A stretch of DNA of 64,000 nt, from assembly GCF_011387195.1 (NCBI RefSeq), contig NZ_CP046919.1, forward strand, positions 372,001 to 436,000, written 5' to 3'. This document shows positions 1 through 64,000 of this stretch, piece after piece (position 1 is the stretch's first letter; the number at the start of each line of letters is the position of its first letter). The DNA comes from Streptococcus ruminicola. Its GTDB lineage: Bacteria; Bacillota; Bacilli; Lactobacillales; Streptococcaceae. The notes under the pieces were generated by a model that saw only the letters and a list, made by a program, of their open reading frames with translations, was not told the DNA's origin and made no database searches. The position numbers and the translations under genes were made by a program.

Positions 1-436
1 TCAATACTCGCGCCGAAGCTGGATTTTCAACAGCACAATAGCCATTAACTTCTTTTAGCCCTAAACCTTCAAAACAAAAGTCGACAATTTTTTGACTAAC
101 TTCAGTCGCAAAACCTTGTCCCCAAAAACTTTTGTTGATGATATAACCAATTTCTGCACTGATACCATCAGACCAATTCATAATATCAATTGTACCGATG
201 AATTCAGATGTTTCTTTTAAAACAATGCCATATCTGCCAAGAGGATTTCTTAAATAAACATCCTCAATCACTCTTTTAGTTTCTTCAATACTTTGGTTAG
301 CTGGAAAGTCCCATCTAGTATTTTCTTTATCAGAGGTGTAAGAAAACATAGCACTTGCATCAGCCATCGTAACGGGCCTTAACAAAAGTCGATTTGTTTC
401 CATTGTTTTATTCTTTTTTAATTCTTCTTCAATCAT
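1..436 (-). CDS. GNAT family N-acetyltransferase (3' end cut by window edge)
   Basis: Reading leftwards from the ATG at 436, an open frame of 145 codons runs off the window at base 1. It begins MIEEELKKNK and has METNRLLLRPV typical of RimJ/RimL-type acetyltransferases, then a GYIINKSFWGQGFATE segment, the acetyl-CoA-binding motif A of the GNAT fold. Such proteins transfer acetyl from acetyl-CoA to an amino group of a protein or small molecule; the substrate cannot be told. The Shine-Dalgarno is GAGGTAAGAG just upstream. A second ATG at 403 (METNR) is possible but has no comparable ribosome site. The C-terminal part lies outside the window. Confidence 0.85.
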   Translation of the reverse strand, partial: MIEEELKKNKTMETNRLLLRPVTMADASAMFSYTSDKENTRWDFPANQSIEETKRVIEDVYLRNPLGRYGIVLKETSEFIGTIDIMNWSDGISAEIGYIINKSFWGQGFATEVSQKIVDFCFEGLGLKEVNGYCAVENPASARVL

Positions 437-480
437 CTCTTACCTCACTTTATGACCAATTTTCTCACATTTTATCATAC

Positions 481-507
481 AAAAAAAGAGGTTAAAAAAT
501 TAACCTC
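481..507 (-). terminator. Intrinsic terminator of the 76-aa gene
   Basis: On the minus strand GAGGTTAA pairs with TTAACCTC around a short T loop and is followed by seven T. It overlaps the last bases of the 76-aa gene and ends before the GNAT gene. Confidence 0.75.
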
Positions 508-736
508 AAATTTTTTCCATGTTTGCATTGATATTGAAAAGCAGAGTCTGAAATTCATGTGCTAGTACTTTAGCTTGTTCACTCATTTTAACGAGCAATT
601 CAGCTTCTTCATCACGTTCGTACGCTTTGTATTCAGCTTTATCTAGAGCTTCTAGTTCTTGACTTAGCTTGTCAGCTTGATTTGTCAATTTGACACTAAT
701 TTTATTCAACTCTTCAAGTGAAGTACCATTACACAT
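506..736 (-). CDS. Small hypothetical protein, probably coiled coil
   Basis: A 76-aa protein that I do not recognise. It is hydrophilic, rich in Glu, Lys, Leu and Ala, with heptad-like leucine spacing over roughly residues 8-65, so it is probably a helical coiled coil with no signal peptide or membrane segment. The start ATG at 736 has a strong site (GGAGGAGAAGG) and the gene is followed by a good terminator, so it looks like a real single-gene transcript. No function can be inferred from its neighbours (a GNAT enzyme and phoH). Confidence 0.7.
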   Translation of the reverse strand: MCNGTSLEELNKISVKLTNQADKLSQELEALDKAEYKAYERDEEAELLVKMSEQAKVLAHEFQTLLFNINANMEKI

Positions 737-891
737 AACCTTCTCCTCCGAAAAAACTAATTTATAAATTTAACAAAGTGTTTTATACCTAAATCCTAAA
801 TTTTTATTACAAATCCCCCGATATATTAGATATTTTAGCATAAAAATTCAAGCTTCAAAGTTATTCGCAAATATGAAAATTTTATTTTTAC

Positions 892-917
892 AAAAAAATC
901 ACACACCATCTTGGTGC
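892..917 (-). terminator. Intrinsic terminator of phoH
   Basis: Minus strand: CACCA/TGGTG stem with a 3-nt loop followed by a run of seven T, 13 bases after the phoH stop codon. Confidence 0.7.
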
Positions 918-929
918 ATGATCATTGGA

Positions 930-1994
930 TTATTCTTTTTTATCGCTAGCAGGTTGACCGATAGTTTCATAGCTTGCAAAGCCTGATTCTGTAGCAGTTT
1001 CAGCTGTTTTTTCAGTTGAATGGTGACCTTGCTTTCTTTCAGCATCTTTTTCATAAGCATTGATAATTTCAGCAACTACTGGGTGACGAACCACATCACT
1101 TGCTGAGAAATGAACAAAATCAATTTGCTTAATGTGTTTCAATTTTTCAGTAGCATCAATAAGACCTGACTTGACTTTCTTAGGTAGGTCAATCTGGCTT
1201 GTATCACCATTGATAATCATTTTAGAGTTGAAACCAAGACGTGTCAAGAACATTTTCATTTGCATGATTGTCGTATTTTGTGCTTCATCTAAAATCACAA
1301 AAGCATCATCAAGTGTTCGACCACGCATGTAAGCAAGCGGAGCAATTTCAATAATATCTCGCTCCATCAAGCGTGTTGTTTGCTCTTTTCCTAAAATTTG
1401 GTAAAGTGCATCGTAAACTGGACGAAGATATGGATCAACTTTTTCTTTTAAGTCACCTGGCAAGAATCCTAGACTTTCACCCGCTTCGACTGCTGGTCGT
1501 GTTAAAATGATACGTTTAACTTGACCACGTTTTAAAGCCGTTACTGCCAAAGTAACCGCAAGGAAGGTTTTACCAGTACCAGCTGGTCCAATACCAAAGA
1601 CCACATCATGTGATTTAACACTGTCCGCATAAACTTTTTGTCCAAGTGTTTTTACACGAATCGGTTTTCCAGAATTATCTTTAATGATCTCTTCTTCATA
1701 AAGGGCAACAAATTTGTCAATAGAGCCATTTTGTGCCATAGAAAGAGCCGTTACCACATCAGATGTATTAACTAACATGCCACGAGAAACCAAAACTAAC
1801 AAAGCTTGAATCGTTACACGAGCTAACTCGACACTTTCTTTATCATCTCCCAAAATCTGTACACGCTCTGTGCGGGCATGAATAATCACACCAAGATTTT
1901 CTTCAATTAATTTCAAATGGCGCTCATTTGAGCCAAACAGCGCTAGCACATCATCAGGATGATTTAAAGTAATTTCAACAGAATGCTCTTGCAA
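930..1994 (-). CDS. phoH: PhoH family P-loop ATPase
   Basis: A 354-aa cytoplasmic ATPase of the PhoH/PhoL family, linked in other bacteria to RNA metabolism and ribosome maturation (often beside ybeY). The N-terminal ~110 residues form a KH-like nucleic-acid-binding part, followed by the PhoH NTPase domain with Walker A GPAGTGKT at residues 136-143 and Walker B VILDEAQN near residue 232. The C-terminal tail is variable and charged. The first codon is TTG at 1994: GAGGG lies 7 nt before it and no in-frame ATG fits. It has its own TATAAT at about 2029-2034 and its own terminator, so it is probably monocistronic. No ybeY lies next to it here. Confidence 0.93.
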   Translation of the reverse strand: MQEHSVEITLNHPDDVLALFGSNERHLKLIEENLGVIIHARTERVQILGDDKESVELARVTIQALLVLVSRGMLVNTSDVVTALSMAQNGSIDKFVALYEEEIIKDNSGKPIRVKTLGQKVYADSVKSHDVVFGIGPAGTGKTFLAVTLAVTALKRGQVKRIILTRPAVEAGESLGFLPGDLKEKVDPYLRPVYDALYQILGKEQTTRLMERDIIEIAPLAYMRGRTLDDAFVILDEAQNTTIMQMKMFLTRLGFNSKMIINGDTSQIDLPKKVKSGLIDATEKLKHIKQIDFVHFSASDVVRHPVVAEIINAYEKDAERKQGHHSTEKTAETATESGFASYETIGQPASDKKE

Positions 1995-2045
1995 ATAGAG
2001 TCCCTCTTTCTTGTGTTTGATAAGCCTATTATAGCTTATTTAAAG

Positions 2046-2071
2046 CAAAAAATCACGACTTACCGTGATTT
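2046..2071 (-). terminator. Intrinsic terminator after yozE
   Basis: Minus strand AATCACG and CGTGATT pair around a 6-nt loop, followed by six T. It closes the msrA-yozE unit 29 bases after the yozE stop. Confidence 0.75.
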
Positions 2072-2099
2072 CCTTTATGATTTAAAAAATCCATTATGC

Positions 2100-2315
2100 T
2101 TAGTGAGCAAGATAATCTTCCCAAATTTTATCAAATTCGCTAAGATTAAACGCAAAATCAGCCTCATCTTCTAGATAGCGACTAATCGTTTCAAAATTAT
2201 CGGTGTGCTTTGGAAATGTTGTATCTTCAAAAACAAGGTCAGCTAAAATCGCTACAGGCTCATGACTTTTTGGGTTACGTTGCGTCATCAACCAAGTGTA
2301 AAATGACTTTCTCAT
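2100..2315 (-). CDS. YozE family (UPF0346) protein
   Basis: A 71-aa protein beginning [15 protein letters not shown], the signature start of the YozE/UPF0346 family (SAM-like helical fold, function unknown). The ATG at 2315 overlaps the msrA stop as ATGA, and GGAGG lies 10 nt upstream; a TTG six bases earlier is less well placed. It is co-transcribed with msrA and ends at a terminator. Conserved Trp, acidic helices and length fit the family. Confidence 0.9.
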
Positions 2316-2821
2316 TTCCAATTTTCCTCCAAAAATGCATGTCTGATAGCGCTACTTTCAGCGTAGTGTTCAGGATTTTTCTTGTAAAAACCTTGGTGAT
2401 AATCTTCTGCCACATAAAATGGTTGGACGGGTTCAATAGCTGTGACAATCGGATCTTTGAATCGACCTGATGCTTGCAATGCTGCTTTTGAAGCTTCAGC
2501 GATTTCTTTTTGACGGTCATCACTGTAAAAAATAACAGGACGATAATTGTCACCACGATCTTCAAATTGCCCAAAAGCATCGGTTGGATCAGTCTGTGCC
2601 CAATAAATCTCTACCAAATCACCATAAGAGATTTTTTCTTCATCAAAAATAATCTCAACCGCTTCAGTATGTCCAGTCTCATGCGCCTTAACTTGCTCAT
2701 AAGTCGGATTTTCCACATGCCCACCAGTATATCCAGAGCGAACTGACAAAATACCATCTTGTTCTTCAAATGGTTGCACCATACACCAGAAACAACCACC
2801 CGCAAAAATCGCACGTTCCAT
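2312..2821 (-). CDS. msrA: Peptide-methionine (S)-S-oxide reductase MsrA
   Basis: A 169-aa enzyme that reduces the S-epimer of methionine sulfoxide in proteins, using thioredoxin. The catalytic GCFWC motif is at residues 9-13 (Cys10 nucleophile), followed by the family's [15 protein letters not shown] segment and the [10 protein letters not shown] element near the C-terminus. This is the short stand-alone form with no fused MsrB domain. Shine-Dalgarno GGAGGTT precedes the ATG at 2821. An extended -10 (TGATATAAT, 2851-2859 on the minus strand) directly abuts the repeat at 2866. First gene of a two-gene unit with yozE. Confidence 0.97.
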
Positions 2822-2865
2822 TCTATAACCTCCAAAAATCTAGTGAATCTATTATATCAAAAAAA

Positions 2866-2928
2866 ATATCCAGTGGATATTTTTTCACGAGCCTGAAAAT
2901 TAAAAAGCGAGTTATATCCTGTGGATAC
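2866..2928 (+). repeat. 49-bp-type hairpin repeat, dimeric copy (array A)
   Basis: Two small dyads, ATATCCAGTGGATAT at 2866-2880 and ATCCTGTGGAT at 2916-2926, are joined by a spacer reading TTTTTTCACGAGCC, then a GAAAATTAAAAAGCGAG-like stretch. The spacer matches the spacers of the arrays at 26281 and 55191, here in the opposite orientation relative to the flanking minus-strand genes. It is 48 bp dyad to dyad. The first dyad is flanked by A and T runs, so it can terminate transcription from cvfB on the minus strand. Confidence 0.75.
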
Positions 2929-2985
2929 TTTTGAAATGAAAAAGACTACGACTAATTAAAAAACTAAATCGCAATCTTTTTACCA

Positions 2986-3852
2986 TTAATCCTCGTTTTC
3001 GATTAATTCTGTACCGAATTGGTCTTGTTTCACTTTACGTGCTTTCATCAAGCCACCAAGTGCTTTTTTAAATTGACCTTTAGAAATACCAAATGTTGCT
3101 TTGATATCTGCTGGAGATGATTTATCGTTTAGTGTCATAAAGCCACCATTTGATTGCAAATAAGTTAAAATCATTTGTGAATCATTTTCAAGCATTTCAA
3201 ATGAACGTGGTTTTAATGACAAGTTAAGGGTGCGGTCAACTTCACGGAATCCAATAACACGTGCAGTTACTTCTTCACCAAGACGTGGTTCCGCGTAGCG
3301 CTCACTTGGGTGAATAAAGCCAAGCATGTTATTATCTGGCAAGTAAACAAATGTTCCAGATAATTTCAAACGGTAAACAATGGCACGCAATTTTTCATTT
3401 TGCATGTTATTGTAAGCTGGTCCAGCCATTTTTTGGAAAACTTCAGGTTGTGCTGGAATTGCCCAGATACGGTCTTTTTTATCCACGTCAAGATGAACAT
3501 AAAGTTTATCACCTTTTTTAGGCCAAAGTTCTTTCATATCAGGCAAGACGTCAAGTGACACAACAAATTGTTTGTCAGCAAGACCTGTATCCAAAAAGAC
3601 ACCCAAATCGCGGCGAACTTCCGTGACAACACCCCAACCGTAGCTAGTACGAGTTGTGGCAACTTCCGCTGTTGTCATACGAGCTTTTTGGTGCATATCA
3701 GTGTAGACAAATCCTTTGACCATATCACCAATCTTATGTTCACCTTCAGCCTTGTCTAACATAAAAGTCACGCCATCTTTTTGTACAAAATACGCTTTCG
3801 CATTTTCGTCAATCACAAGTCCTGTGATGACAGTGGCAAGTAAATTATTCAT
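2986..3852 (-). CDS. cvfB: CvfB family S1-like RNA-binding protein
   Basis: A 288-aa protein of the CvfB/YitL family: tandem S1-like OB folds in the N-terminal two thirds (around residues 5-60, 68-130 and 150-215) and a winged-helix domain at the C-terminus (from about residue 225, with FGISKGQFKKALGGLMKARKV). In Staphylococcus CvfB binds RNA and affects virulence gene expression; the role in streptococci is not established. The ATG at 3852 has AAAGGAAG upstream. The gene ends beside array A, which probably acts as its terminator. It stands alone between two repeats. Confidence 0.92.
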   Translation of the reverse strand: MNNLLATVITGLVIDENAKAYFVQKDGVTFMLDKAEGEHKIGDMVKGFVYTDMHQKARMTTAEVATTRTSYGWGVVTEVRRDLGVFLDTGLADKQFVVSLDVLPDMKELWPKKGDKLYVHLDVDKKDRIWAIPAQPEVFQKMAGPAYNNMQNEKLRAIVYRLKLSGTFVYLPDNNMLGFIHPSERYAEPRLGEEVTARVIGFREVDRTLNLSLKPRSFEMLENDSQMILTYLQSNGGFMTLNDKSSPADIKATFGISKGQFKKALGGLMKARKVKQDQFGTELIENED

Positions 3853-3871
3853 TTATTCTTCCTTTATAAAA

Positions 3872-4049
3872 GGGCTGAGACAAAAGTGCTCAGCCTCATT
3901 ATTTATGCAATTGTAATAATCAAGGCGCAGTGGTTGAGTGGATTCTAATGCGCTGATAAATCAGCTTTTACAACCCTACTCAACTGTGCGGGGGTGGGAC
4001 GACAAAATCGAATTTCTTCGAAATTACCGATTTTTGTCCCACTCCCCCT
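3872..4049 (+). repeat. Long structured intergenic repeat, copy 1
   Basis: A roughly 178-bp non-coding element made of nested dyads: GGCTGAG/CTCAGCC at 3873-3895, a GTTGAGTGG/CCTACTCAAC pair around an internal GCTGATAAATCAGC palindrome, and a long G-rich hairpin at 3990-4048 (GTGGGAC/GTCCCAC, CAAAATCG/CGATTTT). The reverse complement of 49154-49318 matches it along its whole length with scattered substitutions. It lies between frr and cvfB, antisense to both. No open frame is present. Confidence 0.85.
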
Positions 4050-4067
4050 AACCTTTTTTCTTATTAA

Positions 4068-4625
4068 TTAGACTTCAAGCAATTCTTTTTCTTTGTTTGC
4101 TGTCATAGTGTCGATATGTTTAACAGCTTCATCAGTTGCTTTTTGAATGTCTTTTTCAAGAACTTTCAATTCGTCTTCAGTGATTTCTTTAGCTTTTTCT
4201 TGTTTTTTAGCTTCGTCCATAGCATCACGACGAATGTTACGGATAGCAACTTTAGCATTTTCACCGACTTTTTTAACGTCTTTAGCAAGTGCTTTACGAG
4301 TTTCTTCTGTAAGGGCAGGAATAACCAAGCGGATTACTGAACCGTCATTAGCAGGGTTAATACCAAGGTCTGAAGCGTTGATTGCGTGTTCGATATCTTT
4401 CAATGATGATTTATCAAATGGAGAAATCAAAAGAACACGTGCTTCTGGAACTGTGATAGAAGCCAATTGGTTAAGTGGTGTCATTGCTCCATAGTATTCT
4501 ACTTGAATGCGGTCCAAAAGTGATGCATTTGCACGACCTGCACGAATTGAAGCAAATTCACGTGCTAATGAACTGTGTGATTGTTCAAAGCGTTCTTTAG
4601 CTTTTTCGATAATAGCATTAGCCAT
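4068..4625 (-). CDS. frr: Ribosome recycling factor
   Basis: A 185-aa RRF that, with EF-G, splits post-termination ribosomes. Full family length; recognisable start [33 protein letters not shown] and the C-terminal helices ending NKEKELLEV. It follows pyrH by 52 bases on the same strand, the usual pyrH-frr operon. GAGG lies 12 nt before the ATG, a longish spacing. Its 3' end runs into repeat copy 1, whose G-rich hairpin may stop transcription. Confidence 0.98.
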
Positions 4626-4677
4626 AGATTTTATTAATCCTCATTTCTTGTTTTTTGGGAAATAGCAGAGCTGACAA

Positions 4678-5415
4678 TTAGTTGTCGTGGTGTTCAGCTT
4701 TATTTGAAACGGTTGTACCGATAGCTTCACCAAAGACAACACGTTTAATATTACCAGCTTGGTTCATGTTGAAGACAACCAAATCAATATCGTTGTCCAT
4801 TGAAAGTGTTGATGCAGTTGCGTCCATGATTTTAAGACCACGTTTGATGACTTCACCGTGTGTCAATTCATCAAATTTGACAGCATTAGCATCTTTCTTA
4901 GGATCGGCGTTGTAAACACCGTCAACACCATTTTTAGCCATCAAGATAGCTTCAGCGTCGATTTCAGCGGCACGAAGAGCAGCTGTTGTATCAGTTGAGA
5001 AGTAAGGTGAGCCGATACCAGCAGCAAAAATCACGATGCGATTTTTTTCAAGGTGACGAAGCGCACGACCACGGATGTATGGTTCAGCAACGTTTTGCAT
5101 TGGGATTGATGTTTGAACACGTGTATCAACACCATTTTGTTGAAGGCTATCAGCCATAACAAGAGCGTTCATAACTGTTCCAAGCATACCTGTGTAGTCA
5201 GCTTGAACACGGTCCATACCAGCTGCAGCAGCTGGTTCACCGCGCCAAAGGTTTCCACCACCAATAACCAAAGCAATTTCTACACCTGAACTATGTACTT
5301 CAGCAATTTCTTTTGCGATAGTTTTAACAGTTTCAATGTCGATTCCGACACCTTTTTCACCAGCTAACGCTTCACCAGATAATTTAATTAAAATACGTTT
5401 ATACTTAGGTTCCAC
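4678..5415 (-). CDS. pyrH: UMP kinase
   Basis: A 245-aa amino-acid-kinase-fold enzyme that phosphorylates UMP to UDP with ATP. It shows the N-terminal [12 protein letters not shown], the GGGNLWRG nucleotide loop, and the DADPKKD-type [10 protein letters not shown] segment of bacterial PyrH. The start codon is GTG at 5415 with AAGGAG 9 nt upstream. First gene of the pyrH-frr unit. Bacterial PyrH is usually a hexamer activated by GTP and inhibited by UTP. Confidence 0.98.
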
Positions 5416-5576
5416 TTCAAGTTACTCCTTTTTTTATCTTTATTATTTTAACATAATTTACCTATTTTACCTAGCAAAATTCGTTGAATTTTGAAAGATT
5501 AAAAACAGATCAACTATGTGATTCAAACAGATAAATCATTTCCCTTTTCATTTCATTAGAAAGATCACACAGCCCA

Positions 5577-5607
5577 TAAAAAAATCCGTTTCAAAGAAAC
5601 GGATTCT
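5577..5607 (-). terminator. Intrinsic terminator of rplK-rplA
   Basis: Minus strand AATCCGTTTC/GAAACGGATT with a 3-nt loop followed by a T run, 16 bases after the rplA stop. Confidence 0.85.
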
Positions 5608-5622
5608 TCATTAATGTATCAA

Positions 5623-6312
5623 TTAGAATGAGCTTGGATCTACTTTGATACCTACACCTTGTGTAGTAGTGATTGACAAGTTAGTCATGTAAGTACCTTT
5701 AGCAGTAGCTGGTTTAGATTTTACCATAACTTCGTGGATAGCTTTGAAGTTTTCAACCAATTTGTCTGCGTCGAATGATACTTTACCGATGATAGCTTGT
5801 ACGTTACCTGCTTTGTCAGCACGGTAAGTGATTTTACCACCTTTAGATTCTTCAACTGCTTTAGCAACGTCCATAGTTACTGTACCAGTTTTAGGGTTTG
5901 GCATAAGGTTACGAGGTCCAAGGACACGTCCAAGACGTCCAACGATAGCCATCATGTCTGGTGTAGCGATAACTACGTCAAAGTCAAGCCAACCGTCGTT
6001 GATTTTAGCAACAAGATCGTCTTCACCAACGAAGTCTGCACCAGCAGCTTTAGCTTCTTCAGCTTTAGCACCACGTGCGAATACAAGAACACGTTGTGTT
6101 TTACCAGTACCGTTTGGCAATACCATTGCACCACGGATTTGTTGGTCTGCTTTACGAACGTCAATGTTAAGTTTGTATGCAACTTCTACAGATGCATCAA
6201 ATTTTGCGAAGTTAGTTTCTTTTGCAAGAGCTACAGCTTCTTCTACGCTGTAAGCTTTAGTGCTGTCGATTTTTTCAAGTGCAGCACGCATTTGTTTGCT
6301 TTTTTTAGCCAT
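5623..6312 (-). CDS. rplA: 50S ribosomal protein L1
   Basis: A 229-aa ribosomal protein of the L1 stalk; in many bacteria it also represses its own operon by binding the mRNA. Family landmarks include the N-terminal [13 protein letters not shown], the [16 protein letters not shown] segment and the C-terminal [13 protein letters not shown]. Second gene of rplK-rplA, 155 bases after rplK. The gap holds a hairpin resembling an L1 site (6332-6364). AAGGAG precedes the ATG. Confidence 0.99.
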
Positions 6313-6331
6313 TTAAAATTCTCCTTGTAAT

Positions 6332-6364
6332 GTGGTCATATCGATTTGATTTAAAATCTCCCAC
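6332..6364 (-). promoter_or_regulatory. Candidate L1-binding RNA hairpin before rplA
   Basis: In the transcript: GUGG, internal loop GAG, AUUU, a 6-nt loop, AAAU, internal loop CGAUAUGA, CCAC. The 3x8 asymmetric internal loop has the same shape and mostly the same key bases as the hairpin before rplK, while the inner helix differs but still pairs. From memory, the E. coli 23S L1 site also has GUGGGAG opposite ACCAC. It sits 20 nt before the rplA start. Confidence 0.6.
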
Positions 6365-6467
6365 GTCACTCATCAAATTACGATGAAGTCTTGCGGGTCT
6401 AGCGTGAATTAATCTCAACGGTACAGTGTGTTTACCTCAATTAATCCACTAATTGGGTTGCTATTGA

Positions 6468-6893
6468 TTAGTCAACAACAGTGAATCCCATAGAACGAGC
6501 AGTACCTTCAATCATACGCATTGCAGATTCAACATTTGCAGCGTTTAAGTCTGGCATTTTAGTTTCAGCAATTTCTTGTACTTGTGCACGAGTAACTGTT
6601 GCAACTTTAGTTGTGTTAGGTGTTCCTGAACCTTTTTCAACACCTGCAGCTTTTTTCAAAAGAACTGAAGCTGGTGGTGTTTTAGTTACGAAATCAAATG
6701 ATTTGTCTTCATATACTGAGATAACAACTGGGATGATCATACCAGCTTGATCAGCTGTACGAGCGTTGAATTCTTTAGTGAATCCCATGATGTTGATACC
6801 TGCTTGACCAAGAGCTGGTCCAACCGGTGGAGCTGGTGTAGCTTTACCAGCAGGAATTTGAAGTTTAACAACTTTTTCGACTTTTTTAGCCAT
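6468..6893 (-). CDS. rplK: 50S ribosomal protein L11
   Basis: A 141-aa protein of the GTPase-associated centre. The N-terminal domain shows [21 protein letters not shown] and the rRNA-binding C-terminal domain ends [14 protein letters not shown]. First gene of rplK-rplA, with AGGAGG 8 nt before the ATG. The promoter at 6974-7001 and an L1-type hairpin in the leader point to translational feedback by L1. Confidence 0.99.
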
Positions 6894-6910
6894 TTATAAA
6901 ATCCTCCTGT

Positions 6911-6948
6911 TGTGGTTTTGGCGGTAATTAAGATTTTTACCTCCCACA
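6911..6948 (-). promoter_or_regulatory. Candidate L1-binding RNA leader of rplK
   Basis: In the transcript: UGUGG, internal loop GAG, GUAA, a 9-nt loop, UUAC, internal loop CGCCAAAA, CCACA, ending 10 nt before the rplK Shine-Dalgarno. The same 3x8 loop recurs before rplA. The position and resemblance to the 23S rRNA L1 site suggest autogenous control by L1. Confidence 0.65.
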
Positions 6949-6973
6949 GATATGCTCAATAGCATACTCATCA

Positions 6974-7001
6974 ATTATACATTAATTTAGAGAAAAAGCA
7001 A
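6974..7001 (-). promoter_or_regulatory. Promoter of rplK-rplA
   Basis: Minus strand TTGCTT, 16-bp spacer, TATAAT. The predicted start lies near 6967, giving a leader of about 75 nt that holds the L1-type hairpin. In the 301-base gap 6894-7194 the stretch 7002-7158 is AT-rich and shows nothing I can name. Confidence 0.65.
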
Positions 7002-7158
7002 GGAATTTGCATCAAATATTTCCTAAAAAATGCTTGATGTGACAAGTTTTAGCTTAGTTTTTAAAAGCAAGCACTTTCAACTTTTTGATTCGGCTAAATT
7101 TCCTTTACTAGCTTGATAAAAAATTTAAAAGTATTTTTCAAGAAAAATCTTCTAATCA

Positions 7159-7194
7159 TTTACTTCTTCAAACTTTCAGTATAAAATATAAGAC
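7159..7194 (+). promoter_or_regulatory. Promoter predicting a leaderless DUF3397 mRNA
   Basis: TTTACT at 7159-7164, 17-bp spacer, TAAAAT at 7182-7187, then seven bases to the ATG at 7195. No Shine-Dalgarno is present in those bases. Confidence 0.5.
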
Positions 7195-7548
7195 ATGATG
7201 ATGTACAAATTATTTTCCTTTTCTTTTATCTTTTTAACACCTATTTTTGCTTATATTCTTGTTAAATTTTTCAATTTAAAACGTTTTGGAATTCTCTTTA
7301 CTGACCTTGCTTTTCCACTTTTTGCGTTTGAGATTGCTTTGGTCGTTAATAAATTTTTAGATAGCAGTGTTTTCTTTTACTATTTAATCTGTTTATCCTT
7401 ACTGGCGCTTAGCTTAACCGCATTTTTCTTAAAGAGAAATCACTCATTTTCTTACCGTCGTTTTGGTAAATTTTTCTGGCGTTCAGGTTTTATCGTCACA
7501 TTTATTTTTTACATTATTGTTTTAATTTTAGTTTTTACACTTGCATAA
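7195..7548 (+). CDS. DUF3397 family membrane protein
   Basis: A 117-aa very hydrophobic protein with about four transmembrane segments (roughly residues 5-23, 32-52, 60-78 and 95-115) and a short basic loop KRNHSFSYRRFGK. The length and pattern fit the DUF3397 family of Firmicutes, whose function is unknown. The frame opens with three consecutive ATG codons (7195, 7198, 7201); none has a Shine-Dalgarno, and the -10 hexamer lies just upstream. It is convergent with ftsK and shares a two-way terminator. Confidence 0.8.
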   Translation: MMMYKLFSFSFIFLTPIFAYILVKFFNLKRFGILFTDLAFPLFAFEIALVVNKFLDSSVFFYYLICLSLLALSLTAFFLKRNHSFSYRRFGKFFWRSGFIVTFIFYIIVLILVFTLA

Positions 7549-7550
7549 TA

Positions 7551-7580
7551 AAAACGTTAACCTTCTGGCTAACGTTTTTT
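7551..7580. terminator. Bidirectional terminator, DUF3397 gene / ftsK
   Basis: AAAACGTTA and TAACGTTTT pair around a loop, with T runs on both strands. It serves two convergent genes and overlaps the last base of ftsK. Confidence 0.8.
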
Positions 7581-9988
7581 TATTGTGCTTCTGGGTTTGG
7601 ATTGGTCATTAGAACTTTACGTGGTTTTGTTCCTTCGGCTGGTCCGATGACTCCTGCTGCTTCTAATTCATCCATCAAGCGAGTCGCACGGTTAAATCCG
7701 ACTGACAAACGACGTTGGAGCATTGAGGCGCTTGCCTTTTGAGTTTCAAGAACCAAAGCTTTAGCATCTTCAAAGAGTGGGTCACCTTCTTGTGAGCCAC
7801 CGCCTCCACCTGATTTCAAATCAGATTCAGACACTTCACCTGGATCAAAACTATCATCGTAATCTGCGTCAGCTTGATTTTTGATAAAGCCAACAATACG
7901 TTCAACATCATCATCTGATATAAATGAACCTTGCAAACGAACAGGGTGATTTTCATCAATTGGTTTAAAGAGCATATCACCACGTCCAAGAAGTTTTTCA
8001 GCACCATTTTCATCTAAAATCGTACGACTATCAGTTCCTGATGATACGGCAAAGGCTACACGTGATGGCACGTTTGCCTTAATCAAACCGCTGATGACAT
8101 CTACAGATGGACGTTGTGTCGCAAGAATCATGTGAATACCTGCTGCACGCGCCTTTTGTCCCAAACGAATAATCGCATCTTCCACTTCTTTGCTGGCAAC
8201 CATCATCAAGTCAGCAAGTTCATCGACGATAACCACGATAAGTGGCAATGGAATTTGTTTTTGCTCTGACTGTGCATTAAATTCTTCAACCTTGGCATTG
8301 TATCCTGCGATATTTCGCACACCAAAATGACTGAAGAGTTCGTAACGATTTTCCATTTCATCAACCACTTTTTGAAGCGCACGCGCTGCTTTTCGTGGAT
8401 TGGTTACCACAGGAATTAGCAAGTGTGGAATGTCATTATAAACAGACAACTCAACCATTTTAGGGTCAATCATCATAAACTTGACTTGGTCTGGGCGTGC
8501 TTTCATCAAAATACTTGCAATGATACCGTTGACGGCAACAGATTTACCTGAACCTGTAGAACCTGCCACAAGTAAGTGAGGCATACGAGCGAGGTCAAAG
8601 GTACGAGCAGTTCCATTAACAGCCTTACCAAGTGGGACTTCAAGAAGTTTATTTGGATCTGTGTCTGCTTGTTCCCAAAGCTCACGGAAAGTAACTGTAG
8701 CAATCTCTGAGTTTGGTACCTCAATACCAACTAACGATTTACCTGGAATCGGTGCTTCAATACGAACGTCTTTTGCTGCAAGGGCCAGTGCTAAATCGTC
8801 AGCCAAGTTTGAAATGCGGTTAACACGCACACCAACGGCTGGTTTCACTTCGTATTTTGTAACTGACGGACCGATTTCAGCTCGTTCAACCTTGACATCA
8901 ATTCCAAAACTATTAAAGGTATCTTCCAAGACCTTGATATTTCTACGGACAATGTTTTTTTCTTTTGACTGATTCTTCGGCTTATCAGGTGCAAATAAAT
9001 CAATGGTAGGAAGCTTATAAAGAAGATTTGCCTTAGCTGTGAAATCAACTTCCAATGGTTCCCCATCATCTTCTTGATCAAGCATTTCTTGCTCAGCTGG
9101 TGTCACTTCTGGTTCAAGATTTTCTTCAGAAGCTGCTTCTTTCAAACCTTCTGGCACATGCTCATAAGCCAAAATTTCAGGTTCAACTGCAGCATTTTCA
9201 GCTGGAATATTGTCAAACAACGATGCTTCATTGTCATCTGGACCATCTAAAATCTCACCAGTCTCTTGATCAACCGTCAACTGAGCCAAACGTTCTTCTT
9301 CGGCTTTTTGAGCTTTTTCTTGACGTTTTTGCTCGGCAAGCGCACGTTTTTCCTCACGTTTGACAAAGCGTTTTTGCTTTCTGATTTCATGTTTGGCAGC
9401 CCACTCTTGTGATTTTTCTTTGAAGAAATCAATGAGGTCATAAACTTCCCAAGGACTCATCAAAAAGAGTCCAAGAATGATGAAAAGTCCCCCAATCAAA
9501 AATGTGCCAACATTTGAAAAAAGAAAAGCAACGGGTTTGTATAAAACAGCACCAAACATACCGCCACCAACAAATTTAGTGACTTTGAACTTGACCAAAT
9601 CGCTAAAAATCAAACTAGCTGTTGTGGAGAAGATTTCCTTGCCACGAAAGGCTGATAGTGAAAAAAGGTAAGCATGCCATTCTAATAAGAGACCAATCAT
9701 GGTCACCACAAAACCGCCAATAAGTCCAGCCTGCTTGTGAAACCACTTAAATCCAAGAAAATAGAGTAGGACTGCAACCATCAACACGTAAGCCAAGCTT
9801 CCTACTGCTAGTCTCACAAGATTGTAAACCGTTATCCCAAAGATTCCCAAGCGAGCCATCGCAAAGAAAAAAATAACCGTTGTCACAATTGCTAAAATAA
9901 AGCGTTCCAGTGCCTTTTGTTTTTTTATTTCTGCTTTTGTCGGTCGCCGTGTTTTACGACCTTTTCTTCTACTTTTTGATTTTGCCAT
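7580..9988 (-). CDS. ftsK: DNA translocase FtsK/SpoIIIE
   Basis: An 802-aa septal DNA pump that moves chromosome ends during division. After a basic start ([12 protein letters not shown]) there are four to five membrane segments in the first ~190 residues, a charged linker of about 150 residues, the alpha/beta motor with Walker [10 protein letters not shown] near residue 470 and Walker [11 protein letters not shown] near 585, and a C-terminal gamma winged helix ([26 protein letters not shown]) that reads orienting DNA sequences. The extended -10 ends six bases before the ATG, so the mRNA is probably leaderless. It is transcribed alone, divergent from slrA. Confidence 0.97.
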
Positions 9989-10003
9989 ACCCTTATTATA
10001 GCA
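9989..10003 (-). promoter_or_regulatory. Extended -10 predicting a leaderless ftsK mRNA
   Basis: Minus strand TGCTATAAT is followed by AAGGGT and then the ftsK ATG. With the usual -7 to +1 spacing the first transcribed base is the A of the start codon. AAGGG is one base from the ATG, too close to work as a Shine-Dalgarno. Confidence 0.6.
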
Positions 10004-10137
10004 TTTTTTAAGCTTTTAGGTTATTAGCGTAGATTTATGATAAAATGAAATAGCTAAATAACTTCAATAATTTTATTGACACTTTGTCACCATAAGGATT
10101 TACTGATATGACAACTATTTGTCAATAAGGAGGTATC

Positions 10138-10962
10138 ATGAAAAAACTATTGTCACTTGGTTTAACCGTCGTCTGCTTGGCTACTTTATCTGGTTGTGAA
10201 AACATGACCCGAGCCATTCGTGGAAATGATTATGTCGATGCTAAGACAGCAGCAAGTTCTTCTGCCGCGCAAGCCAGTGCCAGCGCATCATCATCAAAAG
10301 CATACCAAAAAAAGATTAAAAAAGCTCTTCAGGCAGATGCATCTGCTTTTCCTCAATTATCAACAGAGGTTGCTCAAAATGAAGCTGAAGTCATCATGCA
10401 TACCTCTAAAGGTGACATTACCATTAAACTATTTCCAAAACATGCACCACTTGCCGTGGAAAATTTCCTAACTCATGCTAAGAAAGGCTACTACGACAGT
10501 CTTCTATTTCACCGCGTGATTTCTGATTTTATGATTCAGTCTGGTGACCCTAAAGGAAACGGCACAGGAGGAGAGTCTATCTGGAAAGGTAAAGACAAGA
10601 AAATCGATTCTGGTAATGGTTTTGCTAACGAAATCTCACCTTACCTCTATAACATCCGAGGAGCTCTTGCTATGGCAAATGCTGGTGCTGATACCAATGG
10701 TAGTCAATTTTTCATCAACCAAAATCCAGCTGACCAATCTAGTCAGCTCTCAAGCGACAGCTATCCAAAAGCAATCATTGACGCTTATACCAAAGGTGGT
10801 AACCCAAGCTTAGATAAAAAATATACTGTATTTGGACAAGTTATCGATGGTATGGATGTTGTTGATGCTATCTCTAAAGTAGATACTGATAGCAACGACA
10901 AACCAACTAGCGATATTACCATTACTAAGATTGACATTGTCAAAGATTACAACTTTAAATAA
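10138..10962 (+). CDS. slrA: Cyclophilin-type peptidyl-prolyl isomerase lipoprotein (SlrA-like)
   Basis: A 274-aa surface lipoprotein. A signal peptide ends in the lipobox LSGC (Cys at about residue 20), followed by a Ser/Ala-rich linker and a cyclophilin domain from about residue 85 with FHRVISDFMIQSGDPKGNGTGG and FFINQNP. It is closely like the pneumococcal rotamase SlrA as I remember it, including the C-terminal NPSLDKKYTVFGQVIDGMDVVD. It should help fold exported proteins. AAGGAGG precedes the ATG. The tiny frame 10108-10128 (MTTICQ) ends in front of the ribosome site. It ends at a strong terminator. Confidence 0.93.
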   Translation: MKKLLSLGLTVVCLATLSGCENMTRAIRGNDYVDAKTAASSSAAQASASASSSKAYQKKIKKALQADASAFPQLSTEVAQNEAEVIMHTSKGDITIKLFPKHAPLAVENFLTHAKKGYYDSLLFHRVISDFMIQSGDPKGNGTGGESIWKGKDKKIDSGNGFANEISPYLYNIRGALAMANAGADTNGSQFFINQNPADQSSQLSSDSYPKAIIDAYTKGGNPSLDKKYTVFGQVIDGMDVVDAISKVDTDSNDKPTSDITITKIDIVKDYNFK

Positions 10963-10967
10963 TCCCT

Positions 10968-11003
10968 AAAAAATCAAGCTAGGACTTCCTGCCTTGATTT
11001 TTT
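10968..11003 (+). terminator. Intrinsic terminator of slrA
   Basis: AAAAATCAAG pairs with CTTGATTTTTT around a loop, six bases after the slrA stop codon. Confidence 0.85.
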
Positions 11004-11065
11004 TGCTTGTTTTCCTAAAATAATCCTATAATAACAAGCTTTCCACCTCACGGTTAAAAGATTTT

Positions 11066-11074
11066 TGCTATAAT
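11066..11074 (+). promoter_or_regulatory. Extended -10 of the DtxR-family regulator gene
   Basis: TTGCTATAAT, with TATAAT at 11069-11074 and the TG extension upstream; no good -35. The start codon lies 23 bases further, after a weak GAGATAAG ribosome site. Confidence 0.6.
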
Positions 11075-11097
11075 AGAAGAACAGAAAGCGAGATAAG

Positions 11098-11748
11098 ATG
11101 ACACCAAACAAAGAAGATTATCTAAAATGTATCCATGAACTAGGAGAAACTAAAACTAAGATAACCAATAAACGAATTGCTGCCTTAATGCAAGTTTCAG
11201 CACCAGCTGTAACTGAAATGGTCAAAAAAATGATTGCTGAAGGGCTCATCGTTAAGGATAAAGAGGTTGGCTACTACCTGACTAGAAAAGGCTTATTATT
11301 AGTCTCACAACTCTATCGTAAGCACCGCCTCATCGAAGTCTTTTTGGCTAACCACCTTCATTACAATGCCGATGAAATCCACCAAGAAGCTGAAGTCCTT
11401 GAACACACGGTCTCAACAATCTTCATCGATCGCCTAGAAGAAAAACTCAATTATCCTGAATTTTGTCCTCACGGTGGGACAATTCCTAAAAAAGGCGAAC
11501 TATTGATTGAAGTTCACAACCAAACACTAAGCCAGATTGAAGAACTTGGCACTTATCAAATCAGCCGTACTCACGACGAAGCTCATTTGTTAAACTACCT
11601 TGAAGAACACGGCTTAGCAATTAACGATACTGTTGAATTGGTTAAAGTTGATGACTATGCTAAGACACATACTCTTGCCTATCAATCACGACAACTCGTG
11701 ATTCCTGAACGAATCGCTGAACAAATTTATATTCAAAAAGTTGACTAA
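11098..11748 (+). CDS. DtxR/MntR family metal-dependent transcriptional regulator
   Basis: A 216-aa repressor of the streptococcal PsaR/SloR/MtsR type, which senses Mn2+ (or Fe2+) and controls metal importers. Residues 1-60 form a winged helix (EDYLKCIHELGETKTKITNKRIAALMQVSAPAVTEMVKKM), residues 65-140 the dimer and metal domain with RKHRLIEVFLANHLHY, the CPHGG motif at about 123-127, and the C-terminus an SH3-like (FeoA) domain. No metal transporter lies beside it, so targets are elsewhere. It is convergent with mtnN and shares a terminator. Confidence 0.93.
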   Translation: MTPNKEDYLKCIHELGETKTKITNKRIAALMQVSAPAVTEMVKKMIAEGLIVKDKEVGYYLTRKGLLLVSQLYRKHRLIEVFLANHLHYNADEIHQEAEVLEHTVSTIFIDRLEEKLNYPEFCPHGGTIPKKGELLIEVHNQTLSQIEELGTYQISRTHDEAHLLNYLEEHGLAINDTVELVKVDDYAKTHTLAYQSRQLVIPERIAEQIYIQKVD

Positions 11749-11760
11749 AATTCCATATTA

Positions 11761-11790
11761 AAAGCCTGAGGTACTTGCCTCAGGCTTTTT
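11761..11790. terminator. Bidirectional terminator, DtxR-family regulator / mtnN
   Basis: AAAGCCTGAGG pairs with CCTCAGGCTTTTT around a short loop, between two convergent stop codons. Confidence 0.85.
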
Positions 11791-11795
11791 CTGAC

Positions 11796-12488
11796 TTAAG
11801 CTAATTTTTCAAGAAATGTCATCAAGATTTTTGCTGATTGTTTACCAGCTTCCAAGATGAATTCATCAAATGTAATATTGGCATCATGCGCAGCCGTATC
11901 TGACATAGCACGAACAACGATGAATGGTTTGTGCAAATTGTGAGCAGCTTGCGCAATCGCAGCTCCTTCCATTTCAACAGCTTGAACTTCTGGGAAGCGT
12001 GCTTTAATCGCATCGATTTTATCTTGCCCAGCAATAAATGAATCACCTGTCGCAATCAAACCAATTTTGCTATCAATGTTAGCTTCCGTTAACACTTGTT
12101 CAAATGTTTTAACAAAGTTTTGGTCTGATTCAAAATAAAGTGGTTGCGCAGCCATTTGACCGTAATCATAACCAAAAGCTGTCACATCAACGTCGTGGTA
12201 GACTAATTTGTCAGCAACAACAACGTCACCAATCTTCAAACCAGAAGCTACTGCACCCGCTGAACCAGTATTAATCACAGCATCAACGCCAAAATGGTCA
12301 GAAAGAATGGCAACTGACATAGCTGACATAACTTTACCAATACCTGATTGAACAAGGACAACTTGATGGTTGCCTAGCTTACCTTCATAGTAAGTGTTTC
12401 CCAAAACATCATGTTCTGTTTTGTCACCAAGATTTTCAACAAGAAGTTTTAGTTCTTCTTCCATTGCGGCAATAATTCCAATTTTCAT
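11796..12488 (-). CDS. mtnN: 5'-methylthioadenosine/S-adenosylhomocysteine nucleosidase
   Basis: A 230-aa enzyme (Pfs) that removes adenine from MTA and SAH, recycling methyl-cycle products and feeding S-ribosylhomocysteine to LuxS. It begins MKIGIIAAMEEELKLL, contains the GSAGAV segment and the VQAVEMEGAAIAQ substrate motif, and ends with VVRAMSDTA containing the catalytic Asp. Full family length. Last gene of the nudF-macP-mtnN group; the ribosome site is weak, consistent with coupling to macP 68 bases upstream. Confidence 0.97.
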   Translation of the reverse strand: MKIGIIAAMEEELKLLVENLGDKTEHDVLGNTYYEGKLGNHQVVLVQSGIGKVMSAMSVAILSDHFGVDAVINTGSAGAVASGLKIGDVVVADKLVYHDVDVTAFGYDYGQMAAQPLYFESDQNFVKTFEQVLTEANIDSKIGLIATGDSFIAGQDKIDAIKARFPEVQAVEMEGAAIAQAAHNLHKPFIVVRAMSDTAAHDANITFDEFILEAGKQSAKILMTFLEKLA

Positions 12489-12556
12489 CTCAAAAATACA
12501 AGAGCAATACCAACTGTTATTTCCAAAGTTATTACTCCTGCTTCTCCTTCTAATTT

Positions 12557-12892
12557 TTATAGATTAAATACTGCGAAAAAGAGTGCAATCAATAAAACAA
12601 CAACTACAAACATAATCATGTTAAGTTTTCGTTGAAATTTACTGCGTTTCGCATTTTCAATTCGACGACTTTTGTAAACATGCTGATCGTCTTTTTTGCG
12701 GTCTTTCCATTTGTCCAAAACACCACGAGAGTCTTCATAATCCTCATAAGGATCATAGCTAGTCAAGGTGTCATACTGGTCTGTTCGGATGACCTTCGTT
12801 TCTTCATCATCTTCTAAGTAATTATCATCATAAAAGATTTCACCACGGTTAGCACGTTCGATTATCTCGTCTGTTAAAAGTGGTCTACCCAT
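12557..12892 (-). CDS. macP: MacP-type cofactor of class A penicillin-binding protein
   Basis: A 111-aa single-pass membrane protein. It opens with MGRPLLTDEIIERANRGE, contains the EDDEETKVI segment (in the pneumococcal protein a Thr here is phosphorylated by StkP), then VYKSRRIENAKRSKFQ and one C-terminal membrane helix (about residues 90-110). In pneumococcus MacP activates PBP2a. The sequence and the nudF-macP-mtnN order match that locus from memory. It starts 3 bases after nudF ends, so it is co-transcribed. Confidence 0.9.
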   Translation of the reverse strand: MGRPLLTDEIIERANRGEIFYDDNYLEDDEETKVIRTDQYDTLTSYDPYEDYEDSRGVLDKWKDRKKDDQHVYKSRRIENAKRSKFQRKLNMIMFVVVVLLIALFFAVFNL

Positions 12893-12895
12893 TTT

Positions 12896-13444
12896 TTATC
12901 CTCCAAAATGCAGAGCATAATATTGAAGGGCTATGATTGTTTTAGCATCTTCGATTGCTCCAGATTTGACCAAATCCATGCATTCTTGATAGCTTAATTC
13001 AAGAATTTCTAAAACTTCATCATCATCTTGTGGTCGTGGATTTGGCACTTTTTGCAAATGAGTTGCTTGATAAAGCTTAATTTTTTCATTGCAAAAACCA
13101 ATGGCAGTGTAAAACTCATGAATTTGTTTTAAATCGCCAGAGTATCCTGTTTCCTCTTCTAATTCACGCGCAGCGGCATCTTTCTCAGAGCCGTTTTCAC
13201 CAATTTCGAGCTTACCAGCAGGGATTTCATAAGAAACTTTTTCAATAGCCTTACGATATTGTTTAACCAAAATAATTTTATTCTCATCAGTTACAGCTAA
13301 AACAGCAACTGCTCCGCGGTGAAAAATCAATTCACGTTTAGCTTGTCCTAGATTATTTGGTAACTCAACATCATCGACAACAACTTTAATCACATGCCCA
13401 TCAAAAATCTCTGTTCGCTTGAGCGTTTTTTCTTCAAAATCCAT
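12896..13444 (-). CDS. nudF: NUDIX hydrolase, ADP-ribose pyrophosphatase type
   Basis: A 182-aa enzyme likely to split ADP-ribose into AMP and ribose 5-phosphate. The Nudix box runs from GKLEIGENGSE through AARELEEETGY at about residues 90-115; the N-terminal DDVELPNNLGQAKRE part is typical of NudF. The ATG at 13444 has AGGGAG 10 nt upstream; a TTG nine bases earlier is too near that site. It lies after the terminator that follows glmU, so nudF-macP-mtnN may have its own promoter. Confidence 0.92.
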   Translation of the reverse strand: MDFEEKTLKRTEIFDGHVIKVVVDDVELPNNLGQAKRELIFHRGAVAVLAVTDENKIILVKQYRKAIEKVSYEIPAGKLEIGENGSEKDAAARELEEETGYSGDLKQIHEFYTAIGFCNEKIKLYQATHLQKVPNPRPQDDDEVLEILELSYQECMDLVKSGAIEDAKTIIALQYYALHFGG

Positions 13445-13560
13445 ACTAAGCAATCTCCCTTAAAATATTTCCACATTAAATTTTACTACAAAGTCCCAAG
13501 AATTGCTATTCCAATACGCTTAAACTGCTGAAATATCCGTGAAATCTACTTAATTTTTCT

Positions 13561-13599
13561 AAAAAATAGTAAAAGAGGGTGAGCTTGTCATCCTCTTTT
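13561..13599 (-). terminator. Intrinsic terminator of glmU
   Basis: Minus strand AAAAGAGG/CCTCTTTT with an inner TGA/TCA pair, followed by an imperfect T run. It separates glmU from nudF. Confidence 0.6.
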
Positions 13600-13627
13600 C
13601 AAATGCCAAAAAGTTTAGCAAAAATGA

Positions 13628-15085
<1,458 letters not shown>

Positions 15086-15086
15086 C

Positions 15087-15095
15087 ATTATATCA
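15087..15095 (-). promoter_or_regulatory. Extended -10 upstream of glmU
   Basis: Minus strand TGATATAAT immediately before the terminator structure, with no recognisable -35. If used, transcription would start inside the 5' arm of the hairpin. Confidence 0.5.
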
Positions 15096-15139
15096 CATTT
15101 ACCGCCTCAAGGCTTAATTTTATAGCATCTGCACCTTAA

Positions 15140-16102
15140 CTACATGCTCTTAACAGCTGCTTCTAAAACTTCCATGACTAGACGGCTGTGGTCAAGTGCT
15201 AATTTTGTTGCTGCCATATCTTTGTGTTCGATAATGGCTTGAAAGGCTACAAACTCATCATGCATACGATGATTTAAGGAATTTTCGTTAATCATTGTCA
15301 TACTTTGACCGTTTAGGGCTAGAGACAATTCTGGCATACTGTTGGTTGGACCAAGAACGGCAATCGACCCTTTATTTCCTTGAATAGTTGACTTGATGTC
15401 AGCACTACAATCTTTAGCACCAATACAAGCAGCCTTGAAATGTCCATAATCCATAATCAAAATTCCTGAAGTGTCCACATCGCGTTCAACATTTGCCAAG
15501 TACTGAACTTTTTCAGGTTTACCAAACAAACCAACCACCAAATGAATGTTATAAATATTGAGGTCACGTAGTGCTCCGCCACCTTTTGCTGGGTCAAATG
15601 CTGGCGCAATTTCGCCACGTTTAAAGGCATCGTAACGAGATGAATATTGTGAGTAATTGCACTCGACAATCTTGATTTCACCAAGTTTTGAAAGATTAGC
15701 TTTGATAGAAGCAAAATTGCCAAGGTATTGGTTGGTAATGGCTTCAAGCAAAATTCGATTTTTCTGCTCTGCAATTTTTGCCAAATCTTCGAACTCAGCC
15801 AAAGTCAGCGTAAATGGCTTTTCACAAATGACGTGTTTGCCAGCTAGCAAAGCTTTTTTAGCGTAGTCATAATGCAAGTGATTTGGAAGGGCAACATAAA
15901 CCGTATCCACATCTGGATTTGCCAAAATGCTATCGTAGTCGCTGCTAGCTTGACTAATCGCATAAAGCTCAGCTAGCTTTTCAGCCTTTTCAATGCTGCG
16001 CGGTGTTGATAAAATCGCTGATAATTCGATTCCATTAATTTCTTTTAAAACTGGTAAAACCTCTTCAACGATTTTTCCTGTTCCTAAAATAGCTAATTTC
16101 AT
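15140..16102 (-). CDS. Gfo/Idh/MocA family NAD(P)-dependent oxidoreductase
   Basis: A 320-aa dehydrogenase. The Rossmann fold begins MKLAILGTGKIVEEVLPVL, and the family's EKPFTLTLAEF motif (catalytic Lys) is at about residue 95. The C-terminal half is the alpha/beta substrate domain with GGGALRDLNIYNIH. Substrates in this family are sugars, inositols or related polyols; nothing beside it specifies which. AGGAGG precedes the ATG. Transcribed toward glmU, 129 bases away. Confidence 0.9.
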   Translation of the reverse strand: MKLAILGTGKIVEEVLPVLKEINGIELSAILSTPRSIEKAEKLAELYAISQASSDYDSILANPDVDTVYVALPNHLHYDYAKKALLAGKHVICEKPFTLTLAEFEDLAKIAEQKNRILLEAITNQYLGNFASIKANLSKLGEIKIVECNYSQYSSRYDAFKRGEIAPAFDPAKGGGALRDLNIYNIHLVVGLFGKPEKVQYLANVERDVDTSGILIMDYGHFKAACIGAKDCSADIKSTIQGNKGSIAVLGPTNSMPELSLALNGQSMTMINENSLNHRMHDEFVAFQAIIEHKDMAATKLALDHSRLVMEVLEAAVKSM

Positions 16103-16184
16103 GGATTTCCTCCTAATTAATGTCTAAGCACAGTTTAACACAAGTTCGTTTTTCAAACTGATACTATAACAAGTAATTGTCATA

Positions 16185-16628
16185 CTAAAGTGTGGGATAG
16201 ACCACTTCAAATTCTTCAAGAACAATTTGACTATCACCGTTAAATGTCAGACCGTATTCATTGTAATAAGGTTTGAAAAAGTTCTCGTGGACATCACGCC
16301 AATAAGCTAATGTCCTATCACCTTCACCTTCTTTGAAAGCGTGCTCTGCTGACACCTGATTAAATGGCACAACAGAAACTTTCTTGATTTGAATGATACA
16401 AACTGCTTGGTCTTGACTGTCGAGAACCACATCATAAGACCCAACCTCAGGTAGCGGGTCATTATCAACAGCGTATAAATCATAAGCCGACGCTGTCGCT
16501 GTTTTTGTCCCGTCTAAAACCAATTGCGCTAATAAATCTGGCTGTGCTCCAAACTGCCAAGCATCAATGTCATCACCAATTGAGGGATTGATTTGCTTGT
16601 ATTCATTCCATAGTTCTTGTGCGTTCAT
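16185..16628 (-). CDS. ASCH domain protein
   Basis: A 147-aa cytoplasmic protein of the ASCH/YqfB-like family, a beta-barrel fold related to PUA domains and thought to bind RNA or modified nucleosides. Landmarks are the LVLDGTKTATASAYDLY segment, typical of ASCH, and the FNQVSAEHAFKEGEGDRTLAYWRDVHENFF stretch. The ATG at 16628 lies 6 nt after AGGAG; the ATG six bases earlier touches that site. No functional link to its neighbours can be seen. Confidence 0.88.
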   Translation of the reverse strand: MNAQELWNEYKQINPSIGDDIDAWQFGAQPDLLAQLVLDGTKTATASAYDLYAVDNDPLPEVGSYDVVLDSQDQAVCIIQIKKVSVVPFNQVSAEHAFKEGEGDRTLAYWRDVHENFFKPYYNEYGLTFNGDSQIVLEEFEVVYPTL

Positions 16629-16728
16629 GTTCATCTCCTATTCTTTTCTGTCTTACTTCAATTACGAGTTCGACAGAGAGTAGCCTATGGTTTTCTCCTC
16701 TTCATTTTGAAGCCTCCTTTTTATGCCT

Positions 16729-17427
16729 CTACTTCAAACTCCAGCCGCCGTCGATTTTGATGATTTCACCTTGCATTGATGTGGCTTTTCCTGATGCTAA
16801 AAATTCTGTCAAGTCAGCAATTTCTTCAGGCTTGCTCCAACGTCCAATTGGTGTTTCTTGGGCGACCCAGTCAGCTAATCCTCCAGGTTCAAAATCACTA
16901 GCTGTCATGGCTGTCTTAACCGCACCTGGTGCGATACCAAACACTTGAATCTTGTCTTTGGCGTAGTCAAGTGCAAGCTGGCGCGTGAAACCTGCAAGTG
17001 CATGCTTACTAGCTGTATAAGCTGCTCCGCCCCCACCTGCGATAAATGAAGCAATCGAGCACATGTTAATGATAATACCTGATTGCCTTTCAACCATTTT
17101 AGCTAAATAATAGCGAGTGATTTTGACTGTCGCAAAAAAATTTGCCTGAAACACACGCTCGAGTTCATCATCTGACACTTCAAGCAGTGGCTTATAAGCG
17201 TCGAGAATTCCAGCGGTGTTACACAAGATGTCCACGTCCTGAACAAAGTCGTAGAGCGCAGCTAAATCCGTCGTCAAATCTAACTGTAGAAAATGAAAGT
17301 TATCATCGTGAATCTCAGGCGCTTGCGACTTATCAACGCCGTATACCGCGCAGCCATTTTCCAAAAAAAGTCGCGCTTGCGCAAGTCCAATACCTGAACT
17401 CACACCTGTGATGAGTACTTTAGTCAT
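16729..17427 (-). CDS. Short-chain dehydrogenase/reductase (FabG-like)
   Basis: A 232-aa classical SDR. The dinucleotide site TGVSSGIG is at residues 7-14, the catalytic set is Ser in NMCSIAS and YTASK, and the C-terminus has GGWSLK. Substrate unknown; oxoacyl-ACP reductase is the generic name, but the gene is not in a fatty acid cluster. The ATG at 17427 overlaps the stop of the upstream DUF2829 gene by 8 bases, so translation is probably coupled. Confidence 0.88.
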   Translation of the reverse strand: MTKVLITGVSSGIGLAQARLFLENGCAVYGVDKSQAPEIHDDNFHFLQLDLTTDLAALYDFVQDVDILCNTAGILDAYKPLLEVSDDELERVFQANFFATVKITRYYLAKMVERQSGIIINMCSIASFIAGGGGAAYTASKHALAGFTRQLALDYAKDKIQVFGIAPGAVKTAMTASDFEPGGLADWVAQETPIGRWSKPEEIADLTEFLASGKATSMQGEIIKIDGGWSLK

Positions 17428-17656
17428 GAACTTCAACCCAGTCAGTAGCTAGGACGTCACACGGAGTTGGTGACCACATTGAAAAACCTTCGCCCTCACC
17501 TGATACATTGATGAGGAAGTATGGTGTCACTGGAAGTGCCACGCCGTTTTGTTCAATGCTATCAAATAACTGAACGTAGTTTTCTGCTCCGCCCCAACCA
17601 GTACGTACATATTTTTTCTTAGCCTTCAAACCAGGCAAAATTTCTTCAAAAGTCAT
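17420..17656 (-). CDS. DUF2829 family protein
   Basis: A 78-aa protein starting MTFEEILPGLKAKKKYVRTGWGG, with WSPTPCDVLATDWVEV at the end: the DUF2829 (Thoeris-anti-defence-2-like fold) signature common in phages and Firmicutes. Its cellular role here is unknown. AAGGAGAG lies just before the ATG at 17656. It is the first gene of a pair with the SDR enzyme, overlapping it by 8 bases. No other phage gene is near. Confidence 0.85.
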   Translation of the reverse strand: MTFEEILPGLKAKKKYVRTGWGGAENYVQLFDSIEQNGVALPVTPYFLINVSGEGEGFSMWSPTPCDVLATDWVEVHD

Positions 17657-17690
17657 TTTTCTCTCCTTGATAATTAATACCACTAGTATA

Positions 17691-17716
17691 CCAAAAAACG
17701 AGCTCTAAGGCTCGTT
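17691..17716 (-). terminator. Intrinsic terminator after the PadR-linked membrane gene
   Basis: Minus strand AACGAGC/GCTCGTT stem followed by six T. The flanking 27 bases are nearly identical to the terminator at 18981-19006. Confidence 0.75.
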
Positions 17717-17729
17717 TGGGTTATTATGA

Positions 17730-18551
17730 TTATTTAAACTTCAAAATATGTGATTGTTTTAAAAATAACAGTATCCCAATACAAATCACAACGACTGGCA
17801 AATATTCTAAAAATGTATTCTGAACTCCAGTTAAATTAATAATCATTCTTAAAGTTCCTGAAATGAAATATCCCACTATAATTGGAATAAAAGGCTTAAA
17901 TAAAATCTTTTTGACTGATATATATATCGCAACTGCACTTAAAATTAAAGCTAAAATAACACTAAACAATGGAGAGAGAGTCAAACTACTTACTGTAACG
18001 ACATTTTCGAATTCATTTAGTAAGAAAACAATACCAACTATAAAAATTCCAAGCAGTGCATAAGTGGCTGAATTTAAGAACATATTCTTTCGGAAAGTGA
18101 AGTCATAAACAGTTTTTTTATAAAAAAGAATAAAAATAGCTAAAATGACAGCACCAAAAATGATACTACTCAAATATTCAACGACATTAAATGAAACTAC
18201 CCCATTAGATGAGTAATCACCTAAAAAGTGTCCATAACAAATAACTGTGAAGAGAAAGATAAATAATTTTGCTATTGACACCTTAGAGGAAGCCTTTAAA
18301 TTTTTAACGAGTTCATCTACCATTTTCTTGGGATTATCTCCAAAAAACTCTTTAGCAGTTAATCCGTCTTTCTCAGCATCTTTAAGGTCAAGTGCCAATT
18401 GAAAAATAAGTTCACGAACTGCATCTTCATCTCGTAAGATGGCAGAGTAGCGCATATAATCTTCAACTTTTTCAAAATATTCTTTGTCAAATTGCGAAAA
18501 ACTCTCTACTACTTTTTGAGTTTCTTCGTAATAATTAATCATCTTTTCCAT
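17730..18551 (-). CDS. PadR-linked multispanning membrane protein, unknown function
   Basis: A 273-aa protein. The N-terminal ~95 residues are soluble and charged, with YMRYSAILRDEDAVRELIFQLALDLKDAEKDG resembling the DUF1048/DUF1129-type partners of PadR regulators; six to seven membrane helices follow (about 96-270). The ATG at 18551 lies inside the end of the padR-like gene and has AGAGGTGA at good spacing; it overlaps that gene by 17 bases. Coupling implies the two act together, typically the regulator repressing both. No enzymatic motif is seen. Confidence 0.75.
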   Translation of the reverse strand: MEKMINYYEETQKVVESFSQFDKEYFEKVEDYMRYSAILRDEDAVRELIFQLALDLKDAEKDGLTAKEFFGDNPKKMVDELVKNLKASSKVSIAKLFIFLFTVICYGHFLGDYSSNGVVSFNVVEYLSSIIFGAVILAIFILFYKKTVYDFTFRKNMFLNSATYALLGIFIVGIVFLLNEFENVVTVSSLTLSPLFSVILALILSAVAIYISVKKILFKPFIPIIVGYFISGTLRMIINLTGVQNTFLEYLPVVVICIGILLFLKQSHILKFK

Positions 18552-18870
18552 TATCATTCACCTCTAATTCTGATACCTTAGAAACTAAATCATGCCACTC
18601 TTTCCAAAAATCAACCAAATATTCTTCACCTTTTTCCGTTATTTGGAAATATTTTCTTGGTGGACCATCTGGAGATGGTTTCATTTGTGATGAAATCATT
18701 TCTTTTTTCTCTAATTTTTGTAAAAGCGGATAAACCGTACCACCAACAATATTGACAAATCCAGCAGTTTTTAAGTGTTGTACCAATTCATAGCCATAGA
18801 TTTCTTCTTTTGAAATTATCTGTAAAACACATCCATCTAATACACCTTTTAAAAGTTGTGTCTCTCTCAT
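18535..18870 (-). CDS. PadR family transcriptional regulator
   Basis: A 111-aa winged-helix regulator with the PadR start ETQLLKGVLDGCVLQIISKEEIYGYELVQHL, the wing segment GGTVYPLLQKLEKKEMI, and PSPDGPPRKYFQITEKG. The short C-terminal helix makes it a subfamily-2 member. It heads a two-gene operon with the membrane protein. A perfect dyad just downstream of its predicted transcription start suggests self-repression, lifted by an unknown ligand or stress. Confidence 0.92.
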   Translation of the reverse strand: MRETQLLKGVLDGCVLQIISKEEIYGYELVQHLKTAGFVNIVGGTVYPLLQKLEKKEMISSQMKPSPDGPPRKYFQITEKGEEYLVDFWKEWHDLVSKVSELEVNDNGKDD

Positions 18871-18885
18871 CGTTCATCCTTTCAC

Positions 18886-18947
18886 TAGTTTGTATTGCAA
18901 ACTACATCTTATGCTCACATTATAATACTTTTTAACTAGTATGTAAA
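18886..18947 (-). promoter_or_regulatory. Promoter and operator of the PadR operon
   Basis: Minus strand TTTACA (18942-18947), 17-bp spacer, TATAAT (18919-18924). The dyad TAGTTTG-N5-CAAACTA at 18886-18904 lies just downstream of the predicted start, and a second dyad, TATGTAAAACATA, overlaps the -35. Confidence 0.75.
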
Positions 18948-18980
18948 ACATAATAGTGTTTTAAAAAGGAGTTTTTATTA

Positions 18981-19006
18981 AAAAAAAACGAGCCCTAAGG
19001 CTCGTT
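18981..19006 (-). terminator. Intrinsic terminator of the FemAB gene
   Basis: Minus strand AACGAGC/GCTCGTT-type stem followed by a run of eight T, directly after the stop codon. Almost the same sequence as at 17691-17716. Confidence 0.8.
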
Positions 19007-19010
19007 TGGG

Positions 19011-20243
19011 TTATCGTCTTAAGATTTTCTTAGCGATTGCAATGATTTTATGCAGCATTGGTCGTGGATAGTAGCGGAAAGTTCCCATTTTGCGGACAAT
19101 GTAACCATTGAAGTTTTGTTTGAAACGAAGAACACCATCGCTGCCATCGAAAATTCCTTGAATACCAAGGAAAGTATAGAAAGTAATGCCACGTTTCAAT
19201 GCTTCCGTCATCACATGCTCTTGAAGGGCGACAGGTGCATAAAATTTATTAAATTCGGTGTATGAACCACTGAAAAGATAAACAGCTTCTTGTGGTGTAT
19301 AAACGAAAAGACTTCCTGCCAAAACCACATCCTCTGAACCATGTTTTTCAATTAATTCTTTAGCTTCTTTAAGGCGAACATCAAAAGTCGCAATTTGCTT
19401 ATCAAGCTGTGCTTTTTGTTTATTAACCTTGGCTGAGTTGACCCCTTCAGCAATCTTTTGATTCAAAACTGCCAAATCAGCTGCAATTTTATCATGACCA
19501 GCCTGCACATTTTTGAGATAATCTTGAAAATTAATTGTCGCAATCATGAACTCACACTTATCACCAAAACTATCATAAAAAGCTTCATAATAATCTAACG
19601 GTTTATCTGTATATTCACGGCGTTCAGATGTTGATGCTGTGATTTCTTTAAAGATGTGAAGTTCATCACGGGTTAATTTGCGAACTTTAATTCCAAATGA
19701 ATTTGTCTTGTTAACAAGTGGGCGACCTTTTTTACTAAATGATTTACGAAGCGTTTCAGGTGTTAATCCTGACAAATCCTTCACGTAATGCCAGTCAGGC
19801 TCACCGCCTGGATAACCTGTCTGAAGACCGTCATAACTGTATCCCAAATCAGTCAAACAGCTAATCAATTCAGGCTTTTCATCATCGTTTGGATTACCAT
19901 GACTGTCAAAACTTTGGTAGGTGTCATATGGCTTAACAATCAGTTCAAAGGCACCATTTTCCTTAGCATAAACTTTTAATTCCTTATAAAATTCAGAAAG
20001 GTAAGCTGTACTTGTCGAAGCTGGTCCAGAATTGATTTCCATGTGAAGTCCACCAGTCATCGGCATGCTGTAAAGCACGCCAGCCACCTGAATAGCTCCA
20101 TCTGCTTCCAATCCTAAAAATGTAATGTCAAAGCCACGTTTTTCGAGTAAATCTGCCATTTCAACAGTTTGCATAAAAGAACGTTCTTTAAATGTCGTAT
20201 TTAATGTTTCATAATCTTCTCTCGATAAGATTTTCAATGTCAT
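19011..20243 (-). CDS. FemAB family peptidoglycan aminoacyltransferase (MurM/MurN-like)
   Basis: A 410-aa enzyme of the FemX/FemA/MurM family, which adds amino acids from aminoacyl-tRNA to the Lys of lipid II to build the cross-bridge. Two GNAT-like halves are separated by a coiled-coil arm at about residues 230-290 (helix rich in Lys, Gln and Ala), as in FemA. The C-terminal GITFYTFLGIQGIFDGSDGVLRFKQNFNGYIVRKMGTF segment is characteristic. Which residue it adds (Ala or Ser) cannot be told. No clear Shine-Dalgarno precedes the ATG at 20243. It follows metG but is 200 bases away. Confidence 0.9.
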   Translation of the reverse strand: MTLKILSREDYETLNTTFKERSFMQTVEMADLLEKRGFDITFLGLEADGAIQVAGVLYSMPMTGGLHMEINSGPASTSTAYLSEFYKELKVYAKENGAFELIVKPYDTYQSFDSHGNPNDDEKPELISCLTDLGYSYDGLQTGYPGGEPDWHYVKDLSGLTPETLRKSFSKKGRPLVNKTNSFGIKVRKLTRDELHIFKEITASTSERREYTDKPLDYYEAFYDSFGDKCEFMIATINFQDYLKNVQAGHDKIAADLAVLNQKIAEGVNSAKVNKQKAQLDKQIATFDVRLKEAKELIEKHGSEDVVLAGSLFVYTPQEAVYLFSGSYTEFNKFYAPVALQEHVMTEALKRGITFYTFLGIQGIFDGSDGVLRFKQNFNGYIVRKMGTFRYYPRPMLHKIIAIAKKILRR

Positions 20244-20381
20244 TTTACACGTTTCTCGATTCTAACAAATTCTGTTTCTTGCGCTACTAAAAATATCAAA
20301 TGAATCTTAATTGAAAATTAATAAATCATTTTCAGAATTTCCACTATCTTTTCAATTTTCTTTACATTTGAGAGCAATATA

Positions 20382-20424
20382 AATACCCAGCTTTTGCGCT
20401 AAAAATGCACAAAAGCTGAGTATT
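20382..20424 (-). terminator. Stable hairpin after metG
   Basis: CAGCTTTTG/CAAAAGCTG with an outer AATAC/GTATT arm, 22 bases after the metG stop. It lacks a strong T run, so termination is uncertain. Confidence 0.45.
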
Positions 20425-20445
20425 CTGTTTATTAATTTTTGATGA

Positions 20446-22446
20446 TTAACCGATTTGGCTACCGTTTGGTACACTTGGGTCAACTGTAAGAACTGTTAAG
20501 TTACCATCATGTTCAGCTGATAGAATCATACCTTGGCTGACAAGTCCCATCATTTTACGTGGTTTCAAGTTAGCTACGATTTGCAATTTTTTACCAACCA
20601 ATTCTTGTTCATTTGGATAGAATTTCGCAATTCCTGATAGGATTTGACGGTCTTCGCCATCACCGGCATCAAGACGGAATTTAAGAAGTTTTTCTGAACC
20701 TTCAACTTTAGAAACTTCTTTGACTTCAGCAACACGAATTTCAACTTTGTCAAAGTCATCAAATTTGATAGCTTTCTTTTCGTTTTTAAGTTCTACTTGA
20801 GTTGGATCCCATTCTTTTTCTTCTGCGACAACAGCACCAGCGCCCATGTTAGCTTTGATGTAATCAATTTCAGCTTCCATGTCAAGACGTGGGAAGATTG
20901 GTGTTCCTTTGGCAACAACTTTAACACCTTCTGGGAAACCAGCTAAAGTAAGATTTTCAAGGTCAAAGTTATTTCCAAGACCAAGTTGTTCCATGATAGC
21001 ATTTGATGTTGTCATCATAAATGGTTGGATAAGGTGGGCAACCACACGAAGGCTAGCTGCCAAGTGAGCCATTACTGCTGCTAATTCATCACGTTTAGCT
21101 TCATCTTTAGCAAGTACCCAAGGAGCTGTTTCATCAATGTATTTGTTTGTACGTGAGATGATACTCCATACGGCATCAAGTGCACGTGGGTAATCAACTG
21201 CATTCATTTGTTTGTGATATTCAGTGATTTTTTCAGCGACAAGTGCTGCCAAGTCAGCATCAAATTCAGTAACATTTTCAACATAAGCTGGCACTTCGCC
21301 ACCGAAGTATTTATTAATCATGGCAACAGTACGGTTAAGAAGGTTACCAAGGTCATTTGCTAATTCATAGTTGATACGTCCAACGTAATCTTCTGGTGTA
21401 AATGTTCCGTCTGAACCTACTGGAAGTGAACGCATGAGGTAGTAACGAAGTGGGTCAAGACCGAAACGTTCGACAAGCATTTCTGGATAAACCACATTAC
21501 CTTTAGATTTAGACATTTTACCGTCTTTCATGACAAACCAACCATGGGCAATCAAGCGTTCAGGCAATTTCATGTCAAGCATCATAAGCATAATTGGCCA
21601 GTAAATTGAGTGGAAACGAAGGATATCTTTACCAACCATGTGGAAGACAGTTCCGTTCCAGAATTTATCAAAGTTTGCGTGGTCTTCTTGACCATAACCA
21701 AGTGCAGTTGCATAGTTAAGAAGAGCATCAATCCATACGTAAACAACGTGTTTTGGATTTGAAGGGACTTTAACACCCCATGTAAATGATGTACGGCTGA
21801 CAGCCAAATCTTCAAGACCTGGTTCGATGAAGTTTTTAATGATTTCGTTCATACGACCATCAGGTTGGATGAAGTCTGGGTGTGCATGGAAGAACTCAAC
21901 CAAGCGGTCAGCATATTTTCCAAGGCGTAGGAAGTAAGATTCTTCAGAAACCCATTCAACTTCGTGTCCAGAAGGAGCGATACCACCGATGACTTTTCCG
22001 TTTTCATCACGGAAGACTTCTTCTAATTGGCTTTCTGTAAAGAATTCTTCATCTGAGACTGAGTACCAACCAGAATATTCACCTAGATAGATATCATCTT
22101 GTGCCAACAATTTTTCAAAAACTTCAGCAACAACTTTTTCATGATAATCATCAGTTGTACGGATAAATTTATCATATGAGATGTCAAGCATTTTCCAAAG
22201 TTTTTTAACATCAGCAGCCATGCCGTCAACGTATGCTTGTGGTGTGATGCCAGCTTCTTCAGCTTTTTGTTGAATTTTTTGACCGTGTTCATCAAGACCA
22301 GTCAAATAGAAAACATCATAGTTCATCATACGTTTGTAACGTGCTAAAACGTCACAAGCAATTGTTGTGTAAGCAGAACCGATGTGAAGTTTACCAGATG
22401 GGTAGTAAATTGGTGTTGTAATGTAAAATGGTTGTTTACTAGTCAT
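20446..22446 (-). CDS. metG: Methionyl-tRNA synthetase
   Basis: A 666-aa class I synthetase. The ATP motif is [14 protein letters not shown] near residue 15 and the KMSKSKGN motif (KMSKS loop) is at about residue 300. A C-terminal tRNA-binding OB domain (about 560-666, [11 protein letters not shown]) dimerises the enzyme. The connective peptide has no cysteine pairs, so this is the zinc-free form. The ATG at 22446 has AAAGGAAAG upstream; a TTG 15 bases earlier is less likely. I see no T-box leader upstream. Confidence 0.97.
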
Positions 22447-22561
22447 TTTCTTTCCTTTCAAATAGGAGCAAATGAAACTCCTTTATTGATAACACCTAAT
22501 TATAACACAAATTTATGGCTGATTATAGGCTAAATGCTGGGGCATACGAAAAAATCGTATT

Positions 22562-22590
22562 AAAAAGACTGAGAACGTCATCTCAGTCTT
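22562..22590 (-). terminator. Intrinsic terminator of the 553-aa membrane gene
   Basis: Minus strand AAGACTGAGA/TCTCAGTCTT with a 6-nt loop and a following T run, just past the stop codon. Confidence 0.85.
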
Positions 22591-22596
22591 CATATA

Positions 22597-24258
22597 TTAT
22601 TTTTCAGTTGTGATTTCAAATTTTGTTAGGTAATTATCCTTTTGCAATTCACCTTTGAATTGATCACCTACTGTAAGGAATGGAAGACTGTCTGTTGTGT
22701 CAGTCGTTGCCTTAACTTTGTAAATTTCTCCAGATGAAGAAATGTAATAAACTGTTGAGCCTGAAATCATTTGGCTGGCTAATTTATCCACCACTCCAGT
22801 GATTACTTTGACTTTTTTGGCTTCGCCAGAATTGTCAGCAACACCAGACAAAGCTGAAGTATCTGAATCCGTGAATTTAGCAATCAAAGTCTCGATATCA
22901 TTGTCAACGGTAACTTGTTGATAATCTTCAGCATCGACAATTGCATAGGATTTGACCAAACCAGCAGCATCTTTAAGAGAAACAAGATAGTAAGCTTTGC
23001 CGTCTAATTTTACAAGTGTCGGAGCTGTCGCTTCATAATGCTTTTCTTGAACTTCACCTTCTGCTGATTCTTGCGCAGCAGTTTCAGTTGCTGATGCCAA
23101 TTTATAATTTGTCACTTCACGCGTTCTCATGTTAACCAAGATAAATCCAAGGTTTGATGAGTCCGCAGTTGCTGATGTAATACCTGTATAAAGGTAAATA
23201 TCTGAACCAATTGAAATATAATTATAGATATCAGTTGTCTTTTTAACGCCAGTTTGACTGAAAACTGTGTTCCAGAAACCTTTTTGATAAGTGTAATAAT
23301 CATCAACACGACTAATAACGTTATTAGCTGAGAAGACACGGTCAACCCAATCAGGAATATCCTTGAGGTCATAACGTTTCGTTTCACCTGTCACCGCATT
23401 AAGTAAGATAGCACCTGTCGGGTCGCTAGAACTTAACATGAATTTAGGTTTGTAAGTCGTTGCAACGTAGTAAGGATTGCCTTGGTCATCAACTTCAAAT
23501 GATGGATCCCCAAAAATTGCAGTTGGATATTTTAGGCGTAGATAGCGGAGCGTATCATTGAAGAAGTACTCAGAATCAGAGTATTTCATTCCTTTATCAA
23601 GTTTGACAAGTTCAGCTTTACCAGTCGTTTGGTTGACTTTGACATAGTAACCAATACCTTCTTTGTGGTTAGAGAACCATTTCCAGAAAGATTTGTATTC
23701 AAGAGGTGAGACTCGGTAAGGTTGCTCACCAATGGTCACTTGACGATAATCATCTGAAATACCAAATTGTGAAACTTTATCAATCGTTCCAAGATAAGTG
23801 TCACCAATTTTCTTAGCTGATGAACGGTCAAGCAAAGCCAAGTGAGAAATATCAGTCTCTGGGAAATCAGAAGTAAAATCAGCATCTTTGACCTTAATCA
23901 CATTAGCATAACTTTTTGCTCTAAACAAACGAGAGTTAAGGAAAGTTGACGCGCCAAGAATAAGTAAAATCGCCGCAATAGCAAAGCTGATAGCAGACAA
24001 AGCTTTTCCAAAAGCTGGTTTCGGTGCTGAAACTACTTTTCGAGCACGACTACCTGGCACTTGGAATGTTATTTGTTGGACTTTGCCACCAAGAGACATC
24101 AAGGCAATGCCTCCAAAAGCTAAACACAAGCCCTCTAAAACAAAAAGCCAAAATGCTACGCTAAAAATATTAATGGGCGGTAAAAAAATCCAATAGCTGA
24201 TTAGCATTACTAAAAACCATAAAGCAATTAACCAATAGGATACCGTCTTTTTCATCAC
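22597..24258 (-). CDS. Large membrane-anchored protein of unknown function
   Basis: A 553-aa protein I cannot assign. Three hydrophobic segments (about residues 8-28, 33-57 and 88-110) are followed by roughly 440 extracellular residues rich in beta-strand-like, Tyr/Thr-rich sequence (repeated Y-x-V/T patterns, DDYRQVTIGEQPYRVSP, YYVATTYKPKF) with no cysteine. The outer part has two similar-looking halves describing strand-rich modules, ending in a Lys/Asp-rich tail. It has AAGGAGATATT before the ATG and is a single-gene unit. A surface assembly or cell-envelope role is plausible but unproven. Confidence 0.7.
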   Translation of the reverse strand: MMKKTVSYWLIALWFLVMLISYWIFLPPINIFSVAFWLFVLEGLCLAFGGIALMSLGGKVQQITFQVPGSRARKVVSAPKPAFGKALSAISFAIAAILLILGASTFLNSRLFRAKSYANVIKVKDADFTSDFPETDISHLALLDRSSAKKIGDTYLGTIDKVSQFGISDDYRQVTIGEQPYRVSPLEYKSFWKWFSNHKEGIGYYVKVNQTTGKAELVKLDKGMKYSDSEYFFNDTLRYLRLKYPTAIFGDPSFEVDDQGNPYYVATTYKPKFMLSSSDPTGAILLNAVTGETKRYDLKDIPDWVDRVFSANNVISRVDDYYTYQKGFWNTVFSQTGVKKTTDIYNYISIGSDIYLYTGITSATADSSNLGFILVNMRTREVTNYKLASATETAAQESAEGEVQEKHYEATAPTLVKLDGKAYYLVSLKDAAGLVKSYAIVDAEDYQQVTVDNDIETLIAKFTDSDTSALSGVADNSGEAKKVKVITGVVDKLASQMISGSTVYYISSSGEIYKVKATTDTTDSLPFLTVGDQFKGELQKDNYLTKFEITTEK

Positions 24259-24336
24259 AATATCTCCTTTAATTTTGTTCTATCATTATAACACAATTAA
24301 ACAATTTTACAGCTAAAAAACTAAGCAAGTCAGTTT

Positions 24337-24963
24337 TTAGGCTTTTCGACTAAGAAGAAAAGAGTAAATCATCGGCGCAATAATCATAATAGCAATGACT
24401 ACTCCCATCACATAAGGCATAGCCACCTGAACAAAACTCTCAAGCAAGATAATCAAGCCACCAAGCACCCAAAGTTTACCTGCTATGCGGTGTGTCTTAT
24501 GCCAATTTTTGTCATCAGACAGCGTCCAAGGAATTCGAATCCCGATTGTATGATTGCGATGTGTTTTTGGAAGATAATTTCCGATAATTACAAAAATAAT
24601 CCCCAAAAAAGCTGGCACAAGAGTTGGGCTACTCTTCACCCAGCCAAGGGCATTCGCATAAATTGAGCCTTGAACAATGAAACTCAAAGCTGGAACAATC
24701 CAAGCATAAAATCTTCTCATTTTTGCTGGAACCGTTACTTTCACAGACTCCCTTTCAAGTGAGGCTAAAGCGATGATTTGAAAAAGCACAAATAAAATCG
24801 GGAAAGCAACAAGGGTGAAAACTTTACTACTGTAGCCATCAGCTTGCCCATCAATTCCAAAATGAGTTGGTATTTGCTCTGGCAAAGCTTTCCAGAAAAA
24901 TGCCCCAATCAAAGCTGGCAAAACAATCACAAAACTTGTTAATATAAGTTGTTTTTTATTCAT
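24337..24963 (-). CDS. SdpI family membrane protein (DUF1648)
   Basis: A 208-aa membrane protein with about six helices. It begins with a DUF1648 part (WKALPEQIPTHFGIDGQADGYSSK) and ends with the SdpI/YfhL domain containing the NYLPKTHRNHTIGIRIPWTLSDDKNWHKTHR signature. In Bacillus SdpI protects against the SdpC toxin and sequesters the repressor SdpR. Here it overlaps an ArsR-type gene by 8 bases, the same arrangement. No toxin gene is nearby. The ATG at 24963 lies 6 nt after AGGAG. Confidence 0.88.
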   Translation of the reverse strand: MNKKQLILTSFVIVLPALIGAFFWKALPEQIPTHFGIDGQADGYSSKVFTLVAFPILFVLFQIIALASLERESVKVTVPAKMRRFYAWIVPALSFIVQGSIYANALGWVKSSPTLVPAFLGIIFVIIGNYLPKTHRNHTIGIRIPWTLSDDKNWHKTHRIAGKLWVLGGLIILLESFVQVAMPYVMGVVIAIMIIAPMIYSFLLSRKA

Positions 24964-25237
24964 TTTCATCTCCTGATCTCTCCTTTAAATCCGCAAGCCA
25001 AGTCATAATATCTTCTAAAACAGAAGTACACAGCTCATAGTAAATAAAATTTTTCTCACGCCTTTCAACCACTAAACCTGCTTTTTTCAAAATCCTCAGA
25101 TGGTGCGAAATAGTTGCCCCAGCAAGATCGAAATGACTAGCAATTTCACCAGCTGTCAAAGATTTTTCCTTTAATAAGGTCAAAATCTCTCGGCGAATAG
25201 GATGAGAAAGTGCCTTGAATGTCTCTGCAAATGCCAT
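24956..25237 (-). CDS. ArsR-family repressor (SdpR-like)
   Basis: A 93-aa winged-helix protein: FKALSHPIRREILTLLKEKSLTAGEIASHFDLAGATISHHLRILKKAGLV is typical ArsR/SdpR. It has no metal-binding CxC in helix 3, so it is not an arsenic or cadmium sensor; like SdpR it is probably controlled by its membrane partner. It heads the two-gene unit and is likely self-repressed through the dyad over its promoter. Confidence 0.92.
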   Translation of the reverse strand: MAFAETFKALSHPIRREILTLLKEKSLTAGEIASHFDLAGATISHHLRILKKAGLVVERREKNFIYYELCTSVLEDIMTWLADLKERSGDENE

Positions 25238-25263
25238 AACAATCCCCTACTTTTCTAAAAAAA

Positions 25264-25316
25264 CTATTTAGAAATTTATCTAAATAGATTATAATCCTTT
25301 AAAAAAACAGTCACAA
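25264..25316 (-). promoter_or_regulatory. Promoter and operator of the ArsR-SdpI operon
   Basis: Minus strand TTGTGA (25311-25316), 17-bp spacer, TATAAT (25288-25293). A perfect dyad, CTATTTAGA-N6-TCTAAATAG, covers 25264-25287 next to the -10 and across the start point. Confidence 0.75.
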
Positions 25317-25428
25317 GAAAAAAGCATTAAAATCGCATGCCAGTCCATTTTTTGATAAAATAGAAACTAACGATTAGACTTTAGAAAGAAGAAAAAGTTT
25401 TGTTAAATCAAAGCTTTGGGATAAGATT

Positions 25429-26256
25429 ATGAAACTCATTTCATGGAATATTGACTCAATCAATGCTGCTTTAACTAGTGACTCAGCTAGAGCTGTTCTT
25501 TCACGCGCCGTCATTGATACTTTGGTAGCTGAGAATGCTGATATCATAGCTATCCAAGAAACTAAACTCTCAGCAAAAGGACCTACAAAGAAACACCTGC
25601 AAATTTTGGGTGACTACTTCCCAGACTATGACATTTCTTGGCGTTCTTCTGTTGAACCAGCCAGAAAAGGCTACGCTGGGACAATGTTTCTTTATAAAAA
25701 AGCCTTAACACCAGAAATTTCTTTCCCAGAAATCGGTGCTCCAGATACCATGGATAGTGAAGGACGCATTATTACACTTGAATTTGATAAGTTTTTCGTC
25801 ACACAAGTTTACACACCAAATGCTGGCGACGGGCTTAAACGCCTGGCTGAACGCCAACTTTGGGATGAAAAATACGCCCAATACCTAGTTGAACTTGACC
25901 AAAAGAAACCTGTTCTAGCTACTGGTGACTACAACGTTGCTCATCAAGAAATCGACCTTGCCAATCCAAATTCAAACCGCCGTTCTGCTGGATTTACCGA
26001 TGAAGAACGTGCTGGCTTTACTAACTTGCTGGCTAAAGGGTTCACAGATACTTTCCGTCACCTTCATGGTAACATTCCAAACGTATACAGCTGGTGGGCT
26101 CAACGTAGTAAGACAAGTAAAATTAACAACACTGGCTGGCGCATTGACTACTGGCTCACTTCAAACCGCATTGCAGATAAAGTAACAAAATCAGAAATGA
26201 TTGACTCAGGCGCACGCCAAGACCACACACCAATTATCTTGGAAATTGATTTATAA
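25429..26256 (+). CDS. exoA: Exodeoxyribonuclease III / AP endonuclease
   Basis: A 275-aa Mg2+-dependent DNA repair nuclease of the ExoIII/ExoA family. It shows MKLISWNIDSINAAL, the QETKLS catalytic Glu, the ATGDYNVAHQEIDLANP segment and the C-terminal GWRIDYWLTSNR and RQDHTPI motifs with the catalytic Asp-His pair. It cuts at abasic sites and removes 3' blocks. Upstream GGGATAAG is a modest ribosome site. It is a single gene, convergent with the ABC permease across the array B repeats. Confidence 0.96.
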   Translation: MKLISWNIDSINAALTSDSARAVLSRAVIDTLVAENADIIAIQETKLSAKGPTKKHLQILGDYFPDYDISWRSSVEPARKGYAGTMFLYKKALTPEISFPEIGAPDTMDSEGRIITLEFDKFFVTQVYTPNAGDGLKRLAERQLWDEKYAQYLVELDQKKPVLATGDYNVAHQEIDLANPNSNRRSAGFTDEERAGFTNLLAKGFTDTFRHLHGNIPNVYSWWAQRSKTSKINNTGWRIDYWLTSNRIADKVTKSEMIDSGARQDHTPIILEIDL

Positions 26257-26280
26257 GTGGTGTGATTGGCAGGTTCAACT

Positions 26281-26441
26281 TTTCACCGGACCTAACTCGA
26301 TTTTTTATTTCTTGGCTCGTGAAAAAACTGCCCACTGGGCTTGACTCGCTTTTCTATTTCTCGGCTCGTGAAAAAACAGTCCACTGGACCTAACTCGCTT
26401 TTTTATTTCTTGGCTCGTGAAAAAACTGCCCACTGGGCAGT
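26281..26441 (-). repeat. 49-bp tandem hairpin repeat (array B)
   Basis: Dyads GCCCACTGGGC at 26330-26340, GTCCACTGGAC at 26379-26389 and GCCCACTGGGC at 26428-26438 are exactly 49 bases apart; a degenerate fourth (CACCGGAC) lies at 26281-26291. Spacers read TTGACTCGCTTTTCTATTTC then GGCTCGTGAAAAAA with few changes. The last dyad is flanked by A and T runs and is the likely terminator of the minus-strand ABC permease and of exoA. Confidence 0.9.
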
Positions 26442-26445
26442 TTTT

Positions 26446-28719
26446 TTACTCAACTCCTTTTAAAGCTTCAACCATATTAATGGTTTTAATTTTATGGCTG
26501 ATAATGAGGGTTGTGACTGCAGATGTCACCCAGACTAGGACACTGGCAATCAAGAGAACTTGCCAAGTGATGTAGGCTGTGTATTCAATACGAATGGTTG
26601 AGAAGGTAGCCACATAGCATCTCAAGAACCAGATTCCCATTGGAATTCCCAGAATCCAACCAATTGATGTTGTCATGAGATTTTCAATCATGGTAATCAA
26701 TTGTAAATTTTTCTTAGAAAAACCGAGAACTTGAAGCGTTGCATAATCACGCATCCTTTCGACAAAATTCAGAGAACCAAGGTTATAGAGAACAACAATG
26801 ACAAGTAGCAAAGCAAAACCGATAATCATCAAAAACACACTCATCAAACTATTCACAAAATCATAAGCATTCTTTTCTTGATCTGATTTATTAATGACCG
26901 ATAAGATATTTTGGTCATTTTTAATATCATCTTTTGACACGTTCTTATCCACCAACAAGGTTTGCGGATTAAATTTGCCACCAGCTGCCTCAAAGGTTTC
27001 TGACCTGATGTAGGCTCCTTGGTTAGTCTCACTTGTGACAATCCCTTTAACTTCAAATGAGTAAGATTTACCGTCTTGATAAGGAGTTACTTTCAGAGTT
27101 TCTCCTTTTTTGATACCAGCTAATTCCGCAAAACGATTGGTAACATAAATACCGCCTTCTTCAATTGCTTTGTTGTCAGCAGTTCTTGCATTAACAAAAT
27201 CACCATCACTAACAATAATCAAGAGGCGATTATAACCATCATCTTTTGAAAAACGAGCTCGGCTAATTTGTACCCCTTGACCTTGATAAGTTTTAGCTGC
27301 TTGATTGTAATTAGCAACCGTCAAGCGTTTAGCGTATGAAAAATCAGTATTGTACGCTTTATCCACCAAATGATTCATTGAAATTGGCATTCCGACACCA
27401 GCAATCAAAAGCATCATACTTCCTGCAACACCAACGATTCCCATGAGCACCCTCACCCTGTTAATAAAGGCATCACGAATCGCCCATTTGCTCTCATCAG
27501 AAATACGATTCCAAAAAAGAGGAAGTTTTTCAAGAAACACATGGTGAACTTTCTTTGTTTTCCCTCGTAAGAAAACAGCTGGTAATCCTTTAATGACCTG
27601 ACGAGATGCCAAATAAGCTGACAAGGTACAAATAAAAATGACAAGCAAAATGACAACTAACGATGACCATGAATAAGCAATCTGCCAATGTGGCAAGGTG
27701 AACATCGTCTTTTGTGTCTCAAGCACAAAAAGCGACATAAAAGGAGAGATAGCTGCCCCAGCCAAAGCTCCAAAACTTCCAACTAATAAGCCAAAAGAAA
27801 TATAATGCCAAGTGATTTGCCCATTTGAATAGCCCAAAGCTTTAATGACTGCAATTTCTTTGGTTTGACTTTCAATCAGGCGTCGAATGGTCGTAAACAT
27901 GGCAAGAATTGCTAAAAGGATAAAGATGAAAGAGAAAAGATAAGACAGATTTCGAATTTGTCCAACGCGTCCAGTCGCTTCTGACACTTCTGTCAACGTT
28001 TTCTGGTTGTCATAAGAAAGTAAATGTTCCCCTAAAATCTCTTCAATATCGTGTCTGATGTCATCCTTTTTGGCATAAATATCGATAGCATTATAAGTTG
28101 TGCGACCTTTCGTTACCTTGGCTAAGGCATTTTCTGACACATAGCCGTAAGCATAATTCTTAGAATTTGGTGCTAAATACTCAATACTTCCCGTAAAATA
28201 AATCTTATCTGCTGACTCAACCAAACCTTTAATCGGAAAATGAACGGTTTGATTAGCAATAACAAGACTAACATCATCACCAAGCGTCAAATGATTTTTT
28301 TCCGCAAAATTCCTATCTAACCAAATGCCTTCAGAATCATTATCAAAGTTTTTCCCTTTATCAACAGTAATCACTTTTTTAGCCGATTCATCAAACGATT
28401 CTAACGTTAGATACTTTTCTGAATCACCCTTAAGATCAACCTTCGCTAGAAGCTTTGTCTTAGCATCAACCCTATCCACGCAAGGTAGGGCTTTTATGTC
28501 TTTCATTTGATTGTTGCTAATAGCATCCGCTTGAAGCCAAACCGTAGGCAGGTGCGAATCTGAGATAAAAGTATCTAAACTTTTCTCCAAACCATGCCAA
28601 GTCCCCTGCAAACCAACAAAAATCAGCACACTTAACAAGGACATCAAAAACACTGAAAAGAATTGTTGCCAATGACGTCTGATATCCCGTCTGAGTTTTA
28701 AATTAAGATATTTCATCAT
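26446..28719 (-). CDS. FtsX-family ABC transporter permease
   Basis: A 757-aa permease with an N-terminal membrane helix (about 18-38), a large outer domain to about 250, three helices (about 255-385), a cytoplasmic loop, a second helix with another outer domain (about 425-620), and three final helices. The two FtsX cores are ILLAILAMFTTIRRLIESQTKEIAVIKALGYS and LLLVIVVLYNLGSLNFVERMRDYATLQVLGFSKK. Such MacB/FtsX-type pumps move peptides or lipids or act mechanically on the envelope. It is third in a unit with its ATPase and a small AAA ATPase. Confidence 0.92.
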   Translation of the reverse strand: MMKYLNLKLRRDIRRHWQQFFSVFLMSLLSVLIFVGLQGTWHGLEKSLDTFISDSHLPTVWLQADAISNNQMKDIKALPCVDRVDAKTKLLAKVDLKGDSEKYLTLESFDESAKKVITVDKGKNFDNDSEGIWLDRNFAEKNHLTLGDDVSLVIANQTVHFPIKGLVESADKIYFTGSIEYLAPNSKNYAYGYVSENALAKVTKGRTTYNAIDIYAKKDDIRHDIEEILGEHLLSYDNQKTLTEVSEATGRVGQIRNLSYLFSFIFILLAILAMFTTIRRLIESQTKEIAVIKALGYSNGQITWHYISFGLLVGSFGALAGAAISPFMSLFVLETQKTMFTLPHWQIAYSWSSLVVILLVIFICTLSAYLASRQVIKGLPAVFLRGKTKKVHHVFLEKLPLFWNRISDESKWAIRDAFINRVRVLMGIVGVAGSMMLLIAGVGMPISMNHLVDKAYNTDFSYAKRLTVANYNQAAKTYQGQGVQISRARFSKDDGYNRLLIIVSDGDFVNARTADNKAIEEGGIYVTNRFAELAGIKKGETLKVTPYQDGKSYSFEVKGIVTSETNQGAYIRSETFEAAGGKFNPQTLLVDKNVSKDDIKNDQNILSVINKSDQEKNAYDFVNSLMSVFLMIIGFALLLVIVVLYNLGSLNFVERMRDYATLQVLGFSKKNLQLITMIENLMTTSIGWILGIPMGIWFLRCYVATFSTIRIEYTAYITWQVLLIASVLVWVTSAVTTLIISHKIKTINMVEALKGVE

Positions 28720-28728
28720 TCTTCCAAT

Positions 28729-29406
28729 CTATCCATTTTGAGCATCTTTGTTAACAATAGCATCAATTTTACCATCTTTTAAATAGATGACTTTATCTGC
28801 ATATTTTTCAAATTCTGCATTGTGTGTTACCATCACAACTGCTACATCTTTATCAGCAGACGTTTCCTTTAAGAGTTCAATGATTTTCTGACCAGTTTTC
28901 GAATCCAAAGCTCCTGTCGGTTCATCACAAAGCAAAAGTTTTGGCTTCTTGGCTAAAGCTCTAGCGATTGACACACGCTGCATTTCTCCACCAGATAGCT
29001 GATTTGGAAAGTTATTTTTACGATGACTAAGACCAACTTTTTCTAAATACTGTTCTGATTGCTTTGCATTCTTTGTCAACTGGGCTGCAATGCTAATATT
29101 TTCCAAAGCCGTTAAACTTGGAACAAGATTGTAAAATTGAAAAACAAAGCCAACAACATCCTTACGGTAACGTGATAGATCTTTATCATTAAGTCCTGTC
29201 ACATCAGTATCTTCAAATAAAAATTTACCACTCGTTGCTTGATCCATACCCCCAAGTAGATTTAGCATGGTACTTTTCCCTGAACCAGAAGGCCCTAAGA
29301 TAATGGTAAATTTACCTTTTTCAATCGAAAATGACACATCATCCAAGGCCTTAACTTCTTGATCTCCGACCTGATAAATCTTGCTAATATTTTGAAATGT
29401 AATCAT
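28729..29406 (-). CDS. ABC transporter ATP-binding protein (LolD/MacB type)
   Basis: A 225-aa ATPase with Walker [10 protein letters not shown] near residue 38, the Q-loop [13 protein letters not shown], signature [15 protein letters not shown] and Walker [13 protein letters not shown], the pattern of FtsE/MacB/BceA subunits. It partners the FtsX-type permease 9 bases downstream. AGGAGAT precedes the ATG. The two-component genes upstream are separated by a terminator, so whether they control it is not shown. Confidence 0.95.
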
Positions 29407-29414
29407 CTTATCTC

Positions 29415-30191
29415 CTAAAATTCTGTTAAAAACTTAACTTTTTCTTTTAATGACGGTTCTTTGTATTGTTCAATAATACGTTTTGACACCGCTTCTCTGT
29501 TGCTTGCAATAATCTCCTCTGCTTTCGCAACAGCTTCTTTAATCGGAACTACGATTGGCAGGTCGTAGTGTTTAATAATTTTTTCCAAGCGTTCTTCTTG
29601 GCTGCCTGTTACTAGCTCAGGTTGTTTGCCAATTGCAGCAAACCCTTCTTGAATCTCAATATCAGATAATATTCGGTATTTTTCCGACACAGGTCGATGA
29701 CCATCTGGGTCCATAGCAAACTCTACTGGTAAATGCACCACATCGGTGTACCACATTTTCGAATGCATTTTAGCGACTTGACCATAGGCGTCCATGTATT
29801 TGCGATAGAAACTTTTCCCAGGAATTCCTAAAATCGCTTTGGATAATCTATGGATGAAACCTGACCCAGGATTCAATCCTATTTTTAATCGAACCATTCC
29901 ATAAATCCATTCATTTAGCACCGAACCATCTGAAATAAAGCTAGAATTTTCTTTGTACAAAATTGCCTCTTCTCTTATTCTCTCCTCAAATCTCTTTAAT
30001 CCCAAAGTCATGAGCTCAGTAGCATTCATGTCTTGAAATCTCCTACCTGGATAAATTTCAGTTAAAATTTCACGAGCAGACAACGCATTAATCAAAGGTA
30101 TCCCAGTTGCAATTGACAATGCCGTTGCTGTTGTCGTTTTCCCAGTTGAATATGTTCCCGAAATAACCAGTCTGATTTCCCTTTTATACAT
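29415..30191 (-). CDS. AAA-type P-loop ATPase (AAA_28-like), unknown role
   Basis: A 258-aa protein with Walker A SGTYSTGKTT at residues 10-19 and an internal FISDGSVLNEW segment resembling a kinase/NadR-like Walker B region. The family (AAA_28) includes nicotinamide riboside kinase-like enzymes, but the substrate is unknown. It is the first gene of the unit with the ABC ATPase and permease, 8 bases before the ATPase, an uncommon partner for an exporter. AAAGGG lies 11 nt before the ATG, a weak site. Confidence 0.75.
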   Translation of the reverse strand: MYKREIRLVISGTYSTGKTTTATALSIATGIPLINALSAREILTEIYPGRRFQDMNATELMTLGLKRFEERIREEAILYKENSSFISDGSVLNEWIYGMVRLKIGLNPGSGFIHRLSKAILGIPGKSFYRKYMDAYGQVAKMHSKMWYTDVVHLPVEFAMDPDGHRPVSEKYRILSDIEIQEGFAAIGKQPELVTGSQEERLEKIIKHYDLPIVVPIKEAVAKAEEIIASNREAVSKRIIEQYKEPSLKEKVKFLTEF

Positions 30192-30247
30192 TTGTTCATT
30201 TTCCCTTTAAACTAATATCATGATAAACATAATAAAAAACACTTAAG

Positions 30248-30289
30248 TCAAATTCCTTTCATTACCTTATATCGCATCAAATCATCCAT
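30248..30289 (-). CDS. Possible 13-residue leader peptide
   Basis: ATG at 30289 opens MDDLMRYKVMKGI and stops at 30248. AAAAGGAGAG lies immediately upstream, a strong match but only 3-5 bases from the ATG. It lies between the two-component terminator and the AAA ATPase. It may be a chance frame, a translated leader or a small peptide; I cannot choose. Confidence 0.2.
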   Translation of the reverse strand: MDDLMRYKVMKGI

Positions 30290-30335
30290 ACTCTCCTTTT
30301 TCCATTTTTCCTTACCTTTCAATCATACAAAAGCA

Positions 30336-30372
30336 CAAAAAAACAGACATCCGTAATTTACGAATATCTGTT
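30336..30372 (-). terminator. Intrinsic terminator of the two-component operon
   Basis: Minus strand AACAGA..CGTAA pairs with TTACG..TCTGTT with two mismatches and is followed by a T run, 19 bases after the response regulator stop. Confidence 0.8.
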
Positions 30373-30390
30373 TACCTTTTTGGTTCAAGA

Positions 30391-30990
30391 TTAGACTAAT
30401 TTTAATTTGACGGCTTCTCGAACAGCTCCTACTCGCCCTGTAACGTTTAATTTCGTGCAAATATTTGTCACGTGGGTATCGACCGTTCGTCTGCTGATAA
30501 ATAATTCTTTAGCAATTTGGGCATTAGAATATTCTTCTGCAATCAAGCGTAGAATGCTCAATTCAACCTCTGTCAACAATTGCTTTTTCTGACCTTCTAA
30601 GAGGCTATCTGGAATGACACAATTCCCATTAGCAACGTTAATGATGGTACTCGTTAATTCCGTACAAGATGTCTCTTTTGGCAAAAAAGCTTTAACCCCA
30701 AGTTCATTGGCACGCTTGTGCAACATAGGCTCATAAAATCCTGAAATGAGAATAATCTTTGGAAAGTCAATGTGCATTTGCTTTAATTGTTCAATTAACT
30801 CAAAGCCATGAATATCCTTCAACATCAAATCCATAATCAAGACATCCACTTTTTTACACAACAAACAGAGTTTCAACTCTTCAACTTCTGTAAATGCTCC
30901 GACAATATCAAATTTTTCTTCTTGAGATAATTGTGTGCAAATGCCTTGCAAAACCAACTCGTGGTCATCAATCACTGCTATTTTTATCAT
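30391..30990 (-). CDS. NarL/LuxR-type response regulator
   Basis: A 199-aa regulator: receiver domain with the acid pair IDDH and phosphoacceptor Asp54 (LIMDLMLKD), Lys in FLPKET, then a LuxR helix-turn-helix (about 135-195; AEEYSNAQIAKELFISRRTVDTHVTNICTKLNV). AAGGAGAT precedes the ATG, which lies 23 bases inside the sensor kinase gene, so translation is coupled. Cognate partner of that kinase. Its targets are not shown; the ABC unit just downstream is one candidate. Confidence 0.93.
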   Translation of the reverse strand: MIKIAVIDDHELVLQGICTQLSQEEKFDIVGAFTEVEELKLCLLCKKVDVLIMDLMLKDIHGFELIEQLKQMHIDFPKIILISGFYEPMLHKRANELGVKAFLPKETSCTELTSTIINVANGNCVIPDSLLEGQKKQLLTEVELSILRLIAEEYSNAQIAKELFISRRTVDTHVTNICTKLNVTGRVGAVREAVKLKLV

Positions 30991-32740
30991 TCTTATCTCC
31001 TTTCGGCAACAGCATTCTTACTTTGGTCGGTGACTTTTCAATTTGCAATTCACCACCAAGAAGTGCCAATTTTTCAGCAATCACATCCAGACCAAAATGA
31101 TTCTTATGATCATCTGACCGTTCAATAAATTTACCATCATCGCTGACCTCAACTATAAGCTGCTCCTCCGACTCAACCATAGCTAACTTAATCTGCTTAG
31201 CATTTCCATGCAAAATACTATTGGTAATCAATTCCTTTATCGAGCGTAAAATAAAATTACTCACTCGACTTTCAAAATGATAACTGTCAAAAGCTATCTC
31301 ATATTCAATCATCACTGGTTCTTCTTTCTGAAACTTATTCAAAAGTTCCAAAATAGCGTTTTTCAGGCCAAGTTCCTTGATCATCAAAGGATAAATGTTC
31401 GAGCACAGCTCACGCAGTTCAAAAACAACATCATCCAAAGTGTTCAAGACCTCGCTTTTGTCAACGTCTCCTGCAGACTCAATTTGTTTCTTATGGTAAA
31501 TCACCTCTTGAATAATCGTGTCGTGAATAGTGATGGCAATGTCCTCACGCTCCATCTCAACGGCAGAAAAAATTGTTTGTCCATCCAGGCGATAATTTAG
31601 CTGCTTTGCCATATCCATAAAATCCTTGATAATCGGCAAAGAACACCAAATAAACAAGAAACAATAAATCACCACAAACCATATCGGCATGAATTTCATC
31701 ATCACTGCAAATGAAATCATGACAAAAGTTGACACGATGGCTTCCAAAACGTAAACCACAGGTAAGGGCAAGTGCGTTCTCGTCACCGTTAAACGATTGA
31801 CAATTAAATGATTCACAGCTCCCGTAATCGGAAGAAATAACAGAGGAATCGTGCACGAAAACGGAAGGTCATAAGGCAAAGGAAAAACATAACCAATAAA
31901 TAAAGGAAGCAAACTGAGCAACGTCAATAAAATTAAATTAACCTTCTGCAAAAGAAATGATGAATAATCCTTTACCAAAGAAAGGGCAGCTAGTATCAAC
32001 AAAAACGAGAAGCTGACATAAAAAATACCACCAGATAAGTATTTTACAAAAATCAAAGGAAGTGAGAACTCTTGGACCAAAATGAAAATCAAAACGGTCA
32101 CCAAAGAATACCCCATAACAATCCTTGAAAACAAAGACAATTTTGTTGCCGCTTCTTTAAGAATACTTGCTCGCCAAAAAACATCAATGAAAAAAGGAAG
32201 CAAGGTGATATACAAAACCACAAATAAGCGCCCTAAAGTATCTCCCATACTCGAAGGTATCAGGGAGCTAAGAAAGAATGCTGTCGCAATTAGAAACAGG
32301 CTATATCGCTTACTTGACCGACTCGTCTTATCTTTTTTTAAAGGTAAAATCGCCCAAACTAATAACACAAAGGCTATCGCTTCAAAAATAAGAAACAAAG
32401 ATTTAAATGACTGATTTCCCTTAAAAACAATCTGTTTTTCCTGATGATTACGCTCGACAAGAACAGATTTTGCCTGTTCAACAATTAGCCATTTATTCAA
32501 CAAAACGTTTTTTTGACTTTCTTGCTGATCAATTTTTAAAAGAAGATCTCCTTCAGAAAGTTCTGTTTCCTTGGCTAAGCCACCATTGTGAATATCTGTA
32601 ACTCTCCAATTACCATTCTTAAAATCAGCTTCAACTCCCAGATAATGGTGATGGCTTGTAAAAGCAAAATAATACGCCCCAATCATTAAAAATAACAGCA
32701 AGGATATTCTCAGCCAAACTTTCTTACTTATCCTAAACAT
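30968..32740 (-). CDS. Sensor histidine kinase with PDZ-like domain (ComP-like architecture)
   Basis: A 590-aa membrane kinase. One N-terminal helix (about 10-28) is followed by a small outer PDZ-like domain (about 35-110; VTDIHNGGLAKETELSEGDLLLKIDQQE), seven to eight helices (about 112-375), and a NarL-type kinase core: H-box ITIHDTIIQEV near residue 405, N-box RSIKELITNSILHGNAK, and G-box HFGLDVIAEKLALLGG. The helices-plus-PDZ layout resembles Bacillus ComP, which senses an extracellular peptide. The ligand here is unknown and no pheromone gene is evident. Transcription likely starts from the extended -10 TGCTATAAT at 32790-32798. Confidence 0.88.
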   Translation of the reverse strand: MFRISKKVWLRISLLLFLMIGAYYFAFTSHHHYLGVEADFKNGNWRVTDIHNGGLAKETELSEGDLLLKIDQQESQKNVLLNKWLIVEQAKSVLVERNHQEKQIVFKGNQSFKSLFLIFEAIAFVLLVWAILPLKKDKTSRSSKRYSLFLIATAFFLSSLIPSSMGDTLGRLFVVLYITLLPFFIDVFWRASILKEAATKLSLFSRIVMGYSLVTVLIFILVQEFSLPLIFVKYLSGGIFYVSFSFLLILAALSLVKDYSSFLLQKVNLILLTLLSLLPLFIGYVFPLPYDLPFSCTIPLLFLPITGAVNHLIVNRLTVTRTHLPLPVVYVLEAIVSTFVMISFAVMMKFMPIWFVVIYCFLFIWCSLPIIKDFMDMAKQLNYRLDGQTIFSAVEMEREDIAITIHDTIIQEVIYHKKQIESAGDVDKSEVLNTLDDVVFELRELCSNIYPLMIKELGLKNAILELLNKFQKEEPVMIEYEIAFDSYHFESRVSNFILRSIKELITNSILHGNAKQIKLAMVESEEQLIVEVSDDGKFIERSDDHKNHFGLDVIAEKLALLGGELQIEKSPTKVRMLLPKGDKNDKNSSD

Positions 32741-32789
32741 CTCTCAACTCCTTTACCATAAAACTCCTCAAATCGTGTAATATGAGACT

Positions 32790-32798
32790 ATTATAGCA
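32790..32798 (-). promoter_or_regulatory. Extended -10 of the two-component operon
   Basis: Minus strand TGCTATAAT with no good -35; about 50 bases before the kinase start codon. Confidence 0.55.
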
Positions 32799-32860
32799 AA
32801 AAAGATCATGAAATAAGATAGCAATATTAAAAATTCTGATTTTTTAAGCATTGCAAGACT

Positions 32861-32885
32861 AAAAAATCCTGAGTCTAACTCAGGA
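32861..32885 (-). terminator. Intrinsic terminator of the arsC-like/ogt/DUF6440 genes
   Basis: Minus strand TCCTGAGT/ACTCAGGA with a 3-nt loop followed by six T, just after the stop at 32894. Confidence 0.8.
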
Positions 32886-32893
32886 AAACTTTC

Positions 32894-33250
32894 TTAGTTT
32901 TTCAATAATTCTGCGTATGATTTTCGGTGACCAAGTTGCAAGACTTTACCATCTTTAACTAAAACAGGACGCTTAATCAACATACCATCAGAAGCAAGTA
33001 AATCAGCAGCTTCATCAACCGTTAAGCCATCAACCTTGTCTTTCAAGCCAAGTGCACGATAAGCTTGACCACTAGTGTTGAAAAAGTTTTTAACTGTAAA
33101 AGAAGAATTTTCAATCCATGACTTAATTTGATCAGCCTTTGGCGTATCTAGCGTAATATCAATCGCTTCAAAATCAGCCCCTAATTCTTTCAATTCTGCC
33201 TTAGCACGACGGCATGTGCTACATTTTGGGTATTCGTAAAAAGTTAACAT
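32894..33250 (-). CDS. ArsC/Spx family protein
   Basis: A 118-aa thioredoxin-fold protein of the ArsC/Spx/YusI family: FYEYPKCSTCRRAKAEL with CSTC at residues 10-13, the KNFFNTSGQAYRALG segment and LIKRPVLVKDGKVL near the C-terminus. It is not a full arsenate reductase by context (no ars genes) and is shorter and more enzyme-like than the RNA-polymerase-binding Spx. A thiol reductase role is possible. Its ATG shares one base with the ogt stop (TAATG). Confidence 0.85.
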   Translation of the reverse strand: MLTFYEYPKCSTCRRAKAELKELGADFEAIDITLDTPKADQIKSWIENSSFTVKNFFNTSGQAYRALGLKDKVDGLTVDEAADLLASDGMLIKRPVLVKDGKVLQLGHRKSYAELLKN

Positions 33251-33759
33251 TATTCTTCCTCTTTTCTAAAAATAGCATTTTCATGCTCTAAAAGCCAACG
33301 TTTTCGCTCGATGCCTCCAGCATAACCAGTTAACTGCCCTTGACTACCTAAAACACGGTGACAAGGAACAATGATAGATAATGGATTTTTACCAACAGCA
33401 CAGCCAACGGCTTGCGCCGAACTACAGTTAATTTGTTTAGCAATTTCTCCGTAAGTCATTGTTTGACCATAGGGAATTTGTGCTAAAATTGCCCAAATTT
33501 TCTTTTGAAAAGCAGTACCTTCTGGCACTAAAGTTAAACGGCTAAGCTCAGGATTTTTTCCTGCAAAATAATCTTCCAGCCAAATTTCTATTTCATCTAA
33601 AAAGATATTACCTTCTTCAATTATTTGTTCTGTTTCATAGACACGCTCAAAGTATTTTTGCCCCTCAAAATAAACACCTAAAATTCCATCATCACCAGCT
33701 AGCAACGAAAGATCTCCAATAGGTGACGAAAAAAACTTTCGCTTAATTTTTCCTGACAT
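33250..33759 (-). CDS. ogt: Methylated-DNA-protein-cysteine methyltransferase
   Basis: A 169-aa suicide repair protein that moves methyl from O6-methylguanine to its own cysteine. The acceptor motif IIVPCHRVL is at about residue 129-137; the helix-turn-helix region is GQTMTYGEIAKQINCSSAQAVG. Length matches Ogt, with no Ada domain. GAGGTAG precedes the ATG. It sits in a unit with a DUF6440 gene upstream and the ArsC-like gene downstream. Confidence 0.95.
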   Translation of the reverse strand: MSGKIKRKFFSSPIGDLSLLAGDDGILGVYFEGQKYFERVYETEQIIEEGNIFLDEIEIWLEDYFAGKNPELSRLTLVPEGTAFQKKIWAILAQIPYGQTMTYGEIAKQINCSSAQAVGCAVGKNPLSIIVPCHRVLGSQGQLTGYAGGIERKRWLLEHENAIFRKEEE

Positions 33760-33771
33760 TTTAACTACCTC

Positions 33772-33999
33772 TTATAAGCTATTATCTTTCCAACGCTCAT
33801 TGATTTTAGGAGTTCCATCAGAATTAAGTAAAGGTGTTATCCCTGAAGGATCACCAAGTCCACCAATAACTTCAAGATACTCAACCCCAGTTTCATGGTC
33901 AACTAGCAAAGTTAAATTTTGTTTTTTATTATCAAACTGAATACTGAAAAATCGTTCTTTCAACTGCTTTTGATAGTCTCTTAATTCTTTTTTCTCCAT
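33772..33999 (-). CDS. DUF6440 family protein
   Basis: A 75-aa cytoplasmic protein: KERFFSIQFDNKKQNLTLLVDHETGVEYLEVIGGLG then GITPLLNSDGTPKI, the DUF6440 pattern of Firmicutes (unknown function; conserved TGVxYL and GGxTPLL elements). AAGGAGAT lies before the ATG. First gene of the unit with ogt, 12 bases apart. Confidence 0.82.
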   Translation of the reverse strand: MEKKELRDYQKQLKERFFSIQFDNKKQNLTLLVDHETGVEYLEVIGGLGDPSGITPLLNSDGTPKINERWKDNSL

Positions 34000-34044
34000 G
34001 ATAAATCTCCTTTAAATCATTTTCCTCATTATATCAAATAAAGA

Positions 34045-34073
34045 CAAAAAGAGCCGAGATTTAATCTCAGCTC
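34045..34073 (-). terminator. Intrinsic terminator of serA
   Basis: Minus strand GAGCTGAGATT/AATCTCGGCTC with a short loop followed by five T, 8 bases after the stop. Confidence 0.85.
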
Positions 34074-34080
34074 ATCTTAA

Positions 34081-35259
34081 TTATTTCTTAGCAATTAAAC
34101 GAACACGTACGATATTGTCGCTCGCTTCAAAGTTAGCTACCAAGTGATCAACTTTGGCTTTATCTGTTTCATCAAGATCAAGAAGGGTATAAGCATAATC
34201 ACCTTTTGAACGGTTGATGATATTATCAATGTTAATGCCAAGTTCAGATACCGCTGTTGAAATTTTAGCCACGATATTTGGAACATTTTTATTAATAAGA
34301 GTAATACGATATGGCGCTGTCAAAGCTTGATGGACATTAGGGAAATTAACTGAATTAGTGATTTCACCTGTTTCCATAAATTGACGAATGGTTTTACCAG
34401 CCATAATCGCACAGTTCAACTCAGCTTCTGCTGTAGAACCACCTACATGAGGGAAGACAGTGATTTTATCTTTGTTAAGCAATTCTTCAGTTCCGAAGTC
34501 TGTAATGTAACGTTTGACAACACCTGCTTCGATAGCTTCAAAAAGCGCTGCATTATCAACCAATTCACCACGCGCAAAGTTGATAACAACAGTTCCTTTT
34601 TGCATCAAACCAAATGCTTCGCTATCAAATGTATGGCGTGTTTCATCTGTCAATGGCACGTGAACAGTAATGTAATCACAATTTGCAAAAATTTCTTTGA
34701 CATCATCAACACGTTTGACATGGTGTGAAATATTCCAAGCTGTTTCAATAGAAACATATGGGTCATAACCCAAAACATTCATGCCAAGACGTTGGGCGTA
34801 GTTGGCAATGCGTCCACCAATAGCACCAAGTCCGATGACGCCAAGCGTTTTACCAGAAATTTCATTCCCTGCAAATTGTTTTTTGCCAGCTTCGACTTGT
34901 TTTGGAACGTCATCACCTGAAAGAGTATTGACCCAAGCGTTAGCTGCGATGTAATCACGCGCTGACATTAAAATAGAGGCAAGAACTGCTTCTTTAACCG
35001 CATTAGCATTAGCACCTGGTGTATTGAATACCACAATTCCTGCCGCTGTTGCGTCAGCAATTGGAATGTTATTTGTCCCTGCACCAGCGCGGGCAATTGC
35101 TTTTAGATTTTCAGGAAATTCAACGCCGTGAAGATTTTGACTACGAAGAATAAAAGCATCTGGATTTTCTGCTAAATCCCCATCAACTTGAAACTGATTT
35201 CCTAATTCTTTAAGACCTACTTGATTAATATTATTAAATGTTTTAACACTGTATACCAT
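34081..35259 (-). CDS. serA: D-3-phosphoglycerate dehydrogenase
   Basis: A 392-aa NAD-dependent enzyme for the first step of serine biosynthesis. The D-2-hydroxyacid dehydrogenase core has GLGAIGGRIANYAQRLGM (NAD loop, near residue 148), catalytic Arg/Glu/His in NFARGELVD and FPHVGGSTAEAE, and a C-terminal ACT domain (about 318-390). It is the short form without the intervening ASB domain. Same strand as serC, 111 bases apart; the hairpin at 35279-35303 lies between. Confidence 0.97.
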   Translation of the reverse strand: MVYSVKTFNNINQVGLKELGNQFQVDGDLAENPDAFILRSQNLHGVEFPENLKAIARAGAGTNNIPIADATAAGIVVFNTPGANANAVKEAVLASILMSARDYIAANAWVNTLSGDDVPKQVEAGKKQFAGNEISGKTLGVIGLGAIGGRIANYAQRLGMNVLGYDPYVSIETAWNISHHVKRVDDVKEIFANCDYITVHVPLTDETRHTFDSEAFGLMQKGTVVINFARGELVDNAALFEAIEAGVVKRYITDFGTEELLNKDKITVFPHVGGSTAEAELNCAIMAGKTIRQFMETGEITNSVNFPNVHQALTAPYRITLINKNVPNIVAKISTAVSELGINIDNIINRSKGDYAYTLLDLDETDKAKVDHLVANFEASDNIVRVRLIAKK

Positions 35260-35278
35260 ATTTACCCCTTTACACCAA

Positions 35279-35303
35279 GAGCCTGGGATAAAATCTCAGA
35301 CTC
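35279..35303. other. Hairpin between serC and serA
   Basis: GAGCCTGGGAT and ATCTCAGACTC pair imperfectly around AAA. No T run follows on either strand, so it is probably a processing or modest attenuation structure rather than a terminator. It loosely resembles the first dyad of the long repeat at 3872. Confidence 0.4.
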
Positions 35304-35370
35304 AAATGGCTTATATCGCTATAAAAGAAAAATCTTGTTTATTCCTAATCAGAATCATTGACAGAAAGCC

Positions 35371-36462
35371 TTATTTGTTTTCTGCTTCAAATTTTTTCAT
35401 GAATTCAATCAAATCAAGCACACCTTGACGAGGGAAGGCGTTATAAAGACTTGCACGCATACCACCAACTGAACGGTGACCTTTAATGTTTTTGAATCCA
35501 AGTGGTGTGGCTTCTGCTACAAACTTAGCATCAAGCTCTTTACTTGGTGTCACGAATGGAATATTCGCTACTGAACGTTCTGCTGGGTTCTTAACAGGAT
35601 TTGTATAGAAGTCTGATTGGTCGATGAAGTCATACAAAAGACCTGATTTTTCACGGTTAGCAGCCTCCATCTTGTCAACACCACCGAAAGCTTTCACCCA
35701 TTCAAAGACAAGTTTTGCAATATAGATGCTGTATGCAGGTGGTGTATTATAAAGTGAACCCGCTTCAGCTTGGATACGATAATCAAGCATTGCAGAAAGT
35801 GTTGGCTCATCATTCAAGAAATCTTCACGAACAATAACAACAGTCACACCAGCAGGACCAATATTTTTTTGAGCGCCCGCATAAATCAGTGCAAAATCTT
35901 CAACATTATAGCGAACCGCTAAAATATTAGAAGACATATCTGCCACAATTGGTACACCATTAGTATCTGGAAGGTCATAAATAGAAGTTCCTTCAATAGT
36001 GTTATTTGTTGTGATGTGAACGTACGCAGCTTCAGGATCAATATCTTTTGGATCAAATGTAGGAATATGATCATATACAGTATCTTCTGACGAGGCTAGG
36101 AGCAAGGGTTCAAAAGGAACGGATTTGGACAATTTAACAGCTTCAGCATAAGCTTTTTTACCCCATGATCCACCAACTAGATAATATGCCTTACGTCCCT
36201 TAGCTAGGTTCAAAGGAAGCATAGTGAATTGTGTAGATGCTCCGCCTTGAAGGAACATTACTTTGTAATTATCAGGAATTGCCATCAATTCACGCAATAA
36301 TTTTTCAGCTTCTTTAATGATATTATCAAACTCTTTGGAACGGTGGGACATTTCTAAAACACTCATGCCGCTACCTTGGTAGTCAAGCATTTCACGCTGT
36401 GCTTGTTCAAGCACTGGTTTTGGTAACACTGCAGGACCTGCAGAGAAATTGTAAATTGTCAT
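35371..36462 (-). CDS. serC: Phosphoserine aminotransferase
   Basis: A 363-aa PLP enzyme converting 3-phosphohydroxypyruvate to phosphoserine. It begins [20 protein letters not shown] and has the PLP lysine in [12 protein letters not shown] near residue 198, and [15 protein letters not shown] near the end. First gene of serC-serA. The ATG has GGAGGT upstream. The promoter at 36489-36518 contains a CodY-like box in its spacer, implying repression in amino-acid-rich medium. Confidence 0.97.
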
Positions 36463-36488
36463 AAAAATACCTCCGTATAATGGTATAA

Positions 36489-36518
36489 ATTATATCACAA
36501 TTTTCTGAATTTTGTAAA
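36489..36518 (-). promoter_or_regulatory. serC promoter with a CodY-like box
   Basis: Minus strand TTTACA, 18-bp spacer, extended -10 TGATATAAT. The spacer holds AATTTTCTGAATTTT (36499-36513 on the plus strand), 13 of 15 bases of the CodY consensus AATTTTCWGAAAATT. Confidence 0.65.
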
Positions 36519-36596
36519 GATTTTTACGGATTTTTATCCAAAATATTTATGAATAACCATGTTATAATAGTAAATAACAAACATTAAGGAGAAAAA

Positions 36597-37226
36597 ATGA
36601 TTATCAAAGAATTTTGTGCTGAAAACACAACTTTGCTCAGCCAACTTGACTCATCTGTTAAACGCGTCGAACTTTGTGACAATTTAGCCGTTGGTGGAAC
36701 AACTCCTTCATACGGTGTCATCAAAGAAGCTGCGCGCTATCTTCACGAAAAAGAAATCTCACTCGCTACAATGATTCGTCCACGTGGTGGTAACTTTGTT
36801 TATAACGATAGCGAACTTCGAATCATGGAAGATGATATTCTTCGTGCAGCAGAATTAGAAAGTGACAACTTAGTCCTTGGGCTTTTAACTGAAGATAACC
36901 ACATCGATGTTGAAGGGATCGAACAACTTCTTCCATCAACTCAAGGCTTGCCACTAGTCTTTCATATGGCATTTGACCAAATTCCTCTTGCTGATCAAAA
37001 AGAAGCTATTGACCAACTTGTCGACCTTGGTTTTGTACGTATCCTAACTCATGGTTCTTCAGAAAATAATGATATTTTTGAAAATGTTGACCATCTTAAA
37101 GAATTAGTTGATTACGCCGACGGACGCATTGAAATTATGATTGGTGGCGGTGTGACAGCTGATAATTACCAAGAACTAATTGAAAAAACTGGTGCCCAAG
37201 CAGCACATGGCACTAAAATTTGTTAA
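36597..37226 (+). CDS. cutC: CutC family protein
   Basis: A 209-aa TIM-barrel protein of the CutC family, historically linked to copper handling; the enzymatic role is not settled. It begins with IKEFCAENTTLLSQLDSSVKRVELCDNLAVGGTTPSYG, and has the MIRPRGGNFVYNDSELRIM and HMAFD/ILTHGSS motifs of the family. AAGGAG precedes the ATG; divergent from serC and followed by its own terminator. No copper gene is nearby. Confidence 0.93.
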   Translation: MIIKEFCAENTTLLSQLDSSVKRVELCDNLAVGGTTPSYGVIKEAARYLHEKEISLATMIRPRGGNFVYNDSELRIMEDDILRAAELESDNLVLGLLTEDNHIDVEGIEQLLPSTQGLPLVFHMAFDQIPLADQKEAIDQLVDLGFVRILTHGSSENNDIFENVDHLKELVDYADGRIEIMIGGGVTADNYQELIEKTGAQAAHGTKIC

Positions 37227-37235
37227 TAATGATTT

Positions 37236-37263
37236 AACACCTTGAAGAACAAGGTGTTTTTTT
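37236..37263 (+). terminator. Intrinsic terminator of cutC
   Basis: AACACCTTG/CAAGGTGTT with a 5-nt loop followed by a T run. Confidence 0.85.
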
Positions 37264-37264
37264 A

Positions 37265-37300
37265 CACCAAAAAATCCGAATTCTATTAAACTCGGATTTT
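37265..37300 (-). terminator. Intrinsic terminator of amt-glnB
   Basis: Minus strand AAAATCCGA/TCGGATTTT around a 12-nt loop followed by a T run, 40 bases past the glnB stop. Confidence 0.75.
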
Positions 37301-37339
37301 CCATCACATTTATGTTAACTTTGGAGATATCTTTTTCAC

Positions 37340-37681
37340 CTAAACGGCGTCTCCTCCACGTTCACCTGTACGAATACGGATGACTTCTTCGATGGGAAGA
37401 ATGAAAATTTTCCCATCTCCGACTTCTCCAGTGTGAACAGCTTTGCAGATAATATCTACAATTTCGTCAACCGCTGCATCATGAGTAACGATTTCAACTT
37501 TGACTTTTGCAAGCAATGTTGGAACAATTTTTTGACCACGAACATATTCTGCAAAACCGCGTTGGTTACCATATCCCAAAACTTGGCTGACGGTCATCCC
37601 TTTTGTAAAACCAGCCTTTGATAAGGCATCCTTCAGATCTTCCAAGCGATCTGGACGAATAATAGCCTCGATTTTTTTCAT
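37340..37681 (-). CDS. glnB: PII nitrogen regulatory protein
   Basis: A 113-aa PII protein, partner of the Amt channel encoded just upstream (GlnK-type position). It starts [24 protein letters not shown] and has the C-terminal signature [18 protein letters not shown]. In the T-loop (about 37-55; [19 protein letters not shown]) the tyrosine that is uridylylated in enteric PII (Tyr51) is missing; positions 51-52 are Lys-Ile. Tyr46 remains. The ATG at 37681 has AAAGGG upstream. Co-transcribed with amt under GlnR. Confidence 0.92.
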
Positions 37682-37761
37682 AATGTACACCCTTTCTAAA
37701 CGTCTCTATTGTAACTTAGTTTAACTCAGTTTTTTATTTTCGACAAGCCAAACGTTGCTGC

Positions 37762-38997
37762 TTATGAATCCAATCCCATGAAAGTTGGGTAAGCTGTTTC
37801 TTCATGTTCGCTGTCATCAAGACCAATAGCTTCGGCACGGTCTTCAACTCGAATACTTGTAAAGATTGAGATAATCTTAACAATGATGAATGTAGCAACT
37901 GCTGACCAAACAATTGTGAAAATAATAGCTGCGATTGTTACTAGGAAAAGATGTGCATTTCCGTAAATCAAACCAATATTGTGTTTATCAAGAGCAAGTT
38001 CTGGTGTTGTGAAAAGTCCTGTTACCAATCCACCAAAGATACCACCGATACCGTGACAACCAAAAGCATCAAGTGCGTCGTCGTAACCAAATTTGCTTTT
38101 AAGAACTGAAATAGCGAAATAACAAATTGGGCTTACACAAAGACCAATTAAAAGTGAACTCCATGTTGATACAAAACCTGCGCCAGGTGTGATAGCGACA
38201 AGTCCTGCAACCAAGCCAGTTGAAGCACCGACAAGTGAGAATTTACCAGTCAAAACTTTTTCAACAAGCAACCAAGATAGCATTGCTGCTGCTGCTGAAA
38301 TATGAGTTGTTACAAAAGCATGAACTGCAAGACCATTGGCTGCTAAAGCAGAACCTGCGTTAAATCCAAACCAACCGAACCAGAGAAGTCCTGCACCAAG
38401 GAAAACAAACGGAACATTATGAGGACGATATTCTAAACGGTCATAGTCACGACGTTTACCAAGAAGAATGGCTAATACCAAGCCAGAAACCCCTGAAGTA
38501 ATGTGAACTACATCACCACCGGCAAAGTCAATCGTACCCCATTGAGCCAAAAGCCCTTCGTCCCAAACCATATGAGCAAATGGGAAGTAAACCAACAACA
38601 ACCAGAAAATAACAAAGATAACTAATGGTGTGAATCGCATGCGCCCTGCTGCCGCTCCTGTTAAAATGGCAACAGTAATGATTGGAAACATCATTTGGAA
38701 AGCTGCGAACAAAGCATCTGGAATAGCTAAGCCACGCGTACTAGCTGATTCACTAACACCTTTGAAGAATAGATGAGAGAAGTTCCCAATAAGACTTCCG
38801 TTCCCGCCAAATGAGAGGGAGTAACCACAAACCATCCACATTACTGAGGCAACTGCAATAGGAATCGCACACATCATCATAGTGTTGATGACATTTTTAC
38901 GTCTTCCTAAACCACCATAGAAGAAGGCTAAGCCAGGTGTCATTAAGAAGACTAGGCCAGCACAGATAATCATAAAAGCAATACTTCCTGCATCCAT
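37762..38997 (-). CDS. amt: Ammonium transporter Amt
   Basis: A 411-aa membrane channel with 11 predicted helices and an outer N-terminus. It has the pore twin histidines (in VTTHISAAAAMLSW and in the DALDAFGCHGIGGIFGG signature) and MTPGLAFFYGGLGRRKNV. It moves ammonium and is blocked by PII at high nitrogen. AAGGAG precedes the ATG. First gene of amt-glnB, 80 bases apart. Two exact GlnR boxes lie upstream. Confidence 0.96.
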   Translation of the reverse strand: MDAGSIAFMIICAGLVFLMTPGLAFFYGGLGRRKNVINTMMMCAIPIAVASVMWMVCGYSLSFGGNGSLIGNFSHLFFKGVSESASTRGLAIPDALFAAFQMMFPIITVAILTGAAAGRMRFTPLVIFVIFWLLLVYFPFAHMVWDEGLLAQWGTIDFAGGDVVHITSGVSGLVLAILLGKRRDYDRLEYRPHNVPFVFLGAGLLWFGWFGFNAGSALAANGLAVHAFVTTHISAAAAMLSWLLVEKVLTGKFSLVGASTGLVAGLVAITPGAGFVSTWSSLLIGLCVSPICYFAISVLKSKFGYDDALDAFGCHGIGGIFGGLVTGLFTTPELALDKHNIGLIYGNAHLFLVTIAAIIFTIVWSAVATFIIVKIISIFTSIRVEDRAEAIGLDDSEHEETAYPTFMGLDS

Positions 38998-39075
38998 ATC
39001 AAAAACTCCTTTTATTTTCTAAGGTTTTAGTTTTAAAACCAAATTTCAAATCTCTAACTATGTGTCAGATTTTTA

Positions 39076-39112
39076 TGTTAGATAATATAACACTATTTTT
39101 TAGACAAGTAAA
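39076..39112 (-). promoter_or_regulatory. amt-glnB promoter overlapped by a GlnR box
   Basis: Minus strand TTTACT (39107-39112), 17-bp spacer, TATATT (39084-39089) with TGn extension. The exact GlnR palindrome TGTTAGATAATATAACA (39076-39092; TGTNA-N7-TNACA) covers the -10. In the 355-base gap 38998-39352 there are also a second box and the rsmI terminator; a weak CodY-like match (12 of 15) lies at 39126-39140. Confidence 0.75.
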
Positions 39113-39276
39113 GGGTTTTTGGATAAATTTTCTAAATTTTCTAATTTTATAACAAGAGATGTCAGAGCTGAATTTCAGTAAAAAATGTTCATTCAGCCTT
39201 ATTTTAAAAGCTTTTAGCAAGATTTCAAAAATACACAGGATGTTAGTTTTTGGTCAATTTTCTTTATAACTATCTA

Positions 39277-39293
39277 TGTTATATTTTCTTACA
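39277..39293. promoter_or_regulatory. Second GlnR box upstream of amt-glnB
   Basis: TGTTATATTTTCTTACA matches TGTNA-N7-TNACA exactly. Its centre is 201 bases from the promoter-proximal box, so two GlnR dimers could act together or form a loop. Confidence 0.6.
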
Positions 39294-39311
39294 TAAAATT
39301 GTAAACAAACT

Positions 39312-39340
39312 AAAAAATCAGACAAAATGCCTGATTTTTT
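39312..39340 (-). terminator. Intrinsic terminator of rsmI operon
   Basis: AAAAAATCAG/CTGATTTTTT with a 9-nt loop, 12 bases after the rsmI stop. Confidence 0.85.
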
Positions 39341-39352
39341 CAATGAATCATA

Positions 39353-40219
39353 TCAAATACCGTGATAAGCGTTATAAACTTCTTGGCGATTTAAACCATA
39401 AGTTTTGGCAACTTTCTTAATGGCTTGGTTAGGTTTGTCTCCAGCTTCAACTAAGCTAGCCACAAGTTCTGCCGGATTTAAGTCTTCAGCTGCTTTTTCA
39501 GCTTGTGCCTCTTCATCTTGACCAGATACGATTAACAAACATTCACCTTTTAGCGGATTTTCAGCAATGTAGTCCAAAAGTTCTGAAATTGCACCGCGTT
39601 GGTATTCTTCATAAAGTTTTGTCAATTCACGGACTAAAACAACTTGTCTGTCACCATAGACAGCTAACATGTTTTCTAACGTATCTGCCACACGATAAGG
39701 TGATTCATAGAAGATTTGAGTTTCAGGATAAGCTTTTTTACTTTCAAAAAAGTCTTTTTGCTGTCCTGATTTTCGTGGCAAGAAGCCATAAAAGATGTGT
39801 GGCTGCGGTGCTAGACCACTTGCAATCAAAGCTGTAATCCCTGCTGAAGCACCAGGAAGAGCAACTACTGTAATGTCTTCAGCAATCGCCGCTTTGACCA
39901 AATCATGTCCTGGATCTGAAATTGATGGCATACCCGCATCTGATACTTGTGCCAAATTTTTTCCAGCTTTCAAAAGCTCGATTAACTCTGGGATTTTTTC
40001 ATAGGCATTATGCTCATGAAAACTAATTTGCTTAACTGTAATATCAAAATGCTTCAACAAGAGCCCAGTATTTCTGGTATCTTCTGCGCAAATAAAATCA
40101 GCTGTTTTAAGGGTCTCCACAGCACGAAAAGTCATATCTTGCAAGTTTCCAATAGGTGTTGGAACAAGATACAGTGTCCCATAGTCGCTCTGGCCTTTGA
40201 AACTTTTTTGTACTTTCAT
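39353..40219 (-). CDS. rsmI: 16S rRNA (cytidine(1402)-2'-O)-methyltransferase
   Basis: A 288-aa SAM-dependent enzyme that methylates the ribose of C1402 in the decoding site. Landmarks are YLVPTPIGNLQDMTFRAVETL, CAEDTRNT, DAGMPSISDPGHDL and the GAS-type ALPGASAGITALIASG motif, with a C-terminal helical tail. I take ATG 40219; a TTG nine bases earlier touches the yabA stop. Last gene of tmk-holB-ricT-yabA-rsmI. Confidence 0.95.
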   Translation of the reverse strand: MKVQKSFKGQSDYGTLYLVPTPIGNLQDMTFRAVETLKTADFICAEDTRNTGLLLKHFDITVKQISFHEHNAYEKIPELIELLKAGKNLAQVSDAGMPSISDPGHDLVKAAIAEDITVVALPGASAGITALIASGLAPQPHIFYGFLPRKSGQQKDFFESKKAYPETQIFYESPYRVADTLENMLAVYGDRQVVLVRELTKLYEEYQRGAISELLDYIAENPLKGECLLIVSGQDEEAQAEKAAEDLNPAELVASLVEAGDKPNQAIKKVAKTYGLNRQEVYNAYHGI

Positions 40220-40228
40220 ATCAGACAA

Positions 40229-40549
40229 CTACTCCCTATCTAAAACTTCCATACAGAACATGCATTCTTCGTCATTTTCACGACGTTGTCCATAGTAGTC
40301 ATTACAGATATGGAAACCATCATGGTAAATACTTTCGATATATTTTTTACCTTGTTTAGAAGATTTTACAGGAGCTTCTTGTTCTAATTGAGAAAGACGT
40401 GTGCGCAATTTGTCATTCTCAAGTCTAAGAGCTGTATTTTCTTCTAACAAAGATTGTACTTGTTTTTTCATGGCTTCAATTTCAGCCAAGGTAATCATTA
40501 AATTTTGTGAAAAGCCATCAAAGGCATCAAATAATTCTTTTTTATCCAC
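40229..40549 (-). CDS. yabA: Replication initiation control protein YabA
   Basis: A 106-aa regulator that binds DnaA and the DNA clamp to prevent re-initiation. The N-terminal half is a coiled coil (about 15-60, [19 protein letters not shown]) and the C-terminal half a zinc module with HICNDYYG and CMFC. The start is GTG at 40549 with GAGGAGGTC upstream; it overlaps the ricT end by 8 bases. Confidence 0.96.
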
Positions 40550-41342
40550 GTACTTTGACCTCCTCTAAAGCGTAAGTTAAAAGAGTATGTCGTTCAGGTA
40601 ATCTTACCTTAACAGTATCAGAAAAGACATCGATTCCTGCAACAACTCCTAATCCATCAACTGTTTCAATTTCTGTCCCCAAATCAGGGAATTTCTCCTT
40701 AGAGGTTTTATAAAATTCATCCTCAAAGCTCAAACAGCACATCAAACGACCACAGATACCAGCCGTTTTTCCAGTGCTAAGTGACATGCCTTGATTTTTA
40801 ACCATCTTGATTGATACCGGTGGAAATTCTCCTAAGAAACTAGCGCAACAAAGGGCACGGCCACAAGGGCCAACACCACCATAAACTTGTGCTTCTTCAC
40901 GACTATTGATTTGGCGAAGTTCAATACGTGTTTTGAAGTGGGCCGCTAAATCACGCAAAAGCTGACGGAAATCCACACGGTCTTCCGCACAAAATGTAAT
41001 CAAGACATAACTTCTTTCCAAAGGAAAGACAATGTCGATGACTTTCATTTTAAGCTGATTAGCCTCAATCAACTCATTTACTTTGTCAAATGAATTCATC
41101 GCCAAAGTCATATTCTCTTGATAAGCTTGAAAATCTTTATCATTTGCTTGACGAAGGACGCTATCCATTTCAGCAGGTAATTTAACCTCGTCCATATCTT
41201 CATTAGCTGTCACAACTTGAGCTAAGCGACAACCTTTTTTATTCTTGATGACTAAATAATCACCAACTTGATAGTTTTGGTTTGGCAAAACATAAACAAC
41301 TTTGCCTGTTTCTTCGTATTTTACACTCAATACTTCTGTCAT
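40542..41342 (-). CDS. ricT: PSP1 domain protein RicT (YaaT)
   Basis: A 266-aa PSP1-domain protein. In Bacillus RicT forms the Y-complex with RicA and RicF (YlbF), carries iron-sulfur clusters and guides RNase Y processing. The cysteine groups GPCGRALCC and GICGRLMCC (about residues 155-205) that bind the clusters are all present. Its ATG overlaps the holB stop as ATGA. A YlbF-family gene also lies in this window (48655-49095). Confidence 0.93.
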
Positions 41343-42214
41343 GAAATCACCATATATTCTAGCACATTTTGGAAGCTAACATTACTTCTCCACATTTGCT
41401 GTGCCTTATAACTTTTCTCTAAATAAGTTAGACTCTCTTTTTGATTAAACTGCTTTGCTAAGAACAAAGGGAGCAGTTGAAAAACTAGTTCTTGCTCAGA
41501 CTTTTCAGGTGCCGCCTGAACCAAGCGTCCTGTTTCCAAATATGCTGTTGCTTTATCTTTAAAGAGAATTGAGATAAAGCGTTCAATCGTCTGAAGCAAG
41601 TCTAAAATCTTTTTATCAGCCATCAACTCATCTAAATGAGCTGGGGTTTTAGCCAATTCAGCTAAAATATCTGCCTGAGTTTTCAGAATGCCAGCTTTCT
41701 CAGCTTGTTCGACCAAAAGCTTTTTGTTTTTTGGAAAACGAAAGACCTGCGTACGACTCTTAATCGTTGGAAGGACCTTGCTTTCATCACTAGTCAATAG
41801 AATCATGTAAGAAGAACTTTGAGGTTCTTCAATGAATTTCAAAAGACTGTTAGCAGCGTTGACGTGCATCTTTTCACAGTCTTGAATAATGAAAACCTGT
41901 GATTTTCCTTCAAATCCTGAACGTGAAAAGTCACGCATCATTTCACGAATCGTCTCTGTCTTGATAATCTGTCCAGTCGGTTTAACCACTTTAACATCTG
42001 AGAAATCATTGTCATCTATCAATTGACATTCACGGCATTTCCCACAAGGTCTACCGTCATGCAAATTCTCACAGAAACGACTTTTGGCAAGATAGAGTGC
42101 AAAATCAAAGCTGGCAAAATCCCCTGAAAAAAGATAGGCATGGTTCATCCTATCTGATTTTAAAATCTGATTAAAGTCTTTAAAAAGTTGGGGTTGCAAG
42201 CACTCTAAATCCAT
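41339..42214 (-). CDS. holB: DNA polymerase III delta' subunit
   Basis: A 291-aa clamp-loader subunit. The N-terminal AAA-type part has the four-cysteine zinc finger in CENLHDGRPCGKCRECQ; the Walker A is degenerate (YLFSGDFASFDF), as usual for delta'; SRTQVFRFP is the SRC-like motif. The sensor-like NSLLKFIEEP segment is present. It follows tmk by 18 bases and overlaps ricT. Confidence 0.95.
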   Translation of the reverse strand: MDLECLQPQLFKDFNQILKSDRMNHAYLFSGDFASFDFALYLAKSRFCENLHDGRPCGKCRECQLIDDNDFSDVKVVKPTGQIIKTETIREMMRDFSRSGFEGKSQVFIIQDCEKMHVNAANSLLKFIEEPQSSSYMILLTSDESKVLPTIKSRTQVFRFPKNKKLLVEQAEKAGILKTQADILAELAKTPAHLDELMADKKILDLLQTIERFISILFKDKATAYLETGRLVQAAPEKSEQELVFQLLPLFLAKQFNQKESLTYLEKSYKAQQMWRSNVSFQNVLEYMVIS

Positions 42215-42232
42215 TTTAATTCCTTTACTTTT

Positions 42233-42859
42233 TTAGCTTAATTGCTCAAGAATCACTTGTGTTGCTTCTGCAACAACTTGATCAAGATCACGAGACGCAT
42301 CAATAGTTACAATACGTTCTTCTGTCTGAGCCAAAGCTAGATATCCTTGTCTAACACGCTTGTGCATGTCTAATTTTTCCAAATCAAGACGATTAACTTC
42401 ACGATCAGTATTTTTGGCAATTCGAGCCAATCCGATTTCTGATTCAACGTCAAAATAAAGCGTCAAATCAGGTTCTCTACCGTCAGTTGAGAAGTCATTT
42501 AACTTAGCGATAATATCCTTATCAAGTCCACGTCCTGCTCCTTGATAGGCTACTGAGCTATCAATAAAACGGTCAATCAAGACCACCTTACCAGCTTCTA
42601 AAGCCGGCAAAACCTTTTCAACATAGTGTTGACGTCTAGCTGCCATATAAAGAAGCAGCTCTGTTTTACTATCCATCGCAACATACTTAACATCTAAAAT
42701 AACGTCACGAATGCGTTCTGCAATTTCAACACCACCAGGCTCACGTGTGGTTACAATATCATAGCCCTTCTCTTGCAAAACTGGAAGCACTTTTTCAAGA
42801 ACTGTTGTTTTTCCAGCCCCGTCTGGACCTTCAAATGTAATGATTATACCGTTTTTCAT
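42233..42859 (-). CDS. tmk: Thymidylate kinase
   Basis: A 208-aa enzyme that phosphorylates dTMP to dTDP. P-loop [11 protein letters not shown] at residues 9-19, TTREPGG (Arg of the DRX-like motif) near 38, and the [20 protein letters not shown] motif near 95. AAGGAATT precedes the ATG. First gene of the tmk-holB-ricT-yabA-rsmI operon. Confidence 0.97.
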
Positions 42860-42951
42860 GAAAATTCCTTAATACTATTTTCTTTACTTCTATTTTATCA
42901 AAAATCATGCAAAAAAGCACTGCTAATCTTAGCAATGCTTCTATATATTCC

Positions 42952-43611
42952 TTAGTCAATAACTTTAGCTGATGTCAATTCAATCGCATCAACTTGAATC
43001 CCCTGCTTAATCAATTTTTCACGCAAATCTGTTACATCTGCTTTGCCATCAATTTGAATCTCAATAGCTACCTTACCAGATCTACGTGTAGCAACTACTG
43101 TGCGCTTGATATTAAGGTTATCAGCAGAAATCGTGTCAACAATTTTAGCTAAAGTCCCAACAGTATCATCTGCCGTTATGATAACACGAACCCCTTCTTC
43201 CCCGTAACCTGAAACTTCAAGAAAAGCTTTAAACACATCTTTCTCAGTAATCACACCGAAAACTTGACCTGCCTCAACAACTGGGAGAATTCCAACTTGA
43301 TTCTTCATCATAGCATAAACAGCATCTTCAAGGCTGGCATAAGGTGAAACTGTGACAACATCTCTAACCATAATATCTCGAATTTTTGTTTTATTTAACA
43401 AATAATTCATTTCATAAATAGAAAGTGTTGTCGCTTTTGAAGGACTTGCTTCAGCCATTGTTCTTTCAGTAACAACACCAACAAGTCTATCATTTTCAAT
43501 AACTGGTAAGCGGCGTAATCCTTGTTCTCTCATCATATCAGCTGCATGGGCAACTGTTGTATCGGGTGATACATAGACAACTTTTTTTGTCATAAAATCT
43601 TTAACTGCCAT
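42952..43611 (-). CDS. CBS-pair protein with ACT-like C-terminus (AcuB-like)
   Basis: A 219-aa protein: two CBS domains (about residues 7-60 and 80-135; MTKKVVYVSPDTTVAHAADMMREQGLRRLPVI and MVRDVVTVSPYASLEDAVYAMMKNQVGILPV) then an ACT-like domain (about 140-210). Such AcuB-type proteins probably sense adenine nucleotides or amino acids; no catalytic motif. It follows the liv cluster on the same strand 136 bases on, so it may be linked to branched-chain amino acid supply. CGGAGAT precedes the ATG. Confidence 0.87.
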   Translation of the reverse strand: MAVKDFMTKKVVYVSPDTTVAHAADMMREQGLRRLPVIENDRLVGVVTERTMAEASPSKATTLSIYEMNYLLNKTKIRDIMVRDVVTVSPYASLEDAVYAMMKNQVGILPVVEAGQVFGVITEKDVFKAFLEVSGYGEEGVRVIITADDTVGTLAKIVDTISADNLNIKRTVVATRRSGKVAIEIQIDGKADVTDLREKLIKQGIQVDAIELTSAKVID

Positions 43612-43698
43612 AATTAATCTCCGCTTATTTTTCTTATATTTATTATATCACAAACTGCAAACGATTCCTAAAAAGGTGAAAAAGGCTGAAACAAGAAA

Positions 43699-43717
43699 GG
43701 GCAGACCTTTGTCCACC
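43699..43717 (-). terminator. Weak terminator after livF
   Basis: GGGCAGAC/GTCCACCC imperfect stem with a loose T-rich tail, 31 bases past the livF stop. Some readthrough to the CBS gene is possible. Confidence 0.45.
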
Positions 43718-43747
43718 CTGTCATCAAGAACCGTTAAAAGTCTATTC

Positions 43748-44458
43748 TTATCCACCAAGATAAGCTTTACGGACTTCTTCAGATTCCAATAGTTCTTTAC
43801 CTGTTCCAGAAAGAACAACTTTTCCTGTTTCTAACACATAGCCACGGTCAGCAATCGCTAGAGCTTTATTGGCATTTTGTTCAATTAGCAAGACTGTTGT
43901 TCCTTGTTTTTGAATATCTTGAATAATATCAAAAATTTCTTGGATAAAGATTGGCGCAAGCCCCATTGAAGGTTCATCAAGAAGCAACAATTTAGGTTGG
44001 CTCATCAAAGCACGTCCCATAGCAAGCATTTGTTGTTCACCACCTGAAAGTGTTGCTGCATCTTGCATCTTACGTTCTTCAAGACGTGGAAAACGATCAA
44101 AAACTTTCTTCAAATTCTTTTGATTTTCTTCACGGTCATTTCGTAAGAACGCACCAAGTTCAAGGTTTTCAAGGACAGTCAATCCTGGGAAGACGTGACG
44201 ACCCTCAGGAACCTGAGACAAACCACCCGCGACAATTTTACGAGCTGGTTCTTTTTGAATTTCTTGCCCTAAAAACTCAATTTTACCAGCACTTGGGCGC
44301 ACCAAACCAGAAATTGTTCGAAGAATTGAGGTTTTACCAGCACCATTTGCACCGATAAGAGTCACCACTTCTCCCTCATTAACTTCAAATGAAACGTCTT
44401 TTACAGCCTGGATAACGCCGTAATGAACTGATAAATTATCAACTTTTAACATTGCCAT
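43748..44458 (-). CDS. livF: Branched-chain amino acid ABC transporter ATPase LivF
   Basis: A 236-aa ATPase with Walker A GANGAGKTS, signature LSGGEQQMLAMGRAL and Walker B LLLLDEPSMGLAP, the LivF form. Second ATPase of the livJHMGF importer. Its ATG shares a base with the livG stop (TAATG). Last gene of the operon. Confidence 0.96.
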   Translation of the reverse strand: MAMLKVDNLSVHYGVIQAVKDVSFEVNEGEVVTLIGANGAGKTSILRTISGLVRPSAGKIEFLGQEIQKEPARKIVAGGLSQVPEGRHVFPGLTVLENLELGAFLRNDREENQKNLKKVFDRFPRLEERKMQDAATLSGGEQQMLAMGRALMSQPKLLLLDEPSMGLAPIFIQEIFDIIQDIQKQGTTVLLIEQNANKALAIADRGYVLETGKVVLSGTGKELLESEEVRKAYLGG

Positions 44459-45222
44459 TATCCTTCACCTCCAAGATATGCTTCAATAACACGTTGATTT
44501 GTTTTAATTTCATCTGGTGTTCCATGAGCGATTAAACGTCCATATTCAAGAACATAAATGCGCTCAGTCACTTCCATAACAAGACTCATATCATGTTCGA
44601 TAAGCATGATTGTAATATCAAATTCTTCTTTAATGCGACGAATCAATTGTGTTAATTCCGCTGTTTCTTGTGGGTTCATCCCTGCTGCGGGTTCATCCAA
44701 GAAAAGAATTTTAGGTTCTGTCGCAAGGGCACGAACAATTTCCAAACGACGTTGTTGTCCATAAGGAAGGTTTTTAGCCAAAGTTTCTGCATCCCCATCA
44801 AGGTCAAAAATAGCAAGAAGTTCCATTGCTTTTTGACGAAGTTTTGCTTCACTATGATAGAACTTAGGCAAACGAAGGAAACTTGCCAAAAGATGTGGAT
44901 TATTTTGATTAGCCATACCAACAAGTACATTTTCCAAAACTGTCATATCCTTAAAGAGACGAATATTTTGAAAAGTACGTGAAAGCCCAAGCGATGCAAT
45001 TTTATAAGGTTTCTTACCATTTAATAATGTACCGTCAAGAGAAACTGACCCTTCACTTGGCTCATAAACACCTGTCAAAAGATTGAAAAGCGTTGTTTTA
45101 CCAGCACCGTTTGGTCCGATAAGCCCAACTAACTCACCTTTATCAAGGTGCATTGTCACATCACCAACAGCTGTCAAACCACCGAAATTTTTAGTTAGAT
45201 TTTTAACATCAAGCAATGCCAT
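44458..45222 (-). CDS. livG: Branched-chain amino acid ABC transporter ATPase LivG
   Basis: A 254-aa ATPase with Walker A GPNGAGKTT, the LivG-type signature LPYGQQRRLEIVRAL and Walker B ILFLDEPAAGMNPQE. Works as a pair with LivF. One-base overlaps with livM and livF show tight coupling. Confidence 0.96.
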   Translation of the reverse strand: MALLDVKNLTKNFGGLTAVGDVTMHLDKGELVGLIGPNGAGKTTLFNLLTGVYEPSEGSVSLDGTLLNGKKPYKIASLGLSRTFQNIRLFKDMTVLENVLVGMANQNNPHLLASFLRLPKFYHSEAKLRQKAMELLAIFDLDGDAETLAKNLPYGQQRRLEIVRALATEPKILFLDEPAAGMNPQETAELTQLIRRIKEEFDITIMLIEHDMSLVMEVTERIYVLEYGRLIAHGTPDEIKTNQRVIEAYLGGEG

Positions 45223-46175
45223 TAGTGATTACCTCCTTTGCCTTTATTAAAGAATCGAGATAAGGTAAATTCTTTTGTCCCTAAAAGTCCACCTGGACGG
45301 AAAATCATGACTAAAATCAAAGCAAGTGAATAGATAATCATACGAAGGTTTGAAACATTTTGCAAGAACATGTTCAAAATTCCTAAAACAATAGCTGCTA
45401 GAATTGTTCCTGTAATTGAACCAAGACCACCTAAAACAGCGATGATTAAGTAATCAATTGACTTCATGATAGTAAAGTCTTTTGGTACAACCGTTCCGAT
45501 GTAGCCAACATAAAGTGAACCAGCGATAGCTGAGATAATTGCCCCCATCACAAAAATCATAACTTTCATTTTAGTGACATTGACACCCATAGCTTCTGCT
45601 GCAATCTCATCTTCACGCACTGCAATGACTTGACGCCCAGTAGATGATCGCAAGAAATTCAAAATCAAAACGGTAACTCCTGCTACAAAGATAAAGATAA
45701 CTGGCCATGATGTGTATGGCAAAATTCCTGTCAAACCAGCCGCACCATTTGTTAAATCACCACCATTAACGATAACGATACGGATGATTTCAGCCATACC
45801 AAGTGTTGCGATGGCAAGGTAGTCACCTTTCAAACGAAGTGTTGGCACACCAAAGACAAGAGCTACAAGAACAGCAATCACTACCCCAACAAGCATTGAG
45901 AAGTAAAAGCCACCATATGTTGGATTTTGCTGCGTGATAATGGCTGTCGCATAAGCACCGATTGCCATGAAACCAGCTTGTCCAAGAGTAAACTGACCTG
46001 AGAAACCAAGCACCAAGTTAGTCCCAAATCCCATCAAAATACTAATACCAATTCCCATTAAGATTTGGATATAGTAAAGGTTTAAAATATTGGTTTTGGT
46101 TAATAATTCAATGATTCCAAAAAGAACCACAATAATCGCAAGCCAAGAAAGGTTAAGTTTTAGATTCTTTTTCAT
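45222..46175 (-). CDS. livM: Branched-chain amino acid ABC transporter permease LivM
   Basis: A 317-aa membrane protein with about nine helices and the permease motif EDEIAAEAMGVNVTKMKVMIFVMGAIISAIAG (EAA-like loop). GFSGQFTLGQAGFMAIGAY is typical LivM. It lies 3 bases after livH. Confidence 0.95.
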   Translation of the reverse strand: MKKNLKLNLSWLAIIVVLFGIIELLTKTNILNLYYIQILMGIGISILMGFGTNLVLGFSGQFTLGQAGFMAIGAYATAIITQQNPTYGGFYFSMLVGVVIAVLVALVFGVPTLRLKGDYLAIATLGMAEIIRIVIVNGGDLTNGAAGLTGILPYTSWPVIFIFVAGVTVLILNFLRSSTGRQVIAVREDEIAAEAMGVNVTKMKVMIFVMGAIISAIAGSLYVGYIGTVVPKDFTIMKSIDYLIIAVLGGLGSITGTILAAIVLGILNMFLQNVSNLRMIIYSLALILVMIFRPGGLLGTKEFTLSRFFNKGKGGNH

Positions 46176-46178
46176 TTT

Positions 46179-47063
46179 CTACACCTTCTCTTTCACATTT
46201 TTACCGAGGATACCAGCAGGTCTTACCAAAAGAATAATGATTAAGACAGCGTAAACAATAGCATCACGGTAGCTTGATAGGTTAACCGAAATTGATAAAG
46301 TCTCTAAAATACCAATCACAAATCCACCAAGAGCAGCACCTGGAATGATTCCAATACCACCAAGAACGGCAGCGACAAAGGCTTTAATACCAGGCGTCAT
46401 CCCCATAAGCGGCTCAATTGAATTATAATAAAGTCCAATCAAAACACCAGCGGCTCCTGCAAGCGCTGAACCAAGGGCAAAGGTAAAACTAATTGTCGAA
46501 TTAACATTAATCCCCATCAATTCAGCTGCATCACTATCGACTGATACCGCACGCATGGCTTTACCCATTTTTGTCTTTTGAACAATCAATTGCAAAGCAA
46601 CCATCAAAACAAGTGAGACAAGCAAAATCAATAATTGAATGTTAGTCACCGTCACAGGACCAAGCTTATAGCTAACAATATCAATAGCTTGCGGGAATGA
46701 ACGTGTATTGGCTCCCACAAAGAAAACCATACCGTATTCAAGCAAGAAAGAAACACCGATAGCTGTAATCAAGGCAGCAATACGAGTTGAGTGACGCAAA
46801 GGACGATAAGCCAAGAATTCAATAACCATTCCGATAAAGGCTGTCACAATCATTGTCACAATCAGCGCAAGCCAAAAATTCATATGAAGTGTGCTAATCG
46901 CATAGTATCCAATAAAAGCACCCAACATGTAAATATCGCCATGTGCAAAGTTAATTAATTTAATAATCCCATAAACCATGGTATAACCCAAGGCAAGCAA
47001 AGCATAAATACTTCCAAGAATAATACCATTAACCAGTTGTTGGGGAAATTGTTCTAAAAACAT
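46179..47063 (-). CDS. livH: Branched-chain amino acid ABC transporter permease LivH
   Basis: A 294-aa membrane protein with about eight helices; ALGYTMVYGIIKLINFAHGDIYMLGAFIGYY is the LivH signature, and VSVDSDAAELMGINVNSTISFTFALGSALAG is the coupling loop. Partner of LivM. The ribosome site is weak; it is probably read from the livJ transcript 57 bases upstream. Confidence 0.95.
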   Translation of the reverse strand: MFLEQFPQQLVNGIILGSIYALLALGYTMVYGIIKLINFAHGDIYMLGAFIGYYAISTLHMNFWLALIVTMIVTAFIGMVIEFLAYRPLRHSTRIAALITAIGVSFLLEYGMVFFVGANTRSFPQAIDIVSYKLGPVTVTNIQLLILLVSLVLMVALQLIVQKTKMGKAMRAVSVDSDAAELMGINVNSTISFTFALGSALAGAAGVLIGLYYNSIEPLMGMTPGIKAFVAAVLGGIGIIPGAALGGFVIGILETLSISVNLSSYRDAIVYAVLIIILLVRPAGILGKNVKEKV

Positions 47064-47120
47064 AAAATACCAAACTTTCTAGTCATGTGATATAAAAACA
47101 AATAACAAATCAAACGAGTT

Positions 47121-48299
47121 TTATTTTTTAATTTCAACGGCGTCTGCTGAAGCCTCAGCTCCATCTTTCATGGCAACCATCAAAGCTGTTTTGATTGGAT
47201 TGTGTTTTTTATCAATGGTCATTGTACCAGTCACACCATCAAAATCTTTTAAGCTAGCAAGGTTATCAGCAATGTCAATTGATGTTTTAGCACCTTCTGC
47301 TGCTTTTGCAATCATGTAAACAGAATCATAAGAAAGCGCCGCAAACATATTTGGTTCTGAACCGTATTTAGCTTTATAAGCTTTAATAAAGTCTGTCGCC
47401 TTAGCTGAAAGTGCTGTTGTGGTTGAATAACCAGATACGTAGTAGACACCGTTTGTGTTTGCTTTACCAGCCAAATCACCAAAGCTATCATCATTGAAAC
47501 CATCAGGTCCAAGAATTGGAACACTGATGCCCATATCACGCGCTTGTTTTGTGATAATACCAGTTTCAGTGTAATAACCAGGCATTACAATGGCATCATA
47601 ATCCAAGTTTTTGATTTTTGTTAAAGCAGATTGGAAATCTTTATCTCCTGAAGCAAACGTAGCTGTTGTGACAATATCGCCTTGATATTTTTTCTTAAAC
47701 TCTTCTGCAATCCCTTTAGCATAATCACTTGAATTGTCATAATAAAGGACAACTTTTTTAGCATTCAAATTACTATAAGCATACTGAGCTAAAACCTGAC
47801 CTTGGAAACTATCTTGGAAAGTTGTACGGAAAACATATTTTTTAACACCATCAACCGTATCAAGCGTTAGGTCATCTTGAGTTCCACTTGGTGTTAACAA
47901 AGGAACTCCTGTTTTTTGGGCATTCAAACTTGCTGCAGCAACCGCACCTGAAGTCGCTGGGCCAATCATGGCATTTACTTGACTCTGGATAGCTAAGTTA
48001 GTTGCAGCTGTTGAAGCTTCTGCATTTTCTGACTTGTTGTCTTTTGTCACAAGCTCAATTTTTTTCCCATCAACTCCGCCAGCTTTATTAATCTCTTGAA
48101 CAGCAAGTTTAACCCCGTTGTTTTCTGCATTACCATAAGCAGCAACTGTACCAGTCAATTCAAGATTAACCCCGACTTTAATCGTATCACCAATTGTTGT
48201 ACCAGTAGCATTTGCAGTCACATCTGGAGACTTACTGCAAGCCGCTAAAGCGATTGAGGCTAAAAAAGTTAGCGCTGTTAGCGCAATCTTTTTATGCAT
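47121..48299 (-). CDS. livJ: Branched-chain amino acid-binding lipoprotein LivJ
   Basis: A 392-aa solute-binding lipoprotein. Signal peptide with lipobox LAAC (Cys at about residue 21), then a periplasmic-binding-protein type I fold: IKVGVNLELTGTVAAYGNAENNGVKLAVQEINKAGGVDGKKIELV and MIGPATSGAV. First gene of livJHMGF; AAGGAGATAA before the ATG. A long leader with a near-perfect CodY box predicts repression by CodY when branched-chain amino acids are plentiful. Confidence 0.95.
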   Translation of the reverse strand: MHKKIALTALTFLASIALAACSKSPDVTANATGTTIGDTIKVGVNLELTGTVAAYGNAENNGVKLAVQEINKAGGVDGKKIELVTKDNKSENAEASTAATNLAIQSQVNAMIGPATSGAVAAASLNAQKTGVPLLTPSGTQDDLTLDTVDGVKKYVFRTTFQDSFQGQVLAQYAYSNLNAKKVVLYYDNSSDYAKGIAEEFKKKYQGDIVTTATFASGDKDFQSALTKIKNLDYDAIVMPGYYTETGIITKQARDMGISVPILGPDGFNDDSFGDLAGKANTNGVYYVSGYSTTTALSAKATDFIKAYKAKYGSEPNMFAALSYDSVYMIAKAAEGAKTSIDIADNLASLKDFDGVTGTMTIDKKHNPIKTALMVAMKDGAEASADAVEIKK

Positions 48300-48349
48300 A
48301 AGACGTTATCTCCTTATTTTCTAATAAAAAGTTTATTCAAAGAATATTG

Positions 48350-48364
48350 ATTTTTCTGAAAATT
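48350..48364 (-). promoter_or_regulatory. CodY box in the livJ leader
   Basis: ATTTTTCTGAAAATT matches 14 of 15 bases of the CodY consensus AATTTTCWGAAAATT. It lies about 35-50 bases downstream of the start predicted from the -10 at 48405-48413, a roadblock position. Confidence 0.75.
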
Positions 48365-48404
48365 TAAACTATTCTTCGACCACTTCTAAGTTATTCAAGA
48401 TAGT

Positions 48405-48413
48405 ATTATATCA
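48405..48413 (-). promoter_or_regulatory. Extended -10 of the liv operon
   Basis: Minus strand TGATATAAT overlapping the ylbG stop codon. It would give a leader of about 100 nt. No strong -35. Confidence 0.55.
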
Positions 48414-48662
48414 GAAATGAGCCAAGTTGCCCACAAAATCTTGATCAATATTATCAATTTCTGATAAAGAAACGGCTTTCACAAATTTTAAGGCTGAAAT
48501 TTCTTCAACAATATCCGCTGCTTCTTCTTTATTAACATATAAAACTTGATAATGTAATTTTCGTGAATGGTAAAGAACATCGCCGTATTTGTTTAATTTT
48601 CTAGCATCACGGTTATAGTACAAATAAACGATAATTCCCTGACGTTCCTGCTTTTCAAACAT
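48411..48662 (-). CDS. ylbG: YlbG family (UPF0298, DUF2129) protein
   Basis: An 83-aa protein starting [43 protein letters not shown], the DUF2129 signature; function unknown. The ATG at 48662 has GGGAGGAAAG upstream and overlaps the ylbF end by 8 bases, so it is translated with ylbF. A longer frame upstream exists but lies over ylbF. Confidence 0.9.
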
Positions 48663-49095
48663 CTCTCTTTCCTCCCTTACTACAATTCTGATGGTGTGAT
48701 TTATGTGGTGCCAAAGGCAAGCCTGTATCGACAAAAATCGTTGGTGAAATCACTGATGAAATTTCTTGAGTCAACTCTGCTAGAATCGTTTGAACAGCAA
48801 CTTCATTTTGTCTTAATAAGCTAACCGTACGATTCAAATCAAGTTCTCTTTTTTTCTGCAATAGCTGACGACGTATCTCTTTTACTTCTGGACGAAAGGC
48901 TGCGTAATCTTTCACTTCCTCATAAGACTGCTTTAAGTCCTGAAATTCCGAAATACTTTCTTGTAAAGCCGTATCAGCTAAAAAAATCTTTTTAATCTCT
49001 AGATATGCCTGAACAGCGTCTAAAGCTAAAAAGGCTTTCGCAACCTCATCGATTGCCTCATCAATTTCAAATAAGTGTTCATCAATTGCCAACAT
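48655..49095 (-). CDS. ylbF: YlbF/YmcA family protein (RicF-like)
   Basis: A 146-aa helical protein starting [23 protein letters not shown], with [24 protein letters not shown] and [32 protein letters not shown], the Com_YlbF pattern. In Bacillus it is part of the RicAFT Y-complex. Only one of the two helical partners is in this window; ricT is at 40542. The start ATG has no Shine-Dalgarno and lies six bases from a TATAAT, so the mRNA is probably leaderless. Confidence 0.88.
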
Positions 49096-49110
49096 AAATC
49101 GATTATACCA
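49096..49110 (-). promoter_or_regulatory. Extended -10 predicting a leaderless ylbF mRNA
   Basis: Minus strand TGGTATAAT, then CGATTT and the ATG. The predicted first base is the A of the start codon. Confidence 0.6.
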
Positions 49111-49153
49111 CAATTAGCCGCAAATGTATCCCCGACCTGCTTACAGCAAAAAA

Positions 49154-49318
49154 GGGAGTGAGACAGGAATCGGTAGTTTCGCAGAAACTTGATTTCGTCG
49201 TCTCACCCCCGCAAGGTTGAGTAGGGTTGTAAAAGCTGATTTATCAGCGTATTAGAACCCACTCAACTACTGCGTCTTGTATATAAAGAAAGAAGCTGAA
49301 CACTTTTGTCTCAGCCTC
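49154..49318 (-). repeat. Long structured intergenic repeat, copy 2
   Basis: The reverse complement of this 165-bp element matches 3872-4049: GGCTGAGACAAAAGTG first dyad, GTTGAGTGGG/CCCTACTCAAC around GCTGATAAATCAGC, and a final GTGAGACGAC/GTCTCAC hairpin. It lies between clpP and ylbF in the same orientation as transcription, unlike copy 1. Its first hairpin probably terminates clpP. Confidence 0.85.
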
Positions 49319-49336
49319 TACTTATTTATTAACAAA

Positions 49337-49927
49337 TTAGTTCAATTCGTTGTTAACCATGATTTCATCGATGAAGCCATATTCAAGAGTTTCTTGAGCG
49401 CTCATCCAGTTATCACGTTCAGCATCAGCGTGAACTTTTTCCAAACTTTGACCTGAATTGTCAGCCAAAATTTGTTCCAAGTTTTGACGTGTTTTCAAAA
49501 GGTGTTCAGCAGCAATAGCCATATCGCTTTGTTGAGTACCGCCACCAGTACCACCCATTGGTTGGTGAATCATATATTCAGCGTTTGGCAACATGAATCG
49601 TTTACCTTTTGTACCTGATGAAGCAATGATTGTTCCCATTGATGCTGCCATACCCATAACGATAGTTTGAACATCTGATTTAATGAAGTTCATTGTATCT
49701 ACAATAGCAAGACCAGCTGAAACTGATCCACCAGGTGTATTAACATAAAGGTAAATATCTTTTGTATTATCTTGTGCATCAAGGAACAATAGTTGAGCAA
49801 TAATAGAATTTGCCATATTGTCTTCAACTGGTCCAGTCAGCATAATGATACGATCTTTCAAAAGACGTGAGTAAATATCATATGAGCGTTCACCGCGGCT
49901 TGTTTGTTCAATAACTACAGGAATCAT
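49337..49927 (-). CDS. clpP: ATP-dependent Clp protease proteolytic subunit
   Basis: A 196-aa serine protease that forms the ClpP tetradecamer. Start [28 protein letters not shown], catalytic Ser in MGMAASMG (about 95), His in [13 protein letters not shown] (about 120) and Asp in [10 protein letters not shown] (in AERDNWM). GGAGAAA precedes the ATG. Its promoter is covered by three CtsR heptads, so it is heat- and stress-induced. It is followed by repeat copy 2. Confidence 0.98.
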
Positions 49928-50016
49928 ATCGTTTCTCCTTTACTAGGCTAGAAAATCTTAGACTTAACAATCATCTCTATTTTTCTTGCCCTTGTTTTAA
50001 ATATTAACCTGAGACT

Positions 50017-50046
50017 ATTATAGTCAAATGGTCAAAAAAGGTCAAA
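50017..50046 (-). promoter_or_regulatory. clpP promoter with CtsR operator
   Basis: Minus strand TTGACC (50040-50045), 17-bp spacer, TATAAT (50017-50022). On the plus strand the heptads AGTCAAA (50022-50028), GGTCAAA (50030-50036) and GGTCAAA (50040-50046) follow; the last two are 3 bases apart, the CtsR arrangement. Confidence 0.85.
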
Positions 50047-50055
50047 TGAAAAATT

Positions 50056-50949
50056 TTAATATTCGACTTTTTCCTGAAGTAAAACAATAGAACGGCTTTT
50101 TTTCGGTTGATAAATGGTCAAAAGGACACCGACAAAAATCAAAACCGTTCCCAAAAAAGCTAAACCACTCAGCCATTCTCCAAAGAAAATAAAAGCAAAA
50201 ATAGCAGTGAAAATAGGTTCCAGTGTAAACATGATACTAGTAAACTCAGCGCTGACATACGATTGAACGATTGTCTGCATCACCCAACCATACGCTGAAC
50301 AAATAAGAGCCAAGCCTAATACTGAAAACCAAACAATATTTGAATGTGGCAAAACAGGTGCTTCAAAAGCAAATGTTCCTATTAAAGCATACAAACTAGA
50401 AAAACCTAATTGCCAAATTCCTAGGCTCATCGGATCTACCTTCTCGACAAAGTGTTTAGAAAGAATAATGTAAACAGCATATAAAGTCGCAGATACCAAG
50501 CACATCACAGCACCAAGATTGAATTGTGACAAGTCAGCACCTGTTAAAAGATAAAGCCCTGATAAAACAATCAAAATCGCTATTATCGTTTTTGCATCAG
50601 GCATTTTTCGTGTCACAATAGCTCGTAAAGTGGGGACAATGACTACTGTTGTCGAAGCTAAAAATCCAGCAGTTGATGCTGAGGTAGCAACAACTCCAAT
50701 AATCAAAAAATAAAAAACAGCAAATAATAATATTCCTGCAAAAGCACTATAAGTCATCAATTTCCAAGAAAATGTTTCTTTCAAATGGCGATAAAAAATT
50801 AATACTAAAGCCAAAAAAGCTAACCCACAACGCAGAGCTACTAATTCAATGGCTGGAATTTCAGAAGCCCCAAGCGCCATAAATAGATAAGACATCCCCC
50901 ACGCAAGAGGAACACTCACTGAAAAAAGTTTAGCATGTTTTTGAACCAT
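50056..50949 (-). CDS. EamA/DMT family transporter
   Basis: A 297-aa membrane protein with ten predicted helices in two EamA repeats (first about 5-140, second about 150-285, the second carrying LGAVMCLVSATLYAVYIILSKHF). Probably exports metabolites or amino acids. The ATG at 50949 has AGAGGTG upstream. It is divergent from a LysR-type gene across 113 bases, the common pairing in which the regulator controls the transporter. Confidence 0.9.
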   Translation of the reverse strand: MVQKHAKLFSVSVPLAWGMSYLFMALGASEIPAIELVALRCGLAFLALVLIFYRHLKETFSWKLMTYSAFAGILLFAVFYFLIIGVVATSASTAGFLASTTVVIVPTLRAIVTRKMPDAKTIIAILIVLSGLYLLTGADLSQFNLGAVMCLVSATLYAVYIILSKHFVEKVDPMSLGIWQLGFSSLYALIGTFAFEAPVLPHSNIVWFSVLGLALICSAYGWVMQTIVQSYVSAEFTSIMFTLEPIFTAIFAFIFFGEWLSGLAFLGTVLIFVGVLLTIYQPKKSRSIVLLQEKVEY

Positions 50950-51062
50950 GAATTTCACCTCTCACTTCCTAATATCTTGTTTTATTATAAGGTGATATTG
51001 GATATAAGTAAAATTAAAGTATATAATAGAAACATAAGTTTTACTTATCGAAAGGTATCAAT

Positions 51063-51932
51063 ATGATTTCAAAATACGCTATTTTCTGCTCAGTTATTGA
51101 ATTAGGGTCATTTACCAAAACCGCAGAGCAACTAAACTACTCACAAAGTGCTGTCAGCCAGACCATCAAAAATCTTGAAAAAGAAATTGGGACTTGCTTA
51201 TTAACACGTGGTCATGAGGGGGTCAAATTAACCAAAGACGGCCAAGCTCTCTATCCCTACTTCCAGCAAATTGTTCAGGGGGAAAAGCAGCTAACCAAAA
51301 AAATCGAGGAATTACAAGGGCTCAATAAAGCTGAAATCCGTATTGGCATCTTCACCTCTGCTAGTCGAAATTTTATTTTACCCTTTATCAAAGACTTCAA
51401 AGCCAAACACCCTGCAGTCAATTTCGTTCTTAAGCAAGGGGATTATACCAGCATTCACCAGTGGCTAGATACTGGACAAGTTGATTTAGGATTCACGCAT
51501 ATTGATTATGTTGGACAACTTCAGTCGCATATCCTTTACCAGGATTGCCTTTACGCCGTTTTACCTAGTAAGCACCCATTGGCAAAACAAAATGAAGTTT
51601 CTCTTGCTGACTTAGCTAAAACTGAACTAATTCTTCTTGATGAAGGGGAAAACAGTTTGACACGCGCTGCCTTTGAAAAAGCCAAAATAACCCCAACATT
51701 CGCTTACGAAATTTATGACGACTACACTATTTTGGAGATGATTCGACAAGATTTAGGAGTTAGTCTTCTTTATGAAAATTTCCTTGACGGTTTAACACTT
51801 CAAGATTTAACCATTCGTCATATTACCGAAAAACCATTTAGAACTATCGTACTAGCATGGAAGAACCGACAAACTCTTCCTTTGGCAGCTCAGGAATTCG
51901 CTAAAACCATTTCAAGTAAAATGAACGATTAA
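51063..51932 (+). CDS. LysR family transcriptional regulator
   Basis: A 289-aa regulator with a winged helix at about residues 1-60 (FCSVIELGSFTKTAEQLNYSQSAVSQTIKNLEKEIG) and an effector-binding domain from about 90 to 280. GAAAGG precedes the ATG. It is divergent from the EamA transporter, so that is its likely target; the effector is unknown. Confidence 0.92.
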   Translation: MISKYAIFCSVIELGSFTKTAEQLNYSQSAVSQTIKNLEKEIGTCLLTRGHEGVKLTKDGQALYPYFQQIVQGEKQLTKKIEELQGLNKAEIRIGIFTSASRNFILPFIKDFKAKHPAVNFVLKQGDYTSIHQWLDTGQVDLGFTHIDYVGQLQSHILYQDCLYAVLPSKHPLAKQNEVSLADLAKTELILLDEGENSLTRAAFEKAKITPTFAYEIYDDYTILEMIRQDLGVSLLYENFLDGLTLQDLTIRHITEKPFRTIVLAWKNRQTLPLAAQEFAKTISSKMND

Positions 51933-51945
51933 CTTATTAAAAAAG

Positions 51946-51983
51946 AAAAGGCTTGTGTTCCTTAAATAGAACGCAAACCTTTT
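51946..51983. terminator. Bidirectional terminator, LysR gene / upp
   Basis: AAAAGG..TTGTGTTC pairs with GAAC..CAAACCTTTT around an 8-nt loop; both strands carry T-rich tails. Confidence 0.75.
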
Positions 51984-52002
51984 TTATTAAGCCTTCAACT
52001 TA

Positions 52003-52632
52003 TTATTTTGTACCAAACAAACGGTCACCAGCGTCACCAAGACCTGGTACGATGTAACCATTTTCGTTAAGATTTTCATCAAGAGCAGCTGTGTAGATAT
52101 CGATATCTGGGTGAGCTTCTTGAAGAGCTTTAACACCTTCTGGAGCAGCTACTAGACAGATAAATTTGATGTTTGCAGCACCACGTTTTTTAAGTGAGTC
52201 AACAGCCAAAATTGCAGAACCACCAGTTGCAAGCATTGGGTCTACAACAAAGATTTGACGTTGATCGATATCTTCTGGTAATTTCACAAGATACTCAACT
52301 GGTTGCAAAGTTTCTTCGTCACGGTACATACCAATGTGACCAACTTTAGCCGCTGGAATAAGGCTCAAGAAACCATCAACCATACCGATACCAGCACGTA
52401 GGATAGGAACAATTGCTAATTTTTTACCAGTCAATTGTTTTTGAGTTGTTTTTGTGATAGGTGTTTCAATTTCAACATCTTCCAAAGGAAGGTCGCGAGA
52501 AACTTCATAACCCATAAGCATCGCGATTTCGTTAACCAATTCGCGGAAATCTTTAGTTGAAGTTGTTGTACGACGTAAAATTGACAATTTGTGTTGGATT
52601 AGCGGATGTGAGATAACTTGGAATTTTCCCAT
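52003..52632 (-). CDS. upp: Uracil phosphoribosyltransferase
   Basis: A 209-aa pyrimidine salvage enzyme (uracil + PRPP to UMP). It starts [20 protein letters not shown] and has the PRPP loop [16 protein letters not shown] near residue 132. AAGGAGT precedes the ATG. A single gene between terminators. No PyrR-type attenuator is seen upstream. Confidence 0.98.
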
Positions 52633-52753
52633 GATTGTACTCCTTTATACTGAATTTAGTTTAACCTTACCAATTATAGCAGAAAATAAGGAAATTTGCT
52701 AAAATTTTATGACGAATGTCACATTTTTTAGCAAAAATCGCCAAAAGCATCAC

Positions 52754-52780
52754 AAAAAAGCAGGCGTCAGCCTGCTTTTT
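52754..52780 (-). terminator. Intrinsic terminator of the cystathionine/MalY genes
   Basis: AAAAAGCAGGC/GCCTGCTTTTT with a 4-nt loop, directly after the stop at 52782. Confidence 0.9.
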
Positions 52781-52781
52781 C

Positions 52782-53945
52782 TTATTTTCCAAAGGCCTTA
52801 GCAATGCGCTCGCTAGCTTCCTTAATGGTTTCAAAAGGCGTTGCTACATTTAAGCGTGCAAAAGTCTTGCCTTCTTTACCAAAATGCGCCCCATCATTTA
52901 AGACCACTTTGGCTTCTTTTTGCAATTTTTCCCCAAGTTCAGGTTGCTCAATATCATAAGCGGAGAAATCTAACCAGACCAGGTATGTTCCTTCTGGCTT
53001 CATAACCTTGATTTTAGTGTGTTCTTCTAGGTAATCTGTCAGATAGTCCACATTTTTTTCAATCACTTTTTTCAGTTCTTCTAACCAAGGTTTGCCATAG
53101 CTAAAAGCAGTTTCTGTGGTAATCATACCAATGGTTGGAACTTCATGTTGGTTATTAGCCAACTGCACACGTTGAAATTTTCGACGAAGGTCTGGATTTT
53201 GGATAATGGCAAAGCTGTTTTTGGTACCAGCAATATTAAAAGTTTTTGTAGCTGAGGCCAAAATAATCGCAAAATCTTTAAAGGCGTCATCAACAGTATT
53301 GAAGGAATGATGCTTGTGGCCAAACAGTGCCAAATCTTGATGAATCTCATCAGAAATTAAAATCACACCATGCTTACGACAAATCTCACCAATCTTTTGC
53401 AATTCATCACTTGACCAGACTCGTCCACCAGGATTATGTGGACTACAAAAAACATAAAGTTTAACTTGATTGTCTACGATGTCTTTTTCCAGTTGATCAA
53501 AATCAATCTCAAAATGCCCATTTTTAATCTGCAAAGAATTTTCAACCAACTTACGGTCATTAAGACGGATAGTTCTAGCAAAAGGATAATAGACAGGTGA
53601 GTTAATCAATACTGCATCACCTTTTTCAGTAAATGCCTGAATGGCTACCGAAATGGCAGGTACTACACCATCAATAAAAGAAATCTCTTCCTTTTTAATC
53701 CCATAGCCGTGCTCTTCTTTTTCCCAATCAATGACAGCTTGGTAAAGAGAATCTTTAAAATAATTATAGCCAAAAATGTGTTCTTGACCGTAATCGATAA
53801 TAGCTTGTTTGATTTCTGGAACTGGCAAAAAATCCATATCTGCCACCCATAATTGAAGCAAATCGAGATTGTTTTCTGAGCTCTGCCATTTGTAAGTAAA
53901 TTGTTTCAAACGATTTGGTCTAGTTGTAAAATCATATTTTCCCAT
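52782..53945 (-). CDS. MalY/PatB family PLP-dependent beta-C-S lyase
   Basis: A 387-aa class I aminotransferase-fold enzyme. Opening YDFTTRPNRLKQFTYKW is the MalY/PatB form, and the PLP lysine is in SATKTFNIAG near residue 232. Such enzymes split cystathionine or cysteine conjugates to homocysteine or thiols and ammonia, so it probably completes transsulfuration with the gene just upstream. GGAGGGATAGT precedes the ATG at 53945, one base after that gene's stop. Confidence 0.9.
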   Translation of the reverse strand: MGKYDFTTRPNRLKQFTYKWQSSENNLDLLQLWVADMDFLPVPEIKQAIIDYGQEHIFGYNYFKDSLYQAVIDWEKEEHGYGIKKEEISFIDGVVPAISVAIQAFTEKGDAVLINSPVYYPFARTIRLNDRKLVENSLQIKNGHFEIDFDQLEKDIVDNQVKLYVFCSPHNPGGRVWSSDELQKIGEICRKHGVILISDEIHQDLALFGHKHHSFNTVDDAFKDFAIILASATKTFNIAGTKNSFAIIQNPDLRRKFQRVQLANNQHEVPTIGMITTETAFSYGKPWLEELKKVIEKNVDYLTDYLEEHTKIKVMKPEGTYLVWLDFSAYDIEQPELGEKLQKEAKVVLNDGAHFGKEGKTFARLNVATPFETIKEASERIAKAFGK

Positions 53946-53946
53946 A

Positions 53947-55041
53947 CTATCCCTCCAAGGCATTTTTTAAGTCGTCAATCAAATCCTCAACATCTTCGAT
54001 ACCGATTGACAAGCGCAGCAAATCATTCGTCAAGCCATAAGATAAGCGAACATCTTCTGGAATATCAGCATGGGTTTGTGTTCTTGGGTAGGTAATCAAA
54101 CTTTCCACACCACCAAGACTTTCTGCAAAAGTGATGATTTGAAGGCTATTAATGATATAAGGAATTTTTTCTTCATCAACTACTTTAAAAGAAATCATAC
54201 CACCTTTTCCAGTATAAAGCACCTCTTTAACAGCTGGTGAGTTTTTCAAATACTTCACAATAGCATGAGCATTCTCAGTAGCTTTTTCCATGCGAAGTTT
54301 GAGCGTCTTAAGTCCTCGCATCAGCATGTAAGAGTCAAAAGGAGATAGGGTTGGTCCTGTCGTATTAAGGTTATAAAAGAGCTTATCATAAATGACTTGG
54401 TCACTGGTAATCACCACACCAGCCAATACGTCGTTATGCCCTGCTAAATATTTTGTCGCAGAATGCACCACGATATCCGCACCAAGCTCAATTGGATTTT
54501 GGTAAATCGGACTATAAAAGGTGTTATCTACCACTAACTTAGCACCATTTGCATGAGCAACTTCAGCAACCTTAGCGATATCAAATTCAATCATCAAGGG
54601 ATTAGTTGGTGTTTCAAGGTAGACAATGTCAGTCTCTTCAGTAATTGCAGCTAGAAGCTTCTCTTGTGTGTTGGCATAAGTAAAAACAAAGCGTCCTTCT
54701 TTTTCTTTGTCATTAAACCAACGAAAGGAACCGCCATACAAATCACGCGCAGCAACCACCTTTGCTCCAACAGGAAAAATTTCAAGCGCTAAAACAATAG
54801 CACTCATGCCTGATGAAGTCGCTAAGGCATAATCAGCTTTTTCAATTGCTGCAAGGGTCTTTTCAAGGGTTGCGCGTGTCGGATTTTTAGTTCTCGTGTA
54901 ATCAAAGCCCGTTGATTTTCCAAACTCTGGATGCTGATAGGTTGTTGAAAAATGAATCGGTGCTGCAAGAGCTCCTGTTGCTTCATCCGACTTAATACCA
55001 GCATGGGCTAAAATCGTAGCCAATCGACAGTCACTTGTCAT
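53947..55041 (-). CDS. Cys/Met metabolism PLP enzyme (cystathionine gamma-synthase/beta-lyase type)
   Basis: A 364-aa enzyme of the MetB/MetC/CGS family: HAGIKSDEATGALAAPIHFSTTYQHPEFG, SSGMSAIVLAL, YLETPTNP and PLP lysine in VVHSATKYLAGHND near residue 196. The precise reaction (gamma-synthase, gamma-lyase or O-acetylhomoserine sulfhydrylase) cannot be fixed from sequence alone. AAGGGGGACT precedes the ATG. It forms a unit with the MalY-like gene, pointing to methionine/cysteine interconversion. Confidence 0.88.
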   Translation of the reverse strand: MTSDCRLATILAHAGIKSDEATGALAAPIHFSTTYQHPEFGKSTGFDYTRTKNPTRATLEKTLAAIEKADYALATSSGMSAIVLALEIFPVGAKVVAARDLYGGSFRWFNDKEKEGRFVFTYANTQEKLLAAITEETDIVYLETPTNPLMIEFDIAKVAEVAHANGAKLVVDNTFYSPIYQNPIELGADIVVHSATKYLAGHNDVLAGVVITSDQVIYDKLFYNLNTTGPTLSPFDSYMLMRGLKTLKLRMEKATENAHAIVKYLKNSPAVKEVLYTGKGGMISFKVVDEEKIPYIINSLQIITFAESLGGVESLITYPRTQTHADIPEDVRLSYGLTNDLLRLSIGIEDVEDLIDDLKNALEG

Positions 55042-55190
55042 AATAGTCCCCCTTCTCATCTCAAAACATAACGTTCATTCAAAATTTATAAACTATATTC
55101 TAACATTTATTCTCAAAAATTAGTGTGCTTTTGCTATTCTAATTACTGATAGTTAGCTATAAGAAAAAACTATATCTTATTAAATTAAAA
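55042..55190. other. Intergenic stretch upstream of the sulfur amino acid genes
   Basis: With array C it makes a 317-base gap without a gene. The half-sites AAACTATA (near 55090) and AACTATAT (near 55170) and the palindrome ATAGTTAGCTAT (near 55150) resemble methionine-control half boxes, but no full palindrome is present and I do not assign a regulator. Confidence 0.3.
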
Positions 55191-55354
55191 ACAGCCCAAT
55201 GGACTTGATTCGCTTTTCTATTTTCTGGTTCATGAAAAAACAGCCCAGTGGACCTTAATCGCTTCCCTATTTTCAGGCTCATGAAAAAACAGCCCAGTGG
55301 GCTTAATTCGCTCTTCTATTTTCGGGCTCATGAAAAAACAGCCCAGTGGGCTGT
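55191..55354 (-). repeat. 49-bp tandem hairpin repeat (array C)
   Basis: Four cores begin at 55194, 55243, 55292 and 55341, exactly 49 bases apart: GCCCAATGGAC, GCCCAGTGGAC, GCCCAGTGGGC and GCCCAGTGGGC. Spacers carry CGCTTTTCTATTTTC and GGCTCATGAAAAAA. The unit nearest murJ has the perfect dyad ACAGCCCAGTGGGCTGT followed by T and is the murJ terminator; units further away have imperfect arms. Confidence 0.9.
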
Positions 55355-55358
55355 TTTT

Positions 55359-56993
55359 TTATTCTAAATGGAATTTTTTACGTAGTGTTTTTGCTTTACT
55401 GCCAATTAATTTATCAAGAAGGTGTGTTGCTAAGGCTAGGAATCCATAGACAGCAACTCCAAGTGCTCCCATAAGAACAAGGTAAATCACACTACCAAGA
55501 CGAGTGGTTGGACTGATGATAAAGTGAAGTCCAAATGTTCCTAGTGCAACAACAATTCCCATGATAGCCGTCAAAATGCAAACCAATAGAATGCCACGCC
55601 ACAAGGCTTTACGATTAAACTGTGTTACGGCATGAATTTGATTGAACATCAAAATAATTGGAATCATCAATCCAATTGCTGTTGATATAAGTGGTCCATA
55701 TGCTTTGAATAAAAAGATAAATGGCACTTGTAAAACAATCTTAACTACCAAACCATAAGCAAAATAATTGATGGCTTTGCGATTTTCAAAAAGAGCTTGT
55801 AGCATTGGTGCAAGCAAACTATAAAGAGCTAAGAAAATAACTTGAACCAAAGCTACAACAAATAGCCATAGGGCATCATTATTTGGTGCACCATAGAAAA
55901 GAGTGTAAAGTGGCTGTGCCAAAATAATAGCTCCCATCATTGCCGGCAAAAGCACCATGCACAACATCTGCAAACTATTAATCACCAAATGAGCAGCAGC
56001 TTTTTTATCTTTATTAACAAAATTCTCTGTCAAAAGCGGAATCCCTGCACCACCAATCGCAGTCGCAAGCGAGATTAAAATCATTGTTACCTTGTTTGGG
56101 TTACTTGATAAGTAAGCATACAAGATTTGCAATTCTTTCAAACTATGTGAAGTGAAAAGTTTCATTGAGTTAATGAAAGACCATTGGTCAACCAATTGGA
56201 ATAATTGGATGGCTGCACCCGTAATGATAAATGGGATAGCTTCTTTTACGGTTTCAATGATAATGGCATTAGCATCAATGTCAATTTCCTCAGTTTCCTT
56301 CGCTAAAATAGCTTGAAGTTTTCCTTCCTTCCAAAGGAAGAAAATCAAAACCATGACGCTGGCAATCATTCCAATGAAAGCTGCAAATGTTGATTGAACA
56401 ACCGCTGAAACGTAATCTCCAGAACCAATTTTCATAATCATGAAGGCTGTCAATAACATCCAAATCACACGGATAACTTGCTCAGCAATTTGGCTCATGG
56501 CGTAAGGTTTTAGATTATTAAATCCTTGGAAAAAGCCACGAAGAACACTCATAGATGGGAAAAGGAGAACCGCCCATGCTAGGCTCTGCATGACACGAAT
56601 CAAATCTTCTCCACCGCCACTCCATGCGGCTTGAATTGGTGCACCGACGTACATAATCGCTGCAAAAATAAAACCAAGCACCAAGGTTAATTTTAAAATT
56701 TTTCGTAAGAGATAGTAACTAGTCTCTTCTTGCCCAAGCGTGTTATATTTGGAAACTTGCTTTGCAATAGCAACTGGAATCCCTGCTGTTGAAATCAGTA
56801 GAAAAACAGCGTAGATATTGTAGCCCATTCCAAAAAGAGCATTGGCTTGCTCGGCATGCGTTCCCATCCAAGCGTACCAAGGAATAATGTAGAAGGCACC
56901 CAAGAGACGACTGATGAAGTTTGAAGCTGTTAACCAAGCAGCTCCACGCACCATCTGCTGTTGCTGTGTCACGTTTGTTTTGTTTTCAGACAT
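55359..56993 (-). CDS. murJ: MurJ-like lipid II flippase (YtgP type)
   Basis: A 544-aa MOP-superfamily membrane protein with 14 predicted helices. It opens with GAAWLTASNFISRLLGAFYIIPWYAWMG and has the internal basic loop typical of the YtgP family, which flips lipid II across the membrane in streptococci. Its location divergent from murE supports a cell-wall role. AGGAAGAAT precedes the ATG. Ends at array C. Confidence 0.9.
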   Translation of the reverse strand: MSENKTNVTQQQQMVRGAAWLTASNFISRLLGAFYIIPWYAWMGTHAEQANALFGMGYNIYAVFLLISTAGIPVAIAKQVSKYNTLGQEETSYYLLRKILKLTLVLGFIFAAIMYVGAPIQAAWSGGGEDLIRVMQSLAWAVLLFPSMSVLRGFFQGFNNLKPYAMSQIAEQVIRVIWMLLTAFMIMKIGSGDYVSAVVQSTFAAFIGMIASVMVLIFFLWKEGKLQAILAKETEEIDIDANAIIIETVKEAIPFIITGAAIQLFQLVDQWSFINSMKLFTSHSLKELQILYAYLSSNPNKVTMILISLATAIGGAGIPLLTENFVNKDKKAAAHLVINSLQMLCMVLLPAMMGAIILAQPLYTLFYGAPNNDALWLFVVALVQVIFLALYSLLAPMLQALFENRKAINYFAYGLVVKIVLQVPFIFLFKAYGPLISTAIGLMIPIILMFNQIHAVTQFNRKALWRGILLVCILTAIMGIVVALGTFGLHFIISPTTRLGSVIYLVLMGALGVAVYGFLALATHLLDKLIGSKAKTLRKKFHLE

Positions 56994-57053
56994 AGTATTC
57001 TTCCTAATTTTAAAAATAAGCGTTACATTTTATTATAAACTTTTGCTTGTGAC

Positions 57054-57089
57054 TTGTAAAACATAGACATTAAGTCTAAAATAGAGTGT
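57054..57089 (+). promoter_or_regulatory. Promoter predicting a leaderless murE mRNA
   Basis: TTGTAA at 57054-57059, 17-bp spacer, TAAAAT at 57077-57082, then seven bases to the ATG at 57090. No Shine-Dalgarno. Confidence 0.55.
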
Positions 57090-58541
57090 ATGATTACACT
57101 TGAAAAAACCCTCGAAATTCTGAAAAAAGACCATAATTTCCGCGAAATCATCTTCCACAATCATTACAGTCTAACTTGGAAGGAAAATCCTAGCTTTTCA
57201 AAAATCAGTTTTGACAGTCGTGATGTCGACAGTTCAACACTTTTCTTTGCTAAAGGGGCAACTTTTAAAAAAGAATACCTTGAACAAGCTATCCAAAAAG
57301 GCTTACCTTTTTATGTCAGCCAAGTTGATTACGAACTTGATATTCCTGCGATTATCGTAACAGATATCAAAAAAGCCATGAGCTTGATTGCTATGGAATT
57401 CTACGGTCACCCCGAAGAAAAATTAAAAATCATTGCCTTTACTGGAACTAAAGGGAAAACAACAGCGGCTTACTTTACTTACAACATTTTAAAACAAAGC
57501 CATAAACCTGCCATGTTTTCAACAATGAACACAACGCTTGATGGTAAGACATTCTTCAAATCAAAATTAACCACACCTGAAAGTCTTGACCTCTTCAAAA
57601 TGATGGCAACTGCTGTTGATAATGGCATGACACACCTCATCATGGAAGTATCTAGCCAAGCTTATCTTGTTGATCGTGTTTACGGCTTAACTTTTGATGT
57701 CGGAGCATTTCTTAATATCAGTCCAGACCACATTGGACCGATTGAACACCCAACATTTGAAGATTACTTCTACCACAAGCGTCTGTTGATGGCAAATAGC
57801 AAGGCTGTTGTTGTCAATGCTGGTATGGATCATTTTAAAGTTGTTGCTGAGCAAGTGGCTGACCTTCCGCATGATTTTTACGGTAAGGATTCTGATAATA
57901 CTATTGAAAATGGCAGAGCTTTTGACTTTGACGTGACAGGAAAACTAGCTGGACATTACGACATTCAACTCATTGGTTCCTTTAACCAAGAAAATGCACT
58001 AGCTGCAGGTCTCGCTTGTCTTCGTTTAGGGACAAGCCCTGAAGACATCAAAAAAGGAATCGCTGAAACAAGCGTGCCAGGTCGTATGGAAGTTATTACT
58101 CAGGCAAATGGTGCCAAAGTTTTCGTTGACTACGCTCACAACGGTGATAGCCTTGAAAAATTATTATCTGTTGTTGAAGAACATCAAGCTGGAAATCTTC
58201 ACCTCATTCTAGGAGCGACTGGTAATAAAGGTGAAAGTCGCCGCGCTGACTTTGCTCGTGTGATTAACGCTCACCCAAATCTTCAAGTCATCCTAACCGC
58301 TGATGACCCTAACTACGAAGACCCTAAAGCTATTGCAGACGAGATTGCCAGCCAAGTCAATCGACCACTTGAAATCGAAGTCGACCGTGAAAAAGCTATC
58401 GCAAAAGCTATGTCACTCACTCAAACCGCTGATGATGCGGTTATCATTGCTGGTAAAGGTGCTGACGCTTACCAAATCGTTAACGGTGAACGCACAGCTT
58501 ATGCTGGTGATATGAACATCGCCAAAAAATACCTTAACTAA
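57090..58541 (+). CDS. murE: UDP-MurNAc-L-Ala-D-Glu:L-lysine ligase
   Basis: A 483-aa ATP-dependent ligase that adds the third residue of the peptidoglycan stem. The Mur ligase P-loop [13 protein letters not shown] is near residue 117 and TTPESLDL and [10 protein letters not shown] follow. The substrate motif is DDPNYEDP near 410 (not the DNPR of meso-diaminopimelate enzymes), so lysine is the likely amino acid. Divergent from murJ, 97 bases apart. The start fits a leaderless transcript. Confidence 0.96.
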
Positions 58542-58559
58542 AACGATTACAATTACTAT

Positions 58560-58574
58560 TTAGAATTATTCTAA
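58560..58574. promoter_or_regulatory. PerR/Fur-type palindrome
   Basis: TTAGAATTATTCTAA is a perfect palindrome around one base and matches the streptococcal PerR-type box NTANAANNATTNTAN. It lies 18 bases after the murE stop and about 70 bases before the -10 proposed for the iron operon, on the far side of the murE terminator. Confidence 0.55.
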
Positions 58575-58601
58575 TTAATTAAAATTTTATAAAAATATTT
58601 T

Positions 58602-58629
58602 AAAAAAAGGCTTTTCAGAGGCCTTTTTT
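58602..58629 (+). terminator. Intrinsic terminator of murE
   Basis: AAAAAAGGC/GGCCTTTTTT with a short loop. It overlaps the -35 region (TTTTCA, 58612-58617) proposed for the next operon, whose -10 is TACAAT at 58635-58640. Confidence 0.7.
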
Positions 58630-58707
58630 CTTGTTACAATGAAAAAACAATTCTCGATTTTTTTGAGACTTGTAACCACATTCATTTTTTCGAGAAAGAA
58701 GGCCATC

Positions 58708-59490
58708 ATGTCAGAAATTCGTGCTGAACATATCACTATTGCTTATGATGATAAAACGATTATTCAGGATTTATCAACCAAGATAGCTAACGGGAAAATC
58801 ACTACAATCATCGGGGCAAATGGCTGCGGTAAATCAACCTTACTAAAGGCTTTGACGCGGATTCAAGCGGTAAAAACTGGGCAAATCTTAATTGACGGCA
58901 AAGCCATCGCTGACTTGCCAACCAAAGAAATTGCAAAGCAAATTGCCCTGCTCCCACAAATGCTTGAAGCTACTGAAGGCATTAGCGTCTATGAACTCGT
59001 ATCCTATGGACGTTTTCCTCACCAAAGTTATTTTGGGCAATTAACCGATGAAGACAAGGCTAAGATCAAGTGGGCAATGGAAATGACCAAAATCACTGAC
59101 CTTGCTAATAAAAAAGTCGATGCTTTATCAGGTGGGCAACGCCAACGTGTCTGGATTGCCATGGCATTAGCTCAAGATACTGAGACGATTTTTCTTGATG
59201 AACCGACAACTTACCTAGATATGAATCATCAATTGGAAATTTTGGAATTGCTGAAAAAACTTAACCAAGAAGCCCATAAAACCATCATCATGGTTTTGCA
59301 CGATTTGAATTTATCAGCGCGTTTTTCTGATAACTTAATTGCCATGAAAAACGGTGCTATTTGCTATCACGGTCAGGTTGAAGAAATAATGACCACTGAC
59401 ATTTTAAGAAATATTTTTAGCATCGAGGCACGGATCGTTCGAGATCCGATTCATAACTGTCCTATTTTGCTGACTTATCAGCTCACATAA
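58708..59490 (+). CDS. Iron-siderophore ABC transporter ATP-binding protein (FecE/FhuC type)
   Basis: A 260-aa ATPase with Walker A GANGCGKST near residue 35, signature LSGGQRQRVWIAMAL and Walker B TIFLDEPTTYLD. It energises the importer encoded downstream. The ATG at 58708 has GAAGG at good spacing; an earlier ATG at 58639 has none. First gene of a four-gene operon. Specific cargo (ferric siderophore, haem or cobalamin) is not decided; FhuC/FepC-like sequence favours siderophore. Confidence 0.94.
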   Translation: MSEIRAEHITIAYDDKTIIQDLSTKIANGKITTIIGANGCGKSTLLKALTRIQAVKTGQILIDGKAIADLPTKEIAKQIALLPQMLEATEGISVYELVSYGRFPHQSYFGQLTDEDKAKIKWAMEMTKITDLANKKVDALSGGQRQRVWIAMALAQDTETIFLDEPTTYLDMNHQLEILELLKKLNQEAHKTIIMVLHDLNLSARFSDNLIAMKNGAICYHGQVEEIMTTDILRNIFSIEARIVRDPIHNCPILLTYQLT

Positions 59491-59509
59491 ATTTCAGGAG
59501 ACCTTAGAC

Positions 59510-60442
59510 ATGAAAAAGTTTTTTGTCGCTTTAACAACATTTCTAGCAACGCTTATGCTGGTTGCTTGTCAAAATAACTCATCAACTTCAGATAGTACTG
59601 AACTATCAAGCATGCCTAAAATCACAGGATTTTCTTATCAAGGCGATATTCCTAAAAATCCTAAAAAAGTCGTTAACTTTGCTTACTCTTACACTGGCTA
59701 CCTTCTTGAACTAGGCGTTAATGTGTCTAGTTACTCACTAGATTTAGAAAAAAATAGTCCTGCTTTTGGAAATGAATTAGCTGACGCGGTGAAATTAACC
59801 TCAGATGATACCGAAGCAATCGCTGCGCAAGAGCCAGACCTCATCATTGCTTTTTCAACTGATGAACACCTCAAAGAGTTAAAAGATATTGCTCCCGTCT
59901 TAGTTATTGAATATGGTAAGAGCGATTATCTTGAAATGATGACTAATCTTGGAAAAGTCTTTGGCAAAGAAGACAAAGCTCAGAAATGGCTTGATAGTTG
60001 GAAAACGAAAACCGCTAAAGCTAAAGAAGAACTTTCACCATACCTTGATGCCTCAACAAGCTTCACTGTTATGGATTTTTATGACAAAGCTATCTACCTC
60101 TATGGTAATAACTGGGGGCGCGGAGGTGAATTAATTTACGATTCACTTGGCTTTTCTGCTCCTGAAACTGTTAAAAAAGATGTCTTCTCAGCTGGTTGGT
60201 TTGGCATTTCACAAGAAGTACTTGCCGATTATGTCGGTGACTACCTTGTGCTCAATGTCAGCAAAGATACCAAAGACGCTGCTGCTTCTCTAAAAGAAAG
60301 TGATATTTGGAAAAATATTCCAGCGGTTAAAAATCAAAAAGTACTTGAAGTTGACGAAAATCTCTTCTACTTCTCTGACCCAATGTCACTTGATAAACAA
60401 TTAGAAACTTTCACAGCAGCCATTAAAAAAGCCAACAGCTGA
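59510..60442 (+). CDS. Iron-siderophore ABC transporter substrate-binding lipoprotein
   Basis: A 310-aa lipoprotein: signal with lipobox LVAC (Cys at about residue 20), Ser/Thr-rich linker, then a class III FecB/FepB-like binding fold (NPKKVVNFAYSYTGYLLELGVNVSSYS, AQEPDLIIAFST). AGGAGAC precedes the ATG. Follows its ATPase by 19 bases. Confidence 0.93.
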   Translation: MKKFFVALTTFLATLMLVACQNNSSTSDSTELSSMPKITGFSYQGDIPKNPKKVVNFAYSYTGYLLELGVNVSSYSLDLEKNSPAFGNELADAVKLTSDDTEAIAAQEPDLIIAFSTDEHLKELKDIAPVLVIEYGKSDYLEMMTNLGKVFGKEDKAQKWLDSWKTKTAKAKEELSPYLDASTSFTVMDFYDKAIYLYGNNWGRGGELIYDSLGFSAPETVKKDVFSAGWFGISQEVLADYVGDYLVLNVSKDTKDAAASLKESDIWKNIPAVKNQKVLEVDENLFYFSDPMSLDKQLETFTAAIKKANS

Positions 60443-60477
60443 TGATTATGACTCCCTTCTCTGAAAAAGGAAATCTC

Positions 60478-61500
60478 ATGAAAGAAACTAACTTTCTTAT
60501 TCAGAAAAATAAGCCAAGTCGACCTTGGCTTGTTTTTTTCAGCATTGCAATACTTTTTATTCTGGGCTGTTATTTAAGCCTGCGTTTTGGGGCGGTTGCT
60601 TACACTAATCAGCAAGTCTTTAGTGTTTTAAGAGCACCGTTAACTGATTCAAACCTACAAGACGTGATTTTTGATTTGCGGTTGCCAAGAATCCTTGCTG
60701 CTATTTTAGTTGGGGCGGCTATGGCTCAATCTGGTAGCATCATCCAAGGGGTGACAAGAAATCCCATTGCTGACCCTGGACTTCTTGGAATTAATGCAGG
60801 AGCAGGGCTAGCCTTGATTGCTGGTTATGCCATTTTTGGCAGCATGCACTACAGCATGACGCTCTTGCTTTGTCTGATTGGTGCTAGTCTTTCTGCTTGC
60901 TTGATTTTTGGGATTAGCTACCATCCTCAAAAAGGCTACCAGCAAACCCGACTTATTTTAGCGGGAGCTATGATTTCGACTCTCTTTTCATCTTTAGGTC
61001 AAGCTTTCAGCTTATATTTTGATTTGTCAAAAGCTGTGATTGGCTGGCAAGCTGGTGGACTCGCTCAGACCAATTGGAAAATACTTGCCATCATTGCTCC
61101 TTTTATCCTAGTCGGTCTGGTCTTAGCGCAGCTAATGGCTCATCAATTGACCATTCTCTGCCTTGATGAAACCGTCGCTAAAGCTTTAGGACAAAAAACG
61201 CTAGCTACTACCATTAGTCTGCTCAGCATTATTCTTATTCTATCAGCAGCTGCTGTTGCTTTGGTGGGAAGTCTTGCATTTCTTGGTTTGATTATTCCTC
61301 ATTTTATAAAACTCTTTGTCGCTAAAGATTATCGTATTATTCTTCCACTTACGGCATTTGCTGGCGCGACTTTCATGGTTTGGGTTGATTTGCTTAGTCG
61401 AGTCATCAATCCTCCAGCCGAAACACCTCTTAGCGCCATTATCAGCATTGTTGGGCTTCCTTGCTTTCTTTGGTTGGTCAGAAAGGGGGAAAATCTATGA
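60478..61500 (+). CDS. Iron-siderophore ABC transporter permease (FecCD type)
   Basis: A 340-aa FecCD permease with about ten helices; FDLRLPRILAAILVGAAMAQSGSIIQGVTRNPIADPGLLGINAGAGLA is the family signature, and ATTISLLSIILILSAAAVALVGSLAFLGLIIPH the coupling region. The ATG at 60478 has AAAAAGG upstream; an earlier ATG overlapping the previous stop has none. Confidence 0.94.
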   Translation: MKETNFLIQKNKPSRPWLVFFSIAILFILGCYLSLRFGAVAYTNQQVFSVLRAPLTDSNLQDVIFDLRLPRILAAILVGAAMAQSGSIIQGVTRNPIADPGLLGINAGAGLALIAGYAIFGSMHYSMTLLLCLIGASLSACLIFGISYHPQKGYQQTRLILAGAMISTLFSSLGQAFSLYFDLSKAVIGWQAGGLAQTNWKILAIIAPFILVGLVLAQLMAHQLTILCLDETVAKALGQKTLATTISLLSIILILSAAAVALVGSLAFLGLIIPHFIKLFVAKDYRIILPLTAFAGATFMVWVDLLSRVINPPAETPLSAIISIVGLPCFLWLVRKGENL

Positions 61501-62501
61501 CGTCTAAGCAAAAACGAGCAAGCCAATTACTTCTCCTTCTTCTTAGCTTGCTAGTTATTTTCCTACTTTCTTTATCCATTGGCTACGCTAATACCTCCTT
61601 TATTAAAGTCCTTCAAGTCTTTTTGGGGCAAGCTGACACTACAATGTCTTTGATTATTTTCAAAATCAGGCTTCCTCGTATCTTAGCTTGTATGCTTGGT
61701 GGAGCTTCTCTTGCCATGTCAGGAGTCTTGTTGCAAACCCTAACTAAAAATCCTCTGGCTGATTCTGGAATTTTGGGAATTAATGCGGGAGCTGGCTTAG
61801 TCATTGCTATGATGGTTGGCGTGCTAGATATCACAAATCTTACTAACCTAACACTCATGCCTTTCTTAGCCATGCTTGGTGGTTTCTTAACAATCAGCAT
61901 TGTCTACGCCGTTTCTCACCGTAAAAATCAGCCAATTCAACCAACTCGCTTAATCATTTCAGGTGTAGGGATATCAAGTTTGCTTTCAGGTGTTATGGTG
62001 TCTGTTGTTGCCAATCTTGATATCGGGAAAACCGATTATGTCGTCTCATGGTTAAGTGGCAAAGTAAGCGGTGGAAACTGGCAATTACTGGCTATCATGT
62101 CACCTCTTCTAGGGATTATTTGGGGAATAACTGTATGGCGCAGCTACCGTCTAAACATGATGATGTTTAGCCAAGAAACGAGCATCACTCTCGGTCTTGA
62201 CCTAAAAAAAGAACGACTTTGGACTCTTACGCTCTCAACATCTTTAGCCGCATTTAGCGTTGTGCTGGTGGGGAACATTACTTTTGTCGGCTTACTTTCT
62301 GGTCACATCACGCGCCGCTTATTTGGAAATGACCACCGAATCGTCCTACCTGCTAGCATGCTGATTGGTATGATTTTAATGCTGATTGCAGATACCATCG
62401 GACGAAGCCTGCTTGTCGGGACAGGTATTCCAACAGGACTGATTATTTCAGTGATTGGAGCCCCTTATTTTCTTTATCTCATGATAAAAACAGCAACATA
62501 A
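61497..62501 (+). CDS. Iron-siderophore ABC transporter permease (second, FecCD type)
   Basis: A 334-aa FecCD permease, partner of the preceding one, with FKIRLPRILACMLGGASLAMSGVLLQTLTKNPLADSGILGINAGAGLV. Its ATG overlaps the previous stop as ATGA and has AAAGGGGGA upstream. Last gene of the ATPase-lipoprotein-permease-permease operon. Confidence 0.94.
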   Translation: MTSKQKRASQLLLLLLSLLVIFLLSLSIGYANTSFIKVLQVFLGQADTTMSLIIFKIRLPRILACMLGGASLAMSGVLLQTLTKNPLADSGILGINAGAGLVIAMMVGVLDITNLTNLTLMPFLAMLGGFLTISIVYAVSHRKNQPIQPTRLIISGVGISSLLSGVMVSVVANLDIGKTDYVVSWLSGKVSGGNWQLLAIMSPLLGIIWGITVWRSYRLNMMMFSQETSITLGLDLKKERLWTLTLSTSLAAFSVVLVGNITFVGLLSGHITRRLFGNDHRIVLPASMLIGMILMLIADTIGRSLLVGTGIPTGLIISVIGAPYFLYLMIKTAT

Positions 62502-62528
62502 AAATCTGGGCACTCCCCAGATTTTTTT
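62501..62528. terminator. Terminator of the iron operon and the DUF1803 gene
   Basis: AAAATCTGGG/CCCAGATTTTTTT with a 5-nt loop between two convergent stops. Confidence 0.85.
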
Positions 62529-62531
62529 GCT

Positions 62532-63185
62532 TTATTTACTTGTAAAAATCAACGTCTCTTTATCAAATGTCATGTTCAATTGGTATTTGCCTTGGTCATT
62601 TTTGCGAATGTAATCCAATTTTTCCAAAGCTTCCACAAAAATATCTGGTCGTTTTTGAGCGACTTCGTCTTTTCTTGCAAATTTCAATAGAAAAGTAGTC
62701 ATGTATTTCAAAGCGTATTGCGGATTAACATCTCCAAGTAAATCAAACAGAACTTCTTGTTCTTTAGACATTGGCAAATTCTCAGCTAGTTTGAAAAAGT
62801 AGTTAGAAAGCGTCAATTCATCTCGAGCAATGCTTGTTTTTTCAACAAGAACCAAATCATTCGTCTCATTATCTAGACGTGTTTCAAAAGAAAGTTTCTT
62901 CAACTCAGCATATATTTGGCTCTCATCATCCACAAAAATCTGACTATCTAAACTGATATTTTCAAGAGAGTTAAGCAATTCAAAACCAATTGTATAGCGT
63001 TTGTTATCACGGATAATATAACCTGCTTGGACATATTCCTCAATCAAACGATCAATTTTTGGCACTTCTTGAAATTTAGCTTTGATTTGACGCAAGGTCA
63101 CATCATCTGTCTGATACAAAAAGTTAACTAAATCCTTAAAAAAAGTTTGTCGTGTTAATTTATCTGGATTAAAAATGATAATCAT
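62532..63185 (-). CDS. DUF1803 family protein
   Basis: A 217-aa cytoplasmic protein beginning MIIIFNPDKLTRQTFFKDLVNFLYQTDDVTLRQIKAKFQ, the DUF1803 pattern of streptococci; function unknown. The N-terminal third looks like a winged helix (KFQEVPKIDRLIEEYVQAGYIIRDNKRY). AGGAG precedes the ATG at 63185, which overlaps the YiiX-like gene by 17 bases, so the two are translated together. Confidence 0.82.
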   Translation of the reverse strand: MIIIFNPDKLTRQTFFKDLVNFLYQTDDVTLRQIKAKFQEVPKIDRLIEEYVQAGYIIRDNKRYTIGFELLNSLENISLDSQIFVDDESQIYAELKKLSFETRLDNETNDLVLVEKTSIARDELTLSNYFFKLAENLPMSKEQEVLFDLLGDVNPQYALKYMTTFLLKFARKDEVAQKRPDIFVEALEKLDYIRKNDQGKYQLNMTFDKETLIFTSK

Positions 63186-63693
63186 GTAATTCTCCTAAAT
63201 ATTGTAAATCCTCTGATTGCGATAGCTGGCTGGGATTGGTTCCTGCTTGATTTAAAGGCACAGCAAGTCCCAATTTATCGTAATAGGTCTGCCAAAAGTC
63301 TGAAATCACGTGCTGATCATCGCCAAATTGCATGGGAACGGTCTTAAAAATTGGCAGAATTTCTGCAATATATTGCGAACAATAATAAGTGCCATTATCT
63401 GGATAAAAACTATCATTATAAGGTTTTCCAAGTAAAGCCTTGGCTGCCACCAGAACTTGGTCTGGATTGATTTTGGGATAGCGATAAACCGAAACAAGCT
63501 GTTCATGTGTAAGCAAAAACTCTCTAAGATTTTCTCTGACAACACCTTTATCTCTTGTCGCGTGATAAATCATTTGATTAAAATAAATCGCAACATGGCT
63601 GTACTGTCCTGTCGCCTGCTGGATTGCCTGGGACATGGCTTGATTATCGCGCATAAAAAGCAAGTCACCAGCTTGCAAGTCTTGTAGTTTCAT
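63169..63693 (-). CDS. YiiX/NlpC-P60-like permuted papain-fold hydrolase
   Basis: A 174-aa protein with LQAGDLLFMRDNQAMSQAIQQATGQYSHVAIYFNQ (catalytic His in SHVAIY, about residue 33) and YYCSQYIAEI (catalytic Cys, about 105), the permuted NlpC/P60 pattern of the YiiX family, which cleaves peptides, amides or lipids. No signal peptide, so cytoplasmic. The start lacks a Shine-Dalgarno and lies six bases from an extended -10. It is divergent from yaaA by 108 bases. Confidence 0.82.
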   Translation of the reverse strand: MKLQDLQAGDLLFMRDNQAMSQAIQQATGQYSHVAIYFNQMIYHATRDKGVVRENLREFLLTHEQLVSVYRYPKINPDQVLVAAKALLGKPYNDSFYPDNGTYYCSQYIAEILPIFKTVPMQFGDDQHVISDFWQTYYDKLGLAVPLNQAGTNPSQLSQSEDLQYLGELHDYHF

Positions 63694-63708
63694 ATGTTAA
63701 TTGTAACA
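63694..63708 (-). promoter_or_regulatory. Extended -10 predicting a leaderless YiiX-like mRNA
   Basis: Minus strand TGTTACAAT, then TAACAT and the ATG at 63693. Confidence 0.5.
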
Positions 63709-63786
63709 AAAAACAAAGTGTCCTGCTATAAGAAGATTTGCTACGACATTTATGAGGACTTATCTTTAAAGAAATTTTTAAGTCTG

Positions 63787-63801
63787 TGCTATAATGCCAG
63801 T
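63787..63801 (+). promoter_or_regulatory. Extended -10 predicting a leaderless yaaA mRNA
   Basis: TGCTATAAT at 63787-63795, then GCCAGT and the ATG at 63802; no Shine-Dalgarno. Confidence 0.6.
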
Positions 63802-64000
63802 ATGAAATTACTTATCCCTAACGCTAAAGAATTAAATACTAATCAAGATGCTTTTGCCAACCAAGCCTTAGGAACTAAAAGCAAATATATTCTTGAGATC
63901 ATGCTAGATTACTCTGTAGAAGATTTGGCTAATTTTTACAAAATCAATCCAGTCAAGGCTGACCAAGAGTGGCTGCGCTGGCACCGCTTATCAGACAAAG
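63802..64000 (+). CDS. yaaA: YaaA family (UPF0246) peroxide stress protein, 5' part
   Basis: The frame begins MKLLIPNAKELNTNQDAF, the YaaA start, and runs 66 codons to the window end (about a quarter of the usual 240-260 residues). In E. coli YaaA lowers free iron and protects DNA under peroxide stress. It is divergent from the YiiX-like gene. The remainder lies outside the window. Confidence 0.85.
   Translation, partial: MKLLIPNAKELNTNQDAFANQALGTKSKYILEIMLDYSVEDLANFYKINPVKADQEWLRWHRLSDK

Follow-up and report, generated by a model that had tools for sequence, protein, structure and literature searches.

The 49-bp tandem repeat described here is probably one array of a genus-wide, small interspersed repeat of Streptococcus that is built on an intrinsic terminator and grows by local duplication. 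We found it in a 64,000-nucleotide stretch of the Streptococcus ruminicola genome (the window) as array B, which comprises three 49-bp units and a degenerate fourth. This tandem layout had been predicted from the letters and is borne out by TRF, which reports a period of 49 with 3.2 copies, 83% matches, and zero indels at positions 26284-26438; ungapped copies start exactly 49 apart, twice. On the model strand, which for array B is the minus strand, one unit reads HP1, TTTTTT, C, ACGAGC-N14-GCGAGT (HP2), and then the next HP1. Each unit therefore holds two dyads: HP1 (YCC-AST-GGR, with the conserved core CCASTGG), followed by T6, and HP2, whose six pairs include a tandem G.A/A.G step. The features of array B and its flanks are as follows.

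26279-26449, minus as model strand: array B, three 49-bp units and a degenerate fourth
26279..26293, minus strand: degenerate distal HP1
26295..26320, minus strand: HP2 of unit 1, with the 3′ arm altered to TCGAGT
26328..26342, minus strand: HP1 of internal unit 1, GCCC/GGGC
26344..26369, minus strand: HP2 of unit 2
26377..26391, minus strand: HP1 of internal unit 2, GTCC/GGAC, then T6 on the minus strand
26393..26418, minus strand: HP2 of unit 3, ACGAGC-N14-GCGAGT
26426..26440, minus strand: HP1 of the end unit, a full hairpin resembling a terminator in both directions (26417-26449 with its A and T flanks)
25429..26256, plus strand: gene that we take to be an exoA-like exonuclease gene, ending ahead of array B
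26446..28719, minus strand: presumed ABC permease-like gene, its end adjoining the putative terminator of array B

The HP1 dyads of array B read GCCC-ACT-GGGC, GTCC-ACT-GGAC, and GCCC-ACT-GGGC, and the first copy is degenerate (CACCGGAC). In the last unit, AAAAAACTGCCCACTGGGCAGTTTTTTT, HP1 lies between A and T runs and adjoins the stop codon of the permease-like gene. The original prediction described an 11-bp dyad; the dyad is present, with arms of only 4 to 5 bp, so that 11 is its length in nucleotides and not in base pairs. It also described a conserved spacer between hairpins. The spacer in fact contains a second covarying dyad, HP2, while parts of HP2 and the T6-C tract are conserved at least as much as the hairpin HP1 in the unit alignment.

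The end unit has the makeup of an intrinsic terminator, i.e., a stable GC-rich hairpin and a T run. Its hairpin folds at −21.4 kcal/mol on the plus strand and −17.2 kcal/mol on the minus strand (z = −7.4 and −6.0) beside T6 and T7 runs, and it lies between convergent genes that end at 26256 (+) and 26446 (−), in agreement with the terminator role proposed earlier for this unit. Judging from sequence and folding, an end unit beside a gene would be a complete bidirectional terminator that stops transcription. The internal HP1 copies fold at only −4.6 and −3.5 kcal/mol and have T6 on the minus strand only; such extra units would at best provide weak, one-directional back-up termination. When positions 25900-26900 were scanned for terminators by a simple method, one site was flagged, in an internal unit (26390-26378, minus strand), which is not above chance (shuffled mean, 1.0). 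The scan did not flag the end unit, whose T run sits within the stem.

The HP1 stem ranges from 4 to 14 bp across units. In 75 comparisons of neighboring units, HP1 pair 4 showed 11 paired double changes (at 10 loci), 10 one-sided changes, and 0 unpaired double changes. Pairs 1, 2, and 3 did worse, with 0, 6, and 2 paired double changes, 34, 16, and 9 one-sided changes, and 6, 7, and 5 unpaired double changes, respectively. The paired arm change that had suggested a conserved hairpin thus holds at pair 4 and fails in the outer pairs, which indicates that internal units do not preserve the outer stem, as expected if the long stem belongs to end units only. In a parsimony count over 261 units, with the tree derived from the very sequences, themselves short, whose changes were counted, paired double changes made up 2/3, 5/5, 5/6, 4/4, 0, and 0 of all double changes at HP1 pairs 1 to 6. 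The conservation of the inner part of HP1 as a paired structure is well supported.

Pairing was assessed on several further sets of units. For the covariance model, 68 units were chosen from 106, omitting near-duplicates and units whose arms are Watson-Crick throughout around a 16-base loop. In this alignment, 73.7% of cells pair (68.3 shuffled), the covariation score is 0.230 (0.138 shuffled), and there are 53 double-change cells (18.4±3.1 shuffled); none of 500 shuffles was as high for any of these measures. The statistically supported pairing on which the predicted hairpins had been staked was therefore found with more units aligned. Measures that are robust to relatedness were unremarkable in these 68 units, with 5 pairs against 3.9 (102/500) and 14 types against 13.3 (204/500). 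Sliding the partner by −2 gave 6 such pairs, one above the true structure, but only 37.0% paired cells. Among 94 unique units, the HP2 arms form 3.93 Watson-Crick pairs, compared with 3.41±0.06 when arms are re-dealt (highest of 1,000 shuffles, 3.60).

We assembled a larger set by running a sequence-only profile on 120 fetched, mostly top-scoring loci together with the 47 earlier loci, three home loci, and the window, which gave 459 matches at a score of ≥20, 412 of them parsed, and 246 unique units. At HP2 pair 2, these units have C-G in 124 cases, T-A in 66, T.G in 39, and C.A in 6, a wobble bias suggesting that the model strand is the one that pairs. The bias is the same at pair 5 (12 G.T and 6 A.C); pairs 1 and 6 disagree (5 T.G and 10 A.C; 9 T.G and 16 C.A). 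Where at least three of the four other HP2 pairs were standard (n = 226), the two middle pairs were GA/AG in 181 units, both standard in 21, mixed in 7, and contained another letter in 17. The tandem G.A/A.G mismatch thus changes to standard pairs as a block (P = 1.7 × 10−22 by Fisher's test, with shared descent ignored). In 151 comparisons of neighboring units, HP2 pairs 1 and 2 showed 20 (14 loci) and 23 (17 loci) paired double changes, 18 and 29 one-sided changes, and 4 unpaired double changes each, which are not independent events because units may have been shuffled whole. On the parsimony tree of 261 units described above, paired double changes made up 1/2, 1/1, 0, 0, 2/2, and 3/3 of all double changes at HP2 pairs 1 to 6; double changes at pair 2 were no more than expected, and none of the 14 top-ranked column pairs out of 861 belonged to the structure, many of them joining adjacent columns. 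Overall, HP2 pairing is supported by the arm classes and the block switch, with few independent events.

Two other readings of the linker were rejected. CGAG at a 20-bp spacing could be a DNA-binding direct repeat, but TTGCGC/GCGCAA, TTGCAC/GTGCAA, and TTGCCT/AGGCAA show that its variants take the inverted form and not the direct one. Nor do the arms pair across HP1 rather than within the linker, as S. suis arrays alternate linker classes that are each self-complementary.

The predicted stability of HP2 is low. For three units, the RNA folding energies of the HP2 regions are no lower than −0.5, −0.7, and −0.3 kcal/mol, no better than shuffles, and HP2 pairs appear only in the first. The opposite strand folds at −1.1, −1.5, and −3.3 kcal/mol with different pairs, and one HP2 unit folded as DNA gave 0 on both strands. 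Watson-Crick variants of HP2 reach −7.9, −8.0, and −9.1 kcal/mol (z = −0.6, −1.8, and −1.6). The fold of the whole of array B (z = −2.8 on the minus strand and −3.2 on the plus strand as RNA; −3.6 on the minus strand as DNA) is uninformative about a single unit, since it is largely driven by pairing between arms of different units. In RNA and DNA structure work, 5′-CGAG-3′ on both arms is a favorable setting for sheared tandem G.A pairs, and the energy model may undervalue such pairs in HP2. HP2 may have a partner that stabilizes it. Given the covariation, with its few independent events, HP2 appears to be kept as a base-paired form of one strand, most likely because the folded strand is recognized by something or serves the element's own spread. 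With a covarying structure and an unusual tandem G.A step in hand, the partner, if any, can be sought.

The family has further members close to array B. A pattern search of the home genome gave 12 matches at 5 places and 0 for the reversed pattern, so the array B repeat exceeds chance. Two more members lie in the window.

55192..55358, minus strand: array A, same family, with three HP2 linkers and HP1 or an HP1 remnant at each end
2861..2916, plus strand: single unit between the end (2986) of a presumably cvfB-like gene and the start (2821) of a presumably msrA-like gene

With the covariance model, five of the seven units in the window score 61 to 80 bits. The middle unit of each array scores 14 to 16 bits in the window run, where matches overlap, and 46.3 and 68.2 bits in the whole-genome run. 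The home genome has 23 matches at an E value of ≤0.01, several of which are reverse readings of the same terminators.

The unit is dispersed between loci and between species. In GTDB genomes, 58 stretches match the pattern, and 47 are from records named Streptococcus, including equinus, vicugnae, gallolyticus, suis, cuniculi, azizii, acidominimus, ovis, varani, and ratti; the other 11 are single matches in other organisms and look like chance. The covariance model matches 239 of 284 Streptococcus genomes at an E value of ≤10−4. As bare terminators read in reverse reach 22 to 31 bits in the window, we use the stricter count of 219/284 genomes with a best E value of ≤10−7, which leaves out 20 weak ones. 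Matches per genome are lower bounds, as no more than about 19 candidates were scored in each, and part of the matching genomes may hold only a copy inside a transposase gene (see below). The original prediction would have fallen had related genomes held no further copies; they are common. In an order-wide sample, matches at an E value of ≤10−6 came from 42/295 genomes and from one genus out of 74. The idea that the unit is plasmid or phage cargo was rejected: the plasmid collection gave no match and the phage collection gave a single one (see below). Thirteen consecutive Streptococcus genomes (G184-G196) are absent from the genomes with a match and are perhaps a clade without the repeat.

We next consider where the units lie. 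They are mostly at gene 3′ ends, in both orientations. After deduplication, a simple ORF finder called both flanking genes for 126 arrays and lacked one flank for another 8. Of the 126, 46 are convergent, 46 are downstream of a gene that transcribes the model strand, 28 are downstream of a gene that transcribes the other strand, and 6 are apparently divergent. A first count of 47 loci plus the window, in which a few arrays were doubled by reverse readings, gave 16 convergent, 15 and 14 codirectional, and 0 divergent cases. The convergent setting noted for array B is thus correct there and is one context of several. When the 5′ gene is on the model strand (113 arrays), HP2 starts a median of 27 nt from the gene's end, which means that HP1 adjoins the stop codon. 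Within arrays, units are in direct tandem and not in alternating inversion, and 217 of 250 steps between units are 48 to 53 bp (the remainder are 95 to 153).

Orthologous sites differ in the number of units that they carry (0, 1, 2, 3, or 6). At site A, for which we read 30 loci by eye, arrays in the model orientation have 3, 1, 2, and 3 linkers (87 to 100% protein identity), arrays in the opposite orientation have 6, 3, and 2 linkers (74 to 77%), two loci have decayed remnants (92 to 93%), and 21 have no visible unit at the site. The covariance model confirmed the seven arrays, missed the two remnants, and found a unit elsewhere in 1 of the 21 (L118, 54.7 bits). At site B, five comparable genomes, home included, have 3, 3, 1, 0, and 0 linkers, the two zeros carrying an unrelated terminator; in the other six genomes, one flank only was matched. 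At site 2861, 8 of 10 relatives have units or remnants and the remaining two have an unrelated terminator-like sequence. A comparison of copy number, which the original prediction had proposed for strains, thus reveals different numbers among relatives at both site A (0 to 6) and site B (0 to 3). Linkers are also more alike within arrays (identity, 0.865) than between other arrays of the same genome (0.720) or other genomes (0.678), with higher identity within than between arrays in 19 of 20 genomes. These copy number differences and the within-array likeness suggest that arrays grow locally, and extra units probably arise by local duplication at ∼49 bp.

Terminators are usually seen as local and independently evolving. 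Here, a repeat family that carries a terminator-like hairpin is found at the ends of genes in a large part of a genus. Its number and orientation differ from one relative to another, and it occupies positions at which some relatives have unrelated terminators, so that terminator turnover can be observed directly.

The 64-kb window has 0 matches to Rfam families above the gathering score, and we found no description of the unit in the open-licence literature, whether by idea or by four short sequence words. As these searches gave no match, we regard it as a new variety of small interspersed palindromic repeat, apparently undescribed and distinguished by an internal terminator, tandem growth, and a tandem G.A dyad. 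Ordinary streptococcal intrinsic terminators resemble HP1 with its A and T tracts, but the unit has a conserved core and a conserved HP2 at many unrelated loci. REP and BIME elements form tandem arrays with imperfect stems in alternating orientation, and RAYTs are thought to move REPs. In the accessible part of PMC2817692, REP and BIME elements are extragenic palindromes. The unit shares this character, the tandem arrays, and the imperfect stems; it differs in its direct orientation, the terminator within the unit, and the lack of a consistent Y1 partner.

Judged on their descriptions, SPRITE and BOX are the nearest streptococcal relatives in kind. As described in the accessible parts of PMC3049150, SPRITE combines an 18-bp duplex with a long tract of ∼48% U, occurs in 30 copies in one pneumococcus with few elsewhere, and is rare outside S. 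pneumoniae and S. mitis. By that description, the two are alike in being small, interspersed, and terminator-like, near gene 3′ ends, with AAAA/TTTT ends. The unit is set apart by its 4- to 14-bp stem, T6 to T7 runs, second dyad, and tandem arrangement, as well as its range of 219/284 Streptococcus genomes, so the earlier remark that the layout is not that of SPRITE holds against this account. BOX, according to the accessible parts of PMC3049150 and PMC2828477, has a variable number of boxB modules between boxA and boxC, or boxE and boxF in S. suis, and inversion and expansion or reduction at corresponding sites are reported. BOX so described is similar in lying between streptococcal genes and in carrying an internal module whose number varies. 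In contrast to BOX in these descriptions, we saw no shared ends but HP1 in the arrays read by eye, and a terminator-like hairpin closes the array. The parts of PMC2267715 and PMC2828477 that are accessible do not describe this unit.

Other explanations predict some of the same observations. Replication slippage at hairpins might multiply ordinary terminators, with quasi-palindrome template switching instead of selection maintaining the complementarity of HP2. The likeness within arrays, the regular step, the weak HP2 stability, and the occurrence of units in either orientation all fit, yet one linker is found again and again at unrelated loci within a single genus and in 0 of the other 73 genera sampled, and template switching should convert the tandem G.A to Watson-Crick pairs, whereas 181/226 units retain it; we consider this explanation unlikely. 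The units could also be RNA regulatory elements, i.e., repeated attenuators or 3′-end structures that set how much read-through occurs or how stable the upstream gene's mRNA is. HP1-T6 does lie immediately behind stop codons, and there is a mild bias toward transcription of the model strand in codirectional arrays (46 versus 28; n = 74; P = 0.047). However, those 28 arrays face the opposite way, both orientations are found at orthologous site A, and a strong first terminator would leave HP2 rarely transcribed, all of which makes a regulatory RNA very unlikely.

In a REP/BIME-like scenario, HP2 would be a single-stranded DNA hairpin, and a Y1 (HUH) transposase would recognize it and mobilize the unit. 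Such a role would suit the location at gene ends and the excess of G.T over A.C in HP2 in contexts ++ (19:9), +− (28:5), and −− (6:3), with 1:1 in −+. In three genomes, the unit begins 3 bases behind a Y1 domain match, and in 11 of 21 Y1 loci (a set chosen partly for this) it lies inside what we take from a Pfam Y1_Tnp match to be an IS200-like tnpA (L245-L249, L252-L255, L260, and L261; 53.8 to 62.0 bits). Against this stand the direct, nonalternating units and the distribution of Y1 itself: the domain is present in 122 of 197 genomes, the repeat-rich genomes G039, G148, G214, and G236 (at least 11, 11, 15, and 7 matches, respectively, at an E value of ≤10−4) have none, and the sole match in the home genome is a partial frame with a stop. 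Assuming an origin at base 1, 63 matches showed no lagging-strand preference (model strand leading in 38 and lagging in 25). We thus rejected Y1 as an obligatory partner and find a Y1-moved unit quite improbable; as the presence of Y1 genes in a genome does not follow that of the repeat, we make no claim that Y1 moves it. It is similarly doubtful that the unit is a self-spreading terminator cassette in which single-stranded HP2 with sheared G.A pairs is recognized by a putative streptococcal factor that copies and expands units at gene ends. If true, a mobile repeat would supply and replace transcription terminators across a bacterial genus. The interspersed, terminator-based repeat with local duplication remains our preferred reading.

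The copies inside tnpA indicate that a whole HP1-HP2 unit entered a gene at least once and that an insertion sequence now carries it. The insertion point is directly behind the KYIQ codons, through which uninterrupted copies (e.g., L262 and L264) read. MITEs are marked by terminal inverted repeats and target site duplications. In tnpA, the unit takes the place of ∼7 bases without a visible duplication; the filled and empty flanks of site B are too different for such a comparison. L252 has consensus HP2 arms, L259 has only the start of the unit, and L251 has a different hairpin at that place. Several IS200-like tnpA copies end a few codons past the presumed catalytic tyrosine, via the unit, the hairpin (L251), or a simple stop codon, which is at or beside the same place in L250, L256, L257, and L258.

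The phage collection gave one match (L295; MK448536.1:11057-11138). It belongs to the S. suis 05ZYH33 satellite phage Javan552, which carries a piece of a unit array near its end, as if the attachment site of the element adjoined one. In S. azizii, a 14-unit array with a 50-bp step (L024, 2520-3234) lies immediately upstream of a promoter-like sequence and a 1,470-bp ORF. S. suis and some relatives (L014, L030, L035-L037, L042, L044, L051, L058, L059, and L061-L063) have an array beside a 240-bp gene that is presumably rpsR-like. In some of these arrays, two hairpin classes of linkers alternate, and the numbers vary between lineages. The repeat is a possible variable-number marker for strain typing, and the array beside the rpsR-like gene could be used in this way.
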